A DNA stretch of 64,000 nucleotides from Nitrospirota bacterium. GTDB taxonomy: Bacteria; Nitrospirota; Thermodesulfovibrionia; UBA6902. This document shows, in pieces, positions 1-64,000 of the stretch. The notes beneath the pieces are model-generated. The model made no database searches and had not been told where the DNA came from. It worked only from the letters and a program-made list of their open reading frames with translations. The stretch covers positions 1-64,000 of the forward strand of contig JACQZF010000029.1 of assembly GCA_016213945.1 (NCBI GenBank), in the 5' to 3' direction. Numbering within the stretch: position 1 is the first letter of the stretch; each line of letters opens with the position of its first letter. The translations under genes were made by a program, and so were the position numbers.

Positions 1-551
1 CCCATCGTGGTGATGAAATACCACCTCCCTGTTGACTTTGCATCCTGTATGATGTTGTCAACAATGTTTACCCCGCGATGGCGGGCTGTCTGATAGCCAA
101 AGGTGCAAACACCGCCAGGAAGAGGGATGTCGTTGTCAATGGTTTTGGGGACATGAGCTACGCTGATAGAACCTCTGGCCTCTCTCTCTATCCAGTTCGC
201 CATGAAAAGCGTGCCCTCGCCGCCGATGGTCACGAGATATTTAATGCCTAACTTCTTGAGGGTGGACATCAGGACTTTGAATTTCTCTTTGACCTTGTCC
301 GGATACTCGCGGGACGTCCTTAAAATAGAGCCGCCCTGCGCGTGTATCATTGAAACGTCATTTATGGTGAGCGGTGTTACGCAAGTCAGGTCTCCGGCGA
401 AAAGGGACTTGAACCCGCCCATAATGCCGACAACCTGTTTGCCTTCGTTAATGGCTTCGATAGTCGCTGAACTGATGACGCCGTTTATGCCCGGGGCCGG
501 GCCGCCGCCGACTATTATTCCGACTATCTCGTTGCTATTCTTTTTTGGCAT
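1..551 (-). CDS. 6-phosphofructokinase family protein, C-terminus cut off by window edge
   Basis: Reading the minus strand from an ATG at 551 gives an open frame that runs off the left edge (about 183 residues visible). It begins with a glycine-rich nucleotide/PPi loop (GGGPAPGIN), has GGEGT where ATP-type enzymes have GGDGS, and the catalytic motif PKTIDND. These identify the PfkA superfamily, phosphorylating fructose 6-phosphate with ATP or PPi. The glutamate in GGEGT replaces the usual metal-binding aspartate, so the phosphoryl donor cannot be assigned by eye. It lies downstream of a second phosphofructokinase on the same strand, separated by a hairpin repeat at 617-682. Family call is firm, donor specificity is open. 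Confidence 0.85.
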   Translation of the reverse strand, partial: MPKKNSNEIVGIIVGGGPAPGINGVISSATIEAINEGKQVVGIMGGFKSLFAGDLTCVTPLTINDVSMIHAQGGSILRTSREYPDKVKEKFKVLMSTLKKLGIKYLVTIGGEGTLFMANWIEREARGSISVAHVPKTIDNDIPLPGGVCTFGYQTARHRGVNIVDNIIQDAKSTGRWYFITTM

Positions 552-616
552 CGCTATGTTCTTATCGGCGTTTAGCTTTAAATTATGAAATAAAAAACTT
601 CAAAGCTGTATTTTCC

Positions 617-682
617 GTCATTCCGGCTTGTCCGGAATCTGTACCCTTTCAAAAAGAAAGATTCCCGACAAGCGGGAATGAC
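617..682. repeat. Palindromic repeat family A (copy 1)
   Basis: Begins GTCATTCCGGCTTGTCCGG and ends GACAAGCGGGAATGAC. The whole element is an inverted repeat, and each half is itself a small hairpin with a CTTGT or ACAAG loop. It lies between the two phosphofructokinase genes. REP/BIME-like; could act as a transcript-end or RNA-stability structure. Confidence 0.85.
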
Positions 683-702
683 ATCCGCCCGAGTTTGACT
701 TT

Positions 703-1914
703 CTACACGTGTCTCTCTATCGGCATTGGCGCGGCTTCACACACGAACTCGCACTTCTCAGGTTTTCTGCCGAAGCAGATCCCCAGGGTTTCAAAGAGCG
801 CCACCTCGGCTATATCAACTTCCCTGCGTTTGATTGCCTCTGTTGTTGGAATGTAGAGGACTTTATTCCCGCTGACATCAACAACCGTGTTCCCTGTCTT
901 TCCCTGAAGCAGCAGCAGTACCCCGGCAGCGCCTGCCCTGTAGCCGAAGTTCACATCATATGCTGAAGTCTGACCGGAACGCACGAGATGGCTTGGAGCA
1001 ACTTCCCTAACTTCCGGTATCTCATAGACGCCAGGCGCGTACATGCCGACCTTTTTCATGAAATCTTTTATGCTTGGATCTGCCTTCATCCTCTTCTCTA
1101 TCTGCTGTCTCACATATTTTCCGGCGCCCGCAAGTTTCTTGTGCCCGAACGCATCCACCCCTGCGGATTCATCATAAAGCAGCTCCCCGGACGCTGTCTT
1201 GAGTCCCTCTGCAACTACCATCATATATGTGCCTGCCTTGACATCGCTTCTTTCAATCCTGGCGAAATAGGTGGCTTTGATATGCTCGTAAACAACGTCA
1301 AAGTCAACGGGAATTTCAGGGATCAAGATACAGTCAGCCTCCGCGCCGATGCCGCCGCGAAACGCGGTGTGTCCCACGTATCTTCCGAACACTTCAATTA
1401 CCATGACACGGTTATGGCTCATGCCTGTTGTCTTGAGATCGCGCGTCATGACGGCTATCCTGTTGATTGCTGAATCACCGCCGACGCTGTAAGTCTGAAG
1501 GTCGAGGTCCATTGTCTTTGGAACGTGCACGCAGGGGATGCCCTGACCGCCGAGGTCAACAACTACGCTTCCAGTGTCATCTCCGCCGCTGATGACCAAT
1601 GCGTCTATGCCGAATTTTTTCAACCCTTCTTTTATCCTTGCATAAGTATTCGGGTCTTTGATCTTGCTGATCTTTACCCTTGAGTGCCCTGCCTCAGAGC
1701 CTGAAAGAGACGCCTCGATACGGCTCACTCTTTCAGCGTTAAGCACGACAACATTTTCCATCTCAACGAGGTTGTAGAGTCCCGCGTATCCGTTAGGAAT
1801 AACAACGGACTCGATCCCGTAGGCATACGCTTCACGCGCAACGCCTTTGATCACTGCGTTCAATCCGCCCGCGTCTCCGCCGCTTGTGATAATGCCTATT
1901 CTTTTGATATCCAT
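703..1914 (-). CDS. Phosphofructokinase, PPi-type signature (PfkA superfamily)
   Basis: Predicted 403-aa glycolytic phosphofructokinase. The start is taken at the ATG at 1914, because a GGAGGAG ribosome site lies just upstream; a TTG six codons earlier is less likely. Near the N-terminus is TSGGDAGGLN, then GGDDTGS, where the second aspartate is the residue that in this family favours pyrophosphate over ATP. The catalytic motif reads PKTMDLDL instead of PKTIDNDL: both aspartates remain, but the asparagine between them is leucine. MSHNRVMVIEVFGR and EIPEVRE fit the fructose-6-phosphate site region. A paralogue follows at 551-1. PPi use is inferred from one residue. Confidence 0.85.
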   Translation of the reverse strand: MDIKRIGIITSGGDAGGLNAVIKGVAREAYAYGIESVVIPNGYAGLYNLVEMENVVVLNAERVSRIEASLSGSEAGHSRVKISKIKDPNTYARIKEGLKKFGIDALVISGGDDTGSVVVDLGGQGIPCVHVPKTMDLDLQTYSVGGDSAINRIAVMTRDLKTTGMSHNRVMVIEVFGRYVGHTAFRGGIGAEADCILIPEIPVDFDVVYEHIKATYFARIERSDVKAGTYMMVVAEGLKTASGELLYDESAGVDAFGHKKLAGAGKYVRQQIEKRMKADPSIKDFMKKVGMYAPGVYEIPEVREVAPSHLVRSGQTSAYDVNFGYRAGAAGVLLLLQGKTGNTVVDVSGNKVLYIPTTEAIKRREVDIAEVALFETLGICFGRKPEKCEFVCEAAPMPIERHV

Positions 1915-2040
1915 AATAATGCTCCTCCCCAAAGATTTAAAGAGATTAAAACAAGGTAAATTTTAACACATTCTTATTTGCGCCGCCAGAATTTTTTATT
2001 TAAACTGCAAAATATTTGGTTCATTCGAAAAAATGCAAAT

Positions 2041-2137
2041 AACCACAGAGACACGGAGGCACTGAGGAAGATAAAAATAATAACGGCTACGTTTTCACTA
2101 TATGATTTCTCTGTGTCTCAGTGACTCAGTGGTTTTA
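2041..2137. repeat. Palindromic repeat family B (copy 1), in the 1915-2214 gap
   Basis: Left arm CCACAGAGACACGGAGGCAC and right arm ending CTCAGTGACTCAGTGG are imperfect inverted repeats around about 50 bp of A/T-rich sequence. A second full copy is at 61849-61952 and a half copy at 41675-41696. The rest of the gap holds A/T-rich sequence with no gene that I can see. Confidence 0.75.
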
Positions 2138-2214
2138 ATAAAGGGAATATTGTGACTGGTATTATTTGCGGATTATCTGAAAGCTGATGCCTTGCAACTC
2201 TGCTGCGGGGATGT

Positions 2215-3171
2215 TCAAATCCTGCTGAATCTTCTGAAGCCGGAGCAGGGAATAATTTTCAGCTTTCCGCTTTTTACAACTTCATCGAGTAGGAAATTCA
2301 TGCCGACATTGTCGCTTGAAATATGTCCGGCGATCACGACATTAATATGCCGCTTCTCGGCCTCTTTTCTGTGTTCGTCGCTCAGATGCATTCCGACGAT
2401 AGTGTTCACGCCTGAATTGGCAAGACTTTCAAATATATCTTTCGAGCCTTCAGTCCCGCCTGTCATGTCGACAAAAATCTTCCCCGCGCTCCTTTCGCCG
2501 GAGCCAAGGAGTATCTTCGGGCCGGAGTTGTTCTTTGCGGCCTCGCGGTATTCAGGTATCTCTTTCAGTATCTTTATGATATCTCCAAGCGTGTCAGGTG
2601 ATTTTTTATCAAAGGTTTTCTGAAGAAAGTCCACAACCATATTGTCCGCGGGGGTATGCATGCACATAAACGGTATATCAAGCAGTGCGGCCACATCCAC
2701 AGCGCGGGTATGGTTGGCTGGCGAAAGCCGCCTCTCGACTTCTTTTATCCTGCCTTCAAGGAGTCCCTCCGCAATATTGATAGGCACGCCAAACTTATTG
2801 AGTATGTCAGCCTGCATGTACATGACCTCGTAAAAATTTGCGAATGCCTTCCCGGCAGGATGGTGGGTGATGACAAGATCAATCTTTGTCCCTTTTGATG
2901 AAAGCCTGTCCGCAAGGAGAATTTCCGCGGCATCCATGTCGATGCCTACAAGCGCGGTCTTTATTTCTTCTTTGCCTGTTCCGTGCAGTATTCTTGAGTC
3001 GGCGTACGGGTTGGTAAGGGTTTCTGTATCAAAAAACTCCTTGTCCTCAGCCTTCATGTCCTTGTATGCTTTTTTCCGCTTCTCAAGGGACTTCAGGACT
3101 GTCTTTTTACCGCGCGGATCAGCCTCAATTCCCGCCGCAACAATGGTTTCGTAAATCTTTCTTAATTTCAT
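2215..3171 (-). CDS. NIF3-like / DUF34 family protein
   Basis: 318 residues with the metal-ligand motifs of the NIF3 family: THHPAGKA near residue 100, HTPADN near residue 170 and GHISSDN near residue 280. The family is a dinuclear-metal protein often labelled GTP cyclohydrolase 1 type 2, but its cellular role is not settled. The N-terminal 60 residues (KKTVLKSLEKRKKAYKDMK) are a charged extension typical of the long bacterial variant. The ATG at 3171 has AAGGA six bases upstream. It is followed upstream by a G-run repeat and the yqeY-rpsU pair on the same strand. Confidence 0.8.
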   Translation of the reverse strand: MKLRKIYETIVAAGIEADPRGKKTVLKSLEKRKKAYKDMKAEDKEFFDTETLTNPYADSRILHGTGKEEIKTALVGIDMDAAEILLADRLSSKGTKIDLVITHHPAGKAFANFYEVMYMQADILNKFGVPINIAEGLLEGRIKEVERRLSPANHTRAVDVAALLDIPFMCMHTPADNMVVDFLQKTFDKKSPDTLGDIIKILKEIPEYREAAKNNSGPKILLGSGERSAGKIFVDMTGGTEGSKDIFESLANSGVNTIVGMHLSDEHRKEAEKRHINVVIAGHISSDNVGMNFLLDEVVKSGKLKIIPCSGFRRFSRI

Positions 3172-3187
3172 ATAATCCTTAAAACAA

Positions 3188-3284
3188 ATCCCCTCTTTGG
3201 AAAAGAGGGGTTAGGGGAGATTTTTTGAAAAATGTTTTCATTTAAAAAATCCCCCTGCATCCCCCTTTTTCAAAGGGGGACTTA
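3188..3284. repeat. G-run palindromic repeat family E, intergenic copy
   Basis: C-rich and G-rich blocks (ATCCCCTCTTTGGAAAAGAG, then AATCCCCCTGCATCCCCC followed by AAAGGGGGA) form nested inverted repeats between NIF3-like and yqeY genes. Closely related sequence occurs inside coding regions near 12382-12466, 37033-37062, 41240-41278 and 51220-51312. Confidence 0.75.
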
Positions 3285-3335
3285 AAGCTGCCTCTCACCG
3301 AAATGGATAAACACACACTTCTTACTGAAAGATTA

Positions 3336-3782
3336 TTAAGCTCCCAGTAACTCTTTTACAAGATTATTGACAAGCTTGCCGTCTGCCTGTCCCTTTGTTT
3401 TTGCCATCACAGCCTTCATTACCTTACCCATATCCTTTGCCCCGGCCGCCCCTGTTTCAGCAATAGCATCTTTCACTATTGTTTTAATTTCGTCTTCGCC
3501 GAGCTGTTTCGGGAGGTAGTCCTGTATTATCACGAGTTCCGATCTCTCTTTATCCGCAATATCGGTCCTGCCTGCCTTTGAAAACTGCTCTATGGACTCA
3601 TTCGCCCTTTTAACAAATGTGCGAAGAATGCCGGAGATCTCATCGTCATCAAGGGGGCCGCCTTTATCAATCTCCCTGTTCTTTATCGCGGCCTTGATCA
3701 TCCTCAGGATTGAGACTTTATCTTTGTCCCCTGACTTCAGAGCGTCTTTATAATCACTTGCTATCTTTTCGGATAAGGGCAT
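3336..3782 (-). CDS. yqeY: GatB/YqeY domain protein
   Basis: 148-aa cytoplasmic protein matching the free-standing YqeY family, which shares the helical tail of the GatB subunit of tRNA amidotransferase and may contact tRNA. Typical features are the N-terminal LSEKIASDYKDALKSGDKDK, the stretch LRMIKAAIKNREID, and the C-terminal helices with KDMGKVMKAVMAKTKGQADG. Length is normal for the family. It starts 2 bp after the rpsU stop codon, so the two are cotranscribed; this rpsU-yqeY pairing is common in bacteria. Confidence 0.9.
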   Translation of the reverse strand: MPLSEKIASDYKDALKSGDKDKVSILRMIKAAIKNREIDKGGPLDDDEISGILRTFVKRANESIEQFSKAGRTDIADKERSELVIIQDYLPKQLGEDEIKTIVKDAIAETGAAGAKDMGKVMKAVMAKTKGQADGKLVNNLVKELLGA

Positions 3783-3784
3783 TT

Positions 3785-3982
3785 CTATCTCGAAGGCGAC
3801 TTAAATCTCTTGAGGGCTTTTTTCCTTGCGGCTATCGCCTTCTTTTTCTTCTTTACGCTTGGTTTGTCGTAATGCTCTCTTTTCTTTATCTCGGAGAGGA
3901 TGCCTTCCCTTTCGCACTGTTTTTTGAACTTGCGAAGGGCATTTTCAAATGAGTCATTGTCGCCAATTTTCACATAAGGCAT
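3785..3982 (-). CDS. rpsU: 30S ribosomal protein S21
   Basis: 65 residues, basic, with the S21 pattern: [20 protein letters not shown] followed by the positively charged tail [18 protein letters not shown]21 binds the small subunit near the anti-Shine-Dalgarno helix and helps initiation. A ribosome site (GAGAGGGAGG on the minus strand) lies directly upstream. First gene of a pair with yqeY. Confidence 0.95.
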
Positions 3983-4098
3983 ATCAGTTCACCTCCCTCT
4001 CGATAAGATTACGAATAATATACATTTTATCAACGGGTTAAAGCAAGGGTCAAACCATTTTTTTCTTTAAAGAATTTAAAACGGATAAAAGGAAAAAG

Positions 4099-4449
4099 TT
4101 ATTTTGCTATCCGGTTTTTTTCATCAAGCTTAATAATGACAGGAGCAAAATCCTTAATCTCGTTTTCTGCATAATAACCGTAGGAAAAGATTATTATGAT
4201 ATCGCCTACTGTGCCTTTCCTCGCCGTAGGGCCATTAAGGCAGATGATCCCGGAATTTCTTTTGCCGGGGATTACATAAGTCTCAAACCTCTCACCATTG
4301 TTAAGATTGCTGATCATTACCTGCTCATACGGTTTTATGTCGGTAGCGTCGAGCAACGCCTCATCCACGGTCAGGCTTCCTTCATAAGCAATATTTGATT
4401 CCGTGACAGTTGCTCTGTGTATTTTAGCTCTGAGTATACATCTTAACAT
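4099..4449 (-). CDS. panD: Aspartate 1-decarboxylase
   Basis: 116 residues. Makes beta-alanine from aspartate for pantothenate and coenzyme A. The proenzyme self-cleaves between Gly24 and Ser25 in YEGSLT to form the pyruvoyl cofactor; that motif is present, as are Lys9 (RAKIH) and the ETYVIPGKRNSG and NGPTARKG segments. Length and cleavage site are standard for the bacterial enzyme. It lies 13 bp downstream of gatC on the same strand, so it is probably cotranscribed with uvrD and gatC. Confidence 0.95.
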   Translation of the reverse strand: MLRCILRAKIHRATVTESNIAYEGSLTVDEALLDATDIKPYEQVMISNLNNGERFETYVIPGKRNSGIICLNGPTARKGTVGDIIIIFSYGYYAENEIKDFAPVIIKLDEKNRIAK

Positions 4450-4462
4450 GGTGCCTCCGTTG

Positions 4463-4735
4463 TCATTCGATTATCTTAGGCACTCTGTAAAAACTCTCGT
4501 CTTTATCGGGGGCATTCTGCAGGGCGTTTTCCCGCGGGAGAGAGGCGGTCAAGCTGTCTTCCCTGAGGACATTTTTCACTGAAAGCACATGGGCCGTAGG
4601 CTCAACGCTCGTTGTGTCAAGTTCGTTCAGTTTATTTATGTAGTCAATGATACTGCCGACCTGTCTGGAGAAAAGTTCTTCTTCATGCGTTGTAAGCTTC
4701 AGCCTTGCGAGCATGGCTATATGTTCAATCTTCAT
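4463..4735 (-). CDS. gatC: Glutamyl-tRNA(Gln)/aspartyl-tRNA(Asn) amidotransferase subunit C
   Basis: 90-aa GatC, the small subunit that bridges GatA and GatB in tRNA-dependent amidation. Recognised by the opening IEHIAMLARLKLT, the central YINKLNELDTTSVEPTAHV and the C-terminal RVPKIIE. The start codon overlaps the uvrD stop (TAATG), implying translational coupling. gatA and gatB are not in this window. Confidence 0.92.
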   Translation of the reverse strand: MKIEHIAMLARLKLTTHEEELFSRQVGSIIDYINKLNELDTTSVEPTAHVLSVKNVLREDSLTASLPRENALQNAPDKDESFYRVPKIIE

Positions 4736-6843
4736 TATATCTTTTCAAGGTTGGCGAATTTAAGGGAAAGCCTTTTCATGCCAACGGACGGAAAGTTTAC
4801 TGTAACTTTTAAATCATCAGTCTCGCCGTAACTGTCTCTCACGACTCCTATTCCCCACTTGGGGTGTTTTACCCTCGAACCCGTTACAAACGGAGATACG
4901 TTCAACAGCTTGGACGGCACCTTAACAACATTCGAAGTGAATACGTCAGCTCTTGGCCTTTTCTGAATTAAGCAGTAGCATGCTTCAGGTATGTCGGAAA
5001 GGAATCTCGACGGCTGCTGCTCCTGCACGGAAGTATATAAGCGTCTTTTCTTGGCGGCTGTTAAAAAGAGACGGTCCTGCGCCCTTGTGATACCGACGTA
5101 AAATAGTCTCCGTTCTTCGGCAAGCTCATCTTTGTCATTAATGGCATGAAAATGCGGTACAAGCCCGTCTTCAAACCCTGCAATAAATACCACGGGAAAT
5201 TCAAGCCCCTTGGCGCAATGAAGTGTCATAAGAGAGACAGTGCTGTCATCGCTTACTTCGTCAGTGCCGCTGTAAAGCGAGGCGGTATCAATAAAGCTCC
5301 TTATATCCTTGCCTTCGGTAAAGTTCACAAGCTCCATCACATTCCCAGCTCTCTCTTCCCCGACCCACTCGAGATACCCGGTTTTTTCAAAGATCAATTT
5401 CAAAAGTTCAGGCAGGGCAATATCTTCATGAGCGATCAATTCATCCATGATACAGACAAAGCCGCTCAGTTTGTCCTTTAAGGCAGTTGTATATGCGCTG
5501 CTTTTTACAATATGTTTCATTGTCCTGTAAAGACTCTCTTCTCTCTTGCGAGCTTCATTCTCCACCCTCACAACGGTTGCGTCTCCGATCTGACGCGCTG
5601 GACAATTAACGATCCTTTTGAGACTGACGGAGTCATCCGGATTGGCGATAACCCTCAAGTAGGAAATAATGTCTTTAACCTCTTTCCGGTGAAAGAAACT
5701 TATTCCCCCGTAGATGCGGTACGGCAGGTTATTTTCCCTCAACGCCTCTTCCATGACCCGTGACTGCTGATTCACCCTGTAGAGAATGGCGATGTCTTTA
5801 TAGGAATACTTGCCCATCAGATACAATTCTTTAATAGTCTGGGCTATGTATCTTGCTTCCTCCACCTCATTGCTTGCAGTGCAGTAAAATATTTTCTCGC
5901 CTTCGCCCCGGTCTGTCCAGAGCTTCTTGTGCATCCTTGCGGGATTTTGCGCGATGATGCTTCCGGCTATGTTGAGTATATTTTGCGTGGACCTGTAATT
6001 CTGTTCAAGGCGTATGACTTTTGACTTTGAGTAATCCTTTTTAAAGCTGTGGATATTCTTTACTTCAGCGCCCCTGAATTTGTAAATGCTCTGGTCGTCG
6101 TCTCCCACGACACAGATGTTTTTATGTTTTGAGGCAAAGAGCCTTGCGAGCCGGTACTGTGATGTGTTGGTGTCCTGAAACTCATCGATCATCAGATGCG
6201 AAAATTCATTTTGATATTTCTTCAGCACCGCAGGATGTTTTTCACACAGTTTTACGCACAGCATTATAAGGTCGTCAAAGTCGAGGGCGTTATTTTTCTT
6301 AAGTTCGTCCTGATATCTCACATAAACCCTTGCGAATTTTTCGTCAAAACCATAACTGTCTTCATTGGCAAGCAGTTCTTCCGGGCCAACCAAAGATGCC
6401 TTCAGGGAAGATATCTTTGACAAAATGCCTTTATAAAGGGCTTCATGAATCTTAAACTCTTTTAATATTGAGCGGACCAGGTTGCCTGAATCATCCTCGT
6501 CATAGATGCAGAAATCTTTCCGGTAACCAAGCTGTTCAATCTCTTTTCTCAAAATCCTTGCGGACAATGAATGAAACGTACCGATCCACAGACCCTTTGT
6601 GCTCTTTCCCGTAAGGGATTCTATCCTTCCCCTCATCTCGTCGGCCGCCTTGTTTGTAAATGTCATTGACAGTATGGACTGAGGATGAACCTTCTGCGCA
6701 GTTGTAAGATGCGCAAAACGATGCGTAATAACCTTCGTCTTTCCGCTTCCCGCCCCCGCAAGGACGAGAAGGGGACCGTCAGTGTGAAGGACCGCTTCTT
6801 TTTGTTGAGGATTAAGATCGTTTAGTAACACCTGTCTTGTCAT
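4735..6843 (-). CDS. ATP-dependent DNA helicase, UvrD/PcrA/Rep family
   Basis: 702-aa superfamily 1A 3'-5' helicase. Q motif LNPQQKEAV at residues 10-18, Walker A AGAGSGKT at about 29-36, motif II DEFQDT near 222, motif III GDDDQSIYKFRGA, motif V LMTLHCAKGLEFPVVF and motif VI FYVGITRAQDRL. The last 55 residues (HPKWGIGVVRDSYGETDD) form the Tudor-like tail that in PcrA and UvrD binds RNA polymerase, pointing to repair coupled to transcription. Length is normal. Its stop overlaps the gatC start. The choice between the names uvrD and pcrA cannot be made here. Confidence 0.93.
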   Translation of the reverse strand: MTRQVLLNDLNPQQKEAVLHTDGPLLVLAGAGSGKTKVITHRFAHLTTAQKVHPQSILSMTFTNKAADEMRGRIESLTGKSTKGLWIGTFHSLSARILRKEIEQLGYRKDFCIYDEDDSGNLVRSILKEFKIHEALYKGILSKISSLKASLVGPEELLANEDSYGFDEKFARVYVRYQDELKKNNALDFDDLIMLCVKLCEKHPAVLKKYQNEFSHLMIDEFQDTNTSQYRLARLFASKHKNICVVGDDDQSIYKFRGAEVKNIHSFKKDYSKSKVIRLEQNYRSTQNILNIAGSIIAQNPARMHKKLWTDRGEGEKIFYCTASNEVEEARYIAQTIKELYLMGKYSYKDIAILYRVNQQSRVMEEALRENNLPYRIYGGISFFHRKEVKDIISYLRVIANPDDSVSLKRIVNCPARQIGDATVVRVENEARKREESLYRTMKHIVKSSAYTTALKDKLSGFVCIMDELIAHEDIALPELLKLIFEKTGYLEWVGEERAGNVMELVNFTEGKDIRSFIDTASLYSGTDEVSDDSTVSLMTLHCAKGLEFPVVFIAGFEDGLVPHFHAINDKDELAEERRLFYVGITRAQDRLFLTAAKKRRLYTSVQEQQPSRFLSDIPEACYCLIQKRPRADVFTSNVVKVPSKLLNVSPFVTGSRVKHPKWGIGVVRDSYGETDDLKVTVNFPSVGMKRLSLKFANLEKI

Positions 6844-7173
6844 CGTATCCCCTTATGGTGAAATATATATAATGTGTAAAACAAACTGCAGACCGTACAA
6901 CTTACCTTGATAATTATATCATAGATTAGCGATAAAATTGTTACATCGTTATCAGGTAATTGAGAAAACTTATATAAAATGAATTCTCAAAGATATTTAA
7001 GCTGTTAAATGTTTAGCGAGCGAATGAAAAAATTATAATTCATTGCATTAAGATTCCCAGCGGGGGAATCTTAAATACCTTTGATTCGTTTTTTTGTCAT
7101 GCCGGCTTGTCGGGAATCTTTCTTTAGAGAGAGATTCCCGACAAGCGGGAATGAAAATGTTTGCTATGGAATC
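6844..7173. other. Intergenic region uvrD-glmS
   Basis: 330 bp with no gene that I can support. It is A/T-rich, with several TATAAT-like words that could serve uvrD on the minus strand, and holds one copy of palindromic repeat family A at 7096-7154 just before the glmS stop. Confidence 0.5.
7096..7154. repeat. Palindromic repeat family A (copy 2)
   Basis: Starts GTCATGCCGGCTTGTCGGG and ends GACAAGCGGGAATGA. It sits 20 bp beyond the stop codon of glmS (minus strand), where it would form a long hairpin at the transcript end. Confidence 0.85.
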
Positions 7174-9006
7174 TTACTCGACCGTTACGCTTTTTGCGAG
7201 GTTCCTCGGCTGATCTACATTGCATTTTCTCAGCACCGCCATGTGATAAGCAAGCAGATGAAGCGGGATCGAGAAAATAATGGGTGTCAGATAGTAATTT
7301 GTCTTCGGCATAGACAATACATGCGAGGCATGTGAAAGGACTTTGGTATTTCCCTCTGTCGCCACGGCTATCACTTTTCCACCTCGGCTCTTGACCTCTT
7401 CCATGTTTGAAATTATCTTTTCAAAAACATTGTCGTCAGGCGCCAGCGCGAGCACGGGCATATCATTATCAATAAGGGCTATGGGGCCGTGCTTCATTTC
7501 CCCGGCGGGATAGCCCTCTGCGTGAATGTATGAGATTTCTTTCAGTTTCAAAGCGCCCTCAAGCGCAATAGGGTAATTTATCCCCCTGCCTAAATATAGG
7601 AAATCCCGCACCTGGCAAAATTTCCTGGCTATCTTTAAAACAGCGCTGTTACACTGAAGGGCCTTTCCAACTTTTTCAGGCAGCAGCAGCAATTCATTAA
7701 ACAGTTTCTTTACTTCACGGGAATGAAGTTTCCCCTTAGCCTTTGCAAGCGCTATCGAAAAAAGATAAAGCCCCGTCAATTGAGTAGTAAATGCCTTTGT
7801 CGAGGCCACGCCGATCTCAGGGCCTGAATGTGTGTAAAATACGCTGTCAGCCTCTCTTGCCGAGGTGCTGTCTACCACGTTGCAGATAGTAAGGACCCTG
7901 GCCCCTAATTTTTTTGACTCCTTCTGGGCCGCCAGAGTGTCAGCGGTCTCTCCCGATTGTGTTATGACGATAACAAGGCTGCCTTTTGGGATGAAAGGTT
8001 TTCTGTATCTGAACTCGGACGCGATATCAACCTCACACGGCACTCTTGCCATGTCTTCGATCATGTATTTTCCAATGAGGGCGGAATGCCATGATGTGCC
8101 GCAGGCAACAAGGAATATCTTGTTCAGATTTTTTAAAGCGCTCTCCTTCATGGAAAACTCATCGAGATTGACTTCGCCCTTTCCAACTGAAAATCTTCCC
8201 CTGATCGTATCAGCGATGGCCCTCGGCTGTTCAAATATTTCCTTGAGCATGAAATGTTTGTAGCCGCCTTTTTCCGCCATCGAAGGGCTCCACGAGATCT
8301 TTGAGGGCACTTTCTTTAAAGGTTTTTTGGTTTGAACATTGGAGAATGAAACGCCCTGGTGCGTAAGCATCGCCATGTCGCCGTTTTCAAGGATCACCAC
8401 GTTCTTTGTATATTTAAGAAATGCCGGGATGTCCGAGGCTATAAAAAATTCCCCGTCGCCTGTGCCCACTACAAGAGGGCTGTCCTTTTTCACGGCTATG
8501 ATCTTGTCCGGCTCTTTCTCATTTATGATCCCGACTGCGTAGGCGCCCTCCACGTGTTTCAATGCCTCTCGCGTTGCGTCCTCAAAACCAAGGCCCTTTT
8601 GCGCGTATCTGTTTATGAGGTGGCAGATGACCTCTGTATCGGTCTCGGAAGTAAAGACGTGTCCCTTTTTCTTCAGTTCCTCTCTCAGCTCGAAATAATT
8701 TTCTATGATCCCGTTATGCACGAGGACGATGCCTCCTGCCCGGTGAGGATGCGCGTTTTCTTCAGAGGGCCTGCCATGTGTCGCCCATCTGGTGTGTCCA
8801 AGGCCTATGACGCTTTTGAGGTTCTCATTTTTAATGGAGGCCTCAAGGTCCCTGATCTTGCCGGCGCAGCGCCTTACCTCTATCTTGTCATTTCTGAAAA
8901 ATGCTATACCCGCGGAATCGTATCCTCGATATTCGAGACGTTTGAGCCCGTTAATAAGGACCGGTATAGAGTTTTTTTTGCCTATGTAACCGATTATTCC
9001 ACACAT
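7174..9006 (-). CDS. glmS: Glutamine--fructose-6-phosphate aminotransferase (isomerizing)
   Basis: 610 aa, the normal length. Converts fructose 6-phosphate and glutamine to glucosamine 6-phosphate, first step to UDP-GlcNAc for peptidoglycan and LPS. Cys2 (MCGIIGYIG) is the N-terminal glutaminase nucleophile. The N-terminal class II amidotransferase domain is followed by two SIS sugar-isomerase domains (ACGTSWHSALIGKYM and ITQSGETADT in the first), ending with the canonical DQPRNLAKSVTVE. Upstream glmU on the same strand makes a UDP-GlcNAc pair; glmM is not in the window. No glmS ribozyme signature was recognised upstream. Confidence 0.97.
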   Translation of the reverse strand: MCGIIGYIGKKNSIPVLINGLKRLEYRGYDSAGIAFFRNDKIEVRRCAGKIRDLEASIKNENLKSVIGLGHTRWATHGRPSEENAHPHRAGGIVLVHNGIIENYFELREELKKKGHVFTSETDTEVICHLINRYAQKGLGFEDATREALKHVEGAYAVGIINEKEPDKIIAVKKDSPLVVGTGDGEFFIASDIPAFLKYTKNVVILENGDMAMLTHQGVSFSNVQTKKPLKKVPSKISWSPSMAEKGGYKHFMLKEIFEQPRAIADTIRGRFSVGKGEVNLDEFSMKESALKNLNKIFLVACGTSWHSALIGKYMIEDMARVPCEVDIASEFRYRKPFIPKGSLVIVITQSGETADTLAAQKESKKLGARVLTICNVVDSTSAREADSVFYTHSGPEIGVASTKAFTTQLTGLYLFSIALAKAKGKLHSREVKKLFNELLLLPEKVGKALQCNSAVLKIARKFCQVRDFLYLGRGINYPIALEGALKLKEISYIHAEGYPAGEMKHGPIALIDNDMPVLALAPDDNVFEKIISNMEEVKSRGGKVIAVATEGNTKVLSHASHVLSMPKTNYYLTPIIFSIPLHLLAYHMAVLRKCNVDQPRNLAKSVTVE

Positions 9007-9009
9007 AAT

Positions 9010-9076
9010 AAAGTAGTCAGTAGTCAGTAGTTAGTAAACAGTAGTCAAAGACAATCCCTCAACTGCCTGTTGCAAA
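9010..9076. repeat. Low-complexity repeat of AGTAGTCAGTAG words between glmU and glmS
   Basis: Short words (AGTAGTCAGTAGTCAGTAG, then a reverse-oriented partner CTACTTGCTACTTTT at 9076-9090 reaching into the glmU stop region) make an imperfect inverted repeat. Same style as the other word-repeat families here. Confidence 0.5.
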
Positions 9077-10468
9077 CTACTTGCTACTTTTTTCTCCTTT
9101 CGCTTTTAACTGTTTCTGCTTTACCCAGCCCACAAGGTTTTGCTGTTTGCTTCTGCTTATTGCGAGTGAGCCTGCCGGGACATCTTTTGTTACAGTAGCT
9201 CCGGCTGCTACATACGCGCCCTTTCCAATTTTAACAGGCGCGACAAGCTGGGAGTCGCTTCCTATAAATACCCCGTTCTCAATAACAGTGGTAAATTTAT
9301 TCTTCCCGTCATAATTACAGGTGATAGTGCCTGCTCCTATATTAACATCTTTGCCGACAACAGCATCTCCGAGGTATGTCAGGTGAGACGCCTTTGTCCC
9401 GTTGCCGATGTTAGATTTTTTCACTTCTACGAAATTACCTATCTTTACATCGCGGCCAATCACACTGTTGGGCCTGAGATGCGCAAAAGGCCCGATCGTG
9501 CTTCCATTGCCTACTCTGCTTTTTTCAATAAGAGAGTTGTCCTTGACTGTAACTCCGTCACCGAGAACGCTTTCAGAGATCCTCGCTCCCGGATATATAA
9601 CGCAATTCTTACCAATCCTTGTTTTGTCCTCGAGGTAAGTGTTCGGATAAATGACCGTGTCCCTGCCAATAGTCACAGATGGATGAACGAATGCTGTATC
9701 GGGGTCAATGAATGTAACACCGTTTTCCATCCACTTAACAATTATCCTTCTTTTTATAATGTCTGAAATTTTGTACAGTTCTTCCCTGTTATTCACTCCG
9801 CTTATCTCCTCCGCAGGACAGACATATGCCTCAAGCCTCTTGCCTGCCCTGGAGACAATCCCGACGATGTCGGTGAGATAATATTCGCCTGAGGAACTGT
9901 TCATTTTAATCCTGTCGAGATGTTTCAGGACATCAGTCTCCATCACATAAACGCCGCCGTTTAATTCTTTAAACTTAATTTTTTCCTCAGGTGTGGCGTG
10001 TTTATCTTCCACAATGCCCGTGACCCTGCCTTTTTCATCGCGCAGGACCCTGCCATAGCCGGGCATTGAATCATCAATAAAAGTCAAAAAAGACAGGACA
10101 TTTTTATTCCGCCTGTGATTTGTCAGCAGCCCTTTCAATGTCTTTGTGGTTATAAGGGGACAGTCTCCGTTAAGAACAAGGACCGTGCCTTTTTTCAATT
10201 CCTTTTTAGCGGTTGAAACAGCGTCCCCGGTGCCGAGAAGTTTTTCCTGCACAACAAATGACAGGTGATCTTCGCCATTCATTCGTTTCTTAACGGCTTC
10301 AGCGCCGTTGCCGATGACCACTACGGTTTTTTGAGGCTTCAGAGGTTTAACTGCATCAATTGTGTATTGAAGCATAGGCCTTCCCAATGCCTCATGAAGG
10401 ACTTTGGGCAGAAGGGATTTCATCCTCTTCCCTTTGCCCGCTGCAAGTATAACTACCGACAGGTTCAT
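9077..10468 (-). CDS. glmU: Bifunctional GlmU: GlcN-1-P acetyltransferase / GlcNAc-1-P uridylyltransferase
   Basis: 463 aa. The N-terminal Rossmann-type uridylyltransferase domain (about 1-230) carries LAAGKGKRMKS and NGDCPLI; the C-terminal left-handed beta-helix (about 250-450) shows hexapeptide repeats and the acetyltransferase segment NFVEVKKS and KASHLTYLGDAVVG. It makes UDP-GlcNAc from GlcN-1-P, acetyl-CoA and UTP. The gene lies 70 bp upstream of glmS on the same strand, so the entry and exit steps of the pathway are probably coexpressed. Confidence 0.96.
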   Translation of the reverse strand: MNLSVVILAAGKGKRMKSLLPKVLHEALGRPMLQYTIDAVKPLKPQKTVVVIGNGAEAVKKRMNGEDHLSFVVQEKLLGTGDAVSTAKKELKKGTVLVLNGDCPLITTKTLKGLLTNHRRNKNVLSFLTFIDDSMPGYGRVLRDEKGRVTGIVEDKHATPEEKIKFKELNGGVYVMETDVLKHLDRIKMNSSSGEYYLTDIVGIVSRAGKRLEAYVCPAEEISGVNNREELYKISDIIKRRIIVKWMENGVTFIDPDTAFVHPSVTIGRDTVIYPNTYLEDKTRIGKNCVIYPGARISESVLGDGVTVKDNSLIEKSRVGNGSTIGPFAHLRPNSVIGRDVKIGNFVEVKKSNIGNGTKASHLTYLGDAVVGKDVNIGAGTITCNYDGKNKFTTVIENGVFIGSDSQLVAPVKIGKGAYVAAGATVTKDVPAGSLAISRSKQQNLVGWVKQKQLKAKGEKSSK

Positions 10469-10569
10469 TTGAATATGATAATCTTTTATCGCCTTGTTTG
10501 CAATTTAGTTAGTTGTCCCGCTTTACTGTGTATTAATTCGGCAGTTTTATTAAGCATCTTAATCCCAAC

Positions 10570-11683
10570 TTACATTTGCACATATTCCTTCAGCAATGCC
10601 GGATACATAAGAGGATTGAACAGGATGTTTGTCATGAAATAACATTCATGCGTGCAATAGCAGCTTTTGTTCTGAATTGATTGCAGGACCTTCTGCGCCC
10701 CGCTGTCTTTCAATATTTCTCTCAGATCGTAACCGCTGTCCCTCACATTTCCCATTTTCATATTAAATGATTCGCAGGGATAGACATCTCCTGTCTCTGT
10801 CAGGACAAGGTTTAACTTCCCCGCGTAGCAGGGTATCAACTGTTTCTTCCGGGCCATTGTCTCATAGATCAAACTGCGCTGAAGTATGTCCTGTGCGGCT
10901 TTTAGCTTTGCCCCTTTGAAACTGTAGATGCCGGAAACTTTTTTCTTCAGGTTTGCTGCCAGCCTGTCAATGGTTTTGTGGTACTTTTCAATGTCAACCT
11001 CTTTCAGCCCTTTATCGGAAACACTTCCCCTTATTAGCGACACCGTGTGGGTCCTGACCTTGTCCAGCCCGTTTACAAAGTCAATAAGTTCATCAATATG
11101 GCGCTGGTTGTTCATCAATATGGCGCTGGTTCGCGGAACAAAAAACCGTATTTATGCCGAGGTCGAAATTCGGGTATGCGTCAAGCAATTCACCAAGGAC
11201 TTTGTATGTTTGCAGGGTCTTCTGAAAACTTCCCTTCATTCCCCTTATCGAATCATGCATATCTTCCAGTCCCTCCATGGAAAGCTTCACGACTATCGTG
11301 CTTTTTTTGCAGTGTTTCAGTATCGCCTCGACCTTCTCTCTGATCACATCGGTGAGCAGTCCGTTGGTCGGGAAGAGGATTATCGCAGGCTTGTTTCTTT
11401 CATAAAACACCTTTGTGATCTCCACTATGTCATCCCTCAGAAATATTTCGCCTCCTGAGAATGCGAGCCAGAGCAGGCTGCCAAGAGATGAAGATATTTT
11501 TTCAATTTCACCGAGGGACAATTCAGGCAGATTTTCTTTCTTCTCTTTCCCTGAAATATAAAAACAGAAGGGGCATCTGAGATTGCATCTTCTGGTGAGG
11601 AAGAAGGTCAATTGAATTGGGCTTCGCTTCCAGAAGACTGAACCGATATGGCGAAAAGGAGAGTAGGACATATTAATATCCAC
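10570..11683 (-). pseudogene. Radical SAM/SPASM protein split by a 22-bp tandem duplication
   Basis: The first part (11683 or ATG 11671 down to 11093) has the radical SAM cluster motif CNLRCPFCFY near residue 33, and SGGEIFLRDD. The second part (11118-10570) has a cysteine-rich C-terminal region (ESFNMKMGNVRD, CYCTHECYFM) typical of SPASM-like Fe-S domains. The two frames share NQRHIDE because 22 bp at 11088-11109 are repeated exactly at 11110-11131; removing one copy restores one continuous frame of about 360 codons. Substrate unknown. Next to a glycosyltransferase gene, so a cell-surface role is possible but unproven. Recent mutation, phase-variable state or assembly error are all possible. 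Confidence 0.85.
11088..11131. repeat. Perfect 22-bp tandem duplication inside radical SAM gene
   Basis: Two adjacent identical units of 22 bp beginning GTTCATCAATATGGCGC. Because 22 is not a multiple of 3 the reading frame changes after the duplication. Confidence 0.97.
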
Positions 11684-12788
11684 AGATCGCGCAGATTAAA
11701 AAAGACATCTGTGTAAATTCGCGTAATCTGCGGCCCTTGAAATATTCAATCGCTCCCGCAATTGCTCCGGTCCCGACCGGAAGGGGATAGAGCATACTGT
11801 AGTATATAAAAGCCTGCACGGCGAATAAAATGCCCCCTGTCTCAAAAAACGCCTTTAACAATCTCCTGCTTATAAATGCATTCAAAATGAAGATGAGAAG
11901 CAGAACGAACAATAAAGCAGGCTGTTGTAAAACCGCTGTCACGAGCAAAGTTATCACGCTCAGAAGATATGAAGCAACATCGGTCTTTAATTCTACCGAG
12001 GCTGTGCCGGAGTCTGTGAGCAGGTCTTTGTTTTTCAACGAATACATGTTCCAGTATTTGGATTTCCTGTAAGCGTTCTTCAACGATCTAAGGAGAGAAA
12101 AATTAAATATGTGCTGCACCTGAATGTCAGGCTCCATAACAAGCCTGCATCCCATACTTCTCAGCCTGTGGCTGAACTCTACGTCTTCGATAATCGGCAG
12201 AAAAACTTCAGGAAAGCCGCCGCTCATTTTAAAGATCTCCGCGTCAATTATCATTGCGTGGGCGGCGATATAATCGGGGTCCTCAATGTTTTTGGTCTCG
12301 GAATAATTTATGTATACAGACTGAAAGATGCTGAAGAAATTTCTGTCATAGGGCATCCGGGTGTATGTGCCTCCGATTAATAATCCCCCTGTATCCCCCT
12401 TTTTCAAAGGGGGAATTCCTTCCTTACTCCTCCCCTTATCTAAGGGGAGGCCGGGTGGGGTTATGGGGTGTGAAGACACGAATGCCCTGTTTGCAATCGC
12501 CAGCGTATCTTTCTGAAAGATGCAGTCTGCGTCGGTGAAGAAGATGATCTCGCCGCTGCTGTTCTCTGCCCCGGTATTGCGCGCTTTTGATGTCCCTGAG
12601 CGTTTTTCAAGGCTGATGAGTTTGCAGGGAAACTTTCTTATGATCTCAACGGACCCGTCTTCTGAACGGTCATCAACAACGATGACTTCAAAGTTCTTAT
12701 ATCGGGAGGCAAATATGGACTCAAGACATTTGCCTATAGTCGCGGCCTTATTGTAATTCGGGATGACTACGGAGATACTTTTTTCCAT
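11673..12788 (-). CDS. Family 2 glycosyltransferase with repeat-derived insert and C-terminus
   Basis: 371 aa. The GT-A domain starts with SVVIPNYNKAATIGKCLESI, has VVDDRSEDGS and the metal-binding FFTDADCIF (DxD-like DAD), and ends with two or three hydrophobic segments (about 270-345) that would anchor it in the inner membrane. Residues about 110-138 (PPGLPLDKGRSKEGIPPLKK and following GDTGG) are encoded by a G-run palindromic repeat inserted in frame. The last 20 residues come from another repeat at 11680-11741. Overlaps the start of the radical SAM gene downstream. Likely cell-envelope sugar transfer; acceptor unknown. Confidence 0.85.
   Translation of the reverse strand: MEKSISVVIPNYNKAATIGKCLESIFASRYKNFEVIVVDDRSEDGSVEIIRKFPCKLISLEKRSGTSKARNTGAENSSGEIIFFTDADCIFQKDTLAIANRAFVSSHPITPPGLPLDKGRSKEGIPPLKKGDTGGLLIGGTYTRMPYDRNFFSIFQSVYINYSETKNIEDPDYIAAHAMIIDAEIFKMSGGFPEVFLPIIEDVEFSHRLRSMGCRLVMEPDIQVQHIFNFSLLRSLKNAYRKSKYWNMYSLKNKDLLTDSGTASVELKTDVASYLLSVITLLVTAVLQQPALLFVLLLIFILNAFISRRLLKAFFETGGILFAVQAFIYYSMLYPLPVGTGAIAGAIEYFKGRRLREFTQMSFLICAICGY
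11680..11741. repeat. Palindromic repeat family D (copy 1), encodes the end of the glycosyltransferase
   Basis: ATCCACAGATCGCGCAGATT and CGTAATCTGCGG are the arms. A related copy is at 41592-41671. On the minus strand it encodes the last residues and stop codon of the glycosyltransferase. Confidence 0.7.
12382..12466. repeat. G-run palindromic repeat family E, inside glycosyltransferase
   Basis: Alternating C-runs and G-runs (AATCCCCCTGTATCCCCC, AAAGGGGGAATT, CTCCTCCCC, AAGGGGAGGCCGGGTGGGG). It keeps the glycosyltransferase frame open and adds about 28 residues. Nearly the same coding insert occurs at 51220-51312 in an unrelated protein. Confidence 0.85.
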
Positions 12789-12841
12789 TTCGATTGTTTT
12801 ATTATAATATACCTTAAGAAAGGCTGAAAAAGGAGAGAAGA

Positions 12842-13111
12842 ATGGCTAAAAAAATAGCGGTACTCGTCAGGGACAGAAAGCCTGAGGCATTGAGGATGGC
12901 GGTCGGGGCCACGCTTGCAAATGATCAGGTAACTGTATTTGTAATGGATGATGAGCTTGAGGAAGATGATGAGATATCGCTAAACCTGGAGATGTTGAGC
13001 TCTTTAAGGGCCCGGATAATCTCCAATAACAAAAAGAACAATTTTGAACAGAAGACCACAGAAGAGATCGCCGCGATGCTCGCAGAATACGATGTCATAA
13101 TCCCTTATTGA
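12842..13111 (+). CDS. Small DsrE-like protein
   Basis: 89 aa, cytoplasmic. The pattern KKIAVLVRDRKPEALRMAVG, then a strand VTVFVMDD, and the C-terminal EEIAAMLAEYDVIIPY resembles the DsrE/DsrF fold used in sulfur relay, but no conserved cysteine is visible, so sulfur transfer cannot be claimed. A GGAGAGAAG ribosome site stands directly before the ATG. It is divergent from the glycosyltransferase and lies upstream of the tig-clpPX operon, separated by a likely promoter. Fold assignment is tentative. Confidence 0.5.
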   Translation: MAKKIAVLVRDRKPEALRMAVGATLANDQVTVFVMDDELEEDDEISLNLEMLSSLRARIISNNKKNNFEQKTTEEIAAMLAEYDVIIPY

Positions 13112-13135
13112 TTACAGTTCTCAGCCGTCAACTCA

Positions 13136-13169
13136 TTGACAAATTGCGCATATAATTCTAAATTATAAT
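13136..13169 (+). promoter_or_regulatory. Candidate sigma-70 promoter for tig-clpP-clpX
   Basis: TTGACA at 13136-13141 is a perfect -35 box. A -10 match follows as TAAATT at 13159-13164 (17-bp spacer); the better word TATAAT at 13164-13169 is 22 bp away. The trigger factor start follows at 13194 with GAGG upstream. Confidence 0.5.
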
Positions 13170-13193
13170 CAACCTAAAAAATTCGAGGTATCA

Positions 13194-14462
13194 ATGCTCA
13201 ATAAAGTAGAAGCACTATCGCCGACAACAAAAAGGCTCCAGATCAATATCCCGCCGGACGTCATCAAGTCCGAGACGGACAGCGTTTACAGCAAACTAAG
13301 GACGACTACCAGGATACCGGGCTTCAGGCCTGGCAAGGTCCCCCAGGCCATTCTTGAAAAGAGGTTTAGCAAGAACGTTGAAGCCGAGGTCATAGAAAAG
13401 ATCGTACCCAGGTATTATCTGGAGGCCCTCAAGGAGGCGAATTTAGAGCCGGTCAGCTATCCCAACATAGACGATAAAATAGAGATCGTGCCGGGGCAGC
13501 CGCTTTCATTCAGTGTGACAGTGGAGGTAAAGCCGGAAATTGGGGATATAAAATATGAAGGCATCGTGCTGAGAGAAAAGGCCGTCATAATTGAAGAAGA
13601 GGATGTGGAAAAAACCCTTAAACTGATGCAGGAAAGCAAGGCCTTGTTTACGGTTACTGAAGAAGCGTTGAATGAAGACGACATGGCCATCATCGATTGC
13701 AATGCCTTTGTTGATGGTAATGAGCTCAAGGAAATGTCATACAAGGAATATCCCATGCTCCTTGGCCCTGATGCAATGCCCAGGGAATTTGTGAGCGCCC
13801 TGATCGGCAAGAAGAAAGGCGATACTGTTGAGGCGAAGATAACCATGGAGCAGGACAATCCGAACAAGGCCATTGCGGGAAAAGAGGTTTTATTTAAAAT
13901 AAATATTACAGAGGCCAAGAAGAAAAATGTTCCGCCCCTGGATGATGAATTTGCAAAGGAAGCCGAATGCGGCAGCCTTGATGAGCTGAAAAACAGGGTC
14001 CGCGAAAATCTCTCCGCCAGAAAGAAAAGCCAGATAAACCTGGAATACAAAAAAGACATCCTGAACGAGTTGATTAATAAACATGCTTTTGACATCCCGG
14101 ACTCTATGCTGCATGGTGAGATCGAATCCCTTATCTACCAGGCAAAGCAGAATGCGGAGAGAAAGGGCGAGGCCATAACAACCCCTGAAGAAGAATTGAA
14201 AAGGCAATATGAAGTAACCGCAAAAGAAAACGTCAAGGGCGTGCTCCTTCTTGAGGCAATCGGCAGGCAGGCACACATTGAGGTAAGCGATGCCGATGTT
14301 AAAGAAGCGGTCGGCGAGATCGCAGCCCGTAACGGCCTGAAACCCGAAGAGGTGATGCGGCTTTACAGTATGAGAGAAGGCTCAATGGACGCCATGAAAA
14401 GCAGGCTGTTCGCGGACAAGGTCCTCGAATTTATCTTAGGCAAAGCTACGATAGAAAATTAA
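13194..14462 (+). CDS. tig: Trigger factor
   Basis: 422-aa ribosome-associated chaperone and peptidyl-prolyl isomerase. The N-terminal ribosome-binding domain has [19 protein letters not shown] (the GFRxGxxP signature, about residues 40-55), followed by the FKBP-type PPIase domain (about 150-245) and a helical C-terminal domain with [13 protein letters not shown]. Length is normal. First gene of the classic order tig-clpP-clpX, which links folding of nascent chains to proteolysis. Confidence 0.96.
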
Positions 14463-14508
14463 CGGGGTGTATCGCGATACGCCTCTACTTTCCAACCAAG
14501 GAGACAAA

Positions 14509-15105
14509 ATGAGTTTAATACCAATTGTAATAGAACAAACCGGCAGGTCTGAAAGGGCGTATGATATCTATTCAAGGCTTCTGAAAGACAGGATCGTCTT
14601 TATAGGCACTCCCATTGACGATATAGTGTCAAATACGGTCATTGCCCAGTTGCTTTTTCTTCAGACCGAAGACGCTGAAAAAGACATTCACCTTTATATA
14701 AATTCTCCCGGCGGCGTTGTTTCCTCGGGCCTCGCAATCTATGACACGATGCAATATATCAAGCCGGACATCTCAACATACTGCATCGGGCAGGCAGCCA
14801 GTATGGGCGCGCTCCTTTTGACCGCCGGCACAAAAGGAAAAAGGTTTGTGCTGCCTAATTCCCGCGTCATGATACACCAGCCTATTGGAGGTTTCTACGG
14901 GCAGGCCACGGATGTGGAGATCCACGCAAGGGAGATCCTGAAGATGAAGGACAATCTCAATAAGATCCTCGCAAAACATACAGGCCAGACTCTTGAAAAG
15001 ATACAGGTTGACACCGAAAGGGACTATTTCATGTCCGGGCAGGAAGCCAAGGACTACGGCCTCGTTGATGAAGTGATAGAGACCCTGAAAAAGCGGGCGG
15101 AATAA
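14509..15105 (+). CDS. clpP: ATP-dependent Clp protease proteolytic subunit
   Basis: 198 aa from the ATG at 14509, preferred over an in-frame start at 14467 because AAGGAGA precedes it and [20 protein letters not shown] is the canonical beginning. Serine protease: catalytic Ser in [11 protein letters not shown], His in [10 protein letters not shown], Asp in the following helix region. It forms a 14-subunit chamber fed by ClpX, whose gene follows 24 bp later. Confidence 0.97.
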
Positions 15106-15129
15106 TCAAGGTAATTTTGGAGATTCACT

Positions 15130-16383
15130 ATGAATGATAAAAAAACAAACAAAAACGAAAACAGTATCCTAACATGCTCTTTCTGCGGCAAGACCCAGAA
15201 GGAGGTAAGAAAGCTCATTGCCGGGCCTACAGTGTATATCTGCGATGAATGCATAAACCTCTGTAACGAAATAATGGCAGAGGAGCTCAGTTCATCCTTT
15301 GACATCAATATTACACAGAAGATCCCCACCCCGAAGGAGATAAAGCACTTTCTTAGTGATTACGTCATAGAGCAGGACCATGCCAAGAAGATCCTGTCAG
15401 TAGCGGTGCACAATCATTACAAGAGGGTAAACAGCCCCAAGCAGGCAGATATTGAACTGCAAAAGAGCAACATCCTTCTCATTGGCCCGACCGGAACAGG
15501 CAAGACCATTCTCGCGCAGACGCTCGCGAAATTCCTTGACGTGCCTTTTACCATTGCTGACGCCACAACGCTTACGGAAGCTGGATATGTCGGGGAAGAC
15601 GTTGAGAACATTATCCTCAAGCTCATACAGGCTGCGGATTATGACGTTGAAAGGGCGCAGCGCGGCATCATCTACATTGACGAGATCGACAAGATAAGCC
15701 GTAAGACCGAGAACGTTTCAATAACGAGAGATGTCTCAGGCGAAGGTGTTCAGCAGGCGCTTCTGAAAATCATAGAAGGCACCATTGCGAATGTCCCGCC
15801 CCAGGGCGGCAGGAAACACCCGCAGCAGGAATACATCCCGGTCAACACGGCCAACATACTCTTTATCTGCGGAGGCGCGTTTATCGGCCTTGAAAAAATC
15901 ATAGAGGACAGAATGGGCAAGAAGGTTGTCGGCTTCGGCTCAGAGCCGAAGGTGCACGGCAAAAAAATAGATGAGTCGCTCAAGCATGTGCAGCCCCAGG
16001 ACCTGATCAAGTACGGGCTTATCCCTGAATTCGTGGGCAGGCTCCCTGTTGTTGCAACACTGGAAGAGCTGAGCGAATCAGCGCTTGTTAGAATCCTCAC
16101 GGAACCAAAGAATGCGATCATAAAACAGTACCAGAGGCTTCTCTCTTTTGATAATGTTAAGCTGAAATTCACAGACACTGCGCTTGCGGCCATCGCAAAA
16201 GAGGCCATCAGGCGCAAGACCGGCGCGCGCGGCTTGAGGGCGATCCTCGAAGACATCATGCTTGATGTCATGTACGAGATGCCGTCACAGAGCGAAGTCA
16301 GGGAATGTCTGATAACGGAAGAAGTGGTCACCAAGAGGGAAAAGCCTATCCTCGGTTATAAAGAACACGCAGAGTCCGCGTAG
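15130..16383 (+). CDS. clpX: ATP-dependent Clp protease ATPase subunit ClpX
   Basis: 417 aa, standard length. The N-terminal zinc domain has two CxxC pairs (CSFCGK and CDECINLC), followed by the AAA+ core with Walker [13 protein letters not shown], pore loop GYVG, Walker [11 protein letters not shown], and a later arginine-containing C-terminal domain ([20 protein letters not shown]). It unfolds tagged substrates and passes them to ClpP. Cotranscribed with tig and clpP. Confidence 0.97.
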
Positions 16384-16399
16384 TGTATCAGAAAAAAAC

Positions 16400-17326
16400 G
16401 TGATGGGAAAGAAGACCTATCTTGTCACAGATACAAAGGCGGAAAGACTTGATGCGTATATTTCTTCACAGAGCGGCCTCACGCGCTCGCACGTTCAAAA
16501 GCTCATAAAAGAAGGCCATGTCCTCGTTAATTCATCTTCGGCAAAAGCCGGTCATAAAGCAAAAATAGGTGACCGGATAGAGCTGACGCTGCCGGCCGCG
16601 CTGGAAGGGTTACTCATTCCTGAAGACATACCCTTAGACGTCATCTACGACGACGAATATATGATTGTCATAAACAAACCTCCCGGCATGGTAATGTATC
16701 CGGGCCTGGGCCATGACAGCGGAACACTTATGAATGCCGTCGCCTCAATATCAGGTAAGCTCTCCTCGGTCGGAGCGCCTCTGCGGCCGGGCGTTGTACA
16801 CCGCCTGGACCAGGACACCTCAGGGCTGATAGTCATAGCCAAAGACGACACAGCCCATCATGAACTTGTAAAACAATTCAGGGAGCGCGAGGTTGAAAAG
16901 CATTACCTGACCCTCCTGTATGGAAATTTAAAAGCCGACAGCGGCGAAATAAAGACCCTCATCGGCAGGTCCGCGTCAAGCAGGAAGAAGATGTCGGCGA
17001 AACCCAGAAGCGGCAAGGAGGCCGTTACCCGGTACGAAGTGGTTAAGAGGTTTAAATTCGCCACGCTGACAAAAGTCAGGATCATCACCGGAAGGACCCA
17101 CCAGATTAGGGTCCATTTCGCATCAATCGGGTTCCCTGTGTTAGGCGATAAAACGTACGGCAAGAAAACCGCGATCCAGTTCGCGCAAAAAACTATCAGC
17201 TTCCCGCGCCAGATGCTTCACGCATATAGTTTAAAGCTCAAACATCCTGTCAGCGGAGAGGCCATGGAATTCACCGCCCCGATGCCGGAAGATATAAAAA
17301 AAGCGATGGAGGAGTTTGAGGGATAA
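16400..17326 (+). CDS. rluD: RluA/RluD-family 23S rRNA pseudouridine synthase
   Basis: About 308 aa; start at GTG 16400 or the adjacent ATG 16403. An S4-like RNA-binding domain (residues about 10-75, RLDAYISSQSGLTRSHVQKL) is followed by the catalytic domain with HRLDQDTSGLIVIAK, whose aspartate is the catalytic residue, and GRTHQIRVHFASIGFPVLGD. Modifies uridines in helix 69 of 23S rRNA if it is the RluD member; RluC-type specificity cannot be excluded. It starts 17 bp after clpX and probably belongs to the same transcript. Confidence 0.9.
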   Translation: MMGKKTYLVTDTKAERLDAYISSQSGLTRSHVQKLIKEGHVLVNSSSAKAGHKAKIGDRIELTLPAALEGLLIPEDIPLDVIYDDEYMIVINKPPGMVMYPGLGHDSGTLMNAVASISGKLSSVGAPLRPGVVHRLDQDTSGLIVIAKDDTAHHELVKQFREREVEKHYLTLLYGNLKADSGEIKTLIGRSASSRKKMSAKPRSGKEAVTRYEVVKRFKFATLTKVRIITGRTHQIRVHFASIGFPVLGDKTYGKKTAIQFAQKTISFPRQMLHAYSLKLKHPVSGEAMEFTAPMPEDIKKAMEEFEG

Positions 17327-17335
17327 TTCTCCTGC

Positions 17336-17364
17336 TTGACAAATGCTTTTAGAGTATATACTAT
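17336..17364 (+). promoter_or_regulatory. Promoter and palindromic operator of the toxin-antitoxin pair
   Basis: TTGACA at 17336-17341, 17-bp spacer, TACTAT at 17359-17364. A perfect 10-bp palindrome AGTATATACT (17353-17362) overlaps the -10 box, the usual place for an antitoxin operator. GAGGAGG lies just before the antitoxin ATG at 17390. Confidence 0.65.
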
Positions 17365-17389
17365 GGGTAGTACCAGAGGAGGTAAAATC

Positions 17390-17629
17390 ATGTCTAAGAC
17401 ACTTTCGTTAAAACTTAAAGATGAAGTTTTTAATGAGACGGAAGACATTCTCGAAAAAATACATAAACCGAGGAATTCATATATTAATGAAGCAGTAAGT
17501 TTCTACAACAAATTTATTAAAAGAAACTTACTTAGGAAACGTTTAAAAAAAGAATCCCGTGTGGTGTCCGCATCTTCTCTTGCAGTTTTACATGAACTGG
17601 AACTTTTAGAAGATGAGATACCCGAGTGA
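17390..17629 (+). CDS. Antitoxin of a MazEF-type pair
   Basis: 79 aa from the ATG at 17390, which has a strong AGAGGAGG site; an in-frame upstream start would span the promoter. The N-terminus SKTLSLKLKDEVFNETEDIL followed by RNSYINEAVSFYNK is the ribbon-helix-helix pattern of DNA-binding antitoxins. The acidic C-terminal tail (ELELLEDEIPE) would wrap the toxin. Its stop overlaps the toxin start by 4 bp (GTGA). Likely autorepresses through the AGTATATACT palindrome. Confidence 0.8.
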   Translation: MSKTLSLKLKDEVFNETEDILEKIHKPRNSYINEAVSFYNKFIKRNLLRKRLKKESRVVSASSLAVLHELELLEDEIPE

Positions 17630-17967
17630 CCATCCGTAAATTCCATGTTTATACGGCAGACTTGAATCCGGGAATAGGCACAGAGCCGGGCAAGATAAGA
17701 CCTGTTGTTGTTGTTCAGACTAACCTGTTAAATGATGACCATCCCAGCACCATCATTTGTCCCGTTACAACCCGGACCCAGCCTAAAAGCAATATCTTAC
17801 GGGTCCATTTGAAGGGATTTGAATCCGGCTTAAAAAAAGAGTCCGACATCCTCGTCGATCAGATCAGGGCAATCGACAATAGAAGGTTCAAGGAGCACAT
17901 TGGCGAGCTTTCGACTGACAATAAAAAGATACTGCTAAAGAATTTAAGAATTATTATTCTGGAGTAA
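17626..17967 (+). CDS. mazF: MazF/PemK-family endoribonuclease toxin
   Basis: 113 aa, GTG start overlapping the antitoxin stop. The order of motifs is that of MazF: GTEPGKIRPVVVVQ (conserved arginine-proline segment), HPSTIICPVTT with the catalytic-region threonines, and the C-terminal DILVDQIRAIDNRR. Such toxins cut mRNA at short sequences when the antitoxin is degraded, commonly by Clp or Lon proteases; clpPX happens to lie just upstream. No frameshift is seen, so the pair looks intact. Confidence 0.9.
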   Translation: MTIRKFHVYTADLNPGIGTEPGKIRPVVVVQTNLLNDDHPSTIICPVTTRTQPKSNILRVHLKGFESGLKKESDILVDQIRAIDNRRFKEHIGELSTDNKKILLKNLRIIILE

Positions 17968-17994
17968 ATTCATATCTGCCGGAAAGGGGACAAC

Positions 17995-18282
17995 ATGCTT
18001 AATAATATCTTCTGCAAAAACCTTCTTTTCATTTCCTTCATCATCGTAATATTAATAATTCCAGTTCTTGTCTTTGCTGACGCAGACAAGATTTTCAAGA
18101 AAAACAGCAAGGCGGTTGTGGTTGTTGTGACGCTTAATGAGAAGGGCGAGCCGATAAGTCAGGGCAGCGGGTTTATCGTAAGAGCAGACGGAGCAGTGGT
18201 AACGAACTATCATGTCATCAGCAATGCAAAGGATATCAAGGTTAAGACAGGGGATAAGGTTTTAGATGTTCCCACATCATGA
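17995..18282 (+). pseudogene. Truncated trypsin-like (HtrA-type) serine protease
   Basis: The frame encodes a signal peptide (hydrophobic stretch LLFISFIIVILIIPVLVFA) and the first strands of a trypsin-fold protease, GSGFIVRADGAVVTNYHVIS, which includes the catalytic histidine. It stops after 95 codons, before the aspartate and serine of the triad. Sequence 18283-18505 does not resume the protease in any frame, so most of the gene was lost. The following plus-strand frame (18266-18610) mostly opposes topA and is not recognised as a gene. Confidence 0.7.
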
Positions 18283-18505
18283 CCCGGAAGGACTTAAGGA
18301 AAAAGCAAGACCCGCGCTTGCAACCCATTGGGATGATTTAACAAGTCGAAATAAATTCATCGTTATTCAAAAAAGAATAGAAGATACGTCTTGGACGGTC
18401 GTGGGTTCTTGGGGGTTCAGATTCGTTATATATGAGAAATGCCTTAAGATATTTCTCTATGCACTGCTGACAATGGAAACAGATAGAGTTGGGAAGTTTC
18501 TCATT

Positions 18506-20758
18506 TCAAGCAGGCTGTTCGCTGCCGCTCGGCTGAAGCTCTTCCTTATACCCGCATTCTTTTTTAAGGCACGCGAGGACTTGTTCTTTCTTGGTCTTTT
18601 TCTCTATTAAAATGCCCGCGCCGCATTTGGGGCACTGCTTATTCACCGGCTTATACCATGTCGCAAATTTGCATTTTGGATAATTACCGCAGCTGAAAAA
18701 CACCTTGCCCTTTTTCGTCCTTTTCTCGACGATCTCTCCACCGTCTTCAGGGCACTTGACGCCGATACTCAGGGCCTTTGTTGTCTTGCACTCGGGATAT
18801 TTGCTGCATGAAATAAATTTCCCGAACCTGCCTGTCCTGAGCACCATCGGTGAGCCGCATTTCTCGCATTTCTCATCCAGTTCCTGCAGCACGGCATTTT
18901 GCGCTGCATTGCCGGCTCCTTCCTGTTCAAGGGGTTTTGTGGTTTTGCATTCTGGATATCCAGTGCACGCGATGAACCTGCCGTGCCTGCCCCACTTGAT
19001 GACCATCGGCTTGCCGCATTTTTCACAGACCTGGTCCGTTGGAATGTCCTGGGGCTTTACCTTGCCGATGATTGCCATTGCCTCTGCGAGGTCCTTGTCA
19101 AAAGGCTTGTAAAAATCATTCACGACATCAATCCACTTGAAGCCGCCTTCTTCTATTTTGTCGAGATTGTCCTCCATGTTCGCGGTAAAGTTATAGTCCA
19201 TGATATCAGCGAACCTTTCAACAAGCAGGTCGCTTACAACAACGCCGAGCTCTGTCGGCTTGAATTTGCCTTCGGCCTTTTCCGCGTATTTCCTGTCCTG
19301 TATCGTTGAAAGTATGGAGGCGTATGTGCTCGGCCTTCCGATGCCCTTGGCCTCAAGCTCTTTTACAAGCGAAGCCTCAGTGTATCTTGGAGGAGGCTGG
19401 GTGAAATGCTGTTTCGGGGTAATGCCGAGAGACTTCAGTACCTCATTCTCTGATAATGAAGGCAGAAGCCCTTCTTCTTCTTTTCCGTTATCGGTGCTTT
19501 CAATATACAGCGTCATAAATCCGGGGAATGTAACGACTGTGCCTGATGCGCGGAAGGTGTATTTGTCAGCGCCTATATCAATTGAGGTCTGCTCAAGCTG
19601 CGCTGATTCCATCTGGCTCGCGACAAAGCGTTCCCAGATGAGCTTATAGAGTTTGTACTGGTCCGCCTCAAGAAATTTCTTTACGGCGGCAGGCGTCCTG
19701 TAAGCAGACGTAGGCCTGATCGCCTCGTGCGCCTCCTGCGCTGATTTCTTGCTTTTGTAAACAGGCGGTTTTGGCGGAGCATAATCCTTGCCGTATTCTT
19801 TGATGATGAATTCCCTTGCCTCATGCTGCGCCTCGGATGCCGTCCGGACAGAATCAGTTCTCATATAGGTTATAAGGCCGGTTGGACCTTCTTCGCCGAG
19901 TTCAACGCCCTCGTAGAGTTTCTGCGCCAACATCATGGTTTTTTTTGCTGTGTATCTGAGCTTCCTCGCGGCATCCTGCTGAAGTGTGCTTGTGATAAAA
20001 GGCGGTGAGGGTGAGCGTTTCCTCTTCTTCTTTTCAATCCTGGCGACGATAAAACTCTTGCCCTGCAGATCTTCAACTATGCCCCGCGCCTGCTCTTCAT
20101 TTTTAATATCAGCCTTCTGACCGGCGACCTGAAAAAGTCTCGCCTCAAACTGCGGCGGCAGTTTGCCTTCCAGGGCCGCGGTGATGCTCCAGTATTCTTC
20201 TGATTTGAAGGCCTCTATCTCGCGCTCCCGGTCAACTACGAGCCGGACCGCAACAGACTGCACCCTTCCGGCGCTGAGACCGCGCCGCACCTTGCGCCAC
20301 AGAAGCGGCGAGAGTTTGTACCCGACGAGCCTGTCAAGGACCCTTCGCGCCTGCTGGGCGTCAAAAAGATTCGAATTGATTTTCCTCGGATGCTTGATGG
20401 CCTCTGTCACGGCCTTTTCCGTTATCTCATTAAATTCCACCCTGAATACTTTTGCGGAATCGCCGTTCAACTCTTCGGCAATGTGCCACGCGATCGCTTC
20501 CCCTTCTCTGTCAGGGTCGGGACCGAGAAACACCTGATCAGCCGCCTTCGCCGCCTTCTTCAGGTCCTTCATTACCTTCTCTTTCCCCTCAATCACAACA
20601 TATGTGGGGGCGAAGTTATTTTCAACATCAACGCCGATGTCTTTTTTGGGAAGGTCTTTGACGTGGCCGATTGACGCCTTGATGGTAAAATCCTTGCCAA
20701 GAAATTTACTGAGCGTCTTTACCTTGGCCGGAGACTCAACGATTAAAAGTGATTTCAT
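18506..20758 (-). CDS. topA: DNA topoisomerase I
   Basis: 750-aa type IA topoisomerase relaxing negative supercoils. The TOPRIM domain opens with LLIVESPAKVKTLSKFLG and has PDPDREGEAIAWHIAE; the catalytic tyrosine lies in GPTGLITYMRTDSVR (about residue 300). Four C-terminal zinc-ribbon units follow (CEKCGKPM, CEKCGSPM, a CPEDGGEI variant, and CPKCGAGI), one more or less than in other species. Downstream of dprA on the same strand, a frequent bacterial pairing. Confidence 0.97.
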   Translation of the reverse strand: MKSLLIVESPAKVKTLSKFLGKDFTIKASIGHVKDLPKKDIGVDVENNFAPTYVVIEGKEKVMKDLKKAAKAADQVFLGPDPDREGEAIAWHIAEELNGDSAKVFRVEFNEITEKAVTEAIKHPRKINSNLFDAQQARRVLDRLVGYKLSPLLWRKVRRGLSAGRVQSVAVRLVVDREREIEAFKSEEYWSITAALEGKLPPQFEARLFQVAGQKADIKNEEQARGIVEDLQGKSFIVARIEKKKRKRSPSPPFITSTLQQDAARKLRYTAKKTMMLAQKLYEGVELGEEGPTGLITYMRTDSVRTASEAQHEAREFIIKEYGKDYAPPKPPVYKSKKSAQEAHEAIRPTSAYRTPAAVKKFLEADQYKLYKLIWERFVASQMESAQLEQTSIDIGADKYTFRASGTVVTFPGFMTLYIESTDNGKEEEGLLPSLSENEVLKSLGITPKQHFTQPPPRYTEASLVKELEAKGIGRPSTYASILSTIQDRKYAEKAEGKFKPTELGVVVSDLLVERFADIMDYNFTANMEDNLDKIEEGGFKWIDVVNDFYKPFDKDLAEAMAIIGKVKPQDIPTDQVCEKCGKPMVIKWGRHGRFIACTGYPECKTTKPLEQEGAGNAAQNAVLQELDEKCEKCGSPMVLRTGRFGKFISCSKYPECKTTKALSIGVKCPEDGGEIVEKRTKKGKVFFSCGNYPKCKFATWYKPVNKQCPKCGAGILIEKKTKKEQVLACLKKECGYKEELQPSGSEQPA

Positions 20759-20877
20759 CTGATAATACCTCTTGCATTAAAAATACTGTCCGCTAATCGC
20801 GATGCTTATGCCGGTTATCTAATCGGCAGTTAAAGGGAAACCTTTACATTGGTTTAATTGTTATTAATCCGGAAAAT

Positions 20878-20944
20878 GTCATTCCGGCTTGTCGAGAATC
20901 TATCTAAATACTCATTCCCGACGCGCTTCGCTTGCGGGAATGAC
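20878..20944. repeat. Palindromic repeat family A (copy 3)
   Basis: Starts GTCATTCCGGCTTGTCGAG and ends TTGCGGGAATGAC, with a longer variable centre. Lies 6 bp beyond the dprA stop, between dprA and topA. Confidence 0.8.
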
Positions 20945-20950
20945 AGAAAC

Positions 20951-22048
20951 CTAATTCAGGGAAAAGTTCTTTCCCTGTGACTGCCTTACAACTCCTTTTA
21001 GTTCAAGACTCAAAAGTATTGACAGGGCCTTGCTCGTGGGCATATTTATATCTCTGATAATAGAATCTACATGCTTCGGCTCACTGCCCAAATAATTGTA
21101 AAGCGCCTTTTCGTCGTCGCTCATAACGGGCAGTGATTTTTCAGCGCATATTTTATCTTCTTTTAGAATACCTTTTATCAGAGGGCGGAGTTCCTCCAGC
21201 ACCTCTTCAGCGCTTTCCACGAGTTTTGCGCCCTTCTTAATAAGATCGTTTGTACCCTTTGAATTCTTTGACGTGATGTTCCCCGGGACCGCAAAGACCT
21301 CCCTGCCCTGCTCAAGTGCATAGGCTACTGTAATGAGAGAACCGCTGTCAAGTGCGGCTTCTACAACAATGACTCCAAGCGATAATGCGCTGATGATCCT
21401 GTTCCTCCTTGGAAAATTCTCCCTGTTTGGCAAAGTGCCGAAAGGAAACTCACTGATAACGGCCCCGGACGAGGCTATCTCATCAACGAGTTTTCTGTTC
21501 TCCGGCGGATAAGGGACGTCAATGCCCGAGCCTAACACGGCAATCGTCCTGCCGCCCGCCTTCAATGCGCTTTTATGAGAAACGCTGTCTATTCCTCTTG
21601 CCATACCGCTTACCACAGTCAATCCTGACGCAGACAGTTTATAACTCATTTTTTCTGCCGTCTGCATACCGTAATTGGTTGAAGTCCTCGAACCTACCAT
21701 TGCTATAGCATACTTGTCAGAGTCTTTCAACCCGCCCCTGACATAAAGCACAGCAGGGGCGCCGTGGATGCGTTTCAATATTTCGGGGTATGACTTATCG
21801 TTGCGGGTAATAAGATGCACATTATTTTTTTCCGCCTTCTCGATTTCCTTCTGCACCTTCTGCCACTGATTAAAAGCGGCAATATTCCTCGCCCTGTTCT
21901 CGCCGATGTCCTCAACCTGCCTTAATTCCCTGACAGACATCTGAAAGATATTTTCAGGGCTGCCGAATGCAGCCAGCAACCGTCCCGCGGAAACAGGGCC
22001 GATGTCGGGAACGAAATTCAGGGCAAGCCAGTATTTCAGGTCAGACAT
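20951..22048 (-). CDS. dprA: DNA processing protein DprA/Smf
   Basis: 365 aa. Binds incoming single-stranded DNA and loads RecA during transformation. An N-terminal helix-hairpin-helix/SAM-like region (PDIGPVSAGRLLAAFGS, VEDIGENRARNIAAF) precedes the Rossmann core with VGSRTSTNYG, GMARGIDSVSHKSAL and GSGIDVPYPPENRKL. A C-terminal winged helix (about 300-365) is present. Suggests competence potential, though no other competence gene is here. Confidence 0.95.
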   Translation of the reverse strand: MSDLKYWLALNFVPDIGPVSAGRLLAAFGSPENIFQMSVRELRQVEDIGENRARNIAAFNQWQKVQKEIEKAEKNNVHLITRNDKSYPEILKRIHGAPAVLYVRGGLKDSDKYAIAMVGSRTSTNYGMQTAEKMSYKLSASGLTVVSGMARGIDSVSHKSALKAGGRTIAVLGSGIDVPYPPENRKLVDEIASSGAVISEFPFGTLPNRENFPRRNRIISALSLGVIVVEAALDSGSLITVAYALEQGREVFAVPGNITSKNSKGTNDLIKKGAKLVESAEEVLEELRPLIKGILKEDKICAEKSLPVMSDDEKALYNYLGSEPKHVDSIIRDINMPTSKALSILLSLELKGVVRQSQGKNFSLN

Positions 22049-22097
22049 AATTTATATAATGCAAAATGAGAAAGGAAAAATGCAAAATCAGGATCTT

Positions 22098-23297
22098 TTA
22101 TTTTCCGCTCCGCAGCTTCCGCATTTTCAGGCGCAACGCATTGAGTTTTATAAATCCCTCCGCGTCCTTCTGATTGTAAACAGTCTCGGCCTCGAATGTC
22201 GCAAGCTGAGGATTGTACAAAGACCTTGGGGATTTTCTGCCGGCCACAATGCAATTGCCTTTATAAAGCTTTAAACGCACAGTCCCTGTCGCGCCTTTCT
22301 GGGCCTCGTCAATAAGGCTCTGCAGTGCCAGCCTTTCAGGAGAGAACCAGAAACCGTAATAGATCATCTCCGCGTATTTTGGCATCAGGGAATCTTTCAG
22401 ATGCATGACCTCCCTGTCGAGTGTGATTGATTCAATCGCGCGATGGGCGATCTGGAGCGCTGTCCCGCCCGGTGTCTCGTACACGCCCCTGGATTTTATA
22501 CCGACAAACCTGTTTTCAACCATGTCCAGCCTGCCGATGCCGTGTCTTCCAGCGATGTCGTTGAGTTTTTTCAGGAGGTTTGCGGGCGAGAGTTTTTTCC
22601 CGTCAACGGAGACAGGGTTGCCATCCGCGTAACCGATCTCGATGTACCGGGGCTTTGCCGGGGCTTTCTCAGGAGACACGCTCATTGTAAACATGTCAGC
22701 GGGAGGCTCAGCCCACGGGTCTTCCAAAATTCCTCCTTCATAACTTATGTGAAAGAGGTTCATGTCAGAGCTGTATGGTTTCTTTTTCGTAACGGGGACA
22801 GGGATGCCGTTCTTCTTCGCATAGTTTATCAATGATTCCCGTGAATCGAATTTCCATTCCCTCCACGGGGCGATGACCTTTATATCAGGTTTTAACGCAT
22901 AGTACGTCAATTCAAAACGCACCTGGTCATTGCCTTTGCCTGTTGCGCCGTGGGCAACCGCGTCCGCCTTTTCCTTTTTCGCTATTTCTATCTGCTTCTT
23001 AGCAATCAGAGGACGCGCTATTGACGTGCCCATAAGATAAGCGCCTTCGTACACGGCATTTGCCCTCAGCATCGGGAACACATATTCCTTAACGAACTCT
23101 TCTCTCAAATCCACAACATAAGCCTTTGAGGCGCCTGTCTTCAGGGCCTTACTTTTTACTGCCTTAAGATCTTCACCCTGTCCGAGGTCTGCGCAGAAGG
23201 CGATAACCTCGCAATTGTAGGTCTCCTTCAGCCATTTGATAATTACAGATGTATCAAGCCCGCCGGAATATGCGAGCACTACTTTTTTTATCTTCAT
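22098..23297 (-). CDS. argG: Argininosuccinate synthase
   Basis: 399 aa from the ATG at 23297, chosen because GGAGAAAG lies just upstream and the protein then begins [18 protein letters not shown], the canonical PP-loop start. Joins citrulline and aspartate using ATP in arginine synthesis. Further family motifs: [16 protein letters not shown] and [20 protein letters not shown]. Length is typical. No other arg genes are adjacent. Confidence 0.97.
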
Positions 23298-23369
23298 TTG
23301 CTTTCTCCTGAAATTGTTTTTTGATGAAACATTATACCTCAACATAGGTTGAAATGTTAAAATCTATTC

Positions 23370-23597
23370 ATGAGAAAAAACGCCTCTTTCATCGCGATCT
23401 TCTTTTTCGTAGCAGTCCTTCTGTATATGCTCTCAAGAAAGGAATTCTCGCCCATCCCTGCCGACGAAAAACACGTCAACGTAACTGTCAAGGAAAGATG
23501 CCTCGATTGTCATGCAAAGGACAAAGAGTCGCCCCTGAAAAAAGAACACCCTCCAAAAGACCAGTGCTTTGAATGCCATAAAAGAGCGAAAAAATAA
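23370..23597 (+). CDS. Membrane-anchored two-haem mini cytochrome c
   Basis: 75 aa. One N-terminal hydrophobic segment (residues 7-22, no cleavage motif) would anchor the protein with the rest in the periplasm. Two haem-c binding motifs follow: CLDCH at 44-48 and CFECH at 66-70, with a lysine-rich linker. Its size resembles a single unit of a multihaem cytochrome. No partner redox gene is adjacent; argG is divergent. Likely passes electrons near the membrane, but the partner is unknown. Confidence 0.75.
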   Translation: MRKNASFIAIFFFVAVLLYMLSRKEFSPIPADEKHVNVTVKERCLDCHAKDKESPLKKEHPPKDQCFECHKRAKK

Positions 23598-23624
23598 GGG
23601 GGACAAGAAATCATCCCCCTTATT
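23593..23624 (-). terminator. Hairpin between the mini cytochrome and the 24-kb small operon
   Basis: AATAAGGGGG and CCCCCTTATT form a perfect 10-bp stem with a 12-nt loop. On the minus strand it is followed by TTTTCGC, giving a run of six T's counting the stem end, so it probably ends the DUF5661-like operon; it also overlaps the plus-strand cytochrome stop. Confidence 0.7.
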
Positions 23625-23666
23625 AAAGTATGAAGGTATATAGCCTTCGCAGTATTTATTGGAGCT

Positions 23667-23828
23667 TTAATTCAGACTTGGGTGCTCCATCATCTTCACC
23701 AGGGCTTCTTTTACCCCGCCGCTGATTGCCGTTGAAACATCTGTGGTGCCGCCTAAACTGCCGGTGAGCAAATCGACGTTGTCATTGTAAGCTAACTTGG
23801 CTTCCTTCTTAATAGCGGCGGGATTAAT
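23667..23828 (-). other. Possible small coding frame with non-ATG start, end of the DUF5661-like operon
   Basis: Directly after the stop of the preceding gene the next frame stays open for 53 codons: INPAAIKKEAKLAYNDNVDL, and later GGVKEALVKMMEHPSLN. It has no ATG, GTG or TTG at its head; an ATT overlaps the preceding stop codon (TAATT). It may be a coupled cistron with an ATT start or the remnant of a longer C-terminus lost by frameshift. It resembles real protein rather than noise, but this is an impression. Confidence 0.35.
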
Positions 23829-24301
23829 TATCTGAAGAGACCTGTTTGTTCTGCTTCTGACTGGCTGAGGGTGTGTTTTGCTTTGATAAGCCTTTTTAAA
23901 TATGCTGTGACTTTGACGGAGTTTTTTGATCTGAGCGCCTTTAATAAATCGCCTTCAAGCTCTGCAACTTCAAGGCGCTTATAATAATCAAGAGATTCTT
24001 TGAGGTGAGCCAAGACGATTTTCCCAGTCAAAATCGGGTGATTGTTCGTTACGTTTGCGTCCTTAAATCTCATACCGTGTTCTAACTCTACTTCAAGCCC
24101 TGCAAGAAAATCATGAAGGCTCAGCTTCATTCCGCCGGAATTGATTTCTCTTAAAATAATTTTAGCTTCTTTTGGCAGGATTTTATTTTTTTTCAGGTTA
24201 GTCCAATCCCTGACTCCAAGTTCTTTGCAGACCCTTCTGACTTCATTAACTGTAATATACTCCGGGAGTTTCAAGGCAGGCACCTTCTTTCGTGTTGGCA
24301 T
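23828..24301 (-). CDS. DUF5661-like protein
   Basis: 157 aa, soluble. The central segment LSLHDFLAGLEVELEHGMRF followed by PILTGKIVLAHLKESLDYYK matches what I remember of DUF5661 proteins, which occur in viruses, plasmids and scattered bacteria and have no known function. The start codon overlaps the stop of the upstream gene (TGATG), so the two are coupled. The N-terminal 60 residues (EYITVNEVRRVCKELGVRDW) could form a small helical DNA-binding unit, which is a guess. Confidence 0.55.
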   Translation of the reverse strand: MPTRKKVPALKLPEYITVNEVRRVCKELGVRDWTNLKKNKILPKEAKIILREINSGGMKLSLHDFLAGLEVELEHGMRFKDANVTNNHPILTGKIVLAHLKESLDYYKRLEVAELEGDLLKALRSKNSVKVTAYLKRLIKAKHTLSQSEAEQTGLFR

Positions 24302-24621
24302 CAGGCGTAGGAATTTACGCGCATTCCCTTTTCCTGGGAAAATTGAACTGATTTGCCTTTCCTGTCATAGGTCGTGGTTGCTTCAAAAGGAACAATAAAA
24401 TTGACATCCTTGCGGTGAAGACTTGAGCCCTTATCAGGAACAGCCACTAACTGATTATTAGGCGTTACATCAATGATATCTACAGGTTCTCCCTTTGCTT
24501 CTGAATAATTTTGTCTCCTGTTGTCAAAATACTGGTTATGCGTGCGAATGTCATTTATTGTATAGTTGTTAAGCTTCAGTTTGAAGAAATTAAGAAAGTT
24601 CAGATTGATTACCGTTGTCAT
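24301..24621 (-). CDS. Hypothetical protein, first gene of the DUF5661-like operon
   Basis: 106 aa with no family that I recognise. The N-terminus is rich in Asn, Leu and Phe (INLNFLNFFKLKLNNYTIND); the remainder is charged and polar with no membrane segment or cysteine motif. Its stop is coupled to the DUF5661-like gene. The composition differs from neighbouring housekeeping genes and the segment may have been acquired together as a small phage- or plasmid-like module. Confidence 0.5.
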   Translation of the reverse strand: MTTVINLNFLNFFKLKLNNYTINDIRTHNQYFDNRRQNYSEAKGEPVDIIDVTPNNQLVAVPDKGSSLHRKDVNFIVPFEATTTYDRKGKSVQFSQEKGMRVNSYA

Positions 24622-24916
24622 AAAGCCCTCTTTTCAAAATAGCCCGGCAAATCCTGAGGTTATGAGTTTGGAATTTATTATACCAAGTCATAAGAAGAAT
24701 TTAAATACATCGATCTTAACTAACACGGATAATACATTATTGACCTATTCCGATGCAGTATCTACAATATACTTTAATCAAATTACATAATAGTCGTGGT
24801 ACGATTTTACATTTCAGGGAACACGCGCTTAAAATAGTTAACAACCGGTTAAATTGATACGGTCCCTTGAATCCCTTGTATAAAGAGAAACATTCAAGAA
24901 TTATCACGGTCAAAAT

Positions 24917-26338
24917 ATGATAAGAAAAAGATTGGGAGTGTTCTTACTTTTTCTAATTGACATCGCAGCAGTCTTTCTTGTACTTGAGAGCGCGATGTTT
25001 ATAAGAAAAAATACCCTGCCGTATTTCGTCCGGTTTCCGGAGTATCCATCAATAGATTTCACATTTTTCTGGTGGATCTTTCCGGTATGGGTGTTTTTTT
25101 TCGCATATGAAGGGTTGTATACGAAAAGGTTCTCATTCTGGGATGAAGTTAAAGTATTGTGGAAGGCGATTTTCTTTTCAACGCTCGGGATGTTTACAAT
25201 TCTCTACTTAGGCAAGTTTGGAGCGCAGGTGTCGAGGACCACTGTAGTATTAATGGGCATCATCTCATTCCCTGTCCTGCCTGTTATCCGGATTAACGCC
25301 AAGAGGCTTTTAATAAATACCGGGTTGCTTAAAAGTAAAGTCCTTGTTCTCGGCGCCGGAAAAACAGGCAGACTCATTGCAAAGGCATTAAAGAGAGATG
25401 TAAACCTCGGTCTCAATGTCGTCGGCTTTCTTGATGACGACCCGGAGAAGGTTGGCAAGAAACTGGAAGGGATAAAGATACACGGAGGGGTTGATAAGGC
25501 TCAGAAGTATATCGGCAGGTGCGGGATAGAGGATGTTGTCATCGCAATGCCTGGTTTCGATAAAGTGAAAACCATATCGTTAATCAACAAGTTGCAGCAC
25601 AAGACCCAGAATATCCTGCTTATCCCCGACCTGTTCGGGATAACCGTACTCGGTACAAATCTTCAGCACTTTTTTCAGGAACAGGCTATCGGGCTTGAGG
25701 TCAAGAACAATCTTGCGCAACCGGTAAATGTCTTCATAAAAAAGCTATTCGATATAGCTGCCAGTATTATATTTTTAATTATCCTCGCATTACCGATGTT
25801 GTTAATCTTTATTCTCATTAGGACTACCTCGAATGGACCTGCAATATTTTCACAGGAGCGAAGGGGTAAAAACAACGTCCCTTTCAGGTGTTTCAAATTC
25901 AGGACCATGTATAATGATGCAGAAGAGAGACTTGAGGCACTGTTAGAAAGCAATCAAAAGGCTCAAAGTGAGTGGAAAAACAATTGGAAACTCAGGGATG
26001 ATCCGAGGGTGACCAGGATCGGCAGGTTTTTAAGGAAGACTTCTCTTGATGAACTGCCGCAGATATTTAATGTCTTAAAAGGCGATATGAGCCTTGTAGG
26101 TCCAAGGCCGGTCACAAAGGCGGAAATAGATGAATACTATAAGGACGCAGCAAAACTATGTTTCTGTGTACCCCCAGGCCTTACTGGCTTATGGCAGGTG
26201 AGCGGCAGGAGCAATACTGATTATGATTACAGGATTACTCTTGATTCGTGGTATGTCAGGAATTGGAATTTATGGCTGGATATTGTTATCCTATTCAAAA
26301 CTGTGAGGGTGGTGTTTAAGATGGAAGGGGCAGTTTAG
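24917..26338 (+). CDS. Undecaprenyl-phosphate sugar phosphotransferase (WbaP/exopolysaccharide type)
   Basis: 473-aa inner-membrane enzyme. Four or five N-terminal transmembrane helices (to about residue 125), a soluble Rossmann CoA-binding-like domain (LVLGAGKTGRLIAKALKRD, about 140-260), one more membrane segment (IIFLIILALPMLLIFILI) and the C-terminal bacterial sugar-transferase domain with FKFRTMYNDAEERL, DELPQIFNVLKGDMSLVGPRP. It transfers a sugar phosphate to the lipid carrier, starting O-antigen, capsule or exopolysaccharide. No other polysaccharide genes adjoin it. The sugar cannot be read from the sequence. Confidence 0.9.
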   Translation: MIRKRLGVFLLFLIDIAAVFLVLESAMFIRKNTLPYFVRFPEYPSIDFTFFWWIFPVWVFFFAYEGLYTKRFSFWDEVKVLWKAIFFSTLGMFTILYLGKFGAQVSRTTVVLMGIISFPVLPVIRINAKRLLINTGLLKSKVLVLGAGKTGRLIAKALKRDVNLGLNVVGFLDDDPEKVGKKLEGIKIHGGVDKAQKYIGRCGIEDVVIAMPGFDKVKTISLINKLQHKTQNILLIPDLFGITVLGTNLQHFFQEQAIGLEVKNNLAQPVNVFIKKLFDIAASIIFLIILALPMLLIFILIRTTSNGPAIFSQERRGKNNVPFRCFKFRTMYNDAEERLEALLESNQKAQSEWKNNWKLRDDPRVTRIGRFLRKTSLDELPQIFNVLKGDMSLVGPRPVTKAEIDEYYKDAAKLCFCVPPGLTGLWQVSGRSNTDYDYRITLDSWYVRNWNLWLDIVILFKTVRVVFKMEGAV

Positions 26339-26373
26339 GGTTAGAAGTCTAATTAGAGTAACAGGAGGAGAAT

Positions 26374-26532
26374 ATGGAAAAATGGAAATGTTCAATTTGT
26401 GGTTATGTATATGATCCGGAGGCAGGAGACCCTGATGGAAATGTCCCGCCTAACACACCCTTTGAAAAAATCCCTGATAATTGGGTATGTCCTGTCTGCG
26501 GGGCAACAAAAGATCAGTTTGAAAAGGTTTAG
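26374..26532 (+). CDS. Rubredoxin
   Basis: 52 aa, directly preceded by GGAGGAG. The iron-binding cysteines are in CSICGYVY (residues 6-9) and CPVCGA (39-42), with [11 protein letters not shown] and the conserved WVCPVCG. A small electron carrier common in anaerobes, used in oxygen or superoxide detoxification and other redox steps. It follows the sugar transferase by 36 bp but is unrelated in function. Confidence 0.95.
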
Positions 26533-26540
26533 CACAGTTT

Positions 26541-26605
26541 CGTGATGCGTAACGCGTAATGAGTGAAAAGAATAACTCACAACGCATTACTCATGACGCG
26601 TTCGA
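26541..26605. repeat. Palindromic repeat family G (copy 1)
   Basis: GCGTAACGCGTAATGAGTG and a reverse partner GCATTACTCATGACGCG form an imperfect inverted repeat just after rubredoxin. A related element is at 37743-37815. Confidence 0.65.
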
Positions 26606-26616
26606 GACGGATTGCC

Positions 26617-26796
26617 TTATTCAATATTGAATACCGCCACTTCCTTTATTCCAGGCAGGTATTCACCTACAGGCACAAGTTTCTTTCCATCGCTGACGCA
26701 GCCGATGATTATCGTCCATAATTGATTAAGCTCTGCCTTTTCCCTGTCATTCTCCGGAATCATTTTAAGAAGTGAGCCGTCAAGTTCTATTTTCAT
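26617..26796 (-). CDS. Small hypothetical protein
   Basis: 59 aa, ATG at 26796 with GGAGG upstream (GGAGGCTATTAATA). Begins MKIELDGSLLKMIPENDREK and ends LPGIKEVAVFNIE; no membrane segment, one cysteine. Not a family I can name. It lies convergent to rubredoxin and between other very small genes. Confidence 0.55.
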   Translation of the reverse strand: MKIELDGSLLKMIPENDREKAELNQLWTIIIGCVSDGKKLVPVGEYLPGIKEVAVFNIE

Positions 26797-26809
26797 TATT
26801 AATAGCCTC

Positions 26810-26905
26810 CTTTACTACTTAAATTTATCAGGGTCTACCACAAACCATACATTTCCGACTTTATTGCCGAGTGTGTCTCCGGGTTTTCGGCTGATACCAT
26901 TTCAC
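26810..26905 (-). other. Remnant of a small coding sequence
   Basis: In one minus frame the sequence reads SRKPGDTLGNKVGNVWFVVD followed by PDKFK and a stop at about 26818. An in-frame stop lies only three codons before it, so only a C-terminal fragment is left. Possibly a broken small gene. Confidence 0.3.
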
Positions 26906-26932
26906 TTCAAATAATTCCTGATACAAAAAAAG

Positions 26933-26962
26933 AGGGATAAAAGCGTCAGGACTTTTATCCCT
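26933..26962 (-). terminator. Rho-independent terminator after the DUF1059 gene
   Basis: AGGGATAAAAG and CTTTTATCCCT form a perfect 11-bp stem with an 8-nt loop. On the minus strand it is followed by CTTTTTTTG. It lies 40 bp beyond the stop of the DUF1059 gene. Confidence 0.85.
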
Positions 26963-27002
26963 TTATGACATCTAAGCATCTTTCTGTTTCCTCCTCAAGG
27001 TG

Positions 27003-27176
27003 TTATTCATTGTGGACGCGTTTCTTCCAACTGTCCAGATAGTCTTTTGTAAGTCTCTTTATCCCGTGATGGGTTTTCGCATGGGCTGCCGTCTTCTTTA
27101 AAACGTCGTCAACCGTCTTGCCTTTAGCTACAAAGTCACATTCAACACCTACGTCTTTGCATCCGAGTACCTTCAT
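27003..27176 (-). CDS. DUF1059 family small protein
   Basis: 57 aa, ATG at 27176 with GGAGGTGG upstream. The pattern MKVLGCKDVGVECDFVAKGK, then VLKKTAAHAKTHHGI, is that of DUF1059, a small cytoplasmic family of unknown function with two conserved cysteines (6 and 13 here) and a histidine pair. Monocistronic, ending in the terminator at 26933-26962. Confidence 0.85.
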   Translation of the reverse strand: MKVLGCKDVGVECDFVAKGKTVDDVLKKTAAHAKTHHGIKRLTKDYLDSWKKRVHNE

Positions 27177-27231
27177 ATCACCACCTCCTTCAACTCACTC
27201 TCTAATTAAATTATAGCAGACAATAAACAGA

Positions 27232-28203
27232 TTACAACTGCCTCGTAAACTCCTCTTCCGCCTCTTTTATCAGCGCTTCCGGCTCATCAATGTATCTGGG
27301 TGAAAAGTGAACAGGCTCTATCCTTCCTACACCTGCATCCCTTGCAATGCTTCCAGCCATTTTTGCAGTAAGATGGCAGCGCTCTTTTGCCCTGTCTTTG
27401 TCCTTATCCATAAAAAAAGTTTCTATATAAAGGACATCCGAGCCTTTTACAAGTTCAATAATTTTCCTGATATTTTCTTTGCTGCCCAGTGCATCCACAA
27501 CATAGGATATCTTCTGCCCTTTTGTAATGTTTGCAATTTCCCGAAGTTCCGCAAAGGTGCGGGACTTGCCTTTAATTGAAAATACACTGTCTGTCAGCCC
27601 TTCTCTTATTGCCTTTTTGAATTCTCCAAGCCATGGGCCTACAGGGAGGTTCATTTTATCCAGCTTATCTTTGTCAATATTTATATGGAAGTCTTCATCA
27701 AGGCTGAAGGCAAGGCACTGGACCTGATGATCAAGGATTGCAGCAGAAACCCTGAAAAAGGATCCCTTCATTATAGTACTGTCAGATAATTCAGCCTCTG
27801 ACTCCTCACGTTTAAAATAGTTCTGCGCCTTGAAGGATGCCCTTTTAATAAACTTGTCCGTCACCTCAGAAACTTCGAGCACAAGCGGGTAGTCCCCGAT
27901 AAGATTCCACGTATAACTTCTCAATTTGCCCTCAATGCGGTCGGTAAAGCCTTCGGGGCCGTAAAATCTTAGAGGGGTTTCTTTTTTCAGACTGACCCTG
28001 AGAATGTTATCGAAACCGATGAAGTGGTCAATGTGAGTATGAGAAATAAAGATATCGGTGGTCTTGAGAATGTCCCTTGCCGAAAGGTTGACAGTGAATC
28101 CAGCGTCAAACATCAGCGCCATGCCTTCCCTAACTATCCTCACGTAAAGACAAGGGTCATCAAAGGGACCGTTGAGAAGCCTTGCATGGAAAGAGGGTTT
28201 CAT
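27232..28203 (-). CDS. Ribonuclease Z-like MBL-fold hydrolase
   Basis: 323 aa. The metallo-beta-lactamase signature SHTHIDHFIGFDNI (HxHxDH) lies near residue 55, with later metal-binding residues in ILDHQVQCLAFSL and HLTAK. The overall order resembles tRNA 3'-endonuclease RNase Z, but the central region is longer and divergent (ISYVVDALGSKENI), so another phosphodiesterase substrate is possible. Soluble, no signal peptide. Divergently transcribed from galT. Confidence 0.75.
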   Translation of the reverse strand: MKPSFHARLLNGPFDDPCLYVRIVREGMALMFDAGFTVNLSARDILKTTDIFISHTHIDHFIGFDNILRVSLKKETPLRFYGPEGFTDRIEGKLRSYTWNLIGDYPLVLEVSEVTDKFIKRASFKAQNYFKREESEAELSDSTIMKGSFFRVSAAILDHQVQCLAFSLDEDFHINIDKDKLDKMNLPVGPWLGEFKKAIREGLTDSVFSIKGKSRTFAELREIANITKGQKISYVVDALGSKENIRKIIELVKGSDVLYIETFFMDKDKDRAKERCHLTAKMAGSIARDAGVGRIEPVHFSPRYIDEPEALIKEAEEEFTRQL

Positions 28204-28361
28204 ATTTAAAATAATAGCTTAATTAGTGATATAATAACACTTGTCATTGATTGTTAATCATTTTTTAGGCCGGCAGCTAAATATCTGCCATAGAATTGCC
28301 GATTTAGTATTGAGTAGTACAGAGGGACACATTTAATTTCTATTAATGGATGGAGGATTGA

Positions 28362-29354
28362 ATGCCTGAGTTAAGAAAGGACCCGGTATCCGGCAGATGG
28401 GTTATTATTTCAGTTGAAAGGGGCAAGCGCCCTACTGATTTCGGAATGAGGACCCTCACGAAAAAAGGGGGCTTCTGCGCCTTCTGCGAGGGTAACGAGC
28501 GTACAACACCTGTAGAAATTTTAGCCTTCAGACCGGATGGCAGCAAACCTAATACACCCGGGTGGACTCTCAGGGTTGTTCCGAATAAATTCCCCGCCCT
28601 GCACATTGAGGGCAACTTAAACAGGGCCGGCGAAGGCATATTTGACAAGATGAACGGCATCGGCGCGCATGAGGTAATTGTAGAAACCCCCAATCACAGC
28701 CTGACGCTATCAACCATGCCACTGAAATCAATTGAGGATGCCCTCTGGGCATTTCATCACCGGATCACAGACCTTAAAAGGGACCCGCGTTTTAAATATG
28801 TGCTCGTTTTTAAAAATGAAGGCGAGGAGGCAGGCGCTTCGCTTGAACACACACATTCTCAACTGATAGCCCTCCCCATTGTCCCGCACCTGGTAGAGGA
28901 AGAAATTGAACAGGCAAAGCAATATTACAGCTATAAAGAGCGCTGCATTTTCTGCGACATAATGCGTCAGGAGCTAAACAGCAAGGCACGCGTCATCTCA
29001 GAGAATGACGATTTCATTGCGCTTGCGCCGTTTGCGCCACGTTCGCCGTTTGAGACAATGATATTGCCCAGGAAGCATGAATCCAGTTTTATGCCTGACG
29101 GCAAGTTCACCCTTCTGGCGCAGATCCTTCAAAAAACGCTGAAGCAGATTGACAAGGTGCTTGAGATGCCGCCGTATAATCTGATGATCCACACATCGCC
29201 GTTTAAAATCGAGACGAATGAATATTACCACTGGCATATAGAAATAATACCCAAACTCACAAAGATTGCAGGTTTTGAATGGGGGTCGGGGTTTTATATT
29301 AACCCCATGCCGCCTGAAGACGCCGCGAAATTCATGAGAGAAGCGGAGATATAG
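28362..29354 (+). CDS. galT: Galactose-1-phosphate uridylyltransferase family protein
   Basis: 330 aa of the HIT superfamily. Zinc-binding pairs CAFCEGNE (about 45) and CIFCDI (about 195), the nucleophilic HxH motif in EHTHSQLIALP (about 165), and YHWHIEIIPKL near the C-terminus. Exchanges UMP between UDP-glucose and galactose 1-phosphate. Many members in anaerobes act on other sugar phosphates or as ADP-glucose type enzymes, so exact substrate is uncertain. ATG follows GGAGG by 8 bp. Confidence 0.82.
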   Translation: MPELRKDPVSGRWVIISVERGKRPTDFGMRTLTKKGGFCAFCEGNERTTPVEILAFRPDGSKPNTPGWTLRVVPNKFPALHIEGNLNRAGEGIFDKMNGIGAHEVIVETPNHSLTLSTMPLKSIEDALWAFHHRITDLKRDPRFKYVLVFKNEGEEAGASLEHTHSQLIALPIVPHLVEEEIEQAKQYYSYKERCIFCDIMRQELNSKARVISENDDFIALAPFAPRSPFETMILPRKHESSFMPDGKFTLLAQILQKTLKQIDKVLEMPPYNLMIHTSPFKIETNEYYHWHIEIIPKLTKIAGFEWGSGFYINPMPPEDAAKFMREAEI

Positions 29355-29387
29355 CTATTAGCTATTAGCTGATAGCCATTAGCTTAA
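29353..29387. repeat. TAGCTATTAGCT word repeat family F (copy 1)
   Basis: AGCTATTAGCTGATAGCCAT and following TAGCTT lies between the galT stop and the kinase start. Related copies at 33081-33115 and 35243-35282. It can pair with itself as an imperfect hairpin and leaves no clear ribosome site before the kinase ATG. Confidence 0.6.
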
Positions 29388-32300
29388 ATGGCTGAAATAG
29401 CGGAAAACAAACAGCACAGCACAAAATCCCCTGATGTGGAAGTTTTAATCAGAGTCGCCCAGATTGCGAGTTCAGCTCTTGAACTCAGAGAGATTCTTGA
29501 CACAATCTCGCATGTCATAGTAGATACCCTCGGTAAGGATTTGTGTTCCATCTGTCTTTTAAAACCTGAAAAAAAGGTCATCTGCATTGAATCCGCAAAA
29601 GGCAGCACCAAGGAATCCGTTGTTGCCTTCTGCATTAAGAACCAGGACGGCATTATTAATAAACTGTTTAATGAGGCGCAGCCGATTGCTATAGACGACA
29701 TCAGAAAAGAGCCCGATGTAAAGGCGATCCTCAATCCCGAGACAGAAGATATGCTGTCTCTTCTGGCAATCCCGATAGTAAAAGACACTACGGTTACCGG
29801 GATCCTCATGGTCCAGACCAGGCAGCCTCATGTTTACAGCGATGATGAAATCAACATTTTCACCATTATCTCACACAGCGTCAGCGCCGCCATCCGGAAT
29901 GCGGAGCTTTACAGGAGTGTTAAATCCCAGCTTGATGAACTAAAGGTGATACACGAAGTCGGCAAGGCGATAACCTCCATCCTGAACATCGATGAACTCC
30001 TTCCGTATATTTGCGAAGAGATATCGAAAGTCTTTAATGTAACCGGCTGCATTCTCAGACTCCTTGAAGGAGAGAACCTTCAGATAAAAGCCTCCTACGG
30101 GGTGTCTGATCTGATCAAGCAAAAGATGGCGCTTCGCATCGGTGAAGGCGTAGCAGGCCATGTCGCGCTTACAGGCGAGCCGCTTGTTATCGACGACGTA
30201 TCCACTATGCCTGAAAATTTGCACGTGCCCGAGATCCAGGCAACCTCCGTACTCTGCGTCCCGCTCACTATAGGAGAGAATGTAATCGGCACCCTTGGGC
30301 TCTACGACAAAAAGGACGAGTGGGGAATTACAACATTCACAAAGGATGATGTAAATACACTTATGACATTCGCATCCGCCTCATCCATTGCAATAGAAAA
30401 CGCAAGGCTCTACAGGGCCGAGATTGAAAAAGAAAAAGAAGTGACCCAGACAAAAGATTACCTGAAAGGCCTTATTGATAACTCCGCTGACGCTATTATC
30501 ACATCGGATTTAGACGGGGTAGTCACCTCCTGGAATAAAGGGGCCGAGATAATTTACGGATTTAAACAGGACGAGGCAATAAACACTTTTCTGCCGATGA
30601 TCCCGCCGTTTCTGGTAGAAGAAGAAAAGGCGTTTATGGAAAAAATTCATCAGAAAGAGACCTTAAGAAATATAGAAACAATAAGGCAGACAAAAAACGG
30701 CAGGCTTATTGAAGTAAGCCTTACACTTTCGCCGATACTGGACCCGTCAGGGAATGTTACCGGTATAAGCGGCATATCCAGGGACATCTCCGAAAAGAAG
30801 ATGGTCGAAAAAGAGCTGATCAGGAAGAACCAGGAGCTGTCCAGATTATTTTTTATAAATTCCGTTGTAAGAAGCACGCTTGAATTAGACAAACTTCTCA
30901 AGATGGTTCTTACAGTAGTTACAATGGGCGACGGACTCGGGTTTAACAGGGCCATACTTTTTCTCGTTGACGAATCCCGGACTGAGCTTCACGGAATGAT
31001 GGGGGTGGGACCGGGAGGGCCTGATGAAGCAAGAGAGATATGGCTTTCCATGGAAGGCAAAAGTCTTGGAGCTATTATAGAAGATATTGAAAAAGGCCCC
31101 ATATATCTCGACTCATATCTGGATAAACTGAGCCAGAACTTGACCATACCTCTTGACTCGGATTGTATCCTTACCCGCTGTATTCAGGAGAAGAGGCCGT
31201 TCAATGTTCAGAACGCAAAATTGGAACCGCTCGTAACACCATACCTTATCCAGATGACCGGCGCTCCGGCGTTCGGCATCGTGCCTCTTATATCAAGAGA
31301 CAAGGTGATTGGCGTAATCTGGGTTGATAATCTTTTCACCGGGAAACCCATTAAAGATGAAGACCTGCAGTTCCTGATGGGATTTTCAAGCCATATTGCC
31401 TCAGCCATCGAAAATGCGAGACTTTTTGAAAACGTGTCCCTTGCAAGGTCGGAGCTTAAAAATATTTTCGAATCAATATCAGACATGGTCTATTTTACGG
31501 ACAACGATTTCAACATAAAGCGCATAAACCAGGCTGTGATCAACAGGATCGGGAAACCGGAACAAGAGATCATAGGAAAGAAATGCTACGAAATATTTCA
31601 CGGCAAAGACAAACCCTGGGAGGCCTGCCCTCATTCAAAATCCGTAAGTCTGAAAAAATCCTTTGTGGGAGAGCTGGAAGACCCGTATCTCGGGGCCACA
31701 TTTGTTGTTTCAAACTCGCCTATCTTTGATTCAGCAGGGAATTTTGTTGGAACAGTCCATCTGTCACGCGATATAACGGAGCTCCGCACTTTGAGAGAAC
31801 GGGTGACCCATTCCGAAAGAATGGCGGCCCTCGGAGAGCTGGCCGCGAGGGTAGCTCATGAGATAAGAAACCCGCTTATTTCCGTTGGCGGTTTTGCCAG
31901 AAGGCTGGAGAAAAAACTTTCTGGCGACACACAGGAATATGCAAAGATCATCGTCAATGAAGTAGCACGGCTCGAAAATATCCTGAAAGAAATCTTAGGC
32001 TTTGTAAAAAGCTCACGGGTAAACAAGGTCAATGTGAATATTAATGAACTGGTAAACGGCATCGTGGATTTTATCTCTCCTGAAATACACGAAAAAGCAA
32101 ACATAATAATAAGGGAAATATCAGAGACCCCGATAATAACAGCCGTAGACCCTGACAGGATAAAAGAGGCCCTCCTGAACATTATTACAAATGCCTCTCA
32201 GGCAACTGACCACGGAACGATTACCATTAGAACAAGACGCGAAGATAAAGAGGCCATTATTGAGATGATGGATAACGGCTGTGGTATAAGGGCTGATGAC

Positions 32301-32480
32301 CTTAAAAGTATTTTCAACCCGTTCTTTACGACAAAACCTCACGGGACAGGCCTCGGCCTTGCAGTGACCCACAAGATCATTCAGGAGCATAACGGCAAGA
32401 TCAAGGTCGAAAGCATATGGGGCGGCGGCACCGCTTTCAAAATATATCTGCCGGTTGAAGAAAAAGATGATAAAAAATAA
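29388..32480 (+). CDS. Soluble multi-sensor histidine kinase (GAF-GAF-PAS-GAF-PAS-HisKA-HATPase)
   Basis: 1030 aa with no membrane segment, so a cytoplasmic sensor. Approximate order: GAF 20-165, GAF 185-340, PAS 355-475 (NSADAIITSDLDGVVTSWNK), GAF 495-680, PAS 690-800 (ISDMVYFTDNDFNIKRINQ), HisKA with phospho-acceptor His824 (ARVAHEIRNPL), HATPase 915-1025 with N box NIITNASQAT, G1 MDNGCGI and G2 GTGLGLAVT. The second PAS has a cysteine (PWEACPHSK) typical of ligand or cofactor-binding PAS domains. A receiver gene follows 87 bp later. Signal unknown. Confidence 0.92.
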   Translation: MAEIAENKQHSTKSPDVEVLIRVAQIASSALELREILDTISHVIVDTLGKDLCSICLLKPEKKVICIESAKGSTKESVVAFCIKNQDGIINKLFNEAQPIAIDDIRKEPDVKAILNPETEDMLSLLAIPIVKDTTVTGILMVQTRQPHVYSDDEINIFTIISHSVSAAIRNAELYRSVKSQLDELKVIHEVGKAITSILNIDELLPYICEEISKVFNVTGCILRLLEGENLQIKASYGVSDLIKQKMALRIGEGVAGHVALTGEPLVIDDVSTMPENLHVPEIQATSVLCVPLTIGENVIGTLGLYDKKDEWGITTFTKDDVNTLMTFASASSIAIENARLYRAEIEKEKEVTQTKDYLKGLIDNSADAIITSDLDGVVTSWNKGAEIIYGFKQDEAINTFLPMIPPFLVEEEKAFMEKIHQKETLRNIETIRQTKNGRLIEVSLTLSPILDPSGNVTGISGISRDISEKKMVEKELIRKNQELSRLFFINSVVRSTLELDKLLKMVLTVVTMGDGLGFNRAILFLVDESRTELHGMMGVGPGGPDEAREIWLSMEGKSLGAIIEDIEKGPIYLDSYLDKLSQNLTIPLDSDCILTRCIQEKRPFNVQNAKLEPLVTPYLIQMTGAPAFGIVPLISRDKVIGVIWVDNLFTGKPIKDEDLQFLMGFSSHIASAIENARLFENVSLARSELKNIFESISDMVYFTDNDFNIKRINQAVINRIGKPEQEIIGKKCYEIFHGKDKPWEACPHSKSVSLKKSFVGELEDPYLGATFVVSNSPIFDSAGNFVGTVHLSRDITELRTLRERVTHSERMAALGELAARVAHEIRNPLISVGGFARRLEKKLSGDTQEYAKIIVNEVARLENILKEILGFVKSSRVNKVNVNINELVNGIVDFISPEIHEKANIIIREISETPIITAVDPDRIKEALLNIITNASQATDHGTITIRTRREDKEAIIEMMDNGCGIRADDLKSIFNPFFTTKPHGTGLGLAVTHKIIQEHNGKIKVESIWGGGTAFKIYLPVEEKDDKK

Positions 32481-32567
32481 GCGATTAACAATTGTGCTAT
32501 ACTTCAAAATAAAAGTATCGGAAACCTTGGCAAATAAAAAACACCAAACAAGAAAGGGGGAAGCTAT

Positions 32568-32915
32568 ATGAGGCTTCTTGTAGTTGATGACGATTTAAAT
32601 ATACAACGTCTTTATAAGGAAGAATTGGAGGAAGAAGGATACGAGGTAGTCATTGCAAGCACCGGGAAAGAAGCCCTGGAGATTTTCGCAAAAGAGAACT
32701 TTGACGTAGTAACGCTTGATATACTCATGCCCGATATTGACGGGATAAGCCTCCTGCGGAAGATGAAGGAACAGCGCCCGGCCATCCCTATTATAATGTC
32801 AACTGCTTATGATTACAGGGACGACTTCGCAGTATGGGCGTCTGAGGCATACATTGTGAAATCATCCGACCTCAGTGAATTAAAGAGCACTATTAAAAAG
32901 CTTATGACCGCGTAA
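32568..32915 (+). CDS. Single-domain response regulator (receiver only)
   Basis: 115 aa, only the CheY-like receiver. Acidic pocket Asp7/Asp8 (VVDDDL), phospho-acceptor Asp51 (VTLDILMPD), Ser/Thr at 78-79 (MSTAYDY) and Lys98 (AYIVKSSD). AGGGGGAAGC precedes the ATG. Having no DNA-binding output, it must signal by protein contact or phosphorelay. The upstream kinase is the obvious partner. Confidence 0.92.
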   Translation: MRLLVVDDDLNIQRLYKEELEEEGYEVVIASTGKEALEIFAKENFDVVTLDILMPDIDGISLLRKMKEQRPAIPIIMSTAYDYRDDFAVWASEAYIVKSSDLSELKSTIKKLMTA

Positions 32916-33080
32916 TTCTAAACCGCTGTAACCTTTTAAAAGTGGTTCCATTCTTTTTCTATCACTGCAGGACGCGGGATTTTAAAAAATCTTCAGGCCT
33001 GCATCTTATTTTTCGCTTTGAAAGAAAATTTGAATGTCTGGAAAGGTTTACAAAATAAGCAGCTATTGGGTAATATTCAA

Positions 33081-33115
33081 TGGTAGCTGATAGCAGGTAG
33101 CTGTCAGTTGATAAC
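33081..33115. repeat. TAGCTATTAGCT word repeat family F (copy 2)
   Basis: Words GTAGCTGATAGCAGGTAGCT and GTCAGTTGATAACTA in the gap between the response regulator and tRNA-Ser. The rest of the gap 32916-33121 shows nothing else. Confidence 0.5.
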
Positions 33116-33121
33116 TATTTT

Positions 33122-33214
33122 GGAGAGGTGGCCGAGCCGGTCGAAGGCAGCCGCCTGCTAAGCGGTTGTGGGGGTAACACCTCACCCAGGGTTCGAATCC
33201 CTGCCTCTCCGCCA
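33122..33214 (+). tRNA. tRNA-Ser (GCT)
   Basis: Acceptor GGAGAGG pairs with CCTCTCC; the anticodon loop CTGCTAA carries GCT; a long variable arm (GTGGGGGTAACACCTCAC) marks a class II tRNA; T loop GTTCGAATC; encoded CCA at 33212-33214. Reads AGC/AGU serine codons. Confidence 0.97.
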
Positions 33215-33244
33215 TTAACCTTAACTTTTAGCAGGAGGACTTGA

Positions 33245-33550
33245 ATGCAGGAGAACAAACTTTATGTAGGGAATCTCAGCTACTCTGTAACCAATGATCA
33301 ACTGGCAAAATTATTTGCCGATTACGGAGAGGTTAAACAGGTAAATATAATTGAAGGCAAAGGCTTTGGATTTGTTGAAATGTCAAACGACTCAGAGGCA
33401 GATAAAGCGCGCGAGGCCTTAAACGGGACCGATTTTAACGGAAGGGCCCTGAAGGTTGATAAAGCCCGCCCTCCAAAAAGCACTGGACCAAGAAGAGACT
33501 TCCCAAGAAGAGACAGCAGGGACAGGGATGACAGAAGGGGGAGATTTTAA
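33245..33550 (+). CDS. RRM-type RNA-binding protein with Arg-rich tail
   Basis: 101 aa. One RNA recognition motif with RNP2 KLYVGNLSY (residues 5-13) and RNP1 KGFGFVEM (about 40), followed by a basic tail rich in Arg and Asp (RRDFPRRDSRDRDDRRGRF). The same architecture occurs in small cold-induced RNA-binding proteins of cyanobacteria and many anaerobes. GCAGGAGG precedes the ATG. Its stop directly abuts the next start (TAAATG). Confidence 0.92.
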   Translation: MQENKLYVGNLSYSVTNDQLAKLFADYGEVKQVNIIEGKGFGFVEMSNDSEADKAREALNGTDFNGRALKVDKARPPKSTGPRRDFPRRDSRDRDDRRGRF

Positions 33551-34114
33551 ATGAAAAAAACATTCTTGATAATATTAGCAGCCGTCGTACTATTTTCATT
33601 CTTGTCATGCAAGAGGAAAGAGGAGCAGAAACCCGTGCCTCAACAAAGCACTTCCGCCCCAAGAGGGCCGATTGTGGACTCTCCACTGACCCCTCCGCCC
33701 GGCCATGGCACGCCTGGACAGGGACAAAAGGTTGAGTTCCAGGTGGTCGTTCCTCCTGAGGTGAGCGCTAAATGGTCTGGGGTAAAATTCATTGTTGAAG
33801 ACCGGAAGGAGAATAAGAAGCTGGAACTTACCGCACCCGTTGGCAGTGAGTTAAAAATTCCCGACTCAAACCTGGTTGTCAAGGTAGGCCCCTTTCTCCC
33901 AGACTTCAAGATGAACGGCCCGGTTATTACTTCGGCTTCTAACGAGATGACCAATCCCGCAGTTGGCGTGACGGTCCTTGAAAACGGCTCCCAGATATTT
34001 CCGGCGCCGGGAGGGACCGCAAAGTGGGGATGGCTTTATCAGAAATTCCCGGCAGTTCACGCTTTTCAGCATGAGCGCTTTGCCCTGGCTTTGAAAGAAG
34101 GGATACAGAAATAA
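33551..34114 (+). CDS. Lipoprotein with DUF2155-like domain
   Basis: 187 aa. Lipoprotein signal with lipobox FLSC (Cys20) after a hydrophobic run, a Pro-rich linker (PLTPPPGHGTPGQGQK), then a domain ending in AKWGWLYQKFPAVHAFQHER, which resembles DUF2155 (W-G-W then H-x-R). Membrane-attached, probably periplasmic face. Immediately follows the RRM gene. Function unknown; family assignment is moderate. Confidence 0.6.
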   Translation: MKKTFLIILAAVVLFSFLSCKRKEEQKPVPQQSTSAPRGPIVDSPLTPPPGHGTPGQGQKVEFQVVVPPEVSAKWSGVKFIVEDRKENKKLELTAPVGSELKIPDSNLVVKVGPFLPDFKMNGPVITSASNEMTNPAVGVTVLENGSQIFPAPGGTAKWGWLYQKFPAVHAFQHERFALALKEGIQK

Positions 34115-34120
34115 GACGAT

Positions 34121-34197
34121 GCGCCCATAGCTCAATTGGATAGAGTGCCGGACTACGAATCCGTAGGTTGCAGGTTCGACTCCTGCTGGGCGCGCCA
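34121..34197 (+). tRNA. tRNA-Arg (ACG)
   Basis: Acceptor GCGCCCA pairs with TGGGCGC; anticodon loop CTACGAA with ACG (inosine after modification by TadA in most bacteria); T loop GGTTCGACTCC; encoded CCA at 34195-34197. Ends 3 bp before the convergent hypD stop. Confidence 0.97.
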
Positions 34198-34200
34198 GTT

Positions 34201-35241
34201 TTACCCCGTTTTATACCAGATATTGCACGCCCCTTCAAAAGATACCATGCACGGGCCCTTCGGTGTTTTCGGCGTGCATACTTTTTTAAACAGTTTACAG
34301 GCAGAGGGATAAGCCTTCCCGAGGATAATCGTCCCGCAAATGCATCCGGGTATTTTTGCTTCTTTCACTTCTTTAAGCTCAAAGACCTTCCTCGCATCCC
34401 TTGAAGAATATTTGTCCCTCAATTCAAGTCCCGAACCGGGGATATATCCGATGCCCCTCCAGTTTACGTTCGCGACTTCAAGATACTTCTCCATAAGTTT
34501 CTGCGCCTGAGTATTGCCTTCCGGTTTCACCACTCCTTTATACACATTTCCTGTTTGTGCTTTTCCGCTCTTCAACTGCCGGAGTATTTCCACAATGCCA
34601 AGCAAAAGGTTGTCCGCCTCAAAGCCGGCTACAACGGTCGGGATGCCGTATTTTTCGGAAAACACATTCCACGCATTAGAGCCAACTATTGCAGAGACAT
34701 GTCCGGGAGCGATGAACCCGTCAATGCCGATCTCAGCGTCTTTGATGAGTATCTCCATTATCGTGGGCGTCAGCCTGTGCGAACTCAGGATGAACAAATT
34801 ATCGGGCACTCCCATTTCCAGAATACCCGCAGTCGGGGCTGTAGTTGTCTCAAAGCCGATAGAGAAGAACACTATCTTCTTGCCGGGATTTGATTTCGCA
34901 ATGTTCAATGCCTCAAAAGGAGAGGTGATCATCCTGAAGTTTTTCCCTTCAGCCCGGATGGAGCCTTTTTGCGTCGGCACCCTCAGCATATCGCCGTAAG
35001 TAACCAGAATGACGTCGTCTATCTTTGAAAGATTTATCGCATTGATGATATCGCTCTCAGGACAAACGCACACAGGACAGCCGGGCCCGGGGATGATCTC
35101 AAGATTTTCAGGCATCAAACTCCTCATCCCCGAAAATGCGATAGTATGCTCATGCGACCCGCAGACATTCATAATGCGGATTTTCTTGTCATGAGGAACG
35201 AGTGAGTGAATGAGCTTGATTATGTTATTTGTCTTGTCCAT
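34201..35241 (-). CDS. hypD: Hydrogenase maturation protein HypD
   Basis: 346 aa. Scaffold on which the Fe(CN)2CO unit of NiFe hydrogenase is assembled with HypC. Shows CGSHEHTIAFSGMRSLMP (Fe-binding cysteine), GPGCPVCVCPESD, GFETTTAPTAG and the four-cysteine [4Fe-4S] C-terminal region (PGCICGTI to CTPKTPKGPCMVSFEGAC). Length is normal. Last gene of the minus-strand hypC-A-B-E-D cluster, ending close against tRNA-Arg. Confidence 0.96.
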   Translation of the reverse strand: MDKTNNIIKLIHSLVPHDKKIRIMNVCGSHEHTIAFSGMRSLMPENLEIIPGPGCPVCVCPESDIINAINLSKIDDVILVTYGDMLRVPTQKGSIRAEGKNFRMITSPFEALNIAKSNPGKKIVFFSIGFETTTAPTAGILEMGVPDNLFILSSHRLTPTIMEILIKDAEIGIDGFIAPGHVSAIVGSNAWNVFSEKYGIPTVVAGFEADNLLLGIVEILRQLKSGKAQTGNVYKGVVKPEGNTQAQKLMEKYLEVANVNWRGIGYIPGSGLELRDKYSSRDARKVFELKEVKEAKIPGCICGTIILGKAYPSACKLFKKVCTPKTPKGPCMVSFEGACNIWYKTG

Positions 35242-35242
35242 G

Positions 35243-35282
35243 GTTTTAGCTATTAGCTTATTGCTGAAAGCTAATAGCTGCC
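35243..35282. repeat. TAGCTATTAGCT word repeat family F (copy 3)
   Basis: TTTTAGCTATTAGCTTATTG and AAGCTAATAGCTG form an inverted repeat in the gap between hypE and hypD. Confidence 0.65.
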
Positions 35283-35286
35283 TTCC

Positions 35287-36279
35287 TCAGCATATCCTCG
35301 GCAGCATATCTTCTTCAAGCATATCCAGCAGGCGTTCGCCGCCGATCTTTGTTCTCAGCCTCACTCCCTTAAATTTAGATGTAACGTGTCCGATGACTGA
35401 TGCGTTTTGCCCTAATGGATGTTTCTTTAGAATGGTTAGAATTTTATTCGCACTTTCATGCGACGCGATAATGATCGCCTTGCCTTCATTTGCAAGATAG
35501 AGCGGGTCGTAGCCAAGCATGTCGGAAATAAAACGGACATCCTCTCTCACGGGCACGTTCTCTTCAAAGATCTCCACTCCGAGTCCGGTTACGTCGGAGA
35601 CTTCAGCAAGCACTGTTGCAACCCCGCCCCTTGTCGGGTCTCTCATCCACTTTAGTCCGTCTATCTCAAAAAGAGGCTGAAGCAGGTCATTCAACGGAGC
35701 GCAATCACTTGCGAGATTCGCAGTTATGGTGAATTCATCCCGCACCAGCGCAATGGCCGTCCCGTGGTCTCCGATCGTGCCTGTTATCAGCACCATGTCT
35801 CCCACTGATACATTATCCAGAGGCAGGGGCTTAACGATCTCGCCGATGCCTGTTGTATTAATGTACATGCCGTCGCATTTGTCTTTCTCGACAACCTTGG
35901 TATCTCCGGTAACTATGTGAACGCCGGATTGTTTAGCGGATTCCGCAATGCCTTTAAGAATTTCCTCAAGATGCTCTATGGGGAACCCTTCTTCCAGTAT
36001 GAAGCCCACAGAAAGATATCTGGGGACCGCGCCGCTTACGGCAAGGTCATTGACTGTGCCGCAGACAGCAAGCTTGCCTATATTGCCTCCGGGGAAAAAC
36101 AGCGGCCGGACAACATATGAATCCGTGGTCATAGCGGCATGATGATGTCTAAGGTTGATATACGCGGCGTCTTCAAGCGGCTTCAATTCTTCCGAACCCA
36201 GATATTTCAGAAATAGTTTTTGTATCAGGTCCCGCGTAAGCCTGCCGCCGCTGCCGTGGCCGATTTCAATTTTTTTCAT
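35287..36279 (-). CDS. hypE: Hydrogenase maturation protein HypE (carbamoyl dehydratase)
   Basis: 330 aa, AIR-synthase-like fold. Makes the cyanide ligand from the carbamoyl group that HypF attaches to its C-terminal cysteine; that motif is intact (LPRIC at the end). N-terminal IEIGHGSGGRLTRDLIQ and ATP-binding TDSYVV, GTVNDLAVSGA, RDPTRGGVATVLAE. Length typical. hypF, which supplies the carbamoyl group, is not in this window. Confidence 0.96.
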   Translation of the reverse strand: MKKIEIGHGSGGRLTRDLIQKLFLKYLGSEELKPLEDAAYINLRHHHAAMTTDSYVVRPLFFPGGNIGKLAVCGTVNDLAVSGAVPRYLSVGFILEEGFPIEHLEEILKGIAESAKQSGVHIVTGDTKVVEKDKCDGMYINTTGIGEIVKPLPLDNVSVGDMVLITGTIGDHGTAIALVRDEFTITANLASDCAPLNDLLQPLFEIDGLKWMRDPTRGGVATVLAEVSDVTGLGVEIFEENVPVREDVRFISDMLGYDPLYLANEGKAIIIASHESANKILTILKKHPLGQNASVIGHVTSKFKGVRLRTKIGGERLLDMLEEDMLPRIC

Positions 36280-36292
36280 ACTGAATATTTAG

Positions 36293-36373
36293 CCACTAAT
36301 TTACACGAATGTTCACGAATTGAAAGACAATATTTCATTAGTGAAAATTCGTGCTTATTCGTGGCTGATTAAA
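36293..36373. repeat. Palindromic repeat family C (intact copy), includes the hypB stop
   Basis: Arms GCCACTAATTTACACGAATG and ATTCGTGCTTATTCGTGGC, with AATTCGTG/CACGAATT words. The hypB stop and its last five residues (LISHE) are encoded inside it. A second copy, interrupted by a family A element, is at 42279-42434. Confidence 0.75.
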
Positions 36374-37101
36374 TGTTCCTTTAAAAATTTAATCCAATCA
36401 TCCATACCTTCTCCGGTTTTTGATGACAATTCAATAGTTGCCAGAGAAGGGTTCAGGGACAGCGCGTCTTTTTTGATCTTCTGCATATCAAAATCAAAAT
36501 ATTGCACGAGATCGGTCTTTGAGATGATAAGCAGATGTGCGGTCTTGATGGCCTTCGGGTATTTTAAAGGCTTGTCATGCCCTTCGGGAACTGATATGAG
36601 CACAACCCTTAAATGCTCGCCGAGGTCAAAGAATGAAGGGCACACAAGATTGCCCACGTTTTCTATGAAGAGGACATCAAGCCTCTTGCCGTTTAAACTA
36701 TGCTCCAGTGAATGGAACCCTTTGTGAACAAGAATGGAATCCAGATGACACGCGCCTCCGGTTGTAAGCTGTACGGCGGGGACGCCTTTTTTCCTGATCC
36801 TCTCGGCATCGAGGTCTGTCTCGATGTCGCCTTCGAGCACGCCGATATTGATCTCGCCTTTCAGCGCGTCAATGGTCTTTTCAAGCAGCGTGGTCTTGCC
36901 GGAGCCGGGGGAGCTTATGATGTTAATTGCGAAGATCCCGTCTTCGTCAAAGTGCCTTCTGTTTCCAGCGGCAGCATCTTCGTTTGCTTTGAGAAGGCTC
37001 TGATTCACGTCTATAACTTTAACCTCTTTTTGTCCCCCATTTTCAAGGGGGGAAACAGGGGGGTGTTGATGCTCATGACCGCATCCGCACACGTCACACA
37101 T
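36355..37101 (-). CDS. hypB: Hydrogenase nickel incorporation GTPase HypB, with repeat insert
   Basis: 248 aa. N-terminal metal-binding MCDVCGCGHEH (CxxCGC motif), SIMIBI GTPase core with P-loop SSPGSGKTTLLEKT, ENVGNLVCPSFFDLGE and ISKTDL. It delivers nickel with HypA. Residues about 12-24 (HPPVSPLENGGQKE) come from a G-run palindromic repeat (37033-37062) lying in the flexible linker between the cysteine motif and the GTPase core. The C-terminal five residues lie in a family C repeat. 8-bp overlap with hypA. Confidence 0.95.
   Translation of the reverse strand: MCDVCGCGHEHQHPPVSPLENGGQKEVKVIDVNQSLLKANEDAAAGNRRHFDEDGIFAINIISSPGSGKTTLLEKTIDALKGEINIGVLEGDIETDLDAERIRKKGVPAVQLTTGGACHLDSILVHKGFHSLEHSLNGKRLDVLFIENVGNLVCPSFFDLGEHLRVVLISVPEGHDKPLKYPKAIKTAHLLIISKTDLVQYFDFDMQKIKKDALSLNPSLATIELSSKTGEGMDDWIKFLKEHLISHE
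37033..37062. repeat. G-run repeat family E fragment inside hypB
   Basis: GTCCCCCATTTTCAAGGGGG and the following AAACAGGGGGG give PPVSPLENGG on the minus strand, a shorter version of the insert in the glycosyltransferase and barrel protein. Confidence 0.65.
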
Positions 37102-37462
37102 GGGATTCCTCCTCGGTCTCTATTTCCACGTTTTCAATATGCATCTCTTCTCCTGACAAAAGTTTCAGGCTGTATGATTCACAAAACGGGCATGTTTGAA
37201 AGGAAAGATTGTCTGTCTCAAAAGTTTTCTTGCAAGTATTGCATTCATAAACCAAAGGGACTTCTTCAATGGAAATTGCGGCGGAAGACATGAGTGGATG
37301 CTCAAGCTTTACGGCGTCAAAGGCGAATATCAGCGAATCAGCAACAATGCCGGACATCTTCCCGATCTTTAATTTCACGCCAGTGACCTTCGTTGCATTA
37401 TTTTCGAGTGCTATCCTCGTAAGCTCCTTAACCATCCCGATGGCTATTGATACTTCGTGCAC
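37094..37462 (-). CDS. hypA: Hydrogenase nickel incorporation protein HypA
   Basis: 122 aa from a GTG at 37462, chosen because GAGGAGG lies 7 bp upstream and the protein then begins with the conserved (M)HEVSIAIG, whose His2 binds nickel. The zinc site is in ECNTCKKTF and CPFCES. Partner of HypB. It overlaps the end of hypC by 35 bp. Confidence 0.93.
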   Translation of the reverse strand: MHEVSIAIGMVKELTRIALENNATKVTGVKLKIGKMSGIVADSLIFAFDAVKLEHPLMSSAAISIEEVPLVYECNTCKKTFETDNLSFQTCPFCESYSLKLLSGEEMHIENVEIETEEESHV

Positions 37463-37700
37463 CTTCGTCCTCCTCATCCATGACGCGGAGGACTTCATCC
37501 AGCGCCTCCCATATTTCGTCAGCAAGCTGTTTGTCCACCTTTTCTATGGCAAACCCGACATGCACAATGACATGGTCGCCGATCCTGATCTGGTCCTCCG
37601 GTAAAAGCTGAAGCCCTATTTCCCTTTTCACGCCTTTGGCTTCCGCTACTCCTGAAGGATAATGAATTTCAACAATCTGCATCGGGACACCGACACACAT
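37428..37700 (-). CDS. hypC: Hydrogenase maturation chaperone HypC
   Basis: 90 aa. Starts MCVGVPMQI; Cys2 carries the Fe(CN)2CO group, and the family signature MCxGxP is intact. Forms a complex with HypD. First gene of the cluster. GGAGG precedes the ATG (GGAGGCGTT). Confidence 0.95.
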   Translation of the reverse strand: MCVGVPMQIVEIHYPSGVAEAKGVKREIGLQLLPEDQIRIGDHVIVHVGFAIEKVDKQLADEIWEALDEVLRVMDEEDEGARSINSHRDG

Positions 37701-37742
37701 AACGCCTCCGTTTGTATCAGTTTACCACACCGTTGTTACAAA

Positions 37743-37815
37743 GTAACGGGTAACGCGTGACGAGTAACGCGTGAAAAATCTCATCCGGTTCCCGTCACTC
37801 GTTACTCGTCACTTA
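37743..37815. repeat. Palindromic repeat family G (copy 2)
   Basis: GTGACGAGTAACG (37757-37769) and CGTTACTCGTCAC (37800-37812) are a perfect 13-bp inverted repeat. It overlaps the stop of the broken phosphodiesterase. Related to 26541-26605. Confidence 0.85.
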
Positions 37816-38097
37816 TCACTTAGCGTAACTATCTCAGCCTCTTTGGTATGCGTATCGAATATCATGACCGTTGCTGAATTACCGAAGCCGTGGGCTGTTC
37901 CGGGATTGAGAGCCAAGGTGTTCCCCGTCTTTTCGTATTCACATTTATGCGTGTGCCCGTAGATGACAACATCATATTTGCCGCATTGGATCAAGGCGTC
38001 TTTCATCTGTAACTCCGTCCCGTGGTAACAGGCAAACTTCAGATTTTTTAATGTTCTCAATATGGTCATGCGAATCCGAGATGATGCCGATTTTCAT
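37809..38097 (-). pseudogene. YfcE-type metallophosphoesterase with internal deletion
   Basis: From ATG 38097 one frame begins MKIGIISDSHDHIENIKKS, the correct metal-binding start of the YfcE/MJ0936 family. A different frame then continues with KFACYHGTELQ, VVIYGHTHK and LNPGTAHG, the family's C-terminal half. About 70 residues that should carry the HCGD and GNND motifs are absent. So a deletion joined the two ends out of frame, and the gene is dead. Confidence 0.85.
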
Positions 38098-38107
38098 TTT
38101 GTCTCCG

Positions 38108-38704
38108 TTACTCGAACATCAACGCCTTTTTGACTTTCTTCATGTCAGCCTTCCCGTTCAGCATCTCAAGAAGCTTGAATGCAACATCAATTGAGGTGTC
38201 GGGTCCCCTGTTGGTGATCACCCTGCCGGAGACGACGATCCTTTTATTAACCGGAATTGCTCCGCAGTCGCGGAGGATTTGCAGGTTGTCATGCCGCTTG
38301 CTCGCGGTGTAAGTCGTGGCCTTCCTGCCTTTGAGAATTCCGGATTTCGCGGCGGGGAGGGCTCCTACACACATACAAACAATAATGCCGCCGCTTGAGT
38401 AAACCTTCTTTATCAATGAAAGCACTTCCTCTTTGAATACCTCGGTCCATCCGCTGTCATTGAATCCGCCCGGGATAACAAGCGCGCTATATTCCTTCGC
38501 ATTTACATCCTTAAGCAGCATGTGGGTTTTAATTATGAGATTGTGTTTGGATGGGACGGTCCGTTTAAAACCGGATATAACCACATCGACAGGCGTTACT
38601 TCCTTTAACACCCTCGTCCAGCCGAGGATATCCGTAAAGGCCGCAACCTCGATGTCTTCAAATCCCCGTGGAAGAAAGAGAAGGACCTTCTTGTTGATTC
38701 CCAT
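38108..38704 (-). CDS. DJ-1/PfpI family protein
   Basis: 198 aa with the DJ-1 fold: N-terminal LLFLPRGFEDIEVAAFTDIL (with the acidic residue near the nucleophile), ALVIPGGF, and the nucleophile elbow IVCMCVGALPAAKSGIL where the second Cys is the likely catalytic residue, then TNRGPDTSIDVAFKLLEM. Members act as chaperones, deglycases or 4-methyl-5(beta-hydroxyethyl)thiazole-type ThiJ proteins; the exact role is not clear. Just upstream of the broken phosphodiesterase. Confidence 0.85.
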   Translation of the reverse strand: MGINKKVLLFLPRGFEDIEVAAFTDILGWTRVLKEVTPVDVVISGFKRTVPSKHNLIIKTHMLLKDVNAKEYSALVIPGGFNDSGWTEVFKEEVLSLIKKVYSSGGIIVCMCVGALPAAKSGILKGRKATTYTASKRHDNLQILRDCGAIPVNKRIVVSGRVITNRGPDTSIDVAFKLLEMLNGKADMKKVKKALMFE

Positions 38705-38738
38705 AGTTGTCCTGATTATGTCGCTATTATGTCTACAG

Positions 38739-40091
38739 TTAATTTTTTTGTTTTTTTGATAGCTTTAATTTTTTATCCAGGCTACTAACAGGAACATAAT
38801 AAAATGTTCGTCCCTTCTTAAATTTTTCCAGTAACCCTTTTTTATCAAGCCGGAGAAGATCTGCCCGTGCTGTTTCGTATGTAATTGCACAGGTATTCAT
38901 ATGAGATTCGATTGTATACATTACATCTGCGTGTGTTAATGCATGATATAGAAGCGCGGATTGCCTGTCATTTAACCCTGGGTAGCGGATTAAAGAAGTT
39001 GTCACTTCTTTAATCTCTGTTGTTTTCTTAGCTAAATACTTCCTTAATTCTTCGATAGCTAAACGTATTGCACGAAGATGAAAAGATAAGAAATATGTAA
39101 TATCCTGTTCATCTTTTTCAGAATAAAGAAAAGCCCTGTAATATTGAGAAGGGGCTTTTTTAATAACTCTTGATATTGAGAGATATTCTGTTAACCAATA
39201 TCCACTTTTCAACATATACCAATAGAACAATGCTCTGGCAGTTCTTCCATTTCCGTCCACAAATGGATGGTCATAAGCTAACCAAAAGTGTAAAATTATA
39301 GCCCTTACTACAGGATGAGTAAATTCATTCTCATTGTTCTCGTTCGCAAACTGGCAGAGAAGTTTTATCCTTTCCGGCAGTTCATGCGCTGGCGGAGGAG
39401 TATGTAACAATTCACCACCGGGATTTACTACCTCTATAGGCTCATCTTCTTTTCTAAATCTCCCCGATGTGTTTGGGTCATCCAGCGTATTTTGTGTCAG
39501 AGATGCCTGTAGTGCTTTCAGGACATCAGGCGACAATGGTTCAGCTATAATATTCTTGATATTTTTTATTGTGACATAGTTGTTATAAATCATTTGTTCT
39601 GCATGGTTCGTGGGTTTTCTTCCAAATCTCAACATTTCCTTGGCTACTTTTCTTGTCGTAGCCGCACCTTCCAATTGGCTTGAGGCAATAGCTTCTTCCA
39701 TAAGAGAACTTATCAAAAAGCGTTCTTTTTCTTTTGCATGAACATGAGGACTATCTACTAAAATTTCTCCAGCAGCATGTTGATCCAGGTAGTGTAATTC
39801 TTTAAATAATGAATCAGGTAGCCAATAACCAAATTCTTTGCTTTGAGTATCCGTTAAGGGAATTTTCTTCTTATGACTATTGCGTGTTGCCCGTAAAAGA
39901 GACCATGCAACCTCCATAGAGGTTAAATTTAAATTGTAAATATGTTTAAATTTATCCCAATATATATATCCTCTATTGCATTTATTAATAAATGCAATAA
40001 AATCCTGGTTAGATGAAATATTAATAAATTCTTCGACGTTTTCTTTCTTTAATACCGCCTTCCAATCAGGCGGACTCTCTATCATTTTCAT
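38739..40091 (-). CDS. Fic family protein, class II, with C-terminal winged helix
   Basis: About 450 aa from ATG 40091, chosen because AGAGAGG lies just upstream; a TTG seven codons earlier is possible. Fic core HPFVDGNGRTARALFYW transfers AMP or another nucleotide phosphate to a target protein. The self-inhibiting motif SSQLEGA lies N-terminal of the core (about 127-133), so it is class II and can be autoregulated. The C-terminus (LNDRQSALLYHALTHADVMY to GLLEKFKKGRTFYYVPVS) is a winged-helix DNA-binding domain. A pair of 36-bp repeats precedes it. Target unknown. Confidence 0.92.
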   Translation of the reverse strand: MKMIESPPDWKAVLKKENVEEFINISSNQDFIAFINKCNRGYIYWDKFKHIYNLNLTSMEVAWSLLRATRNSHKKKIPLTDTQSKEFGYWLPDSLFKELHYLDQHAAGEILVDSPHVHAKEKERFLISSLMEEAIASSQLEGAATTRKVAKEMLRFGRKPTNHAEQMIYNNYVTIKNIKNIIAEPLSPDVLKALQASLTQNTLDDPNTSGRFRKEDEPIEVVNPGGELLHTPPPAHELPERIKLLCQFANENNENEFTHPVVRAIILHFWLAYDHPFVDGNGRTARALFYWYMLKSGYWLTEYLSISRVIKKAPSQYYRAFLYSEKDEQDITYFLSFHLRAIRLAIEELRKYLAKKTTEIKEVTTSLIRYPGLNDRQSALLYHALTHADVMYTIESHMNTCAITYETARADLLRLDKKGLLEKFKKGRTFYYVPVSSLDKKLKLSKKQKN

Positions 40092-40114
40092 ATAAGCCTC
40101 TCTACTTTCCAAGC

Positions 40115-40204
40115 AAATACTAATTCTGTATAAATTAGTATATATTAGTAGTTAACAGGCGTCAAGCTAAATACTAATTGGGTATAGATTAGTATTTATT
40201 AGTA
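40115..40204. promoter_or_regulatory. Two 36-bp direct repeats upstream of fic, likely operator
   Basis: Copies at 40115-40150 and 40169-40204 differ at 4 of 36 positions and start 54 bp apart, close to five helical turns. Each contains ACTAAT and ATTAGT words arranged as inverted repeats (AAATACTAATT, ATTAGTAT, TATTAGTA). They lie 24-113 bp before the fic ATG at 40091. The winged helix of the Fic protein is a natural candidate to bind them. Confidence 0.75.
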
Positions 40205-40278
40205 TTTACAGGGGATTATATTTTGTTATTAAGAAGTTATAATTGTTAAGAGAAACCAGTAGCATGTCAGGGACTATT

Positions 40279-41565
40279 TCAAAACTTATAGATCACCATC
40301 CCGGTCAAAAGCTTCGGGTAGAAATAAGTCGACTTCGGCGGCATTCTTTCACCCGCGATAGCGACTTCCTTGACGTCATGAATTCTTGTTGGATTCAGAA
40401 AAAAAACCGCCTCGAACGAACCCTTCCTGGCCCTTTCCAGCGCGACAGCAGCGTCCATTTCATATTCATAATGCTCTATCTTTAACAGCTTCTCAAATAC
40501 CAGCTTGTGAAGCACCGTCACATCAAGATTTTTCAAACACTCCGGCATGTCCAATTCGATTTTTGAACCGCTTGTCGAAAGAGTGTAATAGTTATTTGTG
40601 TTGGTAAGGAACATCCCGAAGGAATGCGCCTTATTTCGCATGGCCTCAAACATCTGCTGACGCGCCTGCTGCTCCGGTACGCCGGGCGCGCTCATTTTCT
40701 GTATGTCGAAATATTTTTTCAGGGTCTCTTTTATGTTGATGTTTGAATCCACCTCAACGATCCTGTGTGTTGGCAGGAGGGTCAGGCCGTCGTCTTCTAT
40801 GTTGGCAAGAAACATCAGGGTATAATTATACGGTTCCTCTCCAGTCTGAATGAGCCCTTTTTCTTCCATCTCTTTCTTGAACTTGAGAGATGTCTCATAA
40901 CGGTGATGCCCGTCGGCGATGAAAATGTCCTTGTCAGCCATCTCTTTTTTGATCGTATCGATTGCGACATTGTCATTTATGCGCCATAGCCTGTGAATGA
41001 AACCGTCTCCGTTCTTTGCCTCTATAAAAGGTTTCTCCGCGGAAATGTTTTCAAGAATGGAAGAAGTCCTCTTCTCCTTACTGCTGTAAAGTGAAAAAAT
41101 CGGGCTTGTGTGCGCCTGGCAATATTTAAGAATATTGAGCCTGTCGGATTTCGGCTTTGAATAAGTCATCTCATGCGGATGGATCCTGCCCGTTCCAAGC
41201 TCTTCAATCCTTACAGCGCCGAGAAAGCCCCGTGCCTTTAAAATCTCCCCTTCCCCTCCTTTGGGTGAGGGGAGGTTATAACTAATTTCATAACAATAAA
41301 ATGCCGGCTCCGCGTCCCGGTTTAACACTCCCTCATCCAGCCAGTCAGAAATAAAATTTGCCGCCCTTGTGTAACGGTTTTCATTTTCATTGTCATCATC
41401 GCTGTCCTTGCCGAAATCAATGCGGATGATATTGTGTGGGCTTTTTCTATAAAGCGTTTCCTTGAATTCAGGCGTAACAATATCATACGGCGGCGCCATC
41501 GTTACATTGGCGTCCACCTTCTGCGGATTATACAAAACACCTTTAAACGGAATTACCTCTGCCAT
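40279..41565 (-). CDS. DUF1015 family protein with repeat insert
   Basis: About 428 aa (ATG 41565, or TTG five codons upstream). Typical DUF1015 landmarks: MAEVIPFKGVLYNPQKVD, APPYDIVTPE, HPHEMTYSKPKSDRLNILK, SPIFSLYSS, IADGHHRYETSLKFKKEME. Function of the family is not established; it is often annotated as a putative kinase or hydrolase. A 13-residue segment (NLPSPKGGEGEIL) between the strand ISY and KARGFLGAV is encoded by a G-run repeat at 41240-41278, in frame. Confidence 0.85.
   Translation of the reverse strand: MAEVIPFKGVLYNPQKVDANVTMAPPYDIVTPEFKETLYRKSPHNIIRIDFGKDSDDDNENENRYTRAANFISDWLDEGVLNRDAEPAFYCYEISYNLPSPKGGEGEILKARGFLGAVRIEELGTGRIHPHEMTYSKPKSDRLNILKYCQAHTSPIFSLYSSKEKRTSSILENISAEKPFIEAKNGDGFIHRLWRINDNVAIDTIKKEMADKDIFIADGHHRYETSLKFKKEMEEKGLIQTGEEPYNYTLMFLANIEDDGLTLLPTHRIVEVDSNINIKETLKKYFDIQKMSAPGVPEQQARQQMFEAMRNKAHSFGMFLTNTNNYYTLSTSGSKIELDMPECLKNLDVTVLHKLVFEKLLKIEHYEYEMDAAVALERARKGSFEAVFFLNPTRIHDVKEVAIAGERMPPKSTYFYPKLLTGMVIYKF
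41240..41278. repeat. G-run repeat family E fragment inside DUF1015 gene
   Basis: AAATCTCCCCTTCCCCTCCT and TTGGGTGAGGGGAGG are the two arms. Minus-strand translation is NLPSPKGGEG, a coding motif often produced by this class of repeat. Confidence 0.7.
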
Positions 41566-41591
41566 AATTTTTTTATTCAATGGTAAATTTT

Positions 41592-41696
41592 ATCCGCAGA
41601 TTTCGCAGATTGCACAGATTAAAGAAAAATCTTTTAAATAATCTGTGGGAATCTGAGTAATCTGTGGATTATTTTTTCTTCTTCGTGCCTCTGTGG
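41592..41696. repeat. Palindromic repeat family D (copy 2) with half of a family B element
   Basis: TCCGCAGATTTCGCAGATT and AATCTGAGTAATCTGTGGAT are the arms (41592-41671); then CTTCGTGCCTCTGTGGT at 41678-41694 is one arm of the family B repeat. Lies between apt and the DUF1015 gene. Confidence 0.65.
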
Positions 41697-41718
41697 TAAT
41701 TTATCCATCTAACATATA

Positions 41719-42252
41719 CTAATCTCCCTCAAACTCCGTGAGATAGTAATATTTGTATCCTTTTTCTTTTAATTTTTTCGCTCCGCCGACATCCGGGAGA
41801 TTGACGATAAAAGCCATTTCAACTACAACTCCTCCGAGCTTTTCGATCAGCGCTGCCGCAGCCAATGCAGTGCCTCCTGTTGCGAGGAGATCGTCAACAA
41901 TAAGGACTTTCGCCCCTTTGACCATCGCATCCTTATGAATTTCAATCGTATCAGTCCCGTATTCTAATTGATACTCGTGCCTTATAACCTCAGCGGGCAG
42001 CTTGCCGACTTTCCTGACAGGCACGAAACCTTTTCCAAGGGTGTAAGACAATGCGCCGCCGATAATAAAACCCCTTGCTTCAATGCCGACGATAAGATCG
42101 AAATTAATGTCGCCTTTTATGTATCTCTGTGTGAAGTTGTCAATCACAAGCCTGAAACCCACCGGGTCTTTGATAAGGGTAGTGATGTCCCTGAACATAA
42201 TCCCCTTCTTGGGGTGATCGGGAATGGTCCTTATTTTTGATTTGATCGGCAT
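41719..42252 (-). CDS. apt: Adenine phosphoribosyltransferase
   Basis: 177 aa from ATG 42252, chosen because AAGGAG lies 8 bp upstream. Makes AMP from adenine and PRPP. PRPP motif VLIVDDLLATGGTALAAA, FRDITTLIKDP near residue 25, and GIEARGFIIGGALSYTLG. Length typical. mtnP, which releases adenine from methylthioadenosine, lies just upstream on the same strand, so the two steps form a short salvage route. Confidence 0.95.
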   Translation of the reverse strand: MPIKSKIRTIPDHPKKGIMFRDITTLIKDPVGFRLVIDNFTQRYIKGDINFDLIVGIEARGFIIGGALSYTLGKGFVPVRKVGKLPAEVIRHEYQLEYGTDTIEIHKDAMVKGAKVLIVDDLLATGGTALAAAALIEKLGGVVVEMAFIVNLPDVGGAKKLKEKGYKYYYLTEFEGD

Positions 42253-42278
42253 ATCGTTCTCCTTTATAAATTGTTTAG

Positions 42279-42434
42279 TCACGAATCAACACGAATTGTC
42301 ACGAATTAAAATTCATGCTCCTGAATCCTGACCGTCATTCTGGCTTGTCCAGAATCTTTTAAAAGCAGGATTCCCGACAAGCGGGAATGACAGACACTTT
42401 ATAAATATTAGTGTAAATTCGTGTTCACTCGTGG
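42279..42434. repeat. Family C repeat interrupted by a family A repeat
   Basis: TAGTCACGAATCAACACGAATT (42280 on) and GTGTAAATTCGTGTTCACTC (42411 on) are the arms of a family C repeat. The element at 42334-42391 (GTCATTCTGGCTTGTCCAG to GACAAGCGGGAATGAC) between them is a full family A copy, so A lies inside C. Confidence 0.75.
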
Positions 42435-42451
42435 CTGAAAGATTATTCATA

Positions 42452-43213
42452 TTAAATGCAACCATCATCATATTCTTTTATCTTAGGTATCACATCCAGG
42501 AACAATTTGATGACATTGCTGGCATTTTTTTTCATTGTATCAAGGATCATCTCCCAGGTTACAGGCGCCTCTTCCTCGTGCCAGCAGTCATAATCCGTTG
42601 ACATCGCTATCGCGGCGTAGTGCATTTTCTTCTCCCTGGCAAGAACAACTTCGGGGACCGTGCTCATGTTGATCACATCTGCGTTCCAGCTTCTGAACAT
42701 GTGGCTTTCAGCCTTTGTGGAGAAGCGGGGGCCTTCAATTGTGATAACGGTCTTGTTTTTATGAAAAGGCAATCCCATATGATTTGCCGACAGTGAAAGC
42801 AGATCAATAAGATTCTGACAGAACGGCTCAGCCATCGGTGTATGCACGACAACGTCCTCGTCAAAAAATGTAGTCTCTCTCCTCCTCGTGTGGTCAATGA
42901 ACTGGCTGGGGAATACAAGATGTCCCGGCGCTATGTCCTGCCGCAGTGAACCTACAGCGGTCGAGGCAAGGATGTGCGTGCAGCCCTGTTCTTTCAAGGC
43001 ATAAATGTTGGCCCTGAAATTTACCTTGCTCGGATAGATCGAGTGGTTCTTGCCGTGGCGGGCGATGATAACAACGTCCACCCCTTCAATTGAGCCGCAC
43101 GTAAGTACCGACGTAGGTGAGCCGTACGGCGTTTCAACTTCAATCTCCCTTGCGTTTTTGAGGATATTGGGGTCATCAAGTCCCGACCCGCCGATAATTC
43201 CAACCTTAATCAT
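42452..43213 (-). CDS. mtnP: S-methyl-5'-thioadenosine phosphorylase (MtnP) family
   Basis: 253 aa. Purine-nucleoside phosphorylase fold of the MTAP branch: GIIGGSGLDDP at the start, RHGKNHSIYPSKVNFRANIY (phosphate binding), ITIEGPRFSTKAESHMFRSW and MSTDYDCWHEE near the C-terminus. Cleaves methylthioadenosine to adenine and methylthioribose 1-phosphate; some relatives prefer inosine or adenosine. Pairs with apt for adenine salvage. Confidence 0.9.
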   Translation of the reverse strand: MIKVGIIGGSGLDDPNILKNAREIEVETPYGSPTSVLTCGSIEGVDVVIIARHGKNHSIYPSKVNFRANIYALKEQGCTHILASTAVGSLRQDIAPGHLVFPSQFIDHTRRRETTFFDEDVVVHTPMAEPFCQNLIDLLSLSANHMGLPFHKNKTVITIEGPRFSTKAESHMFRSWNADVINMSTVPEVVLAREKKMHYAAIAMSTDYDCWHEEEAPVTWEMILDTMKKNASNVIKLFLDVIPKIKEYDDGCI

Positions 43214-43437
43214 GATTGCTCCTTGAATTTTATTGATATGTCGATTGAAAAAGACTGCCTATGATTATAGACGATTCAATATTTACAACTCAACTTGTTT
43301 AATTTTTCTCCATGATCGTGAATGGGGGGGCCGCCAGCATTTTTTCATATCGGTTTTTTCTTTGTCGGAAAGTTTCGAGCCTTGTCTGAGTTTGTTGCTG
43401 ATTTCAAAGGCGAAGGTTATCCAGGATACGCTAAATT

Positions 43438-44071
43438 TTATTTCGACGGCGGCCAGAGGTTTTCTCTCAGAAGCCTCTTGTCAATAACTTGCTCGGATAC
43501 TTCAAAATACCGTGCGATTGCATGCGCAATATATTCCCGCGCTGATTCTCCGGATGAATCCCATGTATTAAAGCCTGAACTTTCCAACAGTAAGACAGCT
43601 TCATTTAGCTTCTCAACGAGTTTCTCTCTTGGCACAAGCAGCCGTCCTGCAAATTCGTAGGCATGTTGTTCGATCCACGTGTACTGATCATCAGGGATTC
43701 TGTCAAAGAAATCTATCCATTCTTCAAGCGAAGCATATTGGATTTTTGAGAATACATCGGAATGAAGAACGTAATGCCCGATCTCATGAGCAATTGAAAA
43801 TCTTAGCCTGTTCTGTGCCCGGTCACTCAGAAAGTCGTTCTGGTCTACCACTATAGTTTTTAAATTACCAAGCAGGAGAGCATCCACGTCTCCGGCTTCC
43901 CGCAAATTGAAGATTGTGCGGATTTCTATATCAAGACCGAATTCCAGAATGTCGAAGATGTCTATCGGGGATAGTATCTTGGGGCCAGTATCGCATACGG
44001 AGATCATCCGCTGCTTTTCTTATATCTTCAATTTTTATAAACGGGGCTTTAAAGTTTTTGGGATCTAACAC
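43438..44071 (-). pseudogene. ImmA/IrrE-type metallopeptidase gene with frameshift
   Basis: The catalytic part has the zinc motif FSIAHEIGHYVLHSD (HEIGH) and HAYEFAGRLLVPRE with the third ligand region. A GTG at 44071 starts a preceding frame LDPKNFKAPFIKIEDIRKAA, then RYWPQDTIP, which should run on into IDIFDILEF; the switch falls at a GGGG run at 43967-43970, where one extra base shifts frame. Removing it gives one continuous protein of about 210 aa. ImmA proteases cleave XRE repressors, and an XRE gene is immediately upstream. Either a real mutation or a base-calling error. Confidence 0.8.
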
Positions 44072-44077
44072 GGCATA

Positions 44078-44455
44078 TCAACTCTTCTTGATTTTAGCTG
44101 CCAACTTCCTCATTTCTTCTTCTGTCGGTTTTTGACCACGCAACGTCCTGAAAAAGGCAGGAAGCATCCTAACTACTTCAGGGTCCGACATAATGTCTTT
44201 GGGAATAATTCCCCGGTTGGCAGCGGCAAGGTCAAAAAAAGCATACCAGTCATTGCTGCCCTTTGTGATACCAAGGGCTTCTGCATAGCGTTCCAGTATG
44301 TCGGGGTCCTGAGGAGGAGGCATTGCGCCCCGTTCGATCCGGCTGATATTGGCTGGGTCAGCGGATGCTTTGAGACAAAATTCTCTGAGAGTTACTTTCT
44401 TTTTTTTTCGAAGGTGTTTTAAGAAGTCACCAAAAGACTTAAATTCGTTGCTCAT
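44078..44455 (-). CDS. XRE-family transcriptional regulator
   Basis: 125 aa. The N-terminal helix-turn-helix FGDFLKHLRKKKKVTLREFC to ASADPANISRIERGAMPPPQ is followed by a helical C-terminal region. Probably represses its own operon until the ImmA-like protease coded just downstream (6 bp on) removes it. It lies 104 bp downstream of the TIR gene on the same strand and may share its transcript or start its own. Confidence 0.85.
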   Translation of the reverse strand: MSNEFKSFGDFLKHLRKKKKVTLREFCLKASADPANISRIERGAMPPPQDPDILERYAEALGITKGSNDWYAFFDLAAANRGIIPKDIMSDPEVVRMLPAFFRTLRGQKPTEEEMRKLAAKIKKS

Positions 44456-44558
44456 ACTCGCCCCTCCGTTAATTTGTGCTTGTTGTACAATTATTACAAA
44501 TTAATCAGGGTAAAGTCAATGATTGGTGAGTGTGCCACCATAGAAGTTTTCCAGACGA

Positions 44559-47500
44559 TTACATCTTATTATATTTCTCATACAAGCCCCTCAGGAATTC
44601 ATAACCTTTCATCCCGTAAATATTACATATGTTATCAGCATCTTCTTTATTCTGGTTGATATACAGTTTTTCAACAATTGACCGGATATGCTCTTGTCTG
44701 AAATCAGCAATAAAATGTTCAAGCATTTTCAAGAATATCTTGCCTACATAGCCAATGCTTTTTGGATCGTCAAATTTATCGAGATATTCAATAATGAATG
44801 AAGAATGATAATTTTCATTTATATAAGGAGCTGCTAATAGTAACCACCTTGAATATTCTGCATTAATATGAGGAAGAAAGATGGTAAGTTTTCCCAGGGC
44901 AGACAGGATTTTTTTGTCATCTGCGCCTATGTCCGTCTCTGGTTTTGTCTTATATCTATTATCATAGATCCATTTCCAGCAAGAGATAATTTTATCGACA
45001 ATTTTCCGGCTCTCTTCTTTTTCATCCTCAATATATTTCTGCTGTGACCATAAGAAGCTGACAACGTCCAATATTTGTTCTCGATTCCAAGCATTTAAAA
45101 CCTTCCTGAATAAACTTTCAGGGTTGTTTACATCTTCTTTTCCAAGCAAATATTCAAGGGCTATATGCTGTGCCAAATGTTCATTATCATGTTTATTTTT
45201 AAACTCATGTGTTATTCCATATTTATAGTGAGGAATCATAAGGTTATAAAGTTCATCGTAAACTTGCCCAATTGATAAGTATCCGTCTATAAAAGCTTCC
45301 CAGTATTTATCATCTGTCACCGGATACAAGCTTTTCACTTTCTCTTCAGCCCATGTTTTGTCCAAATAGAACAAATTAGGCAGATATCGACCAAGCATCG
45401 TATAGCTTTCAATGATTTTAATTTTTAACAGCTCATTATATTTTCCCTTAATTTCATCACTCCACTTAACTTCCGATGTATCCCCTTTCTTATCTTTGAC
45501 ACGGGCAATACGCAATGCATGATTAATGAGTGCGATGATCGTCTTCCCATGAGGGGAGTTTAGGGCATGTGTTACATAGTCCGTTATCTCCTTTTCTTCT
45601 TCAGCTTCTAACTTGCTGAGAATCAGGAAAATTATTTCTTCTGCCTTTGGGAAATATTTTTCATCATATGCCCATGAATCATCTCTTGTTCCGTCTTGTA
45701 CGAGCTGCATAATTGCACCGATAATCCAGAAATGATTGGCTCCGCCGAGAAAGTCTCCTTTTTCAACTATGAATTCATCTCTCCCAAATTCATCTCTGTT
45801 AATATACAGATGCATAAATTCAAATAATTTGTCCCAGGCAATGTCCAGCTTTTTACTCCATGCTTCCCTTGCGCCATCAAGAATTTCATAAATATAGGTA
45901 AATCCGGAGTTAATGAATGGATATAAGTCATCGATAAATTTATTTGGTTTCTCAGCAACACATTCTTTTATCAATCTTGCCAATCCTCCAACCGTGGGGC
46001 CTTCTTCCCAAAAACCTGTTGACTTAAAATCCTTGAGGTATGAAGGGAGTGTTTTTGCAGACAACATTTTCAGGATTTCTTCTTTGGATAATGGTGAAGG
46101 TCCCCCGCCTTCACGGACGTGAATCTCCCCTACGGCAGCATGTAAGCCAACATCCCTTCCAGTTTGAGACTTAAGAGATTCATATAATTCTTTAAATTCT
46201 GGAAATTTTACAAGTGCCTGACATCTTTCCTGTTTCCACTCTGCAATGTGTCTTTCTGCATCTTCCTCAGGAACGAATCCGGGGCCATCCTTTAGTTTCT
46301 TGATTATTAATTCTTTCTGATGAGGTGATAGTTCTGTTAAATTCTCTAAAATGTGTTTCAACTCATCTCCGAAGTATATTTCCCCAAAGATAAGATTACT
46401 CGTATCTTTTCCCAATACATTCCAGAATATGTCGTTATATATATTGGCATTATTACCGATGATATAAAGAGCCATCTTCGGGAAATAAAAATATTTATCC
46501 ATGAAAAAGTCTTCCAATATCTTTTTTGTTTCATCGGCATGGTTTCTTGACCGTATCATTAGAATACTTTTCAAGACAAATGAAAGTACCTCAAGCGGGT
46601 CTGTGAGGTGGGTTCTTGATCCATCATAAAAACTTGCATGTGTTTCCTCATCATGAAAGTTGAAATATAGCCTATAAATATCTCTTTTCAATTCTTTTGT
46701 CTCTATGCTCTTAAACAGCACATCTTTCGTTAAATCATCAAACAGGTTAGATGAGAAGTTATCTAATGTCGTCTCATCCATTGTTATTTTCTGAAGTGGT
46801 GTTCCTTCCAGTTTCTTCTTCATAAACACATATTCATAGACATCAGACCCAGATTTCTCGCCCATGTCAAAAACCTTTACTAAATATTTACCGTCAACAG
46901 ATGTAAGCGCTAACAGATATGCTTTATCTCCTGCCTCGAAAGGAATTAATGAGTCATCTTTTTTCAGTAGAGTGCGTATCTTTTCACATAAAGCATAAAC
47001 AACACTGTTCGTACACTTTTCTCCAATGTCCTTGATGTGCTTTTCAAATATATCCTTTACCCAGTATGAATCTATAACAAGCTTATATTCCTCTTCCCTG
47101 TTATAGATTCTGGCTCTCTCTTCGGACAACTTAACGGACTTCACATTAGTTATATAATCAACAATTCGCTCGGCTTTAGTAATATCCTCTGAGAAAGGAT
47201 TTCCAGACAAAAAATTAGGCAATAATTTAAGGCCAAGTTCTGAGCCGACAAGAGATGCATCAAACCTGGAACTAAGCCAAACAGGAATTAACTCAATAAT
47301 ATTAATCGGTATTTTTTCTCTCGGAATATTAAGCAAGATTAATACAAAGCTTCGCCATGTATGGTAGTTATCAACATGTTGGCCATCTGAGTTTTTATGG
47401 TTTGAAACTTCTTTAATGATTTGCAGTAACTCATCTATATACTTTTCATTGCCTCGTTCTTTGACTTGCTCAGACACCTTTTCCAAATAAGATAGAACAT

Positions 47501-48173
47501 TCCACCAAGGGATTGAATAAAACCCTTCTTGCTCAGCAGGCTTGGGGCCAAGTGCATTTATTGCATCGAAATATTCCCCAGCTTTTAAAACATTGAACCA
47601 GTGGAGTGCTGTAACTTGTTTGAAAAAATAATTTTTATAAGGTTCATTTTGTATCAACTCCAGAATGAAGTTCACTTCATGACGAGACGGTCCTTGCTTT
47701 TTCAAAATCAAATCGACATGTTCAATATTTTCAAAGTATTTATCCTGATATTTTGATATTTCCTCCGTCTTTGTTTTTTTTCTGATTGGTTCAATTAATT
47801 TTTGATATTGTGAATCTACAATAAAATTGCGCTCGAATTTTACACTATAAATATCATGAAGCAATGGAGGGGCCTCATTAAATTCTAATTCGAGCAATAC
47901 TGGAAGTATTACAACGTAATCTTTACCCATCTGTCTCATCAATGTTGAATTAAGCTCCCTCAAAACCCACTCACTTTTGATGGAATATTCGGAAATAACT
48001 ACAATCAAGAAACTGCTCTTTTCTAAGCCTTCGCTAATCTTTTGAACAATGGAATCACCAATTTCTAATTCCCAATCGTCAATCCACACATCGATATTAT
48101 CTTTTTTCATCTTTCCTGCTAATTGCAGCACAAAATCATGATCTTTAGATGTGTGTGATATAAATACTTTCAT
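44559..48173 (-). CDS. 1204-aa protein with N-terminal TIR domain, candidate defence effector/sensor
   Basis: TIR domain at residues about 1-135: MKVFISHTSKDHDFVLQLAG, IDVWIDDWELEIGDSI, LIVVISEYSIKSEWVLRELN. Glu73 in the last motif is the likely NAD-cleaving residue. The remaining roughly 1070 residues look mainly alpha-helical and leucine-rich, and contain no P-loop, transmembrane segment or zinc cluster visible by eye. I recognise no family; a repeat-type sensor or scaffold is an inference. The ATG overlaps the stop of the SIR2 gene by 4 bp (ATGA), so the two proteins are made together. By eye more A/T-rich than the surrounding genes. Confidence 0.85.
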   Translation of the reverse strand: MKVFISHTSKDHDFVLQLAGKMKKDNIDVWIDDWELEIGDSIVQKISEGLEKSSFLIVVISEYSIKSEWVLRELNSTLMRQMGKDYVVILPVLLELEFNEAPPLLHDIYSVKFERNFIVDSQYQKLIEPIRKKTKTEEISKYQDKYFENIEHVDLILKKQGPSRHEVNFILELIQNEPYKNYFFKQVTALHWFNVLKAGEYFDAINALGPKPAEQEGFYSIPWWNVLSYLEKVSEQVKERGNEKYIDELLQIIKEVSNHKNSDGQHVDNYHTWRSFVLILLNIPREKIPINIIELIPVWLSSRFDASLVGSELGLKLLPNFLSGNPFSEDITKAERIVDYITNVKSVKLSEERARIYNREEEYKLVIDSYWVKDIFEKHIKDIGEKCTNSVVYALCEKIRTLLKKDDSLIPFEAGDKAYLLALTSVDGKYLVKVFDMGEKSGSDVYEYVFMKKKLEGTPLQKITMDETTLDNFSSNLFDDLTKDVLFKSIETKELKRDIYRLYFNFHDEETHASFYDGSRTHLTDPLEVLSFVLKSILMIRSRNHADETKKILEDFFMDKYFYFPKMALYIIGNNANIYNDIFWNVLGKDTSNLIFGEIYFGDELKHILENLTELSPHQKELIIKKLKDGPGFVPEEDAERHIAEWKQERCQALVKFPEFKELYESLKSQTGRDVGLHAAVGEIHVREGGGPSPLSKEEILKMLSAKTLPSYLKDFKSTGFWEEGPTVGGLARLIKECVAEKPNKFIDDLYPFINSGFTYIYEILDGAREAWSKKLDIAWDKLFEFMHLYINRDEFGRDEFIVEKGDFLGGANHFWIIGAIMQLVQDGTRDDSWAYDEKYFPKAEEIIFLILSKLEAEEEKEITDYVTHALNSPHGKTIIALINHALRIARVKDKKGDTSEVKWSDEIKGKYNELLKIKIIESYTMLGRYLPNLFYLDKTWAEEKVKSLYPVTDDKYWEAFIDGYLSIGQVYDELYNLMIPHYKYGITHEFKNKHDNEHLAQHIALEYLLGKEDVNNPESLFRKVLNAWNREQILDVVSFLWSQQKYIEDEKEESRKIVDKIISCWKWIYDNRYKTKPETDIGADDKKILSALGKLTIFLPHINAEYSRWLLLAAPYINENYHSSFIIEYLDKFDDPKSIGYVGKIFLKMLEHFIADFRQEHIRSIVEKLYINQNKEDADNICNIYGMKGYEFLRGLYEKYNKM

Positions 48174-49042
48174 CTTAATCCTTCTGTCTTATTGTTCACA
48201 GCTTTATATAAAGCATCTATTACTTTTAGTAGTACCTCATGCCCTTCTTCATCTATATAATAAGGAATTAAGTGAGTATTATAGTTCTCTTTCATTGTAG
48301 TTTTTCTAATCTTTAAATAGTCCTCTCTGTTTCGGCTACTCTCCTCTAACCAATAATGAGTTTTTCTTTTCTTTGTAAGAGATAGCGCTCTTTTTATATC
48401 ATCTTCTCTCAAGCCATATCCTACGAATAAAACATTATAATTATCAAAGATATTTATCAAAAATTTCATACATGATGCATCATCAATAATGTAGCCCTTA
48501 TTGTATTGAGCTCTTGTAAATATCCAGGTGTCTTCCTTGTCTACCCTTCCATGAATATAATTAAGCAACTTAGGAGAATTTCCCAAATTTGGATTAATTG
48601 TTACCAACTCGTCAGGTACACCTATAAATTGCTGATAACTCCTGTCTATATTTGTAGTAACAAAAAAATTATTCCAATTATTCAGTCTATTTAAATAAGC
48701 ATAGATTTCATTATTGCTTTTTTGTTCATCATCACAAAAAATGCTCTTGATCCCTTTAATAAAAAGAGGTTTATCAAGAGCATATAAAAAATTAAAAGCC
48801 TCAATAACATCTTCATGTTTTTTAAAATATTCGCAAAAACTATAATCAAGTGTCTTTCTTTTATCTTCAGAAATAGCAGTCCTGTTAGTCCAGAAAAAAT
48901 CAATCACACCATCTCTCAATTCGTTCCATAATTTATATCCAGCCAACTTAGAAACCCCAGCGCCAAAAAATATGCAAGTTCCGCTTGATAAAGAATATAG
49001 TAATGTTTCGTATTGAGGTAAATTGAAATTAGGTATACTCAA
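48170..49042 (-). CDS. SIR2-domain protein, candidate NAD-consuming defence component
   Basis: 290 aa, TTG start at 49042, weak GGAAAC upstream. Motifs of the defence-type SIR2/SIR2_2 fold: FFGAGVSKLAGYKLWNEL (27-44), TTNID (129-133, catalytic Asn131 and Asp133), NYIHG (His164), and FVGYGLREDDIKRAL (206-220). It has no C-terminal SLOG domain such as ThsA of Thoeris carries, since it ends about 70 residues after the SIR2 core. Coupled by a 4-bp overlap to the TIR protein. Predicted to hydrolyse NAD on activation; sirtuin deacetylase activity is less likely given the context. Confidence 0.85.
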   Translation of the reverse strand: MSIPNFNLPQYETLLYSLSSGTCIFFGAGVSKLAGYKLWNELRDGVIDFFWTNRTAISEDKRKTLDYSFCEYFKKHEDVIEAFNFLYALDKPLFIKGIKSIFCDDEQKSNNEIYAYLNRLNNWNNFFVTTNIDRSYQQFIGVPDELVTINPNLGNSPKLLNYIHGRVDKEDTWIFTRAQYNKGYIIDDASCMKFLINIFDNYNVLFVGYGLREDDIKRALSLTKKRKTHYWLEESSRNREDYLKIRKTTMKENYNTHLIPYYIDEEGHEVLLKVIDALYKAVNNKTEGLR

Positions 49043-49059
49043 ATCAAGTTTCCATAATG

Positions 49060-49237
49060 CTTAATGCATAGTTCATTTATTAATCATCTTTTTTCCCATC
49101 CACCGCCTGCCTGAACATTTTAATCTCTTAGGGTCTAATTCCCCGTAGCTCTGCTACGTTCTGATAAGATGATGTTGTTCTTTGATACCTCGTTAGCTCT
49201 GCTGCGAGGTAGTTCATTGTCTTTTTTGAACTGATTC
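49060..49237. repeat. Hairpin words between SIR2 and SEC-C genes (family I)
   Basis: CCCCGTAGCTCTGCTACGTT (49141 on) and CTCGTTAGCTCTGCTGCGAGG (49187 on) each form a small stem with a CTCTGCT loop; a further example is ACTCTGCTGCGGGG at 2197-2210. The rest of the gap is A/T-rich and probably holds the SIR2 promoter, though no clear -10/-35 pair was found. Confidence 0.5.
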
Positions 49238-49993
49238 TCAATTCATCCCGCAGCACTTCTTGTATTTCTTGCCGCTGCCGCAGGGACATGGATCATTACG
49301 GCCGATTCTCACTGTATGACTTGCAACGGATTGAGTAAAAGGGTGAAGGTGTTCTTTCCCCAGCGTTTTTGCATAAGCCTGCACTGTTGAAACAGCTCTT
49401 GGCAACAAGGCGAAAAGGGTAGCCTCCAACTTCAAGTCAGAATCATTTATCTCAGGATCATGCCCTGTTTTTTCAAAAACCTCAGGGATGTTCTCCGGCG
49501 TTGCAACCGAAATAATGATACCGAGACTGGTTACAATTTCCTGCTCTTCCTCTGTTATTGTCTCTTCAGCACGGTCCCCAAATTCCCAGATTTCATACCG
49601 TAAAGTTATTGCCTGATAAAGACCATACGTCCAGTCGCGTATACGCGGAATGTCCCCTTTTTTCAACGCCCCTATATCGAAGGGGAAGAAAAGTCTTTCG
49701 CTATGGTTTTCATCAGACAGTATGTTACAGATTTTGAAAAGATGCCCCATTAACTCCTCTGCTTCACCTTCGCTCTCAAATTCCATCATCTCTTCACCGA
49801 AAGCTACTGGCAGCCACTCACTCGGTTTAATCAGTTCCGGAGTGATTGCAAGACCGAAGAGAAAGCCGTGTAGAGCCTCCAGATTAAATGCCTCAACCGG
49901 GTCAACTACTCTGGATAACAGCTTCATGAGGTTTTTCTTGTCTTTTGTAGTAAACATATCAGTGGTTGTATAACGATTACGTCCACGATTCAC
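49238..49993 (-). CDS. UPF0149/YecA-like protein with C-terminal SEC-C zinc motif
   Basis: 251 aa (GTG 49993; an internal ATG at 49957 is an equally good start). Residues 30-200 resemble the UPF0149 (YecA-type) helical family: [29 protein letters not shown]. The C-terminus [20 protein letters not shown] is the SEC-C motif, whose three cysteines and final Cys bind zinc, seen in SecA and in many proteins of unclear role. Stands upstream of the SIR2-TIR operon but is separated by a repeat gap. Confidence 0.8.
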
Positions 49994-50040
49994 CGCTTAA
50001 TTCTAATCAAATGAAGAATAAACGGCAAGACAAAAATAGT

Positions 50041-50110
50041 TCAAAAGAGCAATAGAGCAGAAGAGCAAAAGCGAAGAAGATCAAAAGGGTGCAAGTGTTA
50101 CAGTGCTAAC
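50041..50110. repeat. Low-complexity AGAGCAATAGAGCAG words
   Basis: AAAAGAGCAATAGAGCAGAA and GTGCAAGTGTTACAGTGCT lie between the SEC-C gene and the barrel-protein gene. A similar stretch (GCGCAGAAGCGCAATAGTGC) is at 54707-54745. Confidence 0.4.
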
Positions 50111-50151
50111 GTGCAGACGCTTCATAAATAATGGGGTGTGCTCTTAATTAT

Positions 50152-53142
50152 CTACAGCTCAGTATAGATCGTAACATACACCTGTGTCTCGCCGTCTTTT
50201 GTGACTCCTTGAGCAATGCCGAAAGCAGGGGTTATTTTCAATTTATATCCAAGCACCATGTCCAGCCGGGCTTCAGCGCCAACACCGACTGAGATATCGT
50301 TAGAGTGAAATTTTTTCTCGCGTCCCCAGACATTGCCTGCGTCAGCAAAGGCGGCGACATGCACTCTGTCCCAGAAGAACGGTTTTGTGTTTATGCCCCT
50401 GAGGATGTACTTCACAGGTAACCTGTACTCAAGCGTTCCCTTTGCAACGTGTTTGCCTGTCTGAAAACCTGAAGAAAATCCCCTGATGGAATATTCATTG
50501 CCGGGGATGCCGCCAACGCTGAACGCCTGCTGGGCGATCAGGTCCCCGCCTGATGCGGCCCCCTTCAGGTTTATATAGAGCACATGGTGTTTCCACGTTT
50601 TGATGTACTCTTCATATTTCAATTTATACTCTTCCTGGCCCAGGTCGCTGCCGATGTCCCCGGAATAATTTTTGTAAAGAAAGGAAATGTTCCTTCCTTC
50701 TTCCCTGCTTATTGAATAGGGGTATTTCAACGCGTTTGTAAATTCAAGGCCCGCAAAAACGTTGCTCCTTCTGCCCTCAAATACTTCAAGCCCGTCAACT
50801 CTTCTGCCCTCTACGTCCGTCAGATGCTTGAGCGTTTCCGTATTGAAGCCGGCAACAAGGTTGAGACTTGTCTCAAGGTTGGTAAAGAGCGGGAACCTTG
50901 CTCCGGCAGTGAAGCCGCTCCGCCTCTCGTAGAAATTGTCGTCGTCATTGAAGAATTCCGAATAGAAAATTGGCGCGCTGTACGCCCTGATAAAAAAAGT
51001 AGGATACCATCTGTCATAGATATAATTTAAATTGTAATACCCTCTATGGCCCACGCCGTATCCGCCCTGCAGTATGTAGGTATGGTATCCAAGCACGTCC
51101 TGCCCCGCGGTGAATGCGCCGAATACCGCGCCGTCATTATCAAACGAAAGAGTAGGCATCCAGAACTTGGGCAGCAGGGTTTTTCCCGGGCAGTACGGCC
51201 TTTTTTCAGAGGGCTGTTTTAAAAATCCCCCTTCATCCCCCTTTTTCAAAGGGGGACTTGATTCCCCCTCTTCACTCCTCCCCTTTTTTAAGGGGAGGCC
51301 GGGAGGGGTTACTGCTAAATCATTTGTTTTTGGTGCATCGCTTTTCCATTCCGGGGTTATCCTTGGGCTCAATGTATCAGACCATTGAGAGACGTCATAG
51401 GGCATCTCCGCAAGGTAAAAACCTTTTGAACTGTATCCGGTAAAGAATATTTTCCCGTCCTTTGATACTTCGGGGTGAAAGGTCCCGCCTAACACATGCG
51501 ATACCTGAAAGAGTTTCTTGTCCGTGATGGAATACGCAAAGAGGTTATACACCCCCGTCCTGTCCGATGCAAATATAATAGTCTTTCCGTCAGGGGCCCA
51601 CGAAGGATAAACGTTATTGTAATTGTTGGTGATGAGTGTCTCCGCTGTTTTTGTCTCAACGTTGAGCAGCTCAATGGATGTTTGCCCTGAGTAGTTGTGT
51701 CTTGCAAAGGCAATAGCCCTTCCGTCAGGCGACCATCTCGGAGATGACAGGGCTGAATCCTGAAAATCAGCAATGACATTAATCCTGTTAGAAGCAATAT
51801 CCAAAACAGAAATGTTTTGCCTGCCGGTCTCCACCTTTACAAAAGCAATCTGTTTGCTGTCAGAAGAAACGTCAACATCCTTGGCGCGTAAATTCTCTGT
51901 TATGCGGCTGACTGCCCTCATTGCAAGGTCATATGAATAAATATCCTGATAAAGATTGTAGACGTTCCTCAATTCAGCCTGCGTGAAATAAAGTTTCTGC
52001 CCGTCAGGCGACCATGAAAGATTTGAATCAGATGGAAATCTTCTGACGGCTGCAACCTCTTTAAGCGTTGCTGTTTCAACGATCACGATTTCCTCATGCT
52101 GGTGCGGGTCTTTCCTGTTAATGGCGAGATATCTGCCATCAGGAGAGAGCCGTGCGTTTGTAACCCTCTCGCCTTCAATTTTCAATTTAGTGTAATTTGT
52201 CAGGGGCCTTGCATTCAGCTCCTGTATTTTTTTGTTCTGGTCTTTTTTCAGGTCGGCAATCGTGTCTTCATAGAGCTCTGAGTAATTCTTTCCCGTAATT
52301 CTCTCTGGAGGGCCGCTTATGAGAAACGGAAGCCGTCCCGCGTGCGCGTAGCTGAGCTTGCCGATATTTTCATTTCCATAGGTTTGCGCGATATGTTTTT
52401 CAAGCAGCATCCCGTAGATGTAAGGGATGTTTCCTGACGGCCAGTAGGGTATGTCCCCGTTTATCTGGTCCACGCCTGGAAGGCTATCCTCCAAAACCGC
52501 CATCCTGAATATCATTTCAACATAAGGGCTCTTTCCCCTTCCTGCCTGGGTGTATTCGCTCTCCGCCCATGTGGCAGTGCCTTCAAGCCACCAGTCAGGC
52601 ATGAATACATTCGGCGGGGCAGTCAATAAAAACACGAGAAACGACAGCGGGTCGTATCCCGGCAGTGGCTTGCCGAAGATGCTTCTCGTTATCTCTGAAT
52701 AGCCTCTTGAGGTGTCCATTGTAATGATATGTGTATATTCGTGGAGAATGATATACCCGAGCCAGTCATCATACTCCGCAATGGTCATGTCAGGCATCGG
52801 GGGCACGGCAAAAATATATATCATGTTATAGGGAAGGACATTGGCAAAACCGTTTGCGAAATCGGAATGGTCGATAAGAACGATCTGGGTTTTTTCTTTG
52901 GGATACCACTGAAAGCTGCCGGACAATTTCTGATGAATATCTTCGGCAATTGCAGCCGCCCTGTTTGCGGTCTCGTCTTCGCCCTGATGGAAGTGGATGG
53001 AGAAATGTGCCGTCTCGATGGTTGAAAATCTAAATGACGGGTCAATGGTTGCCGAAAGGGCAGTCAGGGGAATTGTAAAAACTACAGCCGTGAAAAGCAG
53101 AAAAAAAAATAACAGGTGCGGTTTATATGTCTTTTTTTTCAT
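50152..53142 (-). CDS. Secreted gluzincin-like peptidase/TolB-propeller/beta-barrel outer-membrane protein
   Basis: 996 aa. A signal peptide (LLFFFLLFTAVVFTIPLTALS) is followed by a peptidase-like domain with the zinc motif HEYTH (134-138) and the downstream WWLEGTATWAE (Glu187 or Glu194) of gluzincins. Then WD40/TolB-type propeller repeats (for example LSPDGRYLAINR, WSPDGQKLYFTQ, WSPDGRAIAFAR, WAPDGKTIIFAS) span about 330-590. The C-terminal 320 residues are strand-rich and end like an Omp85/surface-antigen barrel. Between propeller and barrel, VTPPGLPLKKGRSEEGESSP and following residues are an in-frame G-run repeat insert. Probably an outer-membrane anchored enzyme; substrate unknown. Confidence 0.8.
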   Translation of the reverse strand: MKKKTYKPHLLFFFLLFTAVVFTIPLTALSATIDPSFRFSTIETAHFSIHFHQGEDETANRAAAIAEDIHQKLSGSFQWYPKEKTQIVLIDHSDFANGFANVLPYNMIYIFAVPPMPDMTIAEYDDWLGYIILHEYTHIITMDTSRGYSEITRSIFGKPLPGYDPLSFLVFLLTAPPNVFMPDWWLEGTATWAESEYTQAGRGKSPYVEMIFRMAVLEDSLPGVDQINGDIPYWPSGNIPYIYGMLLEKHIAQTYGNENIGKLSYAHAGRLPFLISGPPERITGKNYSELYEDTIADLKKDQNKKIQELNARPLTNYTKLKIEGERVTNARLSPDGRYLAINRKDPHQHEEIVIVETATLKEVAAVRRFPSDSNLSWSPDGQKLYFTQAELRNVYNLYQDIYSYDLAMRAVSRITENLRAKDVDVSSDSKQIAFVKVETGRQNISVLDIASNRINVIADFQDSALSSPRWSPDGRAIAFARHNYSGQTSIELLNVETKTAETLITNNYNNVYPSWAPDGKTIIFASDRTGVYNLFAYSITDKKLFQVSHVLGGTFHPEVSKDGKIFFTGYSSKGFYLAEMPYDVSQWSDTLSPRITPEWKSDAPKTNDLAVTPPGLPLKKGRSEEGESSPPLKKGDEGGFLKQPSEKRPYCPGKTLLPKFWMPTLSFDNDGAVFGAFTAGQDVLGYHTYILQGGYGVGHRGYYNLNYIYDRWYPTFFIRAYSAPIFYSEFFNDDDNFYERRSGFTAGARFPLFTNLETSLNLVAGFNTETLKHLTDVEGRRVDGLEVFEGRRSNVFAGLEFTNALKYPYSISREEGRNISFLYKNYSGDIGSDLGQEEYKLKYEEYIKTWKHHVLYINLKGAASGGDLIAQQAFSVGGIPGNEYSIRGFSSGFQTGKHVAKGTLEYRLPVKYILRGINTKPFFWDRVHVAAFADAGNVWGREKKFHSNDISVGVGAEARLDMVLGYKLKITPAFGIAQGVTKDGETQVYVTIYTEL
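51220..51312. repeat. G-run palindromic repeat family E, inside barrel-protein gene
   Basis: AAATCCCCCTTCATCCCCC, AAAGGGGGACTTG, CTCCTCCCCTTTTTTAAGGG, AGGCCGGGAGGGG. On the minus strand it encodes PPGLPLKKGRSEEG to KKGDEGGF, almost the same peptide as the insert at 12382-12466. Confidence 0.85.
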
Positions 53143-53227
53143 AACTCAACTGAATATATTTACTGATAATTAACAGCCGGACAAGTGCTTTAATATATAT
53201 TATTCAGCCGGAAATGTTAAGAGGATT

Positions 53228-54223
53228 TCAACCGCGCGAATTGTTCTTCATTTCTTCTTGAATTGCTGCAAAGACTTTCTTTTGAACTTCTTTCAGCGGC
53301 CCTTTTATCCTGCATCCTGCGGCAGCGAAGTGCCCGCCTCCGCCGAAGCTCTTTGCGATCTTCTCGACACTGATCCTGCCTTTTGATCGAAGGCTGAGCT
53401 TGAAGACATCTTTATCATCTTCCCTGAAAAAAACAGCAGCCTCGATACCCTTGACCTTTCTGGGGAAATCGACAAAGTCTTCAGAGTCCTCGGCTGTTGC
53501 GCCGGTTTCTCTGAACATATCCGCTGTTGTGGTAATCCAGGCTATCCCGTCTTGAGTATCAAGAGTTGCCAGTGAAAGTCCTAAAAGCTTCATCGATTTG
53601 TAGGGGACGCTCTCGAATAGCTCTTTTGCTATATCCCATGGTCTTGCGCCGGCCTGGATGAGATGGTATGCTATCTTTAATGATTCAGGCGAGGTGTTGG
53701 AATATCTGAATCCTCCGGTGTCTACAAGCAATGCTGTATATAAATTCGTGGCAATGTTTTTATCAATAGTTACCTTGAGCGCGGATAGGAGCTTGTAAAT
53801 GAGTATCCCTGTTGCCGCGGCTCCGGTATCAATGACGCTTGCCGACAATTTCCTGTACAGTTCGGATTTTTCCGCATCATCAGGCGGGACATGGTGGTCG
53901 ATGATAATAGTGTGTTTGGCTTTCAATTCCTTAAAACCGGTTCGTTCCAGCGTATTACAGTCTACGATGCACAAGACATCCACTTCTTTTTTAGGAGGGG
54001 TCTGCTTTATCGTCTTTGACAAAGGCAGGAACCTCAAGATTTCAGGCACGCCGTCATTGCTCAGGGTATAGATTTCTTTCTTTCCCATCTGCTTAAGTCC
54101 GAGCGCAAGCGCCAGTACCGAGCCGATTGCGTCACCTTCAGGATTGATATGCCCGACAAGTATAAAAGATTTATTCTGCTTTATAACATTAAGAAGCTTA
54201 GAGGAGATCTTCGTCTTCATCAT
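53228..54223 (-). CDS. nrnA: Bifunctional oligoribonuclease / PAP phosphatase NrnA (DHH-DHHA1)
   Basis: 331 aa from ATG 54223 (15 codons inside the longest open frame); AAAGGGG lies upstream. Degrades short RNAs and dephosphorylates pAp. DHH motifs: GHINPEGDAIGSVLAL, CIVDCNTLERTG, IIIDHHVPPDD, LLVDTGGFRYSNTS; DHHA1 motif GGGGHFAAAGCRIKG at the C-terminus. Overlaps the end of rbfA by 26 bp and closes the infB-DUF503-rbfA-nrnA operon, an order widely conserved. Confidence 0.93.
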   Translation of the reverse strand: MMKTKISSKLLNVIKQNKSFILVGHINPEGDAIGSVLALALGLKQMGKKEIYTLSNDGVPEILRFLPLSKTIKQTPPKKEVDVLCIVDCNTLERTGFKELKAKHTIIIDHHVPPDDAEKSELYRKLSASVIDTGAAATGILIYKLLSALKVTIDKNIATNLYTALLVDTGGFRYSNTSPESLKIAYHLIQAGARPWDIAKELFESVPYKSMKLLGLSLATLDTQDGIAWITTTADMFRETGATAEDSEDFVDFPRKVKGIEAAVFFREDDKDVFKLSLRSKGRISVEKIAKSFGGGGHFAAAGCRIKGPLKEVQKKVFAAIQEEMKNNSRG

Positions 54224-54575
54224 GGGGGCCCCTTTCCGATTTGATTTCATTAAGTAGTTTGTCAATTTTCATGCCGTATTGAATGGACTCATCAATTTTG
54301 AAAGTAAGAGACGGGACGTACTTCATCTTCAGTCTCCTGCCGAGTTCGCCCCTGAAAAGCGCTGACAATGAGCTTAGTTTCCGCACAGTCTTTTCAGCAT
54401 CTTCTACTTTCAGGACGCTGATATATACGGTCGCATTTCTCAGATCATCGCTCACCTTTGCGCCTGTGACAGTAACAAACCCGAGGTTTTTGTGTTTGAT
54501 CTTGTTCATTATCATGTCGGCGATCTCTTCCCTGATCAAATCACCGACCCTTGCCGAACGTTTGTATGGATGCAT
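54198..54575 (-). CDS. rbfA: 30S ribosome-binding factor RbfA
   Basis: 125 aa, KH-like fold. Starts YKRSARVGDLIREEIADMI, has NATVYISVLKVEDAEKT and a C-terminal region with RLKMKYVPSLTFKIDESIQYG. Helps mature the 5' end of 16S rRNA. Position after infB and DUF503 is canonical. Family A hairpin half-copy lies upstream at 54592-54615. Confidence 0.95.
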   Translation of the reverse strand: MHPYKRSARVGDLIREEIADMIMNKIKHKNLGFVTVTGAKVSDDLRNATVYISVLKVEDAEKTVRKLSSLSALFRGELGRRLKMKYVPSLTFKIDESIQYGMKIDKLLNEIKSERGPHDEDEDLL

Positions 54576-54591
54576 GGTTTCCTCTTTTTAT

Positions 54592-54615
54592 GTCATTCCC
54601 GCTTGTCGGGAATCC
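54592..54615. repeat. Palindromic repeat family A, half copy
   Basis: GTCATTCCCGCTTGTCGGGA and the next four bases form one arm of the family, here with a CCCG/CGGG stem. No second arm nearby. It lies in the DUF503-rbfA gap. Confidence 0.75.
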
Positions 54616-54794
54616 GAATTTATAATTTCATATTCAAACCAGACACATGAATAAAATGTGGTTTAATTTTAGCATAATTATCTAAATGGATGGGAGGGGG
54701 TGCAAAGCGCAGAAGCGCAATAGTGCAAAAGTCAAAAGTGCAGAAGATGGAAAGAAGGGAACTCCGGGAACAAGTTCAGACAATCAATTTTCTA

Positions 54795-55076
54795 TTACAG
54801 CAGCTCCATTGTTGCATCTATTAATTCCACCGAGTGGATGCTGATCACCAGGTTCTTTATCTGCTCGAAGACCTTGTTTATCATGACTGTCTCATTGGAG
54901 ACAAATGCAATGCCGATCACGCTTCGCTGCCAGAGGTCATTGGCGTCAACCTCCGCCACGGAGACATTGAACTTGTTTTTTATCCTGTCGATCAAGCTTT
55001 TGATGACGAAGCGTTTCTCTTTAAGGGAGTGTGACTCGCGGATGTGTAAATCAAGTGTGAGGAGACCTACGATCAT
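54795..55076 (-). CDS. DUF503 (YlxP-like) protein
   Basis: 93 aa. The pattern IVGLLTLDLHIRESHSLKEK (start), VAEVDANDLWQRSVIGIAFV and the ending HSVELIDATMELL match DUF503, found between infB and rbfA in many bacteria and thought to have a ribosome- or RNA-related role. Length typical. Contextually part of the translation operon. Confidence 0.92.
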   Translation of the reverse strand: MIVGLLTLDLHIRESHSLKEKRFVIKSLIDRIKNKFNVSVAEVDANDLWQRSVIGIAFVSNETVMINKVFEQIKNLVISIHSVELIDATMELL

Positions 55077-55116
55077 GATTTTAAATATTAGCTATCAACG
55101 TAAAACATAAATGTCT

Positions 55117-55176
55117 GTCATTACGGCTTGTCCGCAATCCTTCTTAAAAGAAAGATTCCCGGCAAGCGGGAATGAC
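55117..55176. repeat. Palindromic repeat family A (copy)
   Basis: Starts GTCATTACGGCTTGTCCGC and ends GCAAGCGGGAATGAC. Located after infB and before the DUF503 gene. Confidence 0.85.
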
Positions 55177-55227
55177 AACTAAGCGGACTCTTATGAATTT
55201 ATCTGCAATAATTGCTGAGGACAGGTT

Positions 55228-57645
55228 CTATTCCAGTTTTGAGGCGACCTCTTCCTTGACGTAATTTTCAATTATGTCGCCCACCTTGAGGTCATTGAAG
55301 TTTTCTATCATGATGCCGCATTCAAAACCTGAAAGCGCTTCTTTTATATCTTCCTTGAATCTCTTCAGCGACGACAGTTTGCTTTCATAGATGACGACGT
55401 TGTCTCTGATCACCCTGACGCCGGAGCTGGCCCTTGTAATTTTCCCGTCGGTCACGTAACAGCCCGCGACTGTTCCGAGCCGCGATATATAGAAGAGGTT
55501 TCTTACCTCCGCCCTTCCCAAGATCTTTTCAGTAATGGTAGGAGCGAGGAGGCCTTCGAGGGCTTTTTTGATTTCATCGATCGCTTCGTAAATTATGTTA
55601 TAGAACCTGACGTCGACACCTTCTTTTTCTATAAGGGCTGACGCCTTTGCATCCGGGCGTATGTTAAATCCTATAATGATCGCGTTCGATGCGGTGGCGA
55701 GCATGACGTCGGATTCGTTAATGCCGCCTGCGCTTGCGTGGATTACGTTTACTTTTACCTGCGGGTGCGTGATGGCTGAAAGTGCGTCTTTGACCGCTTC
55801 CGCTGAACCCTGGACATCGGCTTTGATAATGACGTTAAGGTCCCGTATTTCACCCTGTTTTACTTTTTCATAAATTTCATCAAGGGTAAGTTTCTTCATA
55901 TGCGAGGCGGCGGCGGTCTTCTGCTTTTGCATCCTGTTCAGGGCGATCTGCCTTGCCTTCCTCTCATCATCCATGACAATAAAGATGTCGCCTGCCTGCG
56001 GCACATCGGGGAATCCTATAACTTCAACGGGAGTTGACGGTCCTGCCTTGTCAATCTTCTTGCCGGTATCGTCGATAAGCGCCCTTACCCTGCCTGCGAC
56101 TGTTCCAACGAGAAATGAGTCCCCGACTTTCAGCTCTCCGGCGTTGACAAGCACAGTGCCAACAGGCCCCCTGCCTTTATCAAGCTTGGCTTCAACGATT
56201 GTGCCCTTTGCGGGTCTGTTGTAATTCGCCTTGAGCTCCATTACCTCTGACTGAAGCAGGATCATCTCGAGCACTTTCTCGATCCCTATTCTCTTTTTAG
56301 CGGAAACCTCAACGAATATGTTCTGTCCTCCCCAATCCTCGGAAACCACTCCGTACTGGGAGAGTTCATTTCTCACCCTTGTAACGTTTGCTTCAGGTTT
56401 ATCGATTTTATTTATCGCTACCACAATAGGCACGTTTGCCGCCTTTGCGTGGTTGATGGCCTCGATGGTCTGCGGCATTACGCTGTCATCGGCCGCAACT
56501 ACAAGTACCACGATATCAGTGACCTTTGCGCCTCTGGCCCTCATCATTGTAAACGCCTCATGACCCGGGGTATCGAGAAATGTTATCTCTTTATCTTTAA
56601 GCTTCACCTTATATGCGCCTATGTGCTGCGTTATCCCGCCTGCCTCGGTTTCAGTGACCTTTGTCTGCCTTATTGCATCAAGCAGGGTGGTCTTACCGTG
56701 GTCGACATGACCCATGATGGTGACGATCGGCGGGCGGGGACTAAGCACGGTTTCATCAGAATCCTTCTCTTCAAGGATCGCTTCTTCATCTTCTATCTGC
56801 GCCATTTCGATTTTTAGACCGAAGGCCTCCGCGACAATCTGCGCCGCGTCAGCGTCAACGGGCTGATTAATCGTCGGCATGTAGCCAAGCTCCATGAATT
56901 TCTTTATGACTTCATTGATCTTCTGTCCTATGAGATCGGCAAATTCCTTTACTGTTGTGCCTTCCTGAAATTTAATAACACGCTTCCTCGGCTGGGTGAT
57001 CTGGGGAGGAGGAGCAGGTTCTGTCTTCTGGGCAAACGGCCTTTTGTCGTGCTTTTTAAACTGGGGTTTGAAATCCTGGATCTTCTTTGTTACATCAACC
57101 CTTCTTATGGAATCAAAGGCCCTCTGCATCCCAGGTTTGGCCTTGAACTTATCAAGTTTTCCTCGCTCGATTTCCTTTTTGAACCTGTCAAGGACTAACA
57201 AGTCTTCTTCTTCTGTTGTTGCTTTTGTCTCTAAGGGCGCCACAGGCGGGTTGACCTCTTTAGCAGGTTCTTTGTGGGCCGTTTTAACCGGGGCTTCGGG
57301 TTTATGTTCTTTAACGGGTTTCTCAGTCTTCGGTTTTTCAACAGAATGTCTTATAATAGCAGGAGCTTTCTCAACAGGTTTGGCTGCTTCCGCGGGTTTC
57401 TTTTCTTCCTGGGGAATGGCAGGTTTTACTGCAGGGGCTTCTTTTTTAGGGGGGGGAGTTTTTTCCTCCGCCTTTTTTAATAACTCTTTTTTCCCGAAGA
57501 TGTCCGCCAGCTTGTCGACAAGTGCAGCGTCAAGATTGGACATGTGGGTCTTTACCTGGATCCCCATGCCTGCAAGCTTGACAATAATTTCCTTATTGGT
57601 AACGTTTATCTTTTTTGACAGCTCGTATATTCTCATTCCGGGCAT
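55228..57645 (-). CDS. infB: Translation initiation factor IF-2
   Basis: 805 aa. N-terminal MRIYELSKKINVTNKEII (IF2-N), a low-complexity Lys/Pro/Glu linker (about 50-215), a second IF2-N-like unit (VKEFADLIGQKINEVI), then the GTPase domain: G1 GHVDHGKTTLLDAI, G3 DTPGHEAFTMM, G4 NKIDKPEA. Domains II-IV follow (VQGSAEAVKDALS, GFNIRPD). Directs initiator tRNA to the ribosome. First gene of the minus-strand translation operon in this window; nusA is not present in the sequence shown. Confidence 0.96.
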   Translation of the reverse strand: MPGMRIYELSKKINVTNKEIIVKLAGMGIQVKTHMSNLDAALVDKLADIFGKKELLKKAEEKTPPPKKEAPAVKPAIPQEEKKPAEAAKPVEKAPAIIRHSVEKPKTEKPVKEHKPEAPVKTAHKEPAKEVNPPVAPLETKATTEEEDLLVLDRFKKEIERGKLDKFKAKPGMQRAFDSIRRVDVTKKIQDFKPQFKKHDKRPFAQKTEPAPPPQITQPRKRVIKFQEGTTVKEFADLIGQKINEVIKKFMELGYMPTINQPVDADAAQIVAEAFGLKIEMAQIEDEEAILEEKDSDETVLSPRPPIVTIMGHVDHGKTTLLDAIRQTKVTETEAGGITQHIGAYKVKLKDKEITFLDTPGHEAFTMMRARGAKVTDIVVLVVAADDSVMPQTIEAINHAKAANVPIVVAINKIDKPEANVTRVRNELSQYGVVSEDWGGQNIFVEVSAKKRIGIEKVLEMILLQSEVMELKANYNRPAKGTIVEAKLDKGRGPVGTVLVNAGELKVGDSFLVGTVAGRVRALIDDTGKKIDKAGPSTPVEVIGFPDVPQAGDIFIVMDDERKARQIALNRMQKQKTAAASHMKKLTLDEIYEKVKQGEIRDLNVIIKADVQGSAEAVKDALSAITHPQVKVNVIHASAGGINESDVMLATASNAIIIGFNIRPDAKASALIEKEGVDVRFYNIIYEAIDEIKKALEGLLAPTITEKILGRAEVRNLFYISRLGTVAGCYVTDGKITRASSGVRVIRDNVVIYESKLSSLKRFKEDIKEALSGFECGIMIENFNDLKVGDIIENYVKEEVASKLE

Positions 57646-57812
57646 TTATTTTCCTGAAAAATATAAGTGTTAAATCGTTGCAAGCCCTTAAACTTCAGAA
57701 AAATTTTGATGTAGTTTAAGGGTTGTAAGTTTGTCTGGGTTAATGTTATCATAACTTCTCTTTTTAAAGCAATTATACCGTCCGTTTAATAACTTAAGGA
57801 GGTAAGAAAACA

Positions 57813-58001
57813 ATGGCAGAATGTTCAATTTGCGGGAAGAAAAAGGTGACCGGCAACAATGTCAGTCATGCCAATAACAGGACCAAGCGCGTATTTATGC
57901 CTAATCTGCAGAAGGTGAAGATGCAGACCGCTCATGGAATAAGAAGGTCTTCTGTCTGCACCAGATGCCTGCGCTCAGGAAAAGTTAAAAAGGCAGTGTA
58001 A
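57813..58001 (+). CDS. rpmB: 50S ribosomal protein L28
   Basis: 62 aa. Begins [20 protein letters not shown], with the L28 segment [19 protein letters not shown] zinc-binding CxxC pair (CSIC and CTRC) marks the zinc form of L28. Strong AAGGAGG ribosome site upstream. Divergent from infB. Confidence 0.95.
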
Positions 58002-58112
58002 CTTTTAGACGCTGAGAAGATAAGAAGCTTGGAAGATGAGAAAAACAAGAGCACGCACCTGATCTCATCTTCTCAACTTCATATCTTCTTTTCATGATTT
58101 TTTTAATGACAC

Positions 58113-58544
58113 ATGCAGTCCCTTCAGAATATCCTCAATACATTCATCAAAGATTACGGCATTGAAGGCGGTGTGGCCCTCAATGCCATCAGAATTCAAT
58201 GGGACAAACTCGTCGGACAGGCCGTTGCAGCGCACACCTTCCCGGATACCATTAAAAACAAAGTCATTACTTTAATAGTAGACACACCTCAGTGGCTGCA
58301 TCATCTCGGTTTTTTCAAGGAAGAGATTATCACAAAACTCAAACCTTATAATATAAGCGAGATACGTTTCAGGATCGGCAGGCTCCCGGAAAAGACAAAA
58401 GAAAAACAGGAGACGCAGGACAATGAATTATCCGAAGATGATTTGAGGTTTCTCGAAAATACGCTCAAGGGCCTGAAGGATGAGGAACTGAAGGAAAAAT
58501 TCAGGACCCTGATTGTGCACGGGTTAAAGAGGGGGAAGAAGTAA
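58113..58544 (+). CDS. DUF721 (DciA-like) protein
   Basis: 143 aa. The first 90 residues match the DUF721 pattern: NTFIKDYGIEGGVALNAIRI, WDKLVGQAVAAHTFPDTI, VDTPQWLHHLGFFKEEI. DUF721 includes DciA, which helps load the replicative helicase. The C-terminal 50 residues are charged coil. Its TAA stop is directly followed by a family A palindrome (58543-58614). Confidence 0.85.
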   Translation: MQSLQNILNTFIKDYGIEGGVALNAIRIQWDKLVGQAVAAHTFPDTIKNKVITLIVDTPQWLHHLGFFKEEIITKLKPYNISEIRFRIGRLPEKTKEKQETQDNELSEDDLRFLENTLKGLKDEELKEKFRTLIVHGLKRGKK

Positions 58545-58614
58545 CGGCTTGTCCGGAATTTTTTTGCAAGCAATATGATTAATAAAAGAAAGATTCCCGA
58601 CAAGCGGGAATGAC
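58543..58614. repeat. Palindromic repeat family A (copy)
   Basis: Starts at ACGGCTTGTCCGG (the first letters replaced by the DUF721 stop) and ends GACAAGCGGGAATGAC. The left arm overlaps the end of the gene, so the hairpin would form at the end of the transcript. Confidence 0.8.
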
Positions 58615-58694
58615 TCTTCTTGGAAATTGCATATTCTATTTTAGAGAGCCTCTTTCAACTTATTAAATACGTAAGAGGGAAAATTTATAAAAAA

Positions 58695-59456
58695 TTATAG
58701 ACTGAATATCCCTGTTGCCTTGTAGCGGCTTGCGGTGTATAAGGTAAGATTTTCACCCGCAATTTGCTGGTGTGTCTTGAGTGCCGTCGCAGGAGTGTTA
58801 TTGTTCTCGGAAATATGGGCAAGGCATGCCCATTTCAGGCGGCTGCCGGACTGAAGCAGTTCAGCAGCTTCGGCATTGGAGAGGTGTCCCTGAAATCCCC
58901 GTATCCTTTTTTTAAGAAAAGCGGGATAAGGTCCCCTGTCAAGCATCTCTGGGTCATAATTGCTCTCAATGAAGACCGCGTCAAGCGATGCCATTACTGA
59001 AACGAGGTCCTTAAATACATGCCCGAGGTCTGTCAATATGCCTAATTGTTTTTCGCAGGAAGTGACAACGAATGCCACGCCGTCAACCCCGTCGTGAGGG
59101 CAGGGGATGGTCTGAATGGATACACCGTTGAAATAAAGTATTTCTCCTGATTGAAAGCAGCTGATATTATCCAGTCGTCCCAGCCCGTTCTTTTCATTTG
59201 CCTTTTCAAGAGTCTTCGGTGTGATAAAAACCGGCAGGCCGAACTTCCTCTGATATACGCCTGCGTAACGCGCGTGGTCGGAATGGTCATGGGAGATGAT
59301 AAGGGCATCGACTTCCCGGATATCGCGTTCAAATGCGGCGAGCCTGCGGGAGGCCTCGATGCCGGAGATGCCGGCGTCAAACAGCAGCTTCACGCCGCCA
59401 GTCTCGACGTAAATACAGTTGCCGCTGCTTCCGGATTGAAGCGAGATCGCAATCAC
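58695..59456 (-). CDS. MBL-fold metallo-hydrolase (YycJ/WalJ-like)
   Basis: 253 aa, GTG start at 59456. Zinc motif SHDHSDHARYAGV (HxHxDH) near residue 55, upstream QSGSSGNCIYVETGGVKLLF typical of the YycJ/WalJ group, GLAHISENNNTP like C-terminal His. Proposed role in the family is a DNA 5'-exonuclease or phosphodiesterase linked to replication or cell-wall control; not established here. Opposite strand to lptF. Confidence 0.85.
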   Translation of the reverse strand: MIAISLQSGSSGNCIYVETGGVKLLFDAGISGIEASRRLAAFERDIREVDALIISHDHSDHARYAGVYQRKFGLPVFITPKTLEKANEKNGLGRLDNISCFQSGEILYFNGVSIQTIPCPHDGVDGVAFVVTSCEKQLGILTDLGHVFKDLVSVMASLDAVFIESNYDPEMLDRGPYPAFLKKRIRGFQGHLSNAEAAELLQSGSRLKWACLAHISENNNTPATALKTHQQIAGENLTLYTASRYKATGIFSL

Positions 59457-59583
59457 GCTTTTATACTCTCATACAAGGGCCGGAGATTACAAGAGAGAAG
59501 CAGGTCGCCTACCTTTTGAGTTCATTAGTTGTTATAATTACTGTGCATTTTATGGTTAAAACGATATCCTTGCATTCATTTCT

Positions 59584-59643
59584 GTCATTGCGGCTTGTCC
59601 GCAATCCTTCTTTGAAGAAAGATTCCCGGCAAGCGGGAATGAC
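59584..59643. repeat. Palindromic repeat family A (copy)
   Basis: Starts GTCATTGCGGCTTGTCCGC and ends GGCAAGCGGGAATGAC. Between the MBL hydrolase and lptF, about 40 bp before the lptF start. Confidence 0.85.
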
Positions 59644-59684
59644 AATCAATGGCGTGAACTTATTTGTGATTTCCTGAGACCATT

Positions 59685-60764
59685 ATGATTATTCAGCGAA
59701 AAATATTTAAAGAGCTCCTGGTAAACCTGCTCGTCATCATATTTTCCCTTTCGGTAATACTCTTCATGGAAAAGTTCGTGAGGCTGTCAAGGCTCTTTAT
59801 GGGGAGAGGGGCGGACATTCTGGACATCATCAAGATATTTGTGTATATCCAGCCCTCGCTTTTATTGCTATCCATCCCCATGTCGCTGCTCATGGCAGTC
59901 TTTCTCACATACGGCAGAATGGCGGCTGACAGTGAAATAGTTGTATTAAAGGCAAGCGGCATGAGTTTCTGGGGAATATCCAGGGCCGCCGTTATCCTCT
60001 CGGTTTTGTCCTGCATGGTCCTTTTATTCATCAGCATCTATTTATTGCCGCGCGGCATGTTTGCATTTAAAAAGACAGTATATGAGACGATAGTAAAAAA
60101 AGCCTCCATGACCTTTGAGGAGGAGACATTCTCCGATGTATTCAAGGACACGGTCATCTATGTGAAGGGAATACCCGGTAAAGACGAATTGAAGGGGATC
60201 TTTGTCTACAGGGAGGGTGATAAAACATTCAAAGACCCTGTAGTGATTGTCGCCGAGAACGGCGTATTGACCTCTAACCCCGGCGAAGGCCAGATAAAAC
60301 TTACCATGAATAAAGGGTTGATACATACATACTCTGGAAACAGTTCATCGGAAATTATATTTTCAACTTTTGATCTGGTGCTTATGACCGGGATAGATCC
60401 GATGGATAAGGCAAAGCCTGAAGAGATTAAAACCGGCAAGCTTTGGAAGGAAAGCGGAAGTTCAATTTCGTGGGCGATAGAACTGCACAGGAGACTGGCG
60501 CTGCCTTTTACCTGTATAATTTTCGGCATTCTCGGACCGGCGCTCTCCGGCAGGATTGGAAAGGTAGGGCGTCTCGGCGGTTTTTCCATGAGCATGTCGG
60601 TCCTTATGCTTTACTATCTGCTTCTTATAACAGGCGAATCTTTTGTTAAAGCCGGGAAGCTACCGGCTTTTGTAGGAGAATGGGCCCCAAACATATTTTT
60701 CAGTGTACTTTCGGCACTGTTTTTTTATAAGGCATACATGGATAAACCGATCAGGAAATTTTAG
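59685..60764 (+). CDS. lptF: LPS export permease LptF (YjgP family)
   Basis: 359 aa, six transmembrane segments in two groups of three (about 15-35, 60-85, 100-125 and 275-355) with a periplasmic beta-jellyroll domain between them. Opens with IIQRKIFKELLVNLLVIIFS and carries the conserved ASGMSFWGISRAAVI coupling helix region after SEIVVLK. Works with LptG and the LptB ATPase to lift LPS to the LptC-A-D bridge, so the cell is expected to have LPS. lptG follows 6 bp later. Confidence 0.93.
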   Translation: MIIQRKIFKELLVNLLVIIFSLSVILFMEKFVRLSRLFMGRGADILDIIKIFVYIQPSLLLLSIPMSLLMAVFLTYGRMAADSEIVVLKASGMSFWGISRAAVILSVLSCMVLLFISIYLLPRGMFAFKKTVYETIVKKASMTFEEETFSDVFKDTVIYVKGIPGKDELKGIFVYREGDKTFKDPVVIVAENGVLTSNPGEGQIKLTMNKGLIHTYSGNSSSEIIFSTFDLVLMTGIDPMDKAKPEEIKTGKLWKESGSSISWAIELHRRLALPFTCIIFGILGPALSGRIGKVGRLGGFSMSMSVLMLYYLLLITGESFVKAGKLPAFVGEWAPNIFFSVLSALFFYKAYMDKPIRKF

Positions 60765-60770
60765 GGCATC

Positions 60771-61841
60771 ATGAAAATTCTCAGGAAATACTTTTTAAAA
60801 GAATTCATCAGGTATCTGGTAATCCTACTTCTGAGTTTTACGAGTATCGCGATCGTCGCCGAGTTTTTTGACAAGATAAACGAGTTCTACACCCACAAAG
60901 CCCCTGCTTACCTGATAGGCCAGTATTTCTTATTGCAGGCCCCGGGCGTTATGTTGTATGCCCTGCCGTTTGCCTCTCTGTTCTCCGTTCTCATGACTAT
61001 CGGAATGGCTTCAAAATGGAGAGAGGTCTTAATTATCAAGGCATCAGGGTGCAGCACAAAAAGACTCTTTTCGGGTTTCATTTTAATCGGGATTATTTTC
61101 AGCCTGCTCGCCCTGCTGTTAGGCGAGACAGCAGTGCCAGTTGCTGCCAGAAAGGCGGCGTGGATAAGGAAGGTGAAGATCCTGAAAGAATCGCCCCGGA
61201 TCAGTCTCAGGGAAGGGGAACTGTGGCTGAAGGGGATTGATAAAAGCCTGGTCCGTATCGACGGTTTTGTTGCAGACCAGAATAAGATCTTGAAAACGAG
61301 CATATTCAGTTTTAACCCTTCGTTTGTTCTGGAAAAGAGGACTGAAGCCGCGGAGGCTGTGTGGGAAGACGGCGTATGGAAACTTAAAAACGTAACCGTC
61401 TTTGATTTCTCCGCCAACACATCAAAGAAATATGATTCTCTCATATCCTCCGCGATCGAGGAGCCAAAGATGTTCGACGAGGAAATGAAAAAACCAGCGG
61501 AGATGAATTTTGCCGAGCTTTACTCTTATTACACGAGGCTGGAGAGGGCCGGATTTAAAAACCTGAGATATGCCGTGCGTCTCTATGAAAAACTTTCCTA
61601 TCCCGCGATAAATTTCATCATGGTCCTCTTTGGCGTGGCCCTTGCTTTAAACTCAAGACTGGGCGGGGGCATCAAGTCTGCTGGTATAGGTGTGCTTGTA
61701 AGCGTGGCTTACTGGCTGATCTATTCTGTAAGCATATCGCTCGGCAACACAGGCGCCCTGCCTGCGTGGTTTGCCCCGTGGATCGGGCTGATCGTCTTCG
61801 GCATAACAGGAAGTGTTTTGTATCTGAGAATCAGAGATTGA
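60771..61841 (+). CDS. lptG: LPS export permease LptG (YjgQ family)
   Basis: 356 aa, same layout as LptF: three N-terminal and three C-terminal membrane helices around a periplasmic domain. Starts MKILRKYFLKEFIRYLVILL; coupling helix KASGCSTKRLFSGFIL follows REVLIIKASG. Partner of LptF; the two are in one transcript. lptB, lptC and lptA are not in the window. Confidence 0.93.
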   Translation: MKILRKYFLKEFIRYLVILLLSFTSIAIVAEFFDKINEFYTHKAPAYLIGQYFLLQAPGVMLYALPFASLFSVLMTIGMASKWREVLIIKASGCSTKRLFSGFILIGIIFSLLALLLGETAVPVAARKAAWIRKVKILKESPRISLREGELWLKGIDKSLVRIDGFVADQNKILKTSIFSFNPSFVLEKRTEAAEAVWEDGVWKLKNVTVFDFSANTSKKYDSLISSAIEEPKMFDEEMKKPAEMNFAELYSYYTRLERAGFKNLRYAVRLYEKLSYPAINFIMVLFGVALALNSRLGGGIKSAGIGVLVSVAYWLIYSVSISLGNTGALPAWFAPWIGLIVFGITGSVLYLRIRD

Positions 61842-61848
61842 GAATTAA

Positions 61849-61952
61849 CCACAGAGACACAGAGGCACTGAGAAAGAAGATAAGAGGAAAGAAAAATGAG
61901 AAACCTCGACTTCACTTTTTATTTTCTCTGTGTCTCTGTGCCTCAGTGGTTT
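61849..61952. repeat. Palindromic repeat family B (copy 2)
   Basis: CCACAGAGACACAGAGGCAC and GTCTCTGTGCCTCAGTGG are the arms, a near-perfect inverted repeat with an A/G-rich centre of about 60 bp. Lies between lptG and the YVTN-repeat gene, which are convergent. Confidence 0.85.
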
Positions 61953-61971
61953 TTTAATAATTATTTTCCAG

Positions 61972-62964
61972 CTAAAACACGGCAGCGCCCCACGGGGAGC
62001 CGGAGTAGGGGCTGTTCGGGGTAAGTCCCAGCTTTACCGTGCCGGTAACTTCATTGGTCCTCATGTAGATTATGGATACGCTGCTGTCTGCATGGTTGAT
62101 TACGTACGCTTTATTTTTAGAGATGTCTATAGCTATGCCGATCGGCTCCCTGCCTACCCTGATTGTATCTATGACTTTATTAGTTACAGTATCTATAACC
62201 GAAACCGTGTTAGAACCTCTATTGGTAACATAGGCCATGTTCCTTGAAGGATCAATTCCTATGTGCCAGGGCTTCTTATCAACCTCTATGGTTGCTGAGA
62301 CCTTGTCTTCCCTGGCATTGATGACGGTAACCGTATTTTTGCCGTGATTAGCCACGTAAACCTTCCGGTTAACAGGGTCTGCGGCTATGCCGAGCGGGGT
62401 CTCGTTAACCTTTATCGTGGCGGTTACAGTTCTGCTTTTTGTACTGATAACCGAGACCGTCTTATCGCCTGAATTGCTGACATAAAGCTTGTCGCCGATA
62501 ATGCCAGCGTCGAAGGCGCCCATGCCAACCTTTATCTTTCCGGCAACTGTATTCTTCTCAAGGTCTATTATCGAAATGGTCCGCTCCTTGTTTTCGGGAT
62601 GGGTCACATACGCGAGCCTTGCAGCGGAATCAATTGCAATGTGCATGGGACTGCTGCTGACCTTTATCGTTGACAGTACCGAATTACTGTTTAAACCAAT
62701 AACGGAGATGCTGCTGTCGCCGGGATTTGAATTGACGACATACATCCGGCCCGTATTCTGATCGATAGCTATACCGGAAGGCCATACGCCGACTCTCAGA
62801 GTCATCGTTACTTCATTCTTTAAGGTGTCAAGGACCGAGACCGTATTGTTGCCGACGTTGGTTATATAAACACGTTTAGGCAAAGGCTGGGCGAAGGCGT
62901 TGTTTACTGAAATTATTGACAGTAAAATAAGACAAATTGGAAGTAACAAGTTTTTTGGTTTCAT
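61972..62964 (-). CDS. Secreted seven-bladed YVTN beta-propeller protein
   Basis: 330 aa. Signal peptide (LLLPICLILLSIISVNNAFA) followed by seven regular repeats each with a Y-(V/I)-x-N-x...VSV(I/L)D pattern: VYITNVGNNTVSVLD, MYVVNSNPGDSSISV, AYVTHPENKERTISI, LYVSNSGDKTVSV, VYVANHGKNTVTV, AYVTNRGSNTVSV, AYVINHADSSVSI. These propellers are typical of surface or periplasmic proteins of archaea and anaerobes; ligand unknown. Monocistronic. Overlaps no other gene. Confidence 0.85.
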   Translation of the reverse strand: MKPKNLLLPICLILLSIISVNNAFAQPLPKRVYITNVGNNTVSVLDTLKNEVTMTLRVGVWPSGIAIDQNTGRMYVVNSNPGDSSISVIGLNSNSVLSTIKVSSSPMHIAIDSAARLAYVTHPENKERTISIIDLEKNTVAGKIKVGMGAFDAGIIGDKLYVSNSGDKTVSVISTKSRTVTATIKVNETPLGIAADPVNRKVYVANHGKNTVTVINAREDKVSATIEVDKKPWHIGIDPSRNMAYVTNRGSNTVSVIDTVTNKVIDTIRVGREPIGIAIDISKNKAYVINHADSSVSIIYMRTNEVTGTVKLGLTPNSPYSGSPWGAAVF

Positions 62965-63029
62965 TTAGCTTCCTTTCCAAGATTTAAACTTGGTAAATAC
63001 CTGTACCTTAATAAAGGGTTCCTTTTTCT

Positions 63030-63102
63030 GTCATTCTGGCTTGTCCAGAATCTTTTTGTGATTCTCAAAAAGTCAGAAAGATTCCCGACAAGCGGGAATG
63101 AC
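63030..63102. repeat. Palindromic repeat family A (copy)
   Basis: Starts GTCATTCTGGCTTGTCCAG and ends GACAAGCGGGAATGAC. Located between the UbiA-family gene and the YVTN gene (both minus). Confidence 0.85.
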
Positions 63103-63155
63103 AGCATAATAGCTGCTCAGCTCAGACCCTTCTCCGAATTTACGCATAATACTGG

Positions 63156-64000
63156 CTATATAGGTATCACGTAATTAAACAGGGTGGAGACAAAAACTGT
63201 GACGCTTATGTATCCGTTCATATTGAAAAAGGCGATATTGAGCTTGCTCAAATCATGGGGTTTTACGAGTGAATGCTCATAAAGCAGAAGCCCTGTGGCC
63301 AATAAAACGCCGAATAAATAAAAACCGTTTAATTTAAAAATAGGTATCAGGCTTAACAGCAGCCCTATGGTGATTATGTGGAATGTGCGCGCTGTCCAGA
63401 GCGAGGCATTTATGCCGAAGATGCTCGGGATGGAATAGAGCCCGTGTTTTTTGTCGAAGTCAATGTCCTGCAGGCCGTAAAGCGCGTCAAAGCCCGCAAC
63501 CCAGAACATGACCGCGAAACAGAGTGGCAGTATTTCTGCATCGAAAGTCCCCTTCACGGCAATCCACGCGCCGAGGGGTGCAAGTGAGAGCGCGATTCCC
63601 AAAATGATGTGACAAAGCCATGTAAATCTTTTCGTATATGAATAAGTAAAAAGCACAAGGAGGAACAGCGGAGAAATTTTGAAGCAGAGAGGATTAAGCT
63701 TGTAAGCGGAAAGCAGCAGAAGGGCGAACGCAATGGCAGTAAAGATAAAGGCCTCCCATGTTTTTATGACCCCCCTCGGAAGTTCCCTGTTTCTGGTCCT
63801 CGGATTAAGCGCGTCAATGTTTTTGTCAACTATCCTGTTCATGCCCATCGCGCCGGTCCGGCCGCTGACCATTGCAACCGTAATCCAGAATATCTGATTC
63901 AGGGACGGCAGGCCCCCCGCGGCAATTATCGCCGAAGTAAAAGCAAAAGGAAGCGCAAATATGGAATGCGAGAATTTTATCAGCCGCAAATAATCCGTAA
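63156..64000 (-). CDS. UbiA-family prenyltransferase (4-hydroxybenzoate/MqnP type), N-terminus cut by window edge
   Basis: The frame continues past the right edge: residues before the apparent TTG at 63989 read TDYLRLIKFSHSIFALPFAF, the usual start of this family. Seven or more membrane helices, first Asp-rich site NRIVDKNIDALNPRTRNREL, second site LQDIDFDKKHGLYSIPS. Attaches a prenyl chain to an aromatic acceptor for ubiquinone or, in a menaquinone-using anaerobe, the MqnP step of the futalosine route; which one cannot be told without neighbours. Confidence 0.85.
   Translation of the reverse strand, partial: TDYLRLIKFSHSIFALPFAFTSAIIAAGGLPSLNQIFWITVAMVSGRTGAMGMNRIVDKNIDALNPRTRNRELPRGVIKTWEAFIFTAIAFALLLLSAYKLNPLCFKISPLFLLVLFTYSYTKRFTWLCHIILGIALSLAPLGAWIAVKGTFDAEILPLCFAVMFWVAGFDALYGLQDIDFDKKHGLYSIPSIFGINASLWTARTFHIITIGLLLSLIPIFKLNGFYLFGVLLATGLLLYEHSLVKPHDLSKLNIAFFNMNGYISVTVFVSTLFNYVIPI

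Follow-up and report, generated by a model that had tools for sequence, protein, structure and literature searches.

The radical SAM/SPASM enzymes with solved structures include SkfB (6efn), a CteB-type enzyme (5wgg) and PqqE (6c8v), and the CxxxCxxC core and SPASM domain of these relatives are also encoded in the window, the 64-kb stretch of a Nitrospirota draft assembly analysed here. Unlike in these relatives, the gene in the window is split into two frames, at a short exact tandem duplication. Such a duplication can be compared with two described systems. In contingency loci of other bacteria, changes in tandem-repeat copy number cause phase variation, as exemplified by promoter tandem repeats (PMC12817950). 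The window resembles these loci in its exact tandem copies, which are able to expand or collapse, and in a unit that changes the frame, but it has only two copies in a single genome, invariant relatives and a repeat-free ancestral form. In MAG curation, on the other hand, flank overlap at scaffold joins has been found left behind as duplicate sequence (PMC7111523). Duplicate sequence at a flank overlap and incorrect protein-coding genes are features that these join errors would share with the window; unlike them, the window shows no Ns in its consensus at 11088-11131.

The 22-bp duplication and the gene it splits

In the duplication, the 22-bp unit GTTCATCAATATGGCGCTGGTT stands twice, exactly and head to tail, at 11088..11109 and 11110..11131 without strand assignment, and TRF reports it as a repeat of period 22 with 2.0 copies and a 100% match. 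A direct scan showed that the periodic run comprises exactly 44 bases (2 x 22), with no further matching base at either end and no microhomology at its junction. The same scan found no other exact adjacent repeat with a unit >10 in the 64-kb window, where the number of such repeats expected by chance is ~4e-9. Allowing up to 2 mismatches, the unit was found nowhere else in the genome; as it is confined to 11088-11131, insertion of a mobile or dispersed repeat was ruled out. Hairpin-driven duplication was likewise rejected, since DNA folding at the site is no better than that of shuffled sequences (z ~0).

The radical SAM gene lies on the minus strand and is present as two overlapping frames. 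The 5' piece (11093..11683, minus strand) encodes the radical SAM core (PF04055, E 2.7e-12, over the curated cut-off) with the CxxxCxxC motif in the form CNLRCPFC, and terminates at a TGA inside the duplication. The 3' piece (10570..11118, minus strand) encodes the end of the barrel and the SPASM domain (PF13186, E 3.4e-07, over the curated cut-off). Thus the two domains fall on separate frames in the window, while nearly all orthologues carry both on one polypeptide. The closest intact orthologue, from a genome of the same genus (G004), is 359 residues long counted from its ATG. The 5' piece covers residues 1-186 of this protein and the 3' piece residues 181-359, each gap-free and with 94% identity, and the only residues shared by the two are NQRHID, encoded by the duplication. 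No second lesion was found in either piece in this alignment. The first-pass annotation had described an exact 22-bp tandem duplication that shifts the frame of a radical SAM gene, with NQRHIDE at the end of one frame and the start of the next. These observations were all confirmed, NQRHIDE closing the upstream frame (...SANQRHIDEQPAPY, followed by the stop) and opening the downstream frame (MMNNQRHIDELIDF...), and its view that the extra copy is the sole lesion is supported by the alignment of the unedited pieces to one intact orthologue.

Alignment to the CteB-type structure 5wgg places the break within the radical SAM core, so neither piece should be active alone. The 3' piece has an in-frame TTG/ATG shortly upstream of the break, and no Shine-Dalgarno sequence was seen before this restart codon. 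Based on the position of the break and the lack of a Shine-Dalgarno sequence, a functional split gene was ruled out. An intact second copy in the genome was also ruled out, as the other own-genome matches listed show only 27-35% identity. No NCBIfam radical SAM equivalog comes near its cut-off, the best score of the intact orthologue being 70.8 bits where 500 are required. As predicted from its domains, the intact gene encodes a conserved and so far undescribed radical SAM/SPASM enzyme.

Upstream of this gene lies a family 2 glycosyltransferase gene (11673..12788, minus strand), the end of which runs into the beginning of the radical SAM gene in an overlap, and downstream lies a glmU-like gene for UDP-GlcNAc synthesis, named from sequence (9077..10468, minus strand). 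Both are conserved neighbours, and the order of glycosyltransferase, radical SAM gene and glmU is kept in relatives. The surface-modifying role proposed in the first-pass annotation remains putative, suggested only by the genes next to it, the family 2 glycosyltransferase and glmU. The intact gene is of modest interest as a nearly order-wide radical SAM/SPASM enzyme in a fixed position between these two genes. Within the glycosyltransferase gene, positions 12375-12460 hold a low-complexity stretch, CCCCCTGTATCCCCCTTTTTCAAAGGGGGAATTCC..., encoding HPITPPGLPLDKGRSKEGIPPLKKGDTGG, which resembles a dispersed intergenic repeat copied in frame. The G004 orthologue holds it in a shorter version, and text like it occurs inside the radical SAM gene of another genome (G003).

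Conservation and selection in the order

Of the 47 genomes of the order, 41 have an orthologue (E <= 1e-50), nearly always as one open frame; among the 26 genomes of good quality the count is 25. Among the 41 gene-bearing genomes, only that of the window gave two frame-split matches. In a 20-sequence alignment, each of the 19 relatives carries the 22-bp unit once, and 22 additional columns are confined to the window, so that the second copy is missing from 19/19 aligned orthologues. A scan of genome contigs gave only four loci, three of which are orthologues. Named records with orthologues all belong to Nitrospirota: Nitrospiraceae SURF_66, Nitrospiria Hainich and Thermodesulfovibrionia FCS_M_Nitrospirota_07.

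Lesions of a different kind were seen in the orthologues of two other draft genomes. In the G021 orthologue (L017, G021:C254, just upstream of 1738), a TAA replaces the Glu codon of the GGE motif, which would reflect either a nonsense mutation or a sequencing error. The N-terminus of the G035 orthologue (L171, G035:C271, 1497-1610) is damaged and contains a stop, its CxxxCxxC region is not readable, and the interval after the glycosyltransferase is too short. No close orthologue was found in G002. The lesions in G021 and G035 are not duplications like that of the window and occur in fragmented drafts; they give no sign of a recurrent switch.

Comparison with the G004 orthologue gave similar values on the two sides of the break, with a dS of 0.284, a dN of 0.030 and a ratio of 0.107 upstream, and a dS of 0.304, a dN of 0.029 and a ratio of 0.095 downstream. 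When amino-acid changes were polarised with other relatives, 5 upstream changes were assigned to the window branch and 7 to that of G004, with 7 and 4, respectively, downstream. The totals of 12 and 11 derived changes reveal no excess on the window branch. With dN/dS at ~0.10 on both sides, the gene was constrained nearly throughout its history since the split from G004. The absence of decay and the continued purifying selection therefore indicate that the lesion is either very young or not real.

The broken frame could be taken as the mark of an old pseudogene that has drifted since losing its function. However, dN/dS is low on either side of the break, the window branch and that of the intact relative match in nonsynonymous changes, and the gene has no additional lesion; by dN/dS and the lineage counts, a drifting pseudogene was ruled out, and its probability is negligible. 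Of the circumstances that the first-pass annotation had named as speaking against its interpretation, absence of the gene from relatives and drift of the gene were both checked: the gene is widely present, and it is not drifting. An assembly artefact, which the annotation had named as well, is favoured by further exact two-copy blocks in this assembly.

Origin of the extra 22 bases

The first-pass annotation had also suggested a phase-variable on/off state, in which slipped-strand mispairing would flip the copy number between 1 and 2 and toggle the enzyme. A switch of this kind, whose two alleles would persist side by side in the population of one Nitrospirota species, would be in line with tandem-repeat phase variation known in other bacteria (PMC12817950); in addition, exact copies of 22 bp are able to collapse, and their length is not a multiple of 3. 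Nevertheless, the suggestion was not upheld and is very improbable, given the invariant single copy in the aligned orthologues, the absence of a duplication split in any of the other gene-bearing genomes and the restriction of the unit to this site. A repeat tract that is conserved or recurrent in relatives and varies in copy number, as would define a contingency locus, was not found. Moreover, the single-copy form has nothing to slip on, because slippage needs repeats and, in the absence of junction homology, there are none here. Collapse of one copy is physically possible, but equally so for any tandem duplication. As judged from sequence, the duplication is most likely ordinary or artefactual, and nothing shows a switch.

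Of the two remaining explanations, a local draft-assembly error is favoured over a real one-off mutation. According to the favoured explanation, which is given an even chance, two overlapping assembly pieces would have been joined end to end with their shared 22 bases left unmerged. The unmerged overlap would produce both the exact two-copy block and a false frameshift, and the organism itself would have an ordinary, intact, single-copy radical SAM/SPASM gene. This explanation agrees with an orthologue that is conserved across the order and almost always in one frame, with the lack of decay (dN/dS 0.107 and 0.095) and with a run of exactly 2 x 22 bases without junction homology.

The alternative, a real and very recent tandem duplication that arose once in the sequenced population and knocked out the gene, is given a little less than an even chance. 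The correct frame of the protein would be lost near residue 186, within the radical SAM barrel, and the SPASM clusters with it. Loss of one copy could revert the lesion, although the duplication would still be an ordinary mutation rather than a switch that has evolved. The exact copies, the lack of another lesion and the unrelaxed dN/dS fit a very young event, and an N-free consensus at the site is most simply explained as the true sequence. Furthermore, the different lesions in G021 and G035 and the lack of a close G002 orthologue suggest that the gene can apparently be lost. The nearly order-wide conservation of the gene and a junction without microhomology argue against a real mutation.

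The rest of the assembly also bears on the choice between an assembly error and a mutation. A lasting natural duplication process should leave slightly diverged copies, often with some junction homology. The sampled sequence covers 2.40 Mb of the 3.50-Mb assembly (~69%), of which 12 kb reads N. This sample contains four exact two-copy blocks with a unit >=16 (18, 22, 28 and 38 bp), each with exactly 2.0 copies. No junction homology was found at the 18-, 28- and 38-bp blocks, and TRF detected no two-copy blocks at 95-99% identity in the 2.40 Mb, the next class being at 94% and lower. Both the additional exact blocks and the missing 95-99% class, which a steady natural process would leave, favour the assembly error and count against the mutation; the pattern fits joins with unmerged overlaps, as described for metagenome assemblies (PMC7111523).

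The 38-bp block (G000:C64:4439-4514, L088) also causes a frameshift, parting two frames of one large repeat-rich ORF. Unlike the 22-bp site, it folds strongly as DNA. The tested part of the protein encoded by this ORF gave no match in 30 relatives, nor did the contig, which may be foreign to the bin. The 38-bp block might hence not belong to the organism, which weakens the case for an assembly error, as does the small number of cases, four in all. In addition, a 44-bp block is shorter than the usual read length, and plain de Bruijn assembly should cope with it. Ns that would mark a join are also lacking: apart from one 12-kb N run that reaches the end of its stretch and is probably withheld sequence, the sampled sequence contains no scaffold Ns, and none flanked by duplicates. 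The assembly error and the mutation were graded as above because the cases are few, no Ns mark a join and the C64 contig may be foreign. The locus serves mainly as a caution that a conserved, constrained gene can look broken in one draft through one short exact duplication; without reads, it should be annotated neither as a pseudogene nor as a switch.

The 18- and 28-bp blocks are intergenic and sit where a dispersed GTCATTCC...GGAATGAC element has its edge. At L131 (9210-9337) and L153 (2460-2597), the dispersed intergenic element starts with GTCATTCCGGCGGCTCCGTCCGACC and ends with GGGAATGAC, and a short tandem duplication, exact in both cases, is found at its right end (18 and 28 bp, respectively). 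Tandem repeats of period 7, often AAGTCAG-like, dominate the genome: in 2.4 Mb, TRF gave 147 arrays with this period and another 84 with period 14, compared to 2 and 34 arrays with periods 6 and 8, respectively. Examples in the window are found at 29352-29384 and at 9012-9047, the latter between the glmS- and glmU-like genes.
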